From positions 1 through 24,773 of the IMG/VR virus record IMGVR_UViG_3300042445_002566: 24,773 nt of DNA. The stretch is one strand, 5' to 3'. Below are positions 1 to 24,773 of this stretch, in pieces. The position numbers were made by a program, and so were the translations under genes. Position 1 is the stretch's first letter. Each line of letters starts with the position of its first letter. Under the pieces are notes generated by a model that was given only the letters and a program-made list of their open reading frames with translations, was not told the DNA's origin and did not search any database. The stretch is from a virus.

Positions 1-1752
1 GTTGTAAGTGCTAGGCCTACAAGGCAAGAACCGGGTGCGTTGCGGTTCTTATATATGGTGAATCAGTTGCTGAAACTTGGTGCATCTGGTGACGCATCTC
101 CAGTCCTTATGCAGAACTTTCCGCTGGCTAACATTCTAGAAAATCCAGATATGTTTATCCGTCAGTTGGGGTTGCAAGCGCAGGTAATCTTCAATCCTAA
201 TACTGGATTTCACTTGAAAGACGGACGGATTATCAATGCGGATGGTATGCGTGGCCGTAAGTTGTTCCATGAAGTCCTTACAAAGGAAGTCCGTAACCGT
301 AACACGTACGAGATGGCCAAGAACTCTGGGCTTTCACTTGCGGCGGCTGACGCAGATAAGTTACTAGAAGAGGCTCGCCAGAAAGACCCGAACGCGACGT
401 GGGATAACGTCGATGACCTTGGATACAACACCGACATCTCTACAGATGGCGAGTTCATGAAGCACCTACCCGGGCAAGGTCAATCAGAACGCTTCTATGC
501 TATGTCTAAGGACTTGGTAAAGATGCGACAGTTTGATGACATGGTTCATCACTTAGTTGCACTTGGATACAATCCGACCGCATGGGTTGACGATGAAGGT
601 AACTATATAGATAGTCCGTTTAACCGTGCGTTGAAAGATGTATCGCACCTCCTCAACGTCATTGCGGGAGACATTAAAGTCCATGACATTGATGAGACAG
701 ACGAGTCAATCATGCGCCTTGGTAAGTTCTTGTTGTATTCACCGCGATGGTTATCTAGCCGATTGTTGCTTGATGACTTTGGCCGGTTCATGTTCAAGGG
801 TGTTGCTAAGTCCTTTGGCGCAAAGGGGCAAGCATACGCGCAGAAGATTCTAGAACTTAACGGTATGTCCCCTGACCGCCTCAAAGGACGAGACGGCCGG
901 GTTGGGGCAATGCACGCTCGGCTACTAAACAAGTCGTGGCTCCTGTGGCTTGGACTGCTCGGTCTTATATATGGGGTCAAGGCAACTAACCCGCGCACGA
1001 TGGAAGTGACCGTAGATAAGTTCGGCGCACGGTTGAAGGTTGGTGACTATTCATTCCGCGCACCCGGCGCGATTATGACTCACATTGAACTATCAACCTC
1101 AGTCGGGCAAGCAATCCTAGAATGGCAAGCACAGAAAGGCGCAACGACAGATAAGCCTCTTTACTCCATAGTCGGAGAGAAGATGAACAGCGTGCTGTTG
1201 TCGCGCTCATCTCCTGTTCTAGGGCTTGCGGGAAGCATTGTCACAGGACGAGATACGCAAGGTGCGCCAGCGTTTGTAAGTGATGAAGCCGTGGATGTTT
1301 TCTGGAAGGAAGTCATCGGGCCTCAATTAAATAGCATGGGTGTTAAGGGACTCACCGACATGAAAATCAACAAGGCTATCGCGGAGCGTATGCTCTGGTG
1401 GTGGGCGCGTGATGCCATGGAGATGTATGCCGACCAGCGCAAGTTTGGTGTCAAGTCTAGCGAGGCTCTACTCAAGGCGGCAGGTATAGCGGCTGTATCA
1501 GCGCAAGGTGGACGCGCCATGTATGTGCCAAAAGAACTTGACTTTGAGCGCAAGAAGGCAGAGCGCATGGAGGCTCCTATCAAGACAGGTACAGACTTAT
1601 TTACTGGTGTTGAGGAACAGCCGATTGTTACAAACTTCTATGAGGCAACAAAGGGCGCGGACTACACTAATGAGGTAGCACAGCCGTTCTTTGGCGCAAC
1701 AGGCACAGACTTTGAGGACATGGACATCCTGCCACGGGATACGGGATTCTAA
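1..1752 (+). CDS. C-terminal part of a giant phage polyvalent protein (LPD38-like), 5' partial
   Basis: The reading frame is open from base 1, so the gene begins upstream of the window; 583 codons and the stop are seen. Two motifs match the C-terminal part of very large phage and mobile-element polyvalent proteins as I know them: LFSPRWLSSRLLLDDFGRF, and later SRSSPVLGLAGSIVTGRDTQG, which resembles the usual KLSPxxGLxxxLxTGKDxxG. One hydrophobic stretch (WLLWLGLLGLIYGV) could enter a membrane. Such proteins are thought to be carried in the virion or injected with DNA, often with several enzyme domains further upstream, but no catalytic domain lies in the visible part. It is the only probable structural or virion gene in the window and runs toward the leftward early operon, with a hairpin between them. 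The family assignment is from memory of motifs; the function is inference. Confidence 0.6.
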   Translation, partial: VVSARPTRQEPGALRFLYMVNQLLKLGASGDASPVLMQNFPLANILENPDMFIRQLGLQAQVIFNPNTGFHLKDGRIINADGMRGRKLFHEVLTKEVRNRNTYEMAKNSGLSLAAADADKLLEEARQKDPNATWDNVDDLGYNTDISTDGEFMKHLPGQGQSERFYAMSKDLVKMRQFDDMVHHLVALGYNPTAWVDDEGNYIDSPFNRALKDVSHLLNVIAGDIKVHDIDETDESIMRLGKFLLYSPRWLSSRLLLDDFGRFMFKGVAKSFGAKGQAYAQKILELNGMSPDRLKGRDGRVGAMHARLLNKSWLLWLGLLGLIYGVKATNPRTMEVTVDKFGARLKVGDYSFRAPGAIMTHIELSTSVGQAILEWQAQKGATTDKPLYSIVGEKMNSVLLSRSSPVLGLAGSIVTGRDTQGAPAFVSDEAVDVFWKEVIGPQLNSMGVKGLTDMKINKAIAERMLWWWARDAMEMYADQRKFGVKSSEALLKAAGIAAVSAQGGRAMYVPKELDFERKKAERMEAPIKTGTDLFTGVEEQPIVTNFYEATKGADYTNEVAQPFFGATGTDFEDMDILPRDTGF

Positions 1753-1758
1753 ATAAGA

Positions 1759-1796
1759 AAGAACGGCTCTGGGTCACCACACCCAGAACCGTTCTT
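1759..1796. terminator. Hairpin terminator between converging transcription units
   Basis: Two 16-base arms (1759-1774 and 1781-1796) pair with one mismatch around the loop CACCAC. The minus-strand side continues TTCTTATTTAG, a reasonable T-rich tail for the leftward operon. The plus side has only a short T-rich end inside the stem. It lies 6 bases after the stop of the rightward gene. A second weaker hairpin (GACTTGG at 1814-1820 with CCAAGTC at 1825-1831) follows before the stop of the leftward gene at 1839. Confidence 0.75.
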
Positions 1797-1838
1797 ATAA
1801 GCCAAGATAGGAGGACTTGGTAACCCAAGTCTACTTTC

Positions 1839-2087
1839 CTATTCGGTTGATTGCATCTCCTTACGGGAGAACACTCCTTGATTTATGAGGTAGTTCGCGT
1901 CACTGATATTGTTCACGTCAAGGGCGCGGAATGCTCTATGTAAAGCATCCTCAAGGGTCTTCATAGGGATATCAAGAGCAACGGCGGCATTTTTGCGGCT
2001 ACCGTTTTCAAGCACTGCTTTGATAAGCATCTTCTGATAGTTGCTGACACGGTTCATTCCGGTACGCACTTTAGTCTCCACAGTCAT
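1839..2087 (-). CDS. Small LuxR-type helix-turn-helix protein
   Basis: An 82-residue protein. The stretch from KMLIKAVLENGSRKNAAVAL through LDIPMKTLEDALHRAFRAL has the spacing of a LuxR/sigma-region-4-like helix-turn-helix, so a DNA-binding regulator is likely. Three ATGs stand in a row at 2093, 2090 and 2087; the ribosome binding site GGAGG touches the first, so the third (2087) has the best spacing (6 bases) and is chosen. The gene overlaps the end of the preceding gene by 17 bases and is the last gene of the leftward operon, so it is probably translationally coupled. No partner domain is present. Which genes it controls is unknown. Confidence 0.65.
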   Translation of the reverse strand: MTVETKVRTGMNRVSNYQKMLIKAVLENGSRKNAAVALDIPMKTLEDALHRAFRALDVNNISDANYLINQGVFSRKEMQSTE

Positions 2088-2451
2088 CATCATCCTCCTC
2101 CCGCTCTGGGAATTCATCTTCTAGCCAAGTAGTAAACTCGCATCGCATATCAATGGGGTCACCGCACTCGGTGATTGATGTAAACAAATCAAGTTCATCT
2201 GTGTCTGGGGCTTGGTGATATCGGCACTCCATCCGATGCTCGAGGTCAATCAGATGGGTTGTCAGAATACCCCACCAGATATCCCGAGAAGCGTTCGGAA
2301 CATACAGGAGGCAGTCCTCTGCGGCTGACATCAGTGTGTCATGTAGTGGGCCGATAAGGGGATAGTAACTAATCGTACTGGTGTAATGCCCCCTATCATC
2401 CCAACCATCTACATCATTCGATTCGTATTCGACTAAGTCTGGATTAAACAT
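2071..2451 (-). CDS. Hypothetical acidic protein
   Basis: A 126-residue protein rich in Asp and Glu, ending EREEDDDDCGD. It has no motif I recognise. The start has a ribosome binding site (GGAG, 7 bases upstream). It begins 2 bases after the stop of the G39P-like gene, so it belongs to the replication end of the leftward operon. The strongly acidic tail could mimic DNA or bind a basic partner, but that is only a guess. Confidence 0.7.
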   Translation of the reverse strand: MFNPDLVEYESNDVDGWDDRGHYTSTISYYPLIGPLHDTLMSAAEDCLLYVPNASRDIWWGILTTHLIDLEHRMECRYHQAPDTDELDLFTSITECGDPIDMRCEFTTWLEDEFPEREEDDDDCGD

Positions 2452-2453
2452 GA

Positions 2454-2969
2454 CTAATCTCCAATCATCTTTATGGTTTCGCCCTCAATCATCGGCAGTG
2501 GAGTAGACAGTACTTTGTCTGTATCCATCGTTTCCGATATGTCAGGGACTACCCGGTCGACAGCCTCGCTTAGTTGATAGTCGCTCATGTTGCCAACCCG
2601 TGACCATCCGCCCACGCTCTTTACAACCTCTGGAATGATTGGGCTGATTTTGCCTTGGGCTACCATCTGCTCGGCTACCGCCGCACGCTTCTCTACAGGG
2701 TGATACACAACGATGTGCCGAATCTGTGATGCGGCTTGACCAGATGGAACCTTGACCCGTTTGATTTGGAGTGCAATCTCACGAAGTTCAGAAGGGGTTG
2801 GTCTGAACTTCTTAGTCATGAGGGCTTGCGTCACGGTTCGCTGTGCGAGTTCATCGTCCCACCGCTGTAGCCCAAGTGCATACACCATTGATACGCGGTC
2901 GTCCCACGGTTGCTGGCTAGGCATGGTCGACAGGATGGTCGATATCACCGCGAATGTCTTCTCTGTCAT
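2454..2969 (-). CDS. Helicase loader, G39P-like N-terminal domain
   Basis: A 171-residue protein. The first ~70 residues contain the sequence WDDELAQRTVTQALMTKKF followed by RPTPSELREIA, the pattern of the G39P / phage helicase-loader N-terminal family (a Trp-Asp helix, then a 'kf.PT..el' segment). In phages such as SPP1 this protein binds the replicative helicase and delivers it to the initiator at the origin. The rest of the protein is not recognised. The start has AGGAGG 6 bases upstream and overlaps the initiator stop as TAATG, so the two are coupled. The direct neighbour is a winged-helix initiator, which fits a loader role. No replicative helicase gene is seen in this window. Family match is by eye. 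Confidence 0.55.
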   Translation of the reverse strand: MTEKTFAVISTILSTMPSQQPWDDRVSMVYALGLQRWDDELAQRTVTQALMTKKFRPTPSELREIALQIKRVKVPSGQAASQIRHIVVYHPVEKRAAVAEQMVAQGKISPIIPEVVKSVGGWSRVGNMSDYQLSEAVDRVVPDISETMDTDKVLSTPLPMIEGETIKMIGD

Positions 2970-3799
2970 TAGTTGCCTCCTGTAACCCGGCGGAACGCAT
3001 CAATTGCGCTTGCGCCTATATCTTGCACTGTCGGTGTTGTTTTGCCCTGTGTGGGGACTACAGGGGTTCCTGTGGTGGCATTCGCCCAATGCTTCCATAA
3101 TGAGTTGAGTGTAATCAAGTCGCGGCGGTTTGACCACTTCATGAGGAGCGTCCTGCTGGCCTGTGCAACCTCGGCTGGTGTGATGCCCTTGTGATGCATC
3201 TGATACACAATGTGTTTAGCACTAGTCCATTCAGACAGGTTGAAATCACCTGCTTGAAGTTCAGGGAATATGACCTCCCTGAATGCCTCGAACAATAGCC
3301 GACCGGGGTCATCAATCTTTGGAATCGATGGGCCTTTCCGCTTGCGAGGTATTACTAGTTCATTTGGCTGTTGTTCAAATTGGTTATTGTTAATTGGGGT
3401 CTCATTTTTGATACCCACCCCCCTATCAGATTTGATAGGGTCACCCTCTCCAATTTGAGACCCCGGAAACAGCCAGAAACCGTTACTGGTCTGCCGACCA
3501 TCGGTAGTGAACCGGGGCTTCTTAGCAAGGATATGGTGGCCGTCAATCTGCATTTCCATCAGATGCTCAATGGCACGGCGAACCGTACCTTCAGACAATC
3601 CGGTCGTGCCAACCAGTGACGTGACACTGGGGAAGCAATACCCGTTGTTATCCATCCGCAAAGCCAGCGCGGTAAATACTATCCACCCGCCAGCGGTGAA
3701 CTTGTGAAGGTGCGGAAGCATTGAGTGATGTACCTGAACGTAGGTAATATCCTCGTGCGTGCTTAGGCTACGCCGCCCTCCATTGAATATCGTAATCAT
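2969..3799 (-). CDS. Phage replication initiator (winged-helix replisome organizer)
   Basis: A 276-residue protein. Residues ~25-95 form a winged helix-turn-helix of the kind found in phage initiator and plasmid Rep proteins: FPSVTSLVGTTGLSEGTVRR, then AIEHLMEM. Residues ~112-138 are a polar linker, and the C-terminal half (EWTSAKHIVYQMHHKGITP, LLMKWSNRRD) resembles the helical second domain of replisome organizers. The start has a strong TATAGGAGG 6 bases upstream. The linker-coding DNA holds inverted and direct repeats (separate entry), which is how lambda O and similar initiators carry their own origin. The G39P-like gene follows with a 1-base overlap. The role, binding the origin and recruiting a helicase loader, is inferred from domain type and context. 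Confidence 0.65.
   Translation of the reverse strand: MITIFNGGRRSLSTHEDITYVQVHHSMLPHLHKFTAGGWIVFTALALRMDNNGYCFPSVTSLVGTTGLSEGTVRRAIEHLMEMQIDGHHILAKKPRFTTDGRQTSNGFWLFPGSQIGEGDPIKSDRGVGIKNETPINNNQFEQQPNELVIPRKRKGPSIPKIDDPGRLLFEAFREVIFPELQAGDFNLSEWTSAKHIVYQMHHKGITPAEVAQASRTLLMKWSNRRDLITLNSLWKHWANATTGTPVVPTQGKTTPTVQDIGASAIDAFRRVTGGN
3389..3464. repeat. Origin-like repeat array inside the initiator gene
   Basis: Reading rightward, the array has a GGGGTCTCATTTTTGATA site (3396-3413), a C-rich spacer, an 8-bp perfect inverted repeat CCCTATCA/TGATAGGG with a 4-base centre (3421-3440), and an inverted TGAGACCCC half-site (3456-3464). The block from 3389 (GTTAATT plus the first site, 25 bp) recurs with one difference upstream of the lysin at 23535-23559. 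It falls in the linker codons (~112-138) of the replication initiator. Position and structure suggest initiator binding sites and a replication origin, as in lambda O; this is inference. Confidence 0.55.
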
Positions 3800-3832
3800 A
3801 AAACCCTCCTATAGGCTAAGGCAATGTACCAC

Positions 3833-4423
3833 TTAGACCCTGTATGGGCAAGTGTCACAAAGCGGATTAACGGACAGTACGGCATCAGCCGCGCTCTCGT
3901 TGCGTGGTGCATCGGTGCTACGAGCCTCCTTGACGGCCAACGCGTAGCGTTCTAATACATCCTTGGCTTGTTCTATGGTCAGCCCCTCTGGGACGTGTAG
4001 GACGGGCTTTATTTTGGGTTGCCGTCCAGTGATATGCTCGGACAAATCAGTCGCTGACAGCCGCTTATCTTTAGCCATCTCGAGGAGTCCGCGTTGGTCT
4101 TGACCATCAACGGATGCGACTACTCTGTGGTGCGTCCAAGAAATACCATCGACCCGGTTTGATTGGGGTACGTGCTTTGCAACCCATGTAAGGTTGGCGA
4201 GCGTTTGATACGACAGCCCGGTTGCGTCCATCGCTTGGCTGTACTTTTCACCAAAGCGCGACTCCCCATATATAAGGGCATCGCCGATGGCAAATTGAAA
4301 CGCGGTCTCCATCCGCACCAAGGTGGACATGAGACCGAGCCATTCGTCAAACGTTACCGCCCCAATGAACGTAAGCCCCACCGAGGTGAGGCTTACATTG
4401 TCAGTGTGAATCAGTTCGCTCAT
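3833..4423 (-). CDS. Hypothetical phage protein with possible helix-turn-helix
   Basis: A 196-residue protein. The middle part, ATGLSYQTLANLTWVAKHVP followed by SWTHHRVVASV, is a pattern I have seen in phage and plasmid proteins annotated as hypothetical or loosely ParB/KorB-like; it could be a helix-turn-helix. The C-terminus carries CDTCPYRV, a possible half zinc site. The start overlaps the stop of the Gp157/Gam-like gene by 4 bases (ATGA), with no clear ribosome binding site, so translation is probably coupled. It sits between the recombination genes and the initiator. Its function is not known to me. Confidence 0.7.
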   Translation of the reverse strand: MSELIHTDNVSLTSVGLTFIGAVTFDEWLGLMSTLVRMETAFQFAIGDALIYGESRFGEKYSQAMDATGLSYQTLANLTWVAKHVPQSNRVDGISWTHHRVVASVDGQDQRGLLEMAKDKRLSATDLSEHITGRQPKIKPVLHVPEGLTIEQAKDVLERYALAVKEARSTDAPRNESAADAVLSVNPLCDTCPYRV

Positions 4424-5001
4424 TCTGTGGCAACCGTTTTGACGGTAACAGATTGTCGCCCGGGTTCAATGCTGAAGGCTATGGAGTCTTCTGCGTATTC
4501 ACGTTCTACCCAGCGTTCTATGAATGACTGCGGGAGTTTAGATACAAGCACAGATTCCACAACCTTGACGGCTTCAGGCGCATTCTCTTTTGCCCACCGC
4601 ACCGCGAGTTCCTGATTCTCCACGACCACCTTTGGCTTTACATCTCTGAATGCTACTTGCCCCCAAGGGCAGGTGTAGGTTTTACTACGGTACGAACCGT
4701 CAGCCTTGCGTGGGAGAAGTGATTCTGCAATCTGTGCCGCGCTGGTTTGATACATCGCGGTCAGCCATTCGACGCGCTTCTTTTTCAAGTCGAGCATTTT
4801 CTGGCAGTTTGCAATCACTGCATCAAGGCGTACCTTCTCAGCAACAAGGTCGGACTCAGCGCGGTTGATGCGGTTCATGAATGCCAGAAGGTCTTCCTCT
4901 GTTTCCAGAGGCCCCTTCGGCAGTGAGTTATCAGCAGGGCCAGCATACTCACCGGTCTCCACATCAAATAGGTCGTCGCCGATACGTTCTACATTAATCA
5001 T
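4420..5001 (-). CDS. Gp157/Gam-like nuclease-inhibitor family protein
   Basis: A 193-residue protein. Residues ~35-90 form a long heptad-like helix (AESDLVAEKVRLDAVIANCQ onward, then LDLKKKRVEWLTAMY), followed by a small beta part (TYTCPWGQVAFRDVKPKVVV). This coiled coil plus 'k..t..g.v.fr...p.v.v' layout is typical of Siphovirus Gp157 and Gam-like proteins, which bind DNA ends or protect them from host nucleases. It lies next to the single-strand annealing protein, as these genes usually do. The ATG at 5001 is chosen because GGAGG lies 9 bases upstream; an earlier ATG at 5010 touches that site. The two genes overlap by 8 bases. Family membership is likely; the exact activity is inferred. Confidence 0.6.
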   Translation of the reverse strand: MINVERIGDDLFDVETGEYAGPADNSLPKGPLETEEDLLAFMNRINRAESDLVAEKVRLDAVIANCQKMLDLKKKRVEWLTAMYQTSAAQIAESLLPRKADGSYRSKTYTCPWGQVAFRDVKPKVVVENQELAVRWAKENAPEAVKVVESVLVSKLPQSFIERWVEREYAEDSIAFSIEPGRQSVTVKTVATE

Positions 5002-5623
5002 TCTTTGCATCCTCCAATGCTGTAATGAAACTATGGTAATCGCTGGCTGTCAGGTCTTTGATAGCAGTCAATGCCGCCGACAGGGTTTCAGGGTTACGCT
5101 CTGCGCCGTTTGTCAGGAGGTTGAACACGTATTTGATACGTGCCGAATCAACCTGTCCCTCGTGGTGAATGACGCTGTTACCGAATTCAATACCCAATGA
5201 TTTCAAATCCATTACCGCAGGGCGTGGTGGCTTGACTGGCGCGGGAGTCTGGATTGGGATGGGTGCATCAACGATACGGGGATTCGCGGCTGTAGTATCG
5301 ACTTCATCGAACTCCGGTGCGAACTGCGTCCCATATCCAAGGATGCCAAGGCCACGACCGACTGCACCGGTTTCTGCCTTCTCTAACCAATCCCCAAACC
5401 CCTTGATGTCTTCCATTTTCGTACCCTGTGCAAGGATGCGACCATGCTCATCGGAAATCGTAGCCTTGACAATCGCGTACTTAGCCTCTGTGTCAATCTT
5501 AACGATTTCAGTGGTGATGCCCCAGTCTGGATGCTCCATACGAAACCAAACCAGCCGCCACTTGACCTCGAGGTAATGTTTACCCTTCAAATTCATGAGG
5601 TGGTCATTGGGATTAAATGCCAT
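4994..5623 (-). CDS. Single-strand annealing recombinase (DdrA/Rad52-like)
   Basis: A 209-residue protein. Residues ~15-95 match the core of DdrA/Sak/ERF-type annealing proteins: YLEVKWRLVWFRMEHPDWGI, then IVKATISDEHGRILAQGTK, then the diagnostic EKAETGAVGRGLGILGYGTQ. A Pro-rich linker (PIPIQTPAPVKPPRP) separates a small C-terminal helical domain, which in this family often binds SSB or other partners. The protein should bind single-stranded DNA and anneal complementary strands during phage recombination. It neighbours the Gp157/Gam-like gene, and the VRR-NUC nuclease is a few genes upstream, together forming a recombination module. The start has AATAGGAG 11 bases upstream and overlaps the previous stop as TAATG. 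Confidence 0.78.
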   Translation of the reverse strand: MAFNPNDHLMNLKGKHYLEVKWRLVWFRMEHPDWGITTEIVKIDTEAKYAIVKATISDEHGRILAQGTKMEDIKGFGDWLEKAETGAVGRGLGILGYGTQFAPEFDEVDTTAANPRIVDAPIPIQTPAPVKPPRPAVMDLKSLGIEFGNSVIHHEGQVDSARIKYVFNLLTNGAERNPETLSAALTAIKDLTASDYHSFITALEDAKND

Positions 5624-5856
5624 TACTTTGTACTCCTATTTGATAACCATGCGTTGACGATTTCACTGCTACCGAATGCTTCCGCTGGGAGATTCTCGCG
5701 GATGTAGGCAATGATGTTGCTGATGTTGTTGGTCGTTTCAGTATCGAGTCGCGCCCAGTCGATGTCGTTTGCGAGAATACTTTGGAACCCCGAACCGGGG
5801 TGTGCGTGGTGGTTGGCGTATCGGTCAATGATAGCCTTGTGTGTTTCCGAAATCAT
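5623..5856 (-). CDS. Small hypothetical phage protein
   Basis: A 77-residue protein. Its pattern (HPGSGFQSILANDIDWARLD, then NIIAYIRENLPAEAFGS, then VNAWLSNR) resembles small proteins of unknown function common in phage early regions ('PGSF...V..NDL..A...AD..N...L..iv.Yi...LP...wGS...V..W'). I know no function. The start has ATAGGAGG 6 bases upstream. It is directly upstream of the annealing protein and overlaps it by one base, so the two are probably coupled. A member of the intergenic hairpin family lies just ahead of it. Confidence 0.7.
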   Translation of the reverse strand: MISETHKAIIDRYANHHAHPGSGFQSILANDIDWARLDTETTNNISNIIAYIRENLPAEAFGSSEIVNAWLSNRSTK

Positions 5857-5877
5857 AACTTCCTCCTATCAAACGAT

Positions 5878-5896
5878 GGGCGGTGGTGAACCGCCC
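5878..5896 (-). repeat. Intergenic hairpin family, copy 1
   Basis: Arms GGGCGGT and ACCGCCC (7 bp) around a 5-base loop. It sits between the stop of the 225-residue gene and the ribosome binding site of the 77-residue gene, the same position as the other copies. It is an outlying copy, almost 3 kb from the next one, in an otherwise tightly packed stretch. Confidence 0.75.
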
Positions 5897-5914
5897 GGTG
5901 CTGTACAGTGTACC

Positions 5915-6592
5915 TTACGGTTTTTGCCGTTGCAATACCTCATCCTCGCTGTCGGGGTGAAGGTTTGGGTTGAGGTTGAGAATAGGTAGAAGGGGGAACG
6001 CCCGCCCTGAATACCAGATGACCGGATGTTTATCTGCAACGGCTAGTGGGTTAGCACAGACAATGTGGTACTCAACATCTGCAATGAGGTCAACGTCCGA
6101 ATCTAAGCCCTTGGCGATGTATTCAACAAGGTTATTCGGATGCTCCGAAATGATAGGGAGGTCAAAGCCACCAACCGATTCTGTCAAAGGCTTGTGATTC
6201 TGGTCGACCATGTAATACAGCCAGCCATTTGTTACCGGTGCGATAGGGCCAGCGGGATATGCGGCGCAACTGTCCGGGGTGTAATCCTTACAGCCGTAAA
6301 CGCACACCTTGCGCCCGTTGTAGCGAACCAGCCGCCAATTCTGAATGACTTCACCAAGGGCATAGAGTTCAGCCGAAACGCGTACCGTATCTTCCGGTGC
6401 TGAGAATGAGGCGATGTCAGCCATCAGTTCTTCTTTAGTATCTGCGGCAACGATATATTTCCACATATGCCCAACGGCAAACGTGACAACGCTGTTGCGG
6501 TCGCCTTCAACAACGGCAACATAAATAAAGGCGTTCGCATTTTGTGCAAACGTATAATCCCAGCACTCAACTTGAGGGTCGGGGAGGTTCAT
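5915..6592 (-). CDS. Hypothetical protein
   Basis: A 225-residue protein with no motif I recognise. It contains several aromatic and beta-rich stretches (NAFIYVAVVEGDRNSVVTFA, WRLVRYNGRKVCVYGCKDY) and has no signal peptide. The ATG at 6592 is chosen because AGGAG lies 7 bases upstream and the ATG overlaps the VRR-NUC stop as TAATG; an in-frame ATG further upstream lacks this spacing. It is followed by a hairpin of the intergenic family. Confidence 0.7.
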   Translation of the reverse strand: MNLPDPQVECWDYTFAQNANAFIYVAVVEGDRNSVVTFAVGHMWKYIVAADTKEELMADIASFSAPEDTVRVSAELYALGEVIQNWRLVRYNGRKVCVYGCKDYTPDSCAAYPAGPIAPVTNGWLYYMVDQNHKPLTESVGGFDLPIISEHPNNLVEYIAKGLDSDVDLIADVEYHIVCANPLAVADKHPVIWYSGRAFPLLPILNLNPNLHPDSEDEVLQRQKP

Positions 6593-7005
6593 TACAATTC
6601 TCCTATCCAATCGCTGTTAATCATCTGGTCGAGTCGCTTGACTTGGGCTGTGTTCCCATGATGCTCCTCAAACGTACGCACACAGCGCAGTGCGTCCGAA
6701 AATGTACGGGCGATGATGCTACACCCTGCGTCAGCCAGTTGTTGCTGTTCAGGGCGCACCGCTCCTTTAGGGGTCTTAAGTTCCAATGCCAGCGCGGTTC
6801 CTGCTGGCCAGCCGCCGCGGTGTATATATATATCAGGGAGGCCGACTGTGTTACCCTGCCAGCCTGTCGCGTAGTGCCGCCCCTTGCAGTGGGGACAGCG
6901 AACCGCAGAGCGGGACTTTCCGGTCTCCATGACGGTGTAGCCCAGCGTGCGGAGTATCGACGTTATATGGGCCTGTAGCGTGGCCTCTGGGCTATTTCGT
7001 GGCAA
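6592..7005 (-). CDS. VRR-NUC nuclease
   Basis: A 137-residue protein. It has the catalytic layout of the VRR-NUC (PD-(D/E)XK) family: N-terminal helix with SPEATLQAHITSILRTLGY, GLPD at ~55-58, ELK at ~75-77 and a Gln cluster (RPEQQQL) at ~87. Stand-alone VRR-NUC proteins are common in phages and act as structure-specific nucleases, probably resolving recombination or replication intermediates. An insertion with CPHCKGRH (Cys37, Cys40, His44) before GLPD may bind zinc. The start is TTG at 7005 with GGAGG 5 bases upstream; no ATG fits. It overlaps the preceding gene by 14 bases and works plausibly with the downstream annealing protein. Confidence 0.8.
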   Translation of the reverse strand: MPRNSPEATLQAHITSILRTLGYTVMETGKSRSAVRCPHCKGRHYATGWQGNTVGLPDIYIHRGGWPAGTALALELKTPKGAVRPEQQQLADAGCSIIARTFSDALRCVRTFEEHHGNTAQVKRLDQMINSDWIGEL

Positions 7006-7534
7006 TGTCGCCTCCTGTGTGAACTATATAAAACAACCAGCGGAGTATCCGTCGATTCGTTTTGAACTGGGCGCGTTCCGCTATCAAGTACCAAGTGCGG
7101 ATTGTTTTACAGCGGGCGCAGAGTTCAAATAGGGCGGGGTTTGACAGCATGGTCTTGTATTGGTGGGCGTACTCTGGGGTCGGGTATGCGGCAGGAATCA
7201 CGGGGATGATGTCGGTATTCTCGGCGGTCATTGAACGGTTCCGCTCGTAAGATATAACCTCCCCATGATGCATCTGAACTCGTAACATAATCCGATTGGT
7301 ATATACCCCGTTTAGGACATCTAGAATCAGGTCGAGGCGTTTGTGGGTTTCGTTCCTAGCGACCTCGATACTCCACTGCTCGAGCGTATATATATATGCA
7401 TTACCACGGGACGCGGTGAGCATATTCTCGGTGAACGAGTGAAGGGTTGCGTTAGCATCCGGAAGGGAAGCATCCCACCAAAAGGTGGGAAGCCCCGCTT
7501 CACTTGATAACTGGGTCTTGTATAGGAACGTCAC
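6992..7534 (-). CDS. Hypothetical protein
   Basis: A 180-residue protein with no family I recognise. The C-terminal part holds a Cys pair (LCARCKTIRTWYLI) and ends in a basic, hydrophobic stretch (RRILRWLFYIV). The start is GTG, overlapping the stop of the preceding gene as GTGA, which implies coupled translation. It lies in the densely packed segment where genes overlap by a few bases and no hairpins are found. Confidence 0.65.
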   Translation of the reverse strand: MTFLYKTQLSSEAGLPTFWWDASLPDANATLHSFTENMLTASRGNAYIYTLEQWSIEVARNETHKRLDLILDVLNGVYTNRIMLRVQMHHGEVISYERNRSMTAENTDIIPVIPAAYPTPEYAHQYKTMLSNPALFELCARCKTIRTWYLIAERAQFKTNRRILRWLFYIVHTGGDIATK

Positions 7535-7806
7535 AGCCCGAGTGATTTCATGTGACCGGCAACCTGATTGTATGCAAGGTGACCCTCGCGGTCGATGATG
7601 TCAGCGCGAACCGTACCCTTCAGCACGGTGATTTCGTGCTGAAGGATACTGATTTGCTTGCGTTGCTTCTCATTCTCTGTGGCAATGTTACGGGAGTAAT
7701 TAATTGCAACAATCAAAGTGCTGAATATCAAAAAGCCGATAATGCCAAGCGCAATTTGTGCGTCTGCTGTCATGGTATTTTTGGGGTCTTTATTAGGTGT
7801 ATTCAC
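7531..7806 (-). CDS. Small membrane protein with coiled coil
   Basis: A 91-residue protein. Residues ~15-36 are one hydrophobic span (IALGIIGFLIFSTLIVAINY), followed by a charged heptad-like helix (ATENEKQRKQISILQHEITV). This is a single-pass membrane protein with a coiled-coil tail, an arrangement seen in Rz-like spanins and small phage membrane proteins, but the position far from lysis genes argues against a spanin. The start GTG overlaps the preceding stop as GTGA; an internal ATG at 7773 is an alternative but has no ribosome binding site. Confidence 0.65.
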   Translation of the reverse strand: MNTPNKDPKNTMTADAQIALGIIGFLIFSTLIVAINYSRNIATENEKQRKQISILQHEITVLKGTVRADIIDREGHLAYNQVAGHMKSLGL

Positions 7807-8156
7807 TTTGAAATTTTAGCCTCCATTATCAAATCCATCTGGGCGTACTTTGTGGCACGGCGTAACGTTTTGTAATTTTTCACCGCTTCAGTTGATGCGT
7901 CAGTGATAAGTGCCAGCCGTTCGCTGAGGTCTCCAATACCCATATTGTAAAAGATTGAGAGGATAGACTCGGTCACCTTGTTGGCTGTGACCGTCACGTT
8001 GAGGCTGTGGGTGTTATGCCGTATGTGTTGAATTTCAGCATTGATAGTTACACGCTCCCCCATATCCCAGAAGGTTGCGTGTGCCGTGCTGAACTCCTCA
8101 TTTAGAATGGTCGCTGTCACTGTTGACGCGATGGTCGCGGAAATATCAATTCTCAT
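7803..8156 (-). CDS. Hypothetical beta-rich protein
   Basis: A 117-residue protein, Thr/Ile/Val-rich in its first half (DISATIASTVTATILNEEF, LNVTVTANKV) and helical with basic residues at the end. No family is recognised. The ATG at 8156 is preferred because GGAGG is 6 bases upstream; the in-frame ATG at 8162 touches that site. The ribosome binding site lies inside the last codons of the preceding gene, an 11-base overlap. Confidence 0.65.
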   Translation of the reverse strand: MRIDISATIASTVTATILNEEFSTAHATFWDMGERVTINAEIQHIRHNTHSLNVTVTANKVTESILSIFYNMGIGDLSERLALITDASTEAVKNYKTLRRATKYAQMDLIMEAKISK

Positions 8157-8502
8157 AATCATCCTCCACTAATTCAAACGTGACCAGTGTGCATCGGCGA
8201 GCGTCAGTTGCGTTTATGGTGACCGCTATCGTGACGTTACCGCCTCGGTGGCTCATGATTAATTCATGCGCGCCCCGTTCTAACTTCCAGTAATGAACCT
8301 CCTCCGTATCGCCAGCGAGCATCGCGTGCCGTACCGGTTGCCTCAGCATGATGCTGAAGTTATTTAGTGCCAGCCGCTTGGCGGTACTTACGATGCGCCC
8401 CCTGCTGACTGACAGCGGGGGGTTGGAGGTCAAGTCGATGCTGATAGAACCGTTTGGTGGGTCGGGGAGCATCATGCTGACGGGGTTGAGATTAATTAAC
8501 AT
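8146..8502 (-). CDS. Hypothetical beta-rich protein
   Basis: A 118-residue protein with alternating hydrophobic stretches (GNVTIAVTINATDARRCTLV) and no known motif. It overlaps the preceding gene by 11 bases and has only a weak ribosome binding site, so coupled translation is likely. The end of the gene supplies the ribosome binding site of the next one. Confidence 0.62.
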   Translation of the reverse strand: MLINLNPVSMMLPDPPNGSISIDLTSNPPLSVSRGRIVSTAKRLALNNFSIMLRQPVRHAMLAGDTEEVHYWKLERGAHELIMSHRGGNVTIAVTINATDARRCTLVTFELVEDDYEN

Positions 8503-8728
8503 TTACAGGCTCTTCTATTGGTGCGAACTTGACGAGGTGAATACACCGCTCGCCGAATGATTCTGTCTGGGCTTGAAGGAATAAAACAATGAAATCATTC
8601 ACTGCCCCCAGTGACGAGTGACGGCTCGGCTCGTGACTGAAACGGGTTCCGCTGTCATAAACGGACTCCATGCCAACCCGGAGGTTATTCCGGTCTACAG
8701 TCAAAATGAGGGTAAAGGTTTCGCGCAT
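8492..8728 (-). CDS. Hypothetical protein
   Basis: A 78-residue protein with no recognised family. The start has TATAGGAG 7 bases upstream. It heads the tightly packed segment and is the first gene downstream of the hairpin at 8759-8779, so from here on the operon changes from spaced cassettes to overlapping genes. Confidence 0.65.
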   Translation of the reverse strand: MRETFTLILTVDRNNLRVGMESVYDSGTRFSHEPSRHSSLGAVNDFIVLFLQAQTESFGERCIHLVKFAPIEEPVNVN

Positions 8729-8758
8729 AATAAACTCCTATATTCAAACGGGGTAATT

Positions 8759-8779
8759 GGGGCGGTGGTGAGCCGCCCC
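8759..8779 (-). repeat. Intergenic hairpin family, copy 2
   Basis: Arms GGGGCGG and CCGCCCC (7 bp) with a 7-base loop that reads CTCACCA on the transcribed strand; a G-T wobble can extend the stem. The flanking CCCCGGGG palindrome is present. It lies between the stop of the gene at 8787 and the ribosome binding site of the gene starting at 8728. Confidence 0.8.
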
Positions 8780-8786
8780 GGGGTGA

Positions 8787-9080
8787 TTAAGATATATCCT
8801 GCCATCCCAATTGTTCTAAGGTGGTATCGCCCTTTAGGCGGGGGACATTACCTAATTCACGTTGACGCGCAAGCATGGCGTTTACCTGCAACATTCGACC
8901 GTTGAATAGTCGGGTTATATAAACCTCCCCATCAACCTTGTGAGTGGCGGCAATCATGGAATTGTTGATGCAATCGTACACAATCGAATTGCCGTGATTG
9001 GTAGCCCAATTCATAGCCGCATCCAGCGATGTAAATTTTGATTCACGGATGCTGTTTACGGTACGGACGCTGTAATTCAT
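8787..9080 (-). CDS. Hypothetical protein
   Basis: A 97-residue protein (MNYSVRTVNSIRESKF..., SLDAAMNWATNHGNSIVYDC) of unknown function. The pattern is like small phage proteins that start with a beta hairpin and a 'sldeA..wA' helix. The ATG at 9080 has AGGAG 7 bases upstream; reading further upstream would run into the hairpin and is not supported. It is a single-gene cassette with hairpin copies on both sides. Confidence 0.68.
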   Translation of the reverse strand: MNYSVRTVNSIRESKFTSLDAAMNWATNHGNSIVYDCINNSMIAATHKVDGEVYITRLFNGRMLQVNAMLARQRELGNVPRLKGDTTLEQLGWQDIS

Positions 9081-9104
9081 TTCTATTCTCCTATCGTGGT
9101 CATT

Positions 9105-9125
9105 GGAGCGGTGGTGAGCCGCCCC
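9105..9125 (-). repeat. Intergenic hairpin family, copy 3
   Basis: Arms GGAGCGG and CCGCCCC pair with one A-C mismatch; the loop on the transcribed strand is CTCACCA, the same as copy 2. It lies between the stop at 9133 and the ribosome binding site for 9080. It is the least perfect stem of the family. Confidence 0.72.
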
Positions 9126-9132
9126 GCGGGAA

Positions 9133-9498
9133 TTAATCGATGGGGTATTCAAGCCCCTCGGGTGAGGGAACCTGCTGAATACTTTCGTGCCAGTGAGTGA
9201 CCTTGCACTCGAAACGCTTCATAAGTCGCGGCACAACATACTCGACGCGCTGGCGCATTTCCGACTCATTGAAGGGAACGGGCTTCACGTCATGATGCCG
9301 CCGCACGTACGTGGGGACATACTCGCCATTGAGGCGGGCGTAAACGTACAGCACAAATCCATCCTCGGTCACCTTGGTCTGCAATTCGATGTGGGAAGGG
9401 TAATATTTCCAGACCTCGACGTGCGACCAAATGGTGCGGCGTATCTGATTGAGAAGGGTCTCGGCCTTGGGGCATTGAGGGCTGAGTTCGACTGGCAT
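9133..9498 (-). CDS. Hypothetical protein
   Basis: A 121-residue protein (MPVELSPQCPKAETLLNQIR...). No family is recognised. The fold is probably mixed alpha/beta (EDGFVLYVYARLNGEYVPTY). The ATG at 9498 has AGGAG 8 bases upstream, which decides the start. It is a single-gene cassette between hairpin copies 3 and 4. Confidence 0.66.
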   Translation of the reverse strand: MPVELSPQCPKAETLLNQIRRTIWSHVEVWKYYPSHIELQTKVTEDGFVLYVYARLNGEYVPTYVRRHHDVKPVPFNESEMRQRVEYVVPRLMKRFECKVTHWHESIQQVPSPEGLEYPID

Positions 9499-9524
9499 AC
9501 TAAATTCTCCTATTCGGGTCAATG

Positions 9525-9543
9525 GGGCGGCTGTGAACCGCCC
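9525..9543 (-). repeat. Intergenic hairpin family, copy 4
   Basis: Arms GGGCGG and CCGCCC (6 bp) with transcribed-strand loop TTCACAG. GGTCAATG direct repeats flank the hairpin on both sides, as at copy 7. Confidence 0.8.
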
Positions 9544-9566
9544 ACGGTCAATGTTATCACCCCGTG

Positions 9567-9803
9567 TTATGCGGTGTAAACCTCAAATCCCATCGGGATT
9601 TCATAATCGGTCATGATGCGCGCTCGGAGGTAAGTATCGGTCGGGGCTTCAGTGACCGCGTACGTTATGCCAAACAGCGAGAGGTATTCGCGCATAAACT
9701 CCAGCAGTTCGTTGGCTTGAGTGATTTGCTCGAACTCGTCCAGCGGGATATCGAGATGGGCTTCACCGCCGCTGGCCGCGGGGTGGGTGATTTTGACGTG
9801 CAT
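9567..9803 (-). CDS. Hypothetical small protein
   Basis: A 78-residue protein beginning MHVKITHPAASGGEAH and containing an acidic helix (LDEFEQITQANELLEFMREY). No family is recognised. It shares the MHVK opening with the cassette gene at 13318, though the rest differs. The start has ATAGGAG 7 bases upstream. It is a single-gene cassette between hairpin copies 4 and 5. Confidence 0.66.
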   Translation of the reverse strand: MHVKITHPAASGGEAHLDIPLDEFEQITQANELLEFMREYLSLFGITYAVTEAPTDTYLRARIMTDYEIPMGFEVYTA

Positions 9804-9826
9804 TTGTAAACTCCTATGGGGTAATT

Positions 9827-9847
9827 GGGGCGGCGGTGAACCGCCCC
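9827..9847 (-). repeat. Intergenic hairpin family, copy 5
   Basis: Arms GGGGCGG and CCGCCCC (7 bp, perfect) with transcribed-strand loop TTCACCG, the commonest form of the family. It lies 9 bases from the stop at 9857. Confidence 0.82.
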
Positions 9848-9856
9848 GTGGGCGTG

Positions 9857-10246
9857 CTAACAGATAACTTCTGGGTTGGTACTCATAACGGTCACGGTCA
9901 ATATTGCATTGTGGGTATTTTTGGTCGTGTCCCGGTATCGTTGCATTACGAGGTCGTGTATACGATGGGCAATTAATCCGCCGCTGGAAATTTCCCAGTA
10001 ATTACCTTTGCTGTATTCCGCTTTGGGCTTTGACCCATCATTGTTGAGAATGTAAACCTCGAACGCGGGGAAGCGGGAACCGTTATCAATTGGCTCGATG
10101 CGAACCGGTGGCTGGGCAAATCCCGGGAGGTCGGTTGCAACGACCCGATATTCAATTGGGGCGGTGATACTGGCTTGGAACGGGGCGAGCGTGAGGTGGA
10201 AGTGATTTACCGCCTCCGTGGTGTACGTGCTAAATGGAACCTTCAT
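9857..10246 (-). CDS. Hypothetical beta-rich protein
   Basis: A 129-residue protein with many alternating hydrophobic residues (HFHLTLAPFQASITAPIEYR, FEVYILNNDGSKPKAEYSKG). No family is recognised. The start has AAGGAG 5 bases upstream. It is a single-gene cassette between hairpin copies 5 and 6. Confidence 0.65.
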   Translation of the reverse strand: MKVPFSTYTTEAVNHFHLTLAPFQASITAPIEYRVVATDLPGFAQPPVRIEPIDNGSRFPAFEVYILNNDGSKPKAEYSKGNYWEISSGGLIAHRIHDLVMQRYRDTTKNTHNAILTVTVMSTNPEVIC

Positions 10247-10270
10247 AACTTCTCCTTATGGGGTAAACAT

Positions 10271-10291
10271 GGGGCGGCGGTGAACCGCCCC
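10271..10291 (-). repeat. Intergenic hairpin family, copy 6
   Basis: Perfect 7-bp arms GGGGCGG and CCGCCCC with transcribed-strand loop TTCACCG, identical to copy 5. It lies between the stop at 10307 and the AAGGAG of the gene starting at 10246. Confidence 0.82.
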
Positions 10292-10306
10292 GGGACATTG
10301 GGGTAT

Positions 10307-10753
10307 TTAGCCCCAGCAGATGCGGCATGAGTACTCTACCCAGTCGCACATTTCGAGGTCGGGGTCAATCGCGTACAGTGAACCCCGCTCCGTCAGTGAG
10401 GCATATACCGAAATCCTAGAATGATAATGGAACCCTTCGGAACCAACGGTCAATGTCTTACTGGCTATCAGAAGGCAGGAGTTATTGGTGCGAGATGTCT
10501 GGGCTGTGTACTGTTTATGCTCGGAACCGGTGCTGTCTAACCAGCCGCCGCTTGGTTCCGCACCAAATGCAACCCCGCGCTGGAGTTGGTAAATAATATG
10601 GGGCTTCACGGCTTGGCGTGCGCGTTTGAGGCAGTCCCCGGATTTGAGGTAAACACTCAACTCCTTCACGGTCTCAGCACTGCATAGCGTCAAATCAAAC
10701 GTCTCGCCGCCCTTGCGAACGCGGGTCGGTTCCAAAATAATCTGGGTCTTCAT
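10307..10753 (-). CDS. Hypothetical protein
   Basis: A 148-residue protein with no recognised family. It has a basic helix in the middle (DCLKRARQAVKPHIIYQLQR) and ends with a Cys-containing tail (MCDWVEYSCRICWG) that might bind metal. The start has CATAGGAG 6 bases upstream. It is a single-gene cassette. Confidence 0.65.
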   Translation of the reverse strand: MKTQIILEPTRVRKGGETFDLTLCSAETVKELSVYLKSGDCLKRARQAVKPHIIYQLQRGVAFGAEPSGGWLDSTGSEHKQYTAQTSRTNNSCLLIASKTLTVGSEGFHYHSRISVYASLTERGSLYAIDPDLEMCDWVEYSCRICWG

Positions 10754-10774
10754 ACAAATCTCCTATGGGTCAAT

Positions 10775-10826
10775 GGGGCGGCTGTGAACCGCCCCGGGGT
10801 CAATGTTACCCCGTACCGTACGGGGT
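10775..10826 (-). repeat. Intergenic hairpin family, copy 7, with extra palindrome
   Basis: The family hairpin (arms GGGGCGG and CCGCCCC, loop TTCACAG) at 10775-10795 is flanked by GGGTCAATG direct repeats. Next to it at 10808-10826 is a 19-bp palindrome with 9-bp arms, ACCCCGTAC and GTACGGGGT, around a single base. A decayed form of this second palindrome occurs again at copy 9. Confidence 0.8.
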
Positions 10827-10832
10827 TGCAAG

Positions 10833-11993
10833 TCAAGCGGTCAGCAGTTCCGCCTTGGATGGGCGGCTGTAGAATCCGAAGCCCACCTCCTTGGGCTGTA
10901 CCGTTGCAGTCAGCCGCACCCTATCGCCGAGGCCGACCGCCAGCCCGCTGGGAACCGTTCCCCAGACTCGGTACGCGCCGCAGTCAAGTACCATTTTATA
11001 CACCGAGCCGAAATCCGACTCGACCAACTTCTGGCTGGTGACCGTACCTTCTAGCACGATGCGCCCTGTGGGGGGCATAACAGCCTCAACGTGGGGCTTC
11101 TGTGCCTCGGCTTGGCGTTTCATCCACGCCCGCACCGCTGACGGCAGGAACGCCAGCCCGCGGAGGTTGCACCAGTCGTATTGGGTTATGTCCCGGTCGG
11201 TCTCACGTTCCGAGTTCCGCAGGTCGTGTATACACTGGCTGATTTCAGGACTCCACGGCGTGCCGGTAGAATACTCCGACATAACGCCCCGTATCACTTG
11301 TGATTTGATTTCCCGCCAAGTCGCGTTGGAATTTGCCCGCCCCCAGTTATCTTGGGAAGGCACGAAGGGGTGGGCTTGAAGGTGAACCAGCGCGTGGGCG
11401 ATAACCGCCTCGATGCGATACATACACTCGCCCATCGAACCGCGGAAGTTATCGGTTGGGTCGGATTCTAACGCGGTGAAGGAGGCCAGCAGGGTGCGGA
11501 GATTTGTCAAGTATGCGACAGCCTGACTTGGTAAATACTGGTCTTTACATTTGCCGCCGACCTGCATGATGTCCCCGGTGGGGCTGGCTATGAGGTAGGT
11601 CTCCGACCGTGCAACATTTCTGCCGCATGATTGGCACGCGGTACGGGGTAGGTCGGGAACCGTGCAACGGTCAGCCTCGCCCACGAACCAGTCGATGAAG
11701 TCGGTATTGTCTGGGGCGGCGGTGCGGCGGGCTAGCAGTTTATAACCGCCCAGCATGAATTGGTCGGGGTCGACCGTCAGCGTGACCTTGTGAACTTCAA
11801 GCGGGCTGTATCCGTCGAGTACGACCTCGATGCGACCAAATGCCCCCTCAATCTCGTGGTAATGCGCCTTCTTTACGGTCTCAACCGGGTCAATGGTAAT
11901 TGGGAACCCACCGATTTTGCCGGTGACCCGTGCGACAGCGCGCCGCAGGGCTTCCAAGTTCGTGGGGCTGACGTAGAATTCTCGAGTGTACAT
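10833..11993 (-). CDS. Phage/plasmid protein with Cys cluster and OB-like C-terminus
   Basis: A 386-residue protein, the largest of the cassette genes. Residues ~120-150 contain CQSCGRNV...YLIASPTGDIMQVGGKCK, a probable zinc site (Cys120, Cys123, Cys149 plus another ligand). The last ~75 residues (GTVTSQKLVESDFGSVYKMV, then RVWGTVPSGL, then RVRLTATV) look like an OB-fold, a common nucleic-acid binding domain. I recall similar proteins in actinobacterial phages and plasmids but know no function. A single-stranded DNA or RNA binding role is inference. The start has AAGGAG 7 bases upstream. Hairpins bound it on both sides. Confidence 0.7.
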   Translation of the reverse strand: MYTREFYVSPTNLEALRRAVARVTGKIGGFPITIDPVETVKKAHYHEIEGAFGRIEVVLDGYSPLEVHKVTLTVDPDQFMLGGYKLLARRTAAPDNTDFIDWFVGEADRCTVPDLPRTACQSCGRNVARSETYLIASPTGDIMQVGGKCKDQYLPSQAVAYLTNLRTLLASFTALESDPTDNFRGSMGECMYRIEAVIAHALVHLQAHPFVPSQDNWGRANSNATWREIKSQVIRGVMSEYSTGTPWSPEISQCIHDLRNSERETDRDITQYDWCNLRGLAFLPSAVRAWMKRQAEAQKPHVEAVMPPTGRIVLEGTVTSQKLVESDFGSVYKMVLDCGAYRVWGTVPSGLAVGLGDRVRLTATVQPKEVGFGFYSRPSKAELLTA

Positions 11994-12019
11994 TTTGATT
12001 CTCCTTATGGGGTAAAAGT

Positions 12020-12042
12020 GGGGGCGGCGGTGAACCGCCCCC
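12020..12042 (-). repeat. Intergenic hairpin family, copy 8
   Basis: Arms GGGGGCGG and CCGCCCCC (8 bp) with transcribed-strand loop TTCACCG. The stem is one base pair longer than the standard copy, with both arms changed together. Confidence 0.82.
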
Positions 12043-12050
12043 GGGGTGAA

Positions 12051-12956
12051 CTATTCGGTCGCGTCAGTATCCGCCGCGCCGTGTTTTACGTTGAGTACTA
12101 GGTCGACCGCCTTGGAACTCGCGCTCGCCGCCTTAAGTAGAATGCCCCGGTCGGCTTTAATTTTGTCAGCCCACCCGGCGAGGTATGCGATACTGTTGCT
12201 GGTCACCGCGGGCTGTGCCAGCCCTGCGGTCGCTAGTAGAATACTAGCCCCCATCTCAGCGACCAACTCCTCAACGGCGTATTTTTCCGAGCCGAATGTC
12301 CCACCGGTGATACCGGGGCGGTTGAGTCTAGTACCGTGACCCGTGCTGTGTACCATTTCGTGGTACAGCGTGCTGTAGTATTCGGCGGTTCCGACGAAGG
12401 AACCGATGGGCGGGACATTGACCCGGTCACCGCTGGGCATATACCAAGCCCCGCCGCCAACATGGGACAGCGGGATATTTTCACGAGTCAAGTACTCGGT
12501 CGCGATTCTATCGCCCTCAGCATCCGCCGCTATTATCGCCGCCGCAGGGTCGACCGGGGCGGCTGGCAGGGGTGCGATACCGTCAATTTGCTCGGCGTTG
12601 AAGATTGAATAGGTCTTTACAATTGGTATCGTGTCAGTATCGGTTGGTGATACCGCCCCCGCCTTGGTGACCTCGAGGAATTTCCAAAATGTAACGTAGG
12701 TACATTTTTGCCCCTTACGAACTGTACCGCCCTTGGATTTCCACTGGGCAAATGTTCCCCACCGTGGGTCGGTGTATGGGGTACAGCCCAAAATCAATAC
12801 GTTGAGACCCCGATACGCCTTCCGGGATACTACATTGTATGGGAGGGAAGCCCCCCCATCATACGCCGCCCACGGTTTAGCCCATGGGGCGCGTCCGTTG
12901 CTGAGTGCGTCAATGACCGCATCGATGATGGGGTCGAGTACTTTGTTATTTGACAT
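12051..12956 (-). CDS. ardC: ArdC-type antirestriction protein with metallopeptidase domain
   Basis: A 301-residue protein. Residues ~1-95 match the ArdC N-terminal ssDNA-binding domain: PWAKPW, LPYNVVSRKAYRGLNVLILG, WGTFAQWKSKGGTVRKGQK. Residues ~185-240 form the zincin domain: YYSTLYHEMVHSTGHGTRLN with HEMVH at 199-203, followed by the downstream glutamates in YAVEELVAEMGA that supply the third metal ligand. ArdC proteins of conjugative plasmids protect incoming DNA from type I restriction, and related proteins occur in phages. All key residues are present, so it is probably active. The start has GGAG 9 bases upstream. The linker is shorter than in typical TraC-type primase fusions, so this is the stand-alone form. 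The target of the peptidase is not known here. Confidence 0.82.
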   Translation of the reverse strand: MSNNKVLDPIIDAVIDALSNGRAPWAKPWAAYDGGASLPYNVVSRKAYRGLNVLILGCTPYTDPRWGTFAQWKSKGGTVRKGQKCTYVTFWKFLEVTKAGAVSPTDTDTIPIVKTYSIFNAEQIDGIAPLPAAPVDPAAAIIAADAEGDRIATEYLTRENIPLSHVGGGAWYMPSGDRVNVPPIGSFVGTAEYYSTLYHEMVHSTGHGTRLNRPGITGGTFGSEKYAVEELVAEMGASILLATAGLAQPAVTSNSIAYLAGWADKIKADRGILLKAASASSKAVDLVLNVKHGAADTDATE

Positions 12957-12982
12957 TTACGAAATCTCCATTTAGGGTCAAT

Positions 12983-13032
12983 GGGGGGCGCAATTGCCCC
13001 CCGGGGTCAATACTACCCCGTGCTGTACGGGG
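12983..13032 (-). repeat. Intergenic hairpin family, copy 9, variant, with second hairpin
   Basis: Arms GGGGGGC and GCCCCCC (7 bp) with an AATTGC-type loop, so arm and loop sequences differ from the standard copy while pairing is kept. A second hairpin, CCCCGT at 13016-13021 with ACGGGG at 13027-13032, corresponds to the extra palindrome at copy 7. GGTCAAT repeats flank the first hairpin. Confidence 0.75.
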
Positions 13033-13048
13033 CGTGCAAGTGGGGCGG

Positions 13049-13318
13049 TTATGCCCCCGGTTTGAGGTATTCAGTCAAGCGGTGAACCGCTGACACAAGG
13101 CTGGGGGTACGCAGGGCTGGCAGGAGTTCAAATCGCTGGAGCGTGGTATCGCCCCGGTATTTTCCATCTTGAAATATCACAATACAGACCCGGCCAAGGC
13201 CTCCGTATTTTGTGCAATTCTGGTCGACCGCCTTATTTACGGTGACCTTCAATTTGCCGCGGCTGACGGTTCCGACGAGGTCACCCCCATCATTGTAGAC
13301 TTGAAATTTGACGTGCAT
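13049..13318 (-). CDS. Hypothetical small protein
   Basis: An 89-residue, mostly beta protein (MHVKFQVYNDGGDLVGTVSR, RVCIVIFQDGKYRGDTTLQR). No family is recognised. The start has TATAGGAG 6 bases upstream. It is a single-gene cassette preceded by hairpin copy 10. Confidence 0.66.
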   Translation of the reverse strand: MHVKFQVYNDGGDLVGTVSRGKLKVTVNKAVDQNCTKYGGLGRVCIVIFQDGKYRGDTTLQRFELLPALRTPSLVSAVHRLTEYLKPGA

Positions 13319-13358
13319 TATATTCTCCTATAGGAACGGGCTTCAGTGGAATTGGGGT

Positions 13359-13379
13359 GGGGCGGCGGTGAACCGCCCC
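13359..13379 (-). repeat. Intergenic hairpin family, copy 10
   Basis: Perfect 7-bp arms GGGGCGG and CCGCCCC with loop TTCACCG. The neighbouring 18 bases TAGGAACGGGCTTCAGTG (13331-13348) occur again exactly at 14621-14638 beside copy 13, so a longer unit has been duplicated between these two gaps. Confidence 0.82.
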
Positions 13380-13388
13380 GGGGTCGGG

Positions 13389-13832
13389 TCAATCAGCGGT
13401 TATGCAATACAGCGCATAATCAGACTCGGCTGGGTGGAGGTTCCCATTGTAATCATTGAAGGCGGGGGCTATGTTGGGGTCACCGTTGAGGTGAACGAAC
13501 ACATGGTATTGAGTCCGCGCATACCGACCTTCTGGGCGATACCCATCCTCGCCGCTATAACAGTGGGCTGTCAGCGTGACCCACCGCCCATCAATTTTGG
13601 ATTGTATGATTTTCGCGCCGATATGGTACGCGGGGTGGGTGGGTACGGTATTGAGATTGAGGCGGCAATTCCAGACCGCCAAGTGTACGAAATTCCCGGG
13701 GGTGCAAATCTTCTCGGCGGTGATATCTGGGGCGTTATAGGCGCGGTCAAAATCCGCTGGCAGGGTATCGTTGGGGAAAAATAGCGCGCCGTCGATTTTC
13801 ACGACCGCGAGTTCGATTTTGAGTGTATGCAT
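13389..13832 (-). CDS. Hypothetical protein
   Basis: A 147-residue protein, mixed beta, no recognised family (MHTLKIELAVVKIDGALFFP, YARTQYHVFVHLNGDPNIAP). The ATG at 13832 is chosen because the ribosome binding site GGAG lies 5 bases upstream; an in-frame ATG at 13844 overlaps that site. The 5' region is nearly identical to that of the gene starting at 14354 although the proteins differ. Confidence 0.66.
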   Translation of the reverse strand: MHTLKIELAVVKIDGALFFPNDTLPADFDRAYNAPDITAEKICTPGNFVHLAVWNCRLNLNTVPTHPAYHIGAKIIQSKIDGRWVTLTAHCYSGEDGYRPEGRYARTQYHVFVHLNGDPNIAPAFNDYNGNLHPAESDYALYCITAD

Positions 13833-13856
13833 AGGGGTCTCCATTTAGGGGTCAAT

Positions 13857-13876
13857 GGGGCGGGGTGAACCGCCCC
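13857..13876 (-). repeat. Intergenic hairpin family, copy 11
   Basis: Perfect arms GGGGCGG and CCGCCCC with a 6-base loop, TTCACC, followed by the CCCCGGGG palindrome. About 30 bases on its ribosome-binding-site side are nearly identical to those of copy 12. Confidence 0.82.
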
Positions 13877-13892
13877 GGGGTCGGCTGGGGTG

Positions 13893-14354
13893 TCAGTCGA
13901 TTTCTACGATGTAACAAATGCAGGGGTCAATACGCGCTGGAAATGCACCGCAGGAACCGGGGTAAATGGTGACCGATTTTTCCGGGTCGAGGGGTATATA
14001 AACCCGCATATGCTGATAACTCAGTGGGTACGCGACCTCCGCATTAATTGTGATTTCCGATGTCAATAAACCCAGCCCACTAGTGATACCAGCCGTGTTA
14101 TTTTTATCGGTGATATGGGGCTGTGGGGTCGTACGGTTGGGGTCACAATCGAACCAGCGGTTGGTAGACAGTGACTGCGCCCCCGCGGTATTTCCAGACT
14201 CGGCGGAACCGTACCGCTGACCTAGCAGGGCGAGAAGGTTTGACGCACTAGCGATTTTCCTAGCGCGGGGAAGGTGCTGTTTCATTATCGCACCTTCGGT
14301 CACGGTATCGAGGTTCAGCATTGTTACAAATGCTGGTTCAATTTTGATTTTCAT
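13893..14354 (-). CDS. Hypothetical protein
   Basis: A 153-residue protein, MKIKIEPAFVTMLNLDTVTE onward, with no recognised family. The C-terminal half looks beta-rich (AVLT-free, e.g. EITINAEVAYPLSYQHMRVY) and holds a Cys pair near the end (DPCICYIVEID). The ATG at 14354 is chosen over one at 14366 because GGAG lies 5 bases upstream. It is a single-gene cassette. Confidence 0.66.
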   Translation of the reverse strand: MKIKIEPAFVTMLNLDTVTEGAIMKQHLPRARKIASASNLLALLGQRYGSAESGNTAGAQSLSTNRWFDCDPNRTTPQPHITDKNNTAGITSGLGLLTSEITINAEVAYPLSYQHMRVYIPLDPEKSVTIYPGSCGAFPARIDPCICYIVEID

Positions 14355-14377
14355 AGGGGTCTCCATTTAGGGTCAAT

Positions 14378-14397
14378 GGGGGGCGGTTATGCCCCCC
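14378..14397 (-). repeat. Intergenic hairpin family, copy 12, variant
   Basis: Arms GGGGGGC and GCCCCCC (7 bp) with transcribed-strand loop ATAACC. As in copy 9, the base pairs differ from the standard stem but pairing is perfect. Confidence 0.78.
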
Positions 14398-14410
14398 GGG
14401 GTCGGCGATA

Positions 14411-14599
14411 CTAGCGGCTGTTGGGGTATGCGGCGGAATTCCACATTTGTACAAAGTAGAAGAATGCACCAACCGACAGCAGGAGCATGGGGTAGAAGCC
14501 CCAGCCCAGTCTGTTGATGCAACAGCCAAGGCTAAACAGCGAATTGATGAATAAGACAACTGACAGCGACGAGTAAACAAACGCGATATTTGATTTCAT
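14411..14599 (-). CDS. Small membrane protein
   Basis: A 62-residue protein that is almost entirely hydrophobic, with two likely membrane spans: FVYSSLSVVLFINSLFSLGC and WGFYPMLLLSVGAFFYFVQM. It has no charged catalytic motif. The start has GAGGAG 6 bases upstream, and the 5' end (TTGAGGAG) is shared with the gene starting at 15381. A two-span protein of this size could be a holin-like or superinfection-exclusion protein, but nothing in the sequence decides between these. Confidence 0.7.
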   Translation of the reverse strand: MKSNIAFVYSSLSVVLFINSLFSLGCCINRLGWGFYPMLLLSVGAFFYFVQMWNSAAYPNSR

Positions 14600-14647
14600 A
14601 ATGAACTCCTCAACGGGTGATAGGAACGGGCTTCAGTGATACGGGGT

Positions 14648-14675
14648 GGGGCGGGGTGAACCGCCCCGGGGGGGG
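14648..14675 (-). repeat. Intergenic hairpin family, copy 13, with G8 tract
   Basis: Perfect arms GGGGCGG and CCGCCCC (14648-14667) with loop TTCACC. The CCCCGGGG flank has grown into a run of eight G (14668-14675) that touches the stop codon of the next gene. Confidence 0.8.
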
Positions 14676-14936
14676 TTATTCGGCTGAATACCCATACTCC
14701 AATGCATACCTGCATTCTTGGCAGATATCGACCTCGGTGTCAGTACCGCCCGCTGTTATCGTGCAACGGGTCACCGAGCCAGCCCCGCCAACGCAGATAT
14801 CACAACCCATGGGGCTGAACTCATTGTAGGCTTCGGGGTCAATGTCAAGGTCTGGGTCGGTTACAAACCACGATGCATCAGTACCAATGACTGTTGCAAC
14901 GCGGGTCTCGAACTCAGCATTATTTGTAAATGTCAT
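14676..14936 (-). CDS. Small protein with two Cys pairs
   Basis: An 86-residue protein. GCDICVGGAG near residue 44 and DICQECRYALEYG near residue 75 give two CxxC pairs, which suggests a zinc ribbon. The ATG at 14936 has GGAG 8 bases upstream; the longer reading frame would start inside the hairpin and is rejected. Zinc ribbons in small phage proteins often mediate nucleic-acid or protein binding; the role is unknown. Confidence 0.66.
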   Translation of the reverse strand: MTFTNNAEFETRVATVIGTDASWFVTDPDLDIDPEAYNEFSPMGCDICVGGAGSVTRCTITAGGTDTEVDICQECRYALEYGYSAE

Positions 14937-14961
14937 AACGGGGTCTCCATACGGGGTCAAT

Positions 14962-14995
14962 GGGGTGGGCGGTGAACCCACCCCGGGGGGGGGGG
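14962..14995 (-). repeat. Intergenic hairpin family, copy 14, covarying stem, with G11 tract
   Basis: Arms GGGGTGGG and CCCACCCC (8 bp, perfect) with loop TTCACCG. Compared with the standard stem, a C-G pair has become T-A in both arms, a compensatory change. An 11-G run follows (14985-14995), five bases from the stop of the next gene. Confidence 0.8.
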
Positions 14996-15000
14996 TAGTA

Positions 15001-15381
15001 CTAGTGAAACGAGATAATTACCGAGGGGTCTTCATCAGTCTGATTTGATGCATAACTGGCGCGCACCCTGCGGTTTATTTCTAGCAGAAGGTACGATTTG
15101 ATTTCATCCGGCGAACCGTTGCAGGTATCGCAGAATTCCAATTCATCCAACTCGAGGCATGAGTCACAGTCGCAGTCTGGGGTCTCGTTAATTGCTACCT
15201 GCAATGTAGACTGCCCAGCGGGCTGATAAACCAAAAATGCAACTCCATACTGGCACTCAAAATCCTCATGGGTACGATACCCACCATATGGTATTGAGTC
15301 AGTTGGTTCGAAGTATTGGAAGTCAGCGAATACTGTAGTGCGTGTAATGTGGCAATGTGTACCACGTAATAATGTAATCAT
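15001..15381 (-). CDS. Small Cys-rich protein, first gene of the leftward operon
   Basis: A 126-residue protein. Around residues 75-95 it has CDCDSCLELDELEFCDTCNG, two CxxC pairs within 20 residues that could bind one zinc ion. The rest is not recognised. The ATG at 15381 is supported by GAGGAG 7 bases upstream. It is the promoter-proximal gene of the long leftward operon, about 390 bases from the predicted promoter, so it is probably expressed first and strongly. Being first in an early operon suggests a host-takeover protein, which is inference. Confidence 0.68.
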   Translation of the reverse strand: MITLLRGTHCHITRTTVFADFQYFEPTDSIPYGGYRTHEDFECQYGVAFLVYQPAGQSTLQVAINETPDCDCDSCLELDELEFCDTCNGSPDEIKSYLLLEINRRVRASYASNQTDEDPSVIISFH

Positions 15382-15452
15382 AACGATACTCCTCAACGGG
15401 TCAATTTCGCCTATAACCTAGGCTAGAAGGCTACCTGAGCCTCCTCATCAGC

Positions 15453-15470
15453 GGGGCGGTATATAGCCCC
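15453..15470 (-). repeat. Intergenic hairpin family, copy 15, leader copy
   Basis: Arms GGGGC and GCCCC (5 bp) around an 8-base loop, ggtatata on the plus strand. It lies in the leader of the first gene in the same place relative to the ribosome binding site region as other copies, but the stem is shorter. A nearby AGGCT/AGCCT hairpin (about 15428-15442) is also present. Confidence 0.65.
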
Positions 15471-15700
15471 GGATTGACCCCCCACCAGACCTCCAAGTCT
15501 AGCAGGGGAGCAATTATCGTTATCGTTATTTCATAAGACTCCGACCATGCTGGGTGTATCGCTAGACCTACCCCCCACCACAGGGGGTATCAGATGGGCT
15601 CGCTACCATCCGCCAATCATAACCGCGATACTACTCAACCCAGAGTGGGTGAGGAGTCTAGTTCCTACCAACCGCCCGATAGGATAGGCTACATCCGATA

Positions 15701-15738
15701 AAGTTCAAACCGCGCCGGGGGGTGAACTTGGTCACCCC
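15701..15738 (-). promoter_or_regulatory. Mutually exclusive hairpins in the leader
   Basis: AAGTTCA (15701-15707) can pair with TGAACTT (15723-15729), or GGGGTGA (15719-15725) can pair with TCACCCC (15732-15738). The two 7-bp stems share bases and cannot form together. The element lies just downstream of the predicted leftward promoter, the usual place for an attenuator. The GC-rich stem resembles the intergenic hairpin family. Confidence 0.4.
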
Positions 15739-15766
15739 GCCGATACCATCAAAACGATGATGTCCA

Positions 15767-15795
15767 GTTATAGGCAATAAACACCGTATAATCAA
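15767..15795 (-). promoter_or_regulatory. Leftward sigma-70-type promoter
   Basis: On the minus strand, TTGATT (plus 15790-15795) and TATAAC (plus 15767-15772) are separated by exactly 17 bases. It is the best promoter match in the control region and faces the long leftward operon. An AGTGT-N8-ACACT dyad abuts the -35 box, sharing one base, so a bound protein there could repress or activate. Confidence 0.6.
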
Positions 15796-15812
15796 GTGTA
15801 ATATTTCACACT
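15795..15812. promoter_or_regulatory. Operator-like dyad AGTGT-N8-ACACT
   Basis: Half-sites AGTGT (15795-15799) and ACACT (15808-15812) with centre aatatttc. The same half-sites and 8-base spacing, in a fuller palindrome, occur at 23596-23613 by the lysin promoter. It touches the -35 box of the leftward promoter. Confidence 0.55.
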
Positions 15813-15936
15813 GGTATTTTTGCCGGATTGTATTGCACAAAGTATTGACCTCGTGGTACTTCACGCGCGATATTCCAGTGGGGCTTGAATTGGTGTATCG
15901 GATTAATTTTGGGTTGAGTTGGGGGGATTGGGGGCT

Positions 15937-16018
15937 TCGCACGCGTAACTAGAAATCAAGAGACCTCCTCGCACGCGTAACTAGAAATATTGCACCCGTC
16001 TCGCGCGCGTAACTAGAA
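15937..16018. repeat. Three direct repeats with 32-bp period
   Basis: TCGCACGCGTAACTAGAAAT at 15937 and 15969, and TCGCGCGCGTAACTAGAA at 16001. The spacing is 32 bp each time, close to three helical turns, so proteins bound to them would lie on the same face. This is typical of iterons or of a regulator array. Confidence 0.8.
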
Positions 16019-16037
16019 GATTAATTATGGGGTTCGA

Positions 16038-16433
16038 CACCCAGCAGGGAGACAGAACGTTTGTTCGCTTAGGTCTATATATGATTTGTATTACATAACG
16101 TAGTAAATGCACCAGCCGCACCCAGTCCGGATACAGAACAGTTGTTTGCCTAGTCGTGTGGTTTTCACACCCAGTCCGGAGACAGACAACGGGGTTTGAC
16201 ACTTATTGATAGTTATTCACACAAATAACGGGGGTATATTCACCCCACCTCGACAATAACGCCCCACGTTGGGCATTGTGGGGGCAAATAGAAGGTCACC
16301 CCCCATCAGCCGGGGCGGCCGGGAGTCCCATATATATAGGGGTAAATGTTACTGGTGGGAACCCTGAAATGGCCGGGGATACCGCAGGTCACACCCCATT
16401 GGCAAGACCCCCCACACCCAGTGGAGGAGACAG
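16038..16433. repeat. Four dispersed CACCCAG...GGAGACAG repeats
   Basis: Copies at 16038, 16119, 16168 and 16415 share the core CACCCAGNNNGGAGACAG (one has GGATACAG, one has an extra base). The first two copies extend further, through a small hairpin-forming ACAGAAC...TTGTT segment and a CTTAG/CCTAG end. Spacing is irregular (81, 49 and 247 bases). Confidence 0.7.
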
Positions 16434-16521
16434 GCGGGGACTCCGACGCATAAAATCCCTCTCCTCTACAGTCCATATCTCCCTGCGGAGAAAACCACAT
16501 ACAGATAAAGTACAGATAAAC

Positions 16522-16560
16522 CGCACGTAAATAATCGTTAAATCGCACGTAACCGCACGT
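16522..16560. repeat. Three CGCACGTA repeats
   Basis: CGCACGTAA at 16522, CGCACGTAA at 16544 and CGCACGTA at 16554, spaced 22 and 10 bases, near two turns and one turn of the helix. The motif equals the 32-bp-period repeat (CGCACGCGTAA) without its central CG. Two ACAGATAAA copies (16501 and 16512) precede them. Confidence 0.6.
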
Positions 16561-16667
16561 ATTGAATTGTGGGTAACACAAGGAGGAGACAGTGGTGTAT
16601 GTATTAGTCTTGCTATCGCATACCGCACTGGCTAAGGATGGATGTTTCTCCCGTTGAGTAAAAACAA

Positions 16668-16697
16668 GAAAGCACCCTATGTGAATAGGATGCTTTC
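16668..16697 (-). terminator. Leftward-facing intrinsic terminator
   Basis: A 13-bp stem with one mismatch, GAAAGCACCCTAT against ATAGGATGCTTTC, with loop GTGA. On the minus strand it is followed by TTGTTTTTA; the plus side has no T-run. No leftward gene lies immediately to its right, so it probably stops antisense read-through from the leftward operon that ends at 18282. Confidence 0.65.
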
Positions 16698-16770
16698 AGG
16701 TTGGACAGAAGGAGTAAGGAACGTGTCGGACAGAATGGGGAAAGGTTTTCAGGACTCTCTTTATTCAGGC

Positions 16771-16800
16771 TTACCTATTCGGTAGCATGGATAGTATACA
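16771..16800 (+). promoter_or_regulatory. Possible rightward promoter
   Basis: TTACCT (16771-16776) and TATACA (16795-16800) with an 18-base spacer, 22 bases ahead of the first gene of the rightward operon. Both boxes are imperfect; it is chosen mainly for position. Confidence 0.35.
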
Positions 16801-16821
16801 TTGGGTTGGAGGATTATCAAT

Positions 16822-17097
16822 ATGCCGTATGTAAATAAGGCTCGTCCCTATAAGACGGAGTACGAGCAACAGGTTGCTAGGGGTGAGCATGGTAAGCGTA
16901 TGGAGCGTCAGAAGGCTCGTAGGGAGATGGATGCTAAGGGTGTTGATAGGACGGGTAAGGATATTGACCACAAGAAGCCGCTAAGTAAGGGTGGTACGAA
17001 TGCGGCTAGTAACTTGCGGTTGGTGAAGCCTAGTACTAACCGGTCGTTTGCTAGGAACAGTGACGGTACGGTGAAGTCTACTAAGGTGAAGAAGTGA
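16822..17097 (+). CDS. HNH-like endonuclease protein
   Basis: A 91-residue, very basic protein. Residues ~48-72 read DIDHKKPLSKGGTNAASNLR, then LVKPSTNRS: the DH...GG...NL...N core of an HNH/McrA-type nuclease fold. The N-terminal half is a charged helix (RMERQKARREMDAK). Small HNH proteins of this type are common in phages, where some act with packaging or recombination and others are homing nucleases; which applies here is unknown. The final His of a full HNH motif is not obvious (LRLVKPSTN), so activity may differ from classic members. The ATG at 16822 has GGAGG 9 bases upstream. It is the first gene of a four-gene rightward operon. Confidence 0.7.
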   Translation: MPYVNKARPYKTEYEQQVARGEHGKRMERQKARREMDAKGVDRTGKDIDHKKPLSKGGTNAASNLRLVKPSTNRSFARNSDGTVKSTKVKK

Positions 17098-17480
17098 GTA
17101 CGGCTGTTAAGAAGAACCCTGCTAAGTGGAAGGCCATTGTTGCTAGTGTGAAGGCTAGTAGCAAGGGAGGCGATGTAGGGGAGTGGTCAGCACGTAAGGC
17201 ACAACTAGCCGTTCAGAAGTATAAAGCGTCAGGTGGGGGATATGAGGGGCCTAAGAAGGCAGACAATTCTCTAAGTAAGTGGAGTGGTGAGAAGTGGCGT
17301 ACTAGTGATGGGACACCCAGCGAGGGTAAGAAGCGTTATCTACCTGATAAGGCTTGGAGTGGATTAAGTACCGGTGAAAAGGCCGCTACTAATAAGGCTA
17401 AAGCGGCTGGTGACAAGGCTGGTAAGCAGTTCGTTGCACAACCAAAGAAGATTGCGGCAAAGACAGCGAGGTACAGATGA
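17094..17480 (+). CDS. DUF5872-like basic protein
   Basis: A 128-residue Lys-rich protein. The C-terminal ~70 residues (SKWSGEKWRTSDGTPSEGKK, RYLPDKAWSGLSTGEKAATN, then GKQFVAQPKKIAAKTARYR) match a conserved domain that I know as DUF5872, found in phages and large DNA viruses. Its function is unknown; the high charge suggests binding to nucleic acid. The start is GTG, overlapping the previous stop as GTGA, and the next gene again overlaps by 4 bases, so the operon is translationally coupled. Confidence 0.7.
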   Translation: MSTAVKKNPAKWKAIVASVKASSKGGDVGEWSARKAQLAVQKYKASGGGYEGPKKADNSLSKWSGEKWRTSDGTPSEGKKRYLPDKAWSGLSTGEKAATNKAKAAGDKAGKQFVAQPKKIAAKTARYR

Positions 17481-17722
17481 CAGGCACTAAAGCACTTGGG
17501 TTCTTGCGACAGGGACACAAGATACGCAGGGACTCTTGGTTCAACGGTACATACGCACAGGTGATTGACGGCAAGATAAAGATGTATCGCCAGCCTAGAG
17601 AGAACTCTAAGGCGTTGCATGAATATACGTTTACTGCCAATGACCTGTTGCATGATGACTGGTCTGTTGAGTGGATGTACGAATGGAAGAATAAAGACGC
17701 TGAAGAACAAGAGGTTGAATGA
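17477..17722 (+). CDS. Tad2-like (DUF2829) protein, copy 1
   Basis: An 81-residue protein. It opens with TKALGFLRQGHKIRRDSWFN and closes with FTANDLLHDDWSVEW, the two ends of the DUF2829 signature ('Al..L..G..i.R..W ... DlLa.DW.v'). Thoeris anti-defence protein Tad2 of phage SPO1 belongs to this family and sequesters the cyclic ADP-ribose signal made by Thoeris. Family membership looks good; anti-Thoeris activity is inference, since most members are untested. The body between the ends is shorter than in many homologues. The start overlaps the preceding stop by 4 bases, and the next gene overlaps its end by 4. Two more relatives lie in the neighbouring leftward operon. Confidence 0.7.
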   Translation: MTGTKALGFLRQGHKIRRDSWFNGTYAQVIDGKIKMYRQPRENSKALHEYTFTANDLLHDDWSVEWMYEWKNKDAEEQEVE

Positions 17723-18285
17723 TTATCCTTCCAGAGGGTAAGTGGGATGTCATAGTAGCAGACCCACCATGGTCGTATACAGGCGCACAGGATAAGTGGG
17801 GTGCGGCGGCTAAGTTCTACGACACTATGACAGATGAAGACCTACGCAATATGCCTATCAAGGACATGATGCACAAGCAGTCGGTGCTGTTTATGTGGGC
17901 TACATCCCCTAGAATGGACGCGGCTATCGACTTGATGCGTCATTGGGGGCTAACGTACCGGGGTGTAAGTTTTGTATGGGTTAAAACACGGCAAGATGGG
18001 GTCACACCTATAGGCGCACAGGGTGTAAGGCCCACTATTGTCAAGCCAACAGTTGAATTTGTGCTTGCAGGGACGGTCTGTAAGACGGGTAGGCCCTTGA
18101 AATTGGCGGATGAGGGTGTGGCAAACGTCGTGTTGGCCCCAAAACGGGAGCATTCACGGAAACCAGACGAGGTGAATAGGCGAATTGACCGGTTGTACCC
18201 CGAAGCGTCTAAGATTGAACTGTTTGCAAGAAGCAAATGGCCCAACTGGGATGCTTGGGGCAATCAAGTTGGGCTATTTGATTAG
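17719..18285 (+). CDS. MT-A70 family DNA adenine methyltransferase
   Basis: A 188-residue protein. VIVADPPWSYTGAQ carries the catalytic DPPW at residues 15-18; FMWATSPRMDAAIDLMRHWG and FVWVKTRQDG follow, then EFVLAGTVCKTGR and a C-terminal HSRKPDEVNRRIDRLYP and KIELFARSKWPNWDAWGNQV. These are the standard MT-A70 blocks, so it should transfer a methyl group from S-adenosylmethionine to adenine N6 in DNA. Phage copies usually protect the genome from restriction. All conserved blocks are present. It overlaps the Tad2-like gene by 4 bases, and its 3' end overlaps the convergent DUF3310 gene by 4 bases, leaving no room for a terminator. Confidence 0.87.
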   Translation: MIILPEGKWDVIVADPPWSYTGAQDKWGAAAKFYDTMTDEDLRNMPIKDMMHKQSVLFMWATSPRMDAAIDLMRHWGLTYRGVSFVWVKTRQDGVTPIGAQGVRPTIVKPTVEFVLAGTVCKTGRPLKLADEGVANVVLAPKREHSRKPDEVNRRIDRLYPEASKIELFARSKWPNWDAWGNQVGLFD

Positions 18286-18560
18286 GATTCTGTTTTGTCT
18301 AAAGGCTGTCCTACATCAATATCAATGTAGTTGGCTATCCTAGCAACTGCGGCATCGGCTTCTGCTGTACTACCGGTAAGTTCCTTTATGGCATACCAGA
18401 CTACCTTGATAAGGTCTGTATCTTTAGACCCTTTGAGGTTGCATCTAACGGTGTATTTAATGATATTGCCTAGCCTAAAGTTAAGGCCCCACTCTTCAAT
18501 GGCATCATCAGGTTGAATCTTTGCATTTCTGTAATGCTTGACTAAGTTACCACCATCCAT
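18282..18560 (-). CDS. DUF3310 protein (SaV-like)
   Basis: A 92-residue protein. The sequence VKHYRNAKIQPDDAIEEWGL, then NFRLGNIIKYTVRCNLKGSK and DTDLIKVVWYAIKEL, is the DUF3310 pattern ('HY....i.p.d.i..wgl.f.lGn.iKY..R...Kg...DL.Ka..Y...l'). Phage members have been called nucleotide kinase-like, but the activity is not firmly known. The ATG at 18560 is preferred because the domain begins directly after it; the frame stays open to 18617, so a longer start is possible. It is the last gene of the leftward regulator operon and converges with the MT-A70 gene. Confidence 0.75.
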   Translation of the reverse strand: MDGGNLVKHYRNAKIQPDDAIEEWGLNFRLGNIIKYTVRCNLKGSKDTDLIKVVWYAIKELTGSTAEADAAVARIANYIDIDVGQPLDKTES

Positions 18561-18813
18561 TTTTGTACCCCGGTAACGGCAGTGCCGCTTTCCATGCGTA
18601 GTATTCATCCTCGCCATGTAGGCGGAAATGCTTGTCGTTGATGTAGATGTCTACATATTGATACGTTTCCCAATTGCGCCACATAGAGCGCGTAAGGATA
18701 ACACGACGCTTGCCATCCTTAGATACCCAGTCTTTACCTAGTGTGCTATGTGGGTCTTTACTGTGACTGAACGACCGTAGGTCGCGGAACGGTTGACGAG
18801 GACACTGAATCAT
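18547..18813 (-). CDS. Hypothetical protein
   Basis: An 88-residue protein (MIQCPRQPFRDLRSFSHSKD...) rich in aromatic residues, with a beta-rich core (WVSKDGKRRVILTRSMWRNW, YVDIYINDKHFRLHGEDEYY). No family is recognised. The ATG at 18813 overlaps the preceding stop (AAATGA), implying coupling; the frame is open further upstream, so the start is uncertain. It overlaps the DUF3310 gene by 14 bases. Confidence 0.6.
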   Translation of the reverse strand: MIQCPRQPFRDLRSFSHSKDPHSTLGKDWVSKDGKRRVILTRSMWRNWETYQYVDIYINDKHFRLHGEDEYYAWKAALPLPGYKNGWW

Positions 18814-19043
18814 TTCTTGAGAACTATCCAATCGTGAACGGAGCGTTTTGGTTGCTTGAACCACATTACTATCTCTTCTTCCTTAATAGCAGAAAGAGAG
18901 GTATCTGCGACAAGGTGAATCTGCATTTCAGCAATTGATTCACCGGTAGGGTTTCTAGCGAACACATACATATCATGATGCCAATTGGCACGCCGTATTG
19001 AGTTGCCACGAGATAGATATGCAAATGCACTTTTGAAGGTCAT
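18810..19043 (-). CDS. Tad2-like (DUF2829) protein, copy 2, divergent
   Basis: A 77-residue protein. It begins MTFKSAFAYLSRGNSIRRAN, then W, and ends VHDWIVLKK, keeping the 'A..yL..G..i.R..W ... DW.v' frame of DUF2829. The middle (MYVFAR, then VMWF) fits the family's strands. It is the most divergent of the three copies: the D-L-L/D-M segment before DW is not clear. The start has GGAG 3 bases upstream and overlaps the preceding stop as ATGA. It may be an anti-Thoeris or other nucleotide-binding protein; this is inference from family. Confidence 0.55.
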   Translation of the reverse strand: MTFKSAFAYLSRGNSIRRANWHHDMYVFARNPTGESIAEMQIHLVADTSLSAIKEEEIVMWFKQPKRSVHDWIVLKK

Positions 19044-19303
19044 GGTCTCCAGCGAACCTCTACCGTACGCACCTTAGTGTCACGTTCATATCTGTTATAT
19101 ATAGCAAATGCATCTTCATATATGGACTTAAACGCAGGATTCCGCACTAGTCCAATCGGGCGTGATGTTCCATCTTCATAATCAACAAATAACTCAACAC
19201 CCAGTGCTTTAGGATTTTCTGCAAAGTAAAGGCCAATGTCATAGGCTACTTGCTCTATGGTGTTATCTTCTGGATACATCCGCATAAAGTTAACTTTTAC
19301 CAT
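19040..19303 (-). CDS. Hypothetical protein
   Basis: An 87-residue alpha/beta protein (MVKVNFMRMYPEDNTIEQVA, YDIGLYFAENPKALGVELFV) with no recognised family. The ATG at 19303 has GGAGG 6 bases upstream; an ATG at 19309 touches that site and is less likely. It lies between two Tad2-like genes and overlaps both, so it may act with them. Confidence 0.62.
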   Translation of the reverse strand: MVKVNFMRMYPEDNTIEQVAYDIGLYFAENPKALGVELFVDYEDGTSRPIGLVRNPAFKSIYEDAFAIYNRYERDTKVRTVEVRWRP

Positions 19304-19529
19304 TGTCATCCTCCCAGTCACAGACTTCCCAGTCATCTGCCTTCATGTCGTCATAAGTAAAGCAGGTGAACTTACATTGCGTTTCCCATGCTTCCGCTGT
19401 ACGTCTTTCAACGAAACATAATGTTTTAAGGTCAAAGTAGACAATGCGGTGTTCGTCATTGTCTAGCCATGCCTTACGGGTTATGGGTAATCCATCCATA
19501 AGAGCATCTAATACTGCCGCATAAGTCAT
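19290..19529 (-). CDS. Tad2-like (DUF2829) protein, copy 3
   Basis: A 79-residue protein. It begins MTYAAVLDALMDGLPITRKA, then W, and ends TYDDMKADDWEVCDW: 'Al..L..G..I.R..W' followed by 'DDM.AdDWEV', close to the DUF2829 consensus. The acidic tail continues EDDNGKS. The family includes Tad2, which traps Thoeris signal molecules. It overlaps the XRE regulator by 4 bases and the next gene by 14. It is only distantly similar to the other two copies, so they are not a recent tandem duplication. Confidence 0.65.
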   Translation of the reverse strand: MTYAAVLDALMDGLPITRKAWLDNDEHRIVYFDLKTLCFVERRTAEAWETQCKFTCFTYDDMKADDWEVCDWEDDNGKS

Positions 19530-19936
19530 CTATTATCAGCCCACTCATGTTTCATATACGCATTGATGTTATTCATCAGGCCGTCTACGCTACGTGTAAT
19601 TACGTCATACGGGAATGACAGCATTGGGTATCCATGGTCTTTTAGTTCGCCGTAGTACACAAACACAGCATATGGAATATCTAGATGCATAGATAGGGAA
19701 TCCCAGTATGCTTTGCCAGACCTAATGCCCATCTCGATGTTATTCAGGGTCTGCGGTGAACAATGCTTGCCATCCTTAGTCCGCAATAATCCCGATAGAT
19801 GTCGCTGTTGAATGCCAAGTGACAAGCGGCGATATCTGATGATTTCGCTAAGGTTGGTTTCTGTGAGCCAGATAGTTCCATCGTTGCGTTTCCATGAACC
19901 GTTATGCGTATAAAACGCTGGATTCTTTATAAACAT
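19526..19936 (-). CDS. XRE-type helix-turn-helix regulator
   Basis: A 136-residue protein. Residues ~28-80 match an XRE/Cro-CI helix-turn-helix: LSEIIRYRRLSLGIQQRHLS, then GLLRTKDGKHCSPQTLNNIE, then GKAYWDSLSMHLDIPYAVF. An insertion in the turn (RTKDGKH) is unusual. The C-terminal ~45 residues are not recognised. It probably binds DNA as a dimer and may control its own operon. GGAGG lies 4 bases before the ATG, and the start overlaps the preceding stop as TAATG. It follows a leaderless-type promoter and precedes Tad2-like genes, an arrangement like a phage regulator-plus-anti-defence operon. Confidence 0.68.
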   Translation of the reverse strand: MFIKNPAFYTHNGSWKRNDGTIWLTETNLSEIIRYRRLSLGIQQRHLSGLLRTKDGKHCSPQTLNNIEMGIRSGKAYWDSLSMHLDIPYAVFVYYGELKDHGYPMLSFPYDVITRSVDGLMNNINAYMKHEWADNR

Positions 19937-20142
19937 TAGTCCTCCATGACTTTGACGTAGTGCGTTCCATCATTGTCGTTGCAAAACACAATGGCAGATG
20001 CACGCTTTTTGTATATGCGTAATAGTTGTCCATCACTTTGATAGATATGAAATGAGGTTCGCCGAGCGCGGTCACGGGCCGCCGCACGCTCTTTTTCCCA
20101 CTGCGCCTCATCCCATTGACTAGTCTGTACACGTTTTGGCAT
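19936..20142 (-). CDS. Small basic hypothetical protein, first gene of a probably leaderless mRNA
   Basis: A 68-residue protein. The N-terminal half is a charged helix (EAQWEKERAAARDRARRTSF), the C-terminal half two or three strands (HIYQSDGQLLRIYKKRASAI). No family is recognised. No ribosome binding site precedes the ATG; instead a good -10 box lies 6 bases upstream, so the mRNA probably starts at the ATG itself. It opens a seven-gene operon with coupled overlaps down to 18282. Confidence 0.65.
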   Translation of the reverse strand: MPKRVQTSQWDEAQWEKERAAARDRARRTSFHIYQSDGQLLRIYKKRASAIVFCNDNDGTHYVKVMED

Positions 20143-20148
20143 ATGTCA

Positions 20149-20177
20149 ATAGTACTGTATATATTGGCATAAGACAA
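20149..20177 (-). promoter_or_regulatory. Leftward promoter giving a probable leaderless transcript
   Basis: On the minus strand, TTGTCT (plus 20172-20177) and TACTAT (plus 20149-20154) are separated by 17 bases. Six bases (TGACAT) then lead directly into the ATG at 20142, so the expected transcription start coincides with the start codon, as in lambda cI from its maintenance promoter. Confidence 0.55.
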
Positions 20178-20182
20178 GGCAA

Positions 20183-20226
20183 AAATAAACATCCAATTGA
20201 ACACTACTACAACTAGATGTTTATTT
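20183..20226. repeat. Inverted repeat upstream of the leaderless promoter
   Basis: Perfect 11-bp arms AAATAAACATC (20183-20193) and GATGTTTATTT (20216-20226) separated by 22 bases. It lies 6 bases upstream of the -35 box. The arm spacing, centre to centre about 33 bp or three helical turns, suits two protein dimers or a regulatory site; it could also act as a hairpin. Confidence 0.6.
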
Positions 20227-20307
20227 CTGGCAGTTTATCTGCTATATTGTTGTCACCCAGTAATGGGCGTTTGAATTTCAAAAAGAACAACAACAACCAA
20301 ATGCCGG

Positions 20308-20336
20308 GGGGAGTAATTCTGTCACAATTACTCCCC
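20308..20336. terminator. Hairpin terminator overlapping the methyltransferase stop
   Basis: Perfect 11-bp arms GGGGAGTAATT (20308-20318) and AATTACTCCCC (20326-20336) around a 7-base loop. The stop codon of the leftward methyltransferase lies inside the stem. Short T-runs occur on both sides (TTT on plus; a T-rich stretch further on for minus), so it may work both ways. Confidence 0.65.
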
Positions 20337-21566
20337 TTTGCTATATTTGGCTACAGCCGCTTTAATGCGCGCATCTGCTATCTGGATGTATTCATCAGAT
20401 AACTCACACCCAATAAACTGAAAGCCTTCTAGGATTGCTCCGCGTCCTGTTGAGCCACTACCCATAAAAGGGTCAAGCACAGTTCCACCAACGGGTGTGA
20501 CTAGACGGCATAGGTAGCGCATTAACTCTGTAGGTTTAACCGTAGGGTGATTGTTCTGGTGAAGCGTTGTGTGCTTATCTTCTTCACTGGCTCGCGGTGC
20601 ATTGACACGCATATTGTTTCGTAACTCTAGGGATTCGCATCCATCGTCACGGTCACTTACGGCTGTCTTAGCGCAATAGAAGTATCTAGCAGTAGAACCA
20701 CCATTGTCATCATGCCCTGTGCGTGCGTGTGGTTTCTTACCTGTGAAGTGTTGTGAGTCCTTCTGGTAAGTAATCCCACCTGATTTACTAGGGCCAGAAT
20801 CAGGAAATAAGTCTAGTACTTGTTGGCTACCATCATGGATAAGGTTTGCAGGAAAACGACCATTATCGTGTGGAATAGAACCTTTGTGTGGGATAGGTGT
20901 TCCCATCATGCCGCCAGAGCGTCCACCGGTTTCATTAGGTGGAACAACGCGCATAGGTTCTGCCGGTACACGGCATTCATCTATGTTGATGCCACCTGTG
21001 CCATATTTAAGAACGTTGTCAACGGTGTTACCCTTGAATGGTTTACGTGCCATTGTGATTGGTTCGAGCGCAGGTTTGAGTGCTGTACCCCAGCCTTCCC
21101 AGTGCTTGGCTTCATCTGTTGCTGGTTTTGTAAGTTGCCACTTACCCGCAAAGTCACCGTATGCAACCTTGCCTTCTTCAGCACTGCGTGCGCCCCAGCC
21201 CTCAGACTCGCCTATTACTTCACGCTCCGCGCCTTTGGCTTTATCGATAGCCTTACTTATATCCATAGACTTAGGAAAGCCACTGCCATAAACCCACGCA
21301 ATCATGTCTCGGATTTCAAACCCTGCATCCTCAATACGAATTGCCATGCGATGTTGGGTGCGTGTACCAGCAAAGGCTAATAGATGTCCACCGGGTTTTA
21401 AGACACGAAGGCATTCCTCCCATATCTCTGTAGAGGGAACATCGTAGTCCCATTTTTTGCCCATAAAATTAATGCCATAGGGAGGGTCAGTCACTATGGC
21501 ATCAATCGAGTTATCAGGCAATTGGCGCATCGACTCTAAGCAGTCGCCGCTGAATATCTGATACAT
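20328..21566 (-). CDS. DNA methyltransferase, beta class (N6-adenine or N4-cytosine)
   Basis: A 412-residue protein. Motif IV DPPY lies at residues 27-30 (IDAIVTDPPYGINFMGKKWD), followed by LRVLKPGGHLLAFAGTRTQH, and the AdoMet-binding motif I DPFMGSGSTG lies near the C-terminus at ~365-374, preceded by HPTVKPTELMRYLCRLV. DPPY before motif I defines the beta group of amino-methyltransferases. The middle ~250 residues are a large target-recognition region. DPPY allows N6-adenine or N4-cytosine methylation; the target is not readable. Phage copies usually give self-protection against restriction, and no restriction enzyme is nearby. The start has a weak AAGGG 6 bases upstream. The dUTPase gene precedes it by 9 bases, so they are likely co-transcribed. 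Confidence 0.9.
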   Translation of the reverse strand: MYQIFSGDCLESMRQLPDNSIDAIVTDPPYGINFMGKKWDYDVPSTEIWEECLRVLKPGGHLLAFAGTRTQHRMAIRIEDAGFEIRDMIAWVYGSGFPKSMDISKAIDKAKGAEREVIGESEGWGARSAEEGKVAYGDFAGKWQLTKPATDEAKHWEGWGTALKPALEPITMARKPFKGNTVDNVLKYGTGGINIDECRVPAEPMRVVPPNETGGRSGGMMGTPIPHKGSIPHDNGRFPANLIHDGSQQVLDLFPDSGPSKSGGITYQKDSQHFTGKKPHARTGHDDNGGSTARYFYCAKTAVSDRDDGCESLELRNNMRVNAPRASEEDKHTTLHQNNHPTVKPTELMRYLCRLVTPVGGTVLDPFMGSGSTGRGAILEGFQFIGCELSDEYIQIADARIKAAVAKYSKGE

Positions 21567-21575
21567 CTACATCCC

Positions 21576-22013
21576 TTACTGTTTGCCTGTAGAGCCAAAA
21601 CCAGATGTTCGTGCTGAACGAATACTCTCGTCTAGCGGTGCATCATTTGCCATAAAGATAATCTGCGCAATGCGGTCTTTATGCAAGATGCGCCTTGTCG
21701 CACTAGATGTATTGTGCAAGATAACGCACATTTCATGATTGTAATCAGCATCAATAATGCCGGGTGCATTAAGGACAATCAATCCCTCACGGATAGCAAG
21801 TCCACTACGAGACACAATCATGCCAAACGATGTAGCGGGCATTGCAATACTTACGCCTGTACGAATGACTACCGTTTTACCGGGAGCAATATCAACAAAG
21901 TCGGCATCTACAATGTATGCGCGCAAATCAAAACCAGCAGACAATGTGGTTGCACGCTGTGGCATCTCCCATTCACTGTCAACATCGTCACTAACATAAA
22001 ACCGATAAATCAT
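21576..22013 (-). CDS. dut: Trimeric dUTPase
   Basis: A 145-residue protein with all five dUTPase motifs in order: I SAGFDLRA (25-32), II SRSGLA (68-73), III GIIDADYNHE (85-94), IV DRIAQIIF (113-120) and V SGFGSTGK (138-144). It hydrolyses dUTP to dUMP and pyrophosphate, keeping uracil out of phage DNA and supplying dTMP precursor. The length is normal for the trimeric family. Motif II has SRSGLA and motif III NHE where many homologues have RGE; both are tolerated variants, so the enzyme is probably active. The start follows the preceding stop directly (TAAATG) with AGGA about 9 bases upstream. Confidence 0.92.
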   Translation of the reverse strand: MIYRFYVSDDVDSEWEMPQRATTLSAGFDLRAYIVDADFVDIAPGKTVVIRTGVSIAMPATSFGMIVSRSGLAIREGLIVLNAPGIIDADYNHEMCVILHNTSSATRRILHKDRIAQIIFMANDAPLDESIRSARTSGFGSTGKQ

Positions 22014-22343
22014 TTACTTGTTATTCCTATATCCCCTAACACCATCACGCCATTCGTGTGCATAGAAACCTTCATCACGCACAGCCTCATCTCCTTCAAC
22101 TAGTCTATAACTTACGAAGGTTGCCTTTGACTTTGCTGTGTATAGATAATACACACCATCCTCAACCTTATTCCGTGTGTTAAGGCCACATATATTAGCC
22201 GCCAACTTTACCTGCCTAGTTACATTTCCTTGATTCTCAGGATTGCCTTCAACGCGGATTTTCTTCTTCTGTAATACAGACGCACTCTTGTCATCTTTAG
22301 AATTGCCGCGTAACCACGTTGTTATCTCAACTATACACGCCAT
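22014..22343 (-). CDS. Hypothetical protein
   Basis: A 109-residue protein with no recognised family. It is basic in the N-terminal half (SVLQKKKIRVEGNPENQGNV) and has a likely beta segment (GVYYLYTAKSKATFVSYRLV). GGTGG lies 6 bases before the ATG, a weaker ribosome binding site than usual here. It is the first gene of the dut-methyltransferase operon and is divergent from the gene at 22485; an inverted repeat lies between them. Confidence 0.62.
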   Translation of the reverse strand: MACIVEITTWLRGNSKDDKSASVLQKKKIRVEGNPENQGNVTRQVKLAANICGLNTRNKVEDGVYYLYTAKSKATFVSYRLVEGDEAVRDEGFYAHEWRDGVRGYRNNK

Positions 22344-22390
22344 GTTTTTCCACCTTGCAAATGTTTACAGTAGAGTATACACTATTGCGT

Positions 22391-22422
22391 ACGTTGCATC
22401 CGGTAGTGCCACTATGCAACGT
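22391..22422. promoter_or_regulatory. Inverted repeat in a divergent promoter region
   Basis: Perfect 9-bp arms ACGTTGCAT (22391-22399) and ATGCAACGT (22414-22422), with a second palindrome TAGTGCCACTA nested between them. It lies between divergent genes starting at 22343 and 22485, so it may be a shared operator. A TATACT box for leftward transcription lies about 10 bases to its left; no convincing -35 box was found. Confidence 0.5.
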
Positions 22423-22484
22423 GCCAAGTGGGGCATGGAGTTTCGCGCTTTTATCCATGCCCCCTTCCGATTTTAGGAGTACTT

Positions 22485-22874
22485 ATGGGAACACCACATC
22501 AAGAAATTACCTATCAATCAAGAATAATCAATCTGCTTAGTGAGCCTGTTGTTATCCTTGATTGGGGTTATGGTAAAAGAAAAGAACTAGACAACAACTA
22601 CATTGTCTTTGAGTCACTAGGGTACGTGCTTGAACTTAAAGATGTTACGGAAAAACCAGATGTCTTTTATATCGTTACCCCTGAGACAGCAAAGGTTCTT
22701 GCACTATTCACTCAACGTGCAGACATCATCTACCCTGATGGTGAATGTAGAGATAACCAGAACTCCCTGCTAGGCTATTACGCATTTGCATCATGTTCAA
22801 TGATTGAAGAGCCTCGTGCAACATACGATGAGTTGGACGATGAATATCACCCACGTGGTGAACGTCCAAGTTAA
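22485..22874 (+). CDS. Hypothetical protein
   Basis: A 129-residue acidic protein with no recognised family (EPVVILDWGYGKRKELDNNY, PDVFYIVTPETAKVLALFTQ). The pattern is alpha/beta; a Lys/Glu-rich middle is followed by an acidic tail. The ATG at 22485 has AGGAG 5 bases upstream. It is a single-gene rightward unit closed by a strong terminator and stands between two leftward units. Confidence 0.65.
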   Translation: MGTPHQEITYQSRIINLLSEPVVILDWGYGKRKELDNNYIVFESLGYVLELKDVTEKPDVFYIVTPETAKVLALFTQRADIIYPDGECRDNQNSLLGYYAFASCSMIEEPRATYDELDDEYHPRGERPS

Positions 22875-22878
22875 AAAC

Positions 22879-22902
22879 AAACCCCCGAATCACCGGGGGT
22901 TT
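22879..22902. terminator. Bidirectional intrinsic terminator
   Basis: Arms AAACCCCCG and CGGGGGTTT around the loop AATCAC, with TTTTT on the plus side and a T-rich stretch on the minus side. It separates the convergent genes ending at 22874 and 22907. Confidence 0.88.
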
Positions 22903-22906
22903 TTCT

Positions 22907-23467
22907 TTAGAAGTCTATTTGGACAATGCCGCCAAATTTACCTAGTTCATCCCATGTTCGCATTTTGAGATAGTAACCGTCGCCGTCACGTTCAACGCTA
23001 CCTTCATCGCTAGGTTCAGGACTAGTGTTACCCTCAATGGTTTCAACCCCCCATGAATGCACTTGGACAACCATTCCTATGTGCGCTATACGCCCAAGAC
23101 GTGACATATAAAAACACGTCAAATCACCCGGCAATACTACATCTTCAATCTTGCCATTCTTGATGGCTTTTAACCGATTGACAGATATCCACTTACCATT
23201 GCCTTTAGCCCATCGTGAGTAATCAGGAGTCCATCCTGTACGTGGAAATGTGGCATCGTAAGTTAGCCCTAGTTGTGTAGCGGCTTGTTTAAGCCGGAAC
23301 CGAATAACAGCCGCACACCATGGAGAACCCGCCGGTAATGGTGGAATACAACTAGCCTGATAGGCCTCTACAGGCCCACCACGATTCTCGCCTACCTCCT
23401 GTACACCTTCATTATCAATGGATAGTTTTACTGCCAGATTGGCAATAGGACGCATTGACCTACTCAT
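22907..23467 (-). CDS. CHAP-like peptidoglycan hydrolase (endolysin candidate)
   Basis: A 186-residue protein. Residues ~20-60 (EGVQEVGENRGGPVEAYQA, then PLPAGSPWCAAVIRF) place the catalytic Cys at ~51; LPGDLTCFY and RIAHIGMVV place the His at ~129; VETIEGNTS gives the Glu/Asn at ~145-147. This Cys-His-Asn/Glu order is that of CHAP/NlpC-type amidases and peptidases, which cut bacterial cell wall. No signal peptide and no cell-wall binding domain are visible, so it could be a small endolysin needing a holin. AGGAG lies 6 bases before the ATG. The 5' region holds the GGGGTCTCA array, and a promoter with an operator palindrome lies upstream. No holin or spanin is adjacent. Confidence 0.75.
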   Translation of the reverse strand: MSRSMRPIANLAVKLSIDNEGVQEVGENRGGPVEAYQASCIPPLPAGSPWCAAVIRFRLKQAATQLGLTYDATFPRTGWTPDYSRWAKGNGKWISVNRLKAIKNGKIEDVVLPGDLTCFYMSRLGRIAHIGMVVQVHSWGVETIEGNTSPEPSDEGSVERDGDGYYLKMRTWDELGKFGGIVQIDF

Positions 23468-23483
23468 TCAAATCTCCTACCCC

Positions 23484-23559
23484 GGGGTCTCGTATTTGGT
23501 AGCCACGGGGGTCTCATATTTAGTACCCCCACCCTATCAAATATGAGACCCCAATTAAC
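23484..23559. repeat. GGGGTCTCA repeat array upstream of the lysin
   Basis: GGGGTCTCGTATTTGGTA (23484-23501), GGGGTCTCATATTTAGTA (23508-23525) and an inverted copy TATCAAATATGAGACCCC (23535-23552) followed by AATTAAC. The second and third form a dyad with 16 of 18 matches around a C-rich spacer. The same motif, with the AATTAAC flank, occurs inside the initiator gene at 3389-3464. Here it lies in the 5' leader of the lysin gene. Confidence 0.75.
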
Positions 23560-23575
23560 TATAATCAAATGGACT

Positions 23576-23603
23576 ATAGTCACAGGAACAATAGTAGTGT
23601 CAA
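23576..23603 (-). promoter_or_regulatory. Leftward promoter for the lysin
   Basis: On the minus strand, a perfect TTGACA (plus 23598-23603) is followed after 16 bases by GACTAT, or after 17 by ACTATA. Transcription would start near 23568 and run through the GGGGTCTCA array into the lysin gene. The -35 box is inside the operator palindrome. Confidence 0.5.
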
Positions 23604-23614
23604 TATTGACACTA
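23595..23614. promoter_or_regulatory. 20-bp perfect palindrome, operator
   Basis: TAGTGTCAATATTGACACTA reads the same on both strands over 20 bases. It contains AGTGT-N8-ACACT, as at 15795-15812, and covers the -35 box of the lysin promoter. It is also about 30 bases ahead of the rightward gene at 23646, so one bound protein could control both directions. Confidence 0.7.
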
Positions 23615-23645
23615 ACTGATATGATTGCCCCGTAGGAGGCTTGAT

Positions 23646-23942
23646 ATGACACTGATTATTGTAATGACTGGATGTATTGCGTTTGTAATGGGATGGATTA
23701 CCAGCAAGGTAATTAATGCACCAAAGTTTTACGAGGCTGGAACGTTGGCCGTATATCACTCACGTGAAGGTGACAAACTTGTATGCTTAGTACAAATAAC
23801 CTACCTAGGGCAACCGTTTATGTATGTGAAGGCAGTAACATCTTCAGCAAAGCCTTCTATTCCGTATTTTGTCAACGCAGATAAAGTGACGATGTATACG
23901 ATTGATGGTGAAGCAATTAATGAGGCAAATTGGAATAATTGA
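23646..23942 (+). CDS. Small membrane-anchored hypothetical protein
   Basis: A 98-residue protein with an N-terminal hydrophobic span (LIIVMTGCIAFVMGWITSKV), then a soluble, beta-rich domain (GDKLVCLVQITYLGQPFMYV). One membrane anchor with the rest probably outside is likely. No family is recognised. The ATG at 23646 is chosen because GGAGG lies 5 bases upstream. It is divergent from the lysin gene and shares the operator palindrome with it; a lysis-related role such as a holin or antiholin is possible but not shown. Confidence 0.65.
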   Translation: MTLIIVMTGCIAFVMGWITSKVINAPKFYEAGTLAVYHSREGDKLVCLVQITYLGQPFMYVKAVTSSAKPSIPYFVNADKVTMYTIDGEAINEANWNN

Positions 23943-24033
23943 TTATCAGGGTAAAAGTAGATATTGATTACATCCTTGAATCCATTGTGTTAGTTCTCAT
24001 AACGCAAGAAGAAGTTCTTGCACATTCTAAAGT

Positions 24034-24064
24034 TATAATGTACACTTTGTTGTCAATCATGACA
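24034..24064 (+). promoter_or_regulatory. Possible -10 box and TGTCA-N4-TGACA operator
   Basis: TATAAT (24034-24039) has no good -35 box at the usual distance. TGTCAATCATGACA (24051-24064) matches the centre of the palindrome at 23598-23611 (TGTCA-N4-TGACA), lying just after the -10 box where a repressor would block transcription of the gene at 24078 and ssb. Confidence 0.4.
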
Positions 24065-24077
24065 TAGGGGGACAGTA

Positions 24078-24326
24078 ATGGTTTTACTACGCGCTAACAC
24101 ACATAGCGACCTTGAGGTTTCTATGCGCTCTACACCAAGTGGAATTCGCTACGATATCCACAATGCGGAAACACAAAGCAGTGTCAAGGACTTGAGTCCA
24201 ATGGATGCATACATATCCCTTACAACTGCTTATCAAAGCAACTCGGTAAAGTTACCTGCTAAGTTTGTTATTGAGTTTGCCGAGTTTGTTATCGCAGACC
24301 TGTCTGCTAGATTGAGTGTCAAGTGA
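24078..24326 (+). CDS. Hypothetical small protein
   Basis: An 82-residue protein (SDLEVSMRSTPSGIRYDIHN, AKFVIEFAEFVIADLSARLS) with no recognised family. The start has AGGGGG 7 bases upstream. Its stop overlaps the ssb start by 4 bases, so it is co-translated with SSB and may act in replication or repair. Confidence 0.65.
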   Translation: MVLLRANTHSDLEVSMRSTPSGIRYDIHNAETQSSVKDLSPMDAYISLTTAYQSNSVKLPAKFVIEFAEFVIADLSARLSVK

Positions 24327-24706
24327 ATAGAATCTGTTTAGTTGGACGTTTGACGAAAGACCCGCAAGTCAAAGCAGTTGGTGCGGCAAACACACAGGTG
24401 GCTGAGTTTGGTATTGCGGTTAATCGTATTGGTAAAGATGCCCCATCTGACTTCTTCAACATCAAGGTATGGGGAAAGTCCGCTGACTATTGTGGTCAGT
24501 ACCTAACCAAGGGCCAGCGAGTAAGCGTTTCAGGCCGTATCGAGTCACGTGAATACGAAAAGGATGGCGTTAAACGCGTCATCTGGGATGTAGTTGCTGA
24601 CCAAGTCAATGGGCTTGATAAGTCCGGTGAACGTAGCGGCGGTGACGGTTCACCCAATAAAAGCGGTAACCCCGCTGACTGGGAAATAGACGACCCGTTT
24701 GCATAA
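24323..24706 (+). CDS. ssb: Single-stranded DNA-binding protein
   Basis: A 127-residue protein. The OB-fold reads MNRICLVGRLTKDPQVKAVG, then AEFGIAVNRIG, then FFNIKVWGKSADYCGQYLTK, then VSVSGRIESREYEKDGVKR, the usual SSB order. A Gly/Ser/Asn-rich tail ends in WEIDDPFA, close to the acidic DDxPF tip that recruits host repair and replication proteins; one extra Ala follows the Phe. It coats single-stranded DNA during phage replication and would work with the annealing protein at 4994. The start overlaps the preceding stop as GTGAATAG; the start codon is read as GTG at 24323 with an in-frame coupled arrangement. It is followed directly by a terminator. Confidence 0.93.
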   Translation: MNRICLVGRLTKDPQVKAVGAANTQVAEFGIAVNRIGKDAPSDFFNIKVWGKSADYCGQYLTKGQRVSVSGRIESREYEKDGVKRVIWDVVADQVNGLDKSGERSGGDGSPNKSGNPADWEIDDPFA

Positions 24707-24711
24707 ACCAG

Positions 24712-24737
24712 AAACCCCATCAATCGATGGGGTTTTT
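24712..24737 (+). terminator. Intrinsic terminator after ssb
   Basis: Arms AAACCCCATC and GATGGGGTTT around AATC, followed by a T-run ending at 24737. The last 36 bases of the window beyond it hold no recognisable feature. Confidence 0.9.
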
Positions 24738-24773
24738 ATCTTCTATATAGCCAGCGGCAATCAACAGTTTAAT

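Follow-up and report, generated by a model that had tools for sequence, protein, structure and literature searches.

Tad2 is described as holding gcADPR in a pocket that has the β1–β2 loop as a wall, the other parts being the β3–β4 loop, strand β4, the β4–α3 loop and helix α3 (PMC12043709). Structures are available for SPO1 Tad2 (gp34.65; PDB 8sme, 8smf and 8smg), which binds gcADPR, for ModTad2 (8v3e and 9eib, with His-ADPR) and for HgmTad2/AcrIIA7 (8kbi, 8kbj and 8kbk). Tad2 proper of this type is a homotetrameric sponge whose ligand pockets lie between subunits, and it binds gcADPR, His-ADPR or cyclic dinucleotides and so blocks Thoeris or CBASS. Nine ordinary Tad2 proteins, among them HgmTad2 and ModTad2, for which ligand-bound structures exist, have 13 invariant positions: scaffold residues, N23, G24 and M27 in the β1–β2 loop and, ahead of the final helix, W74 and S77; all nine share the motifs GWNG..M in that loop and W..S before D....DW. 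Ordinary Tad2 of named phages scores 70–92 bits with PF11195 (Tad2-like), and each of twelve named phages with ordinary Tad2, sampled as a control along the HgmTad2 search ranking, carried one copy (12/12), among them those with close relatives of HgmTad2. Multi-copy genomes are rare but not unprecedented, because Staphylococcus phage SpaA1 has four DUF2829 genes as judged by PF11195, namely the tandem pair P60/P61 and two more (three were listed in a 2012 paper, PMC3398947), and the BFVD holds three Tad2-fold proteins each from Lactobacillus phages Iacchus and Semele. A literature search, which misses most subscription journals, turned up no description of Tad2 arrays.

We here analyzed a 24,773-base record of an uncultured virus (the window, to the full length of which all positions refer), in which a sequence-only reading had proposed three divergent proteins of the DUF2829/Tad2 family. 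All three open reading frames were present as proposed (T1, T2 and T3, Table 1), and a six-frame search of the whole record with PF11195 gave exactly these three places. T1 and T2 exceeded the PF11195 gathering score of 25 bits, and T3 fell under it (E 3.9e-5 in the search of the record); T3-type orthologues in records G069, G070, G071 and G074 exceeded the cut-off with 28.8–29.9 bits. With 23–29 bits against the 70–92 bits of ordinary Tad2, and the 39–90 bits of the SpaA1 genes, T1–T3 are thus remote members of the family, and the strong divergence proposed for them was borne out.

Table 1. Features of the two operons carrying the Tad2-like genes, with positions in the window and profile matches.
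Feature	Position	Strand	Match or remark
g128, upstream of T1, same operon (4-nt overlap)	17094..17480	+	ORF
T1, Tad2-like protein, 81 aa, family F6	17477..17722	+	PF11195 28.8 bits, E 1.8e-6
MT-A70 adenine methylase, overlaps T1 by 4 nt (coupled)	17719..18285	+	PF05063 103.5 bits
DUF3310 protein, last gene of T3–T2 operon	18282..18617	-	PF11753 36.5 bits
g105, overlaps the end of T2; probably starts internally, near 18813	18547..18864	-	no Pfam/PHROG match
T2, Tad2-like protein, 77 aa, family F4	18810..19043	-	PF11195 28.7 bits, E 1.9e-6
g98, 98 aa, between T3 and T2	19040..19336	-	no Pfam, PHROG or NCBIfam match
T3, Tad2-like protein, 79 aa, family F0, in swapped cassette	19290..19529	-	PF11195 23.3 bits, E 9.6e-5
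Putative helix-turn-helix (HTH) gene, 136 aa, directly upstream of T3	19526..19936	-	weak Pfam HTH_3, E 0.31

When the PDB was searched with the single chains of T1, T2 and T3 no significant match was obtained, and family profiles were needed. A profile of 50 related proteins matched HgmTad2/AcrIIA7 best (E 1.3e-7), followed by ModTad2 (4e-7), SptTad2 (3e-5) and SPO1 Tad2 (1.4e-4), with no chain other than Tad2 below E 0.4. Profile–profile comparison (hhalign) of the small families with ordinary Tad2 gave 87–93% probability over the N-terminal half only, the T1 family reaching 93% over that half. AlphaFold models of T3 (pLDDT 84.9) and T2 (pLDDT 83.8) were then compared with known structures, and for both the top matches were all ten listed Tad2 entries, at Z 9.0–9.8 for T3 (next best 3.7) and Z 7.1–8.5 for T2 (next best 4.0), so that the structure comparison that the earlier reading had called for indicates a Tad2 fold for these two predicted proteins. 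The T3 model superimposed on HgmTad2 with Z 9.8 and an rmsd of 1.9 over 66 residues at about 23% identity; the corresponding values were Z 9.2–9.8 for T3 with ModTad2, and Z 9.0–9.6 for T3 and 7.5–8.5 for T2 with SPO1 Tad2, to which the identity is 17–23%.

The main new result is the wider set to which this divergent trio belongs, a variable, swappable multi-copy array. We assembled 25 viral records, being the window and 24 others with a T3-type gene, and as they were picked by that gene an F0 (T3-type) orthologue is found in 25/25. Each of the 25 holds 2–6 Tad2-like genes, 76 in total (E<1e-3, PF11195 together with a clean profile), mostly in operons of overlapping genes; these counts are not independent, because the records were picked by T3, include several close relatives and are in many cases fragments. 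The clean profile was made from unfused Pfam-reported members only (best reversed decoy E 0.0054), since a first, looser iterated profile, which collected 91 genes (24 families when grouped at 45% identity), could take in HTH sequence from the fusion proteins described below; rebuilding it without fusions reduced the 91 genes to 76. Two further array ORFs, L172:4449-4763 (+) and L176:5650-5964 (-) (MKFELAFEALRHGYC...IMTDRWQVG), look Tad2-like by eye but fall under the profile threshold, so the array sizes are lower bounds. As a control picked without reference to Tad2 we used 50 records retrieved via the MT-A70 methylase, of which 49 had no PF11195 match, the remaining one being the sister virus G007 with three matches. 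Searches of the named phages, by tblastn with T1, T2, T3, an HTH fusion and the 583-aa protein at the window start as queries and by megablast with the whole window, gave nothing, and the virus group thus has no close cultured relative there. A scan of genome contigs gave two weak matches, and the one genome then searched had no PF11195 match.

We further compared the arrays with ordinary Tad2 at the positions expected to form the pocket. T1–T3 retain mainly scaffold residues (G, R, W and DW), and the long insert that follows β2 in ordinary Tad2 is mostly missing. The GWNGKGM loop and the W..S motif, both kept in ModTad2 and the former also in HgmTad2, are absent from T1–T3; among the 91 array members as a whole WNG occurs in 0/91, and none has W.[APS]S in its C-terminal part. 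WNG is also lacking in the copy read from the P60/P61 locus of SpaA1. Since the β1–β2 loop is described as a wall of the pocket and its signature is absent, the pocket residues for the known signals, the absence of which the earlier reading had named as a refutation, are largely missing, as judged from the region descriptions in the review together with residues common to ordinary Tad2 rather than from contact lists. Each array family instead conserves polar residues of its own, as exemplified by D25, R28, R42, Q51 and K53 in F0, which lie in or near Tad2-pocket elements when the regions given in the review are mapped on the T3 model. This placement is compatible with rebuilt pockets, without being proof of them. 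It is plausible that different copies would bind different signals, given the residues specific to each family and the exchange of one copy among viruses (see below). Mixed oligomers, the other suggestion of the earlier reading, found no support in any of the tests.

The genes are organized in two convergent operons with 4-nt overlaps at several junctions, as read from the coordinates. The minus-strand operon runs in the order putative HTH gene, T3, g98, T2, g105 and DUF3310, and the plus-strand operon in the order g128, T1 and MT-A70 methylase, in agreement with the proposed placement of the three proteins in two different operons. This layout is common to the sister viruses G001, G002 and G007, in which identity to the window is 93% (G002) and 89% (G007) for g128, 90% (G001) and 89% (G002) for the HTH-like protein, and 83–86% for g105.

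Within the window the three Tad2-like proteins are mutually 24–29% identical, whereas orthologues of T1 (G002 and G007) and T2 (G001, G002 and G007) are 73–88% identical, with T1 at 84% in G002 and 74% in G007, and those of T3 in other viruses are 49–83% identical. The dN/dS ratios among orthologues were 0.05–0.27 overall and 0.08–0.27 for the window genes (T1, 0.08–0.14; T2, 0.25–0.27; T3, 0.14–0.19), showing purifying selection, and T1–T3 are therefore old, maintained paralogues. The denial of a fresh duplication in the sequence-only reading thus held, and these identities and ratios were the grounds on which fresh duplication, simple dose and decayed genes were rejected.

Comparison of G001 with G002 at the DNA level revealed that their shared genes are 97–100% identical except for T3 (65%) and g98 (56%), the g98 proteins being just 41% identical, and the T3 protein of G001 was found to share 81% identity with that of the more distant G007. 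This pattern indicates that T3 and g98 have been exchanged as a cassette between viruses that are otherwise 97–100% identical. As g98 travels with T3 between near-identical viruses, it is a possible partner of T3. Copy number also varies among these relatives, with an extra copy (T0) upstream of T3 in G001 and G002 that is absent from the window and from G007.

Some arrays begin with a protein of 136–143 aa that combines an N-terminal HTH region with a C-terminal Tad2-like domain, and in many records such fusions lie directly upstream of T3-type genes. In the F10 fusion the Tad2-like domain spans residues 56–126 (E 3e-7, clean profile); in the F1 fusion it was weaker, most members giving E 5e-5 to 5e-3 and three no significant match, but it is also matched by PF11195, with a stand-alone F1 relative scoring 28.6 bits. 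Examples heading arrays are L119:1653-2063 (+), L116:3188-3598 (+) and L007:1877-2308 (+), the DNA-binding-like N-terminal regions of which differ, each being followed by a C-terminal Tad2-like domain. The fusion slot of the window is occupied by the weakly matching HTH-like gene, which is without a Tad2 domain. In many arrays the HTH-Tad2 fusion and the T3-type gene are separated by a gene of about 209 aa that, read by eye, would encode a ThyX-type thymidylate synthase (RHRSFSFQEFSQRYA; L172:5214-5858 (+) and equivalents elsewhere).

The best explanation of these findings, to which we would give an even chance, is that T1–T3 are divergent PF11195-fold members of a variable array serving as a counter-defence repertoire, made up of Tad2-fold binding proteins with altered specificity. 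Each copy would be a small oligomeric binding protein that, as Tad2 does, holds a host small molecule at a subunit interface, the molecule being an immune nucleotide or a related signal; the pocket loops would have been rebuilt such that different copies hold different molecules, and copies would come, go and be exchanged among the viruses in step with changing host defences. That the record also encodes the anti-restriction protein ArdC, along with two DNA methylases, counts for a counter-defence role, and the loss of GWNG..M and W..S from all array members counts against it. That loss also goes against the anti-Thoeris part of the earlier reading, and against a rival in which all three proteins would act as ordinary Tad2, sequestering gcADPR (or His-ADPR) like SPO1 Tad2 or ModTad2, with the copies adding dose. 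Fold and family membership fit such a role, but the loop signature of all nine ordinary Tad2 proteins and most of the insert after β2 are gone, the profile scores are far below the ordinary range and copies at 24–29% identity are unlike what dose would produce; no test supported activity of the known type, and we find this function improbable. Even more doubtful, and in our view highly so, is an anti-CRISPR function of the AcrIIA7 type. It is brought up by the best PDB match, 8kbi (HgmTad2), since this entry also goes by the name AcrIIA7, a type II CRISPR-Cas inhibitor, but the structure titles of that protein, with cADPR and cGG, point to nucleotide binding, the match is at the level of fold only (about 23% identity), and the array holds nothing that points to Cas9.

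The main rival, which we consider possible but on the unlikely side, is a role as regulatory or sensor modules, in which the Tad2-like domain, on binding a partner or ligand, would control phage gene expression together with DNA-binding proteins, and stand-alone copies would modulate HTH-fused ones or form hetero-oligomers with them. The F10 and F1 fusions, often directly upstream of T3-type genes, the HTH-like gene in the equivalent slot of the window and a weak PHROG link to 'transcriptional regulator' all fit regulation and to that extent count against a counter-defence repertoire. The window itself has no fusion, however, its upstream gene has a weak HTH match, and 2–6 divergent, swapped copies are seldom the case for regulators. 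Also conceivable, though improbable as a whole, is a modular, signal-responsive sponge system, where an HTH-Tad2 protein would sense a host immune signal and switch on an operon of Tad2-fold proteins with differing pockets, possibly forming mixed oligomers and exchanged as cassettes. That these proteins share the fold but serve another function, such as that of structural or protein–protein adaptors that bind no ligand, would agree with the lost loop signature and with g98 as a possible travelling partner, but within families polar residues are conserved around the place that corresponds to the Tad2 pocket, and we regard such a function as improbable too. Sets of 2–6 divergent Tad2-fold proteins in single records, including one that is swapped, constitute a panel for probing the immune signals of uncultured hosts. 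The arrays allow asking how the Tad2 fold changes specificity, the HTH-Tad2 fusions pose the question of whether the same domain also senses immune signals, and copies that bind new ligands would be reagents for finding unknown bacterial alarm molecules.

Some other elements of the window were also noted. The ArdC-type anti-restriction protein (ArdcN + MPTase-PolyVal), encoded at 12051-12956 (-), is another likely counter-defence gene. A GC-rich palindromic element of 30–45 nt (GGGGCGGYGGTGAACCGCCCC) occurs in 13 copies between 5872 and 14987, including those at 13354-13383, 9822-9851 and 10266-10295, most of them lying between genes, immediately upstream of a minus-strand gene, and adjoining TCTCCTAT (AGGAGA on the minus strand), and could possibly represent a family of 5'-UTR hairpins or terminators. 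Finally, a 39-nt inverted repeat with 87% complementarity (3375-3413 and 23535-23573) has its two arms close to the two ends of the record, with 20 kb between them.
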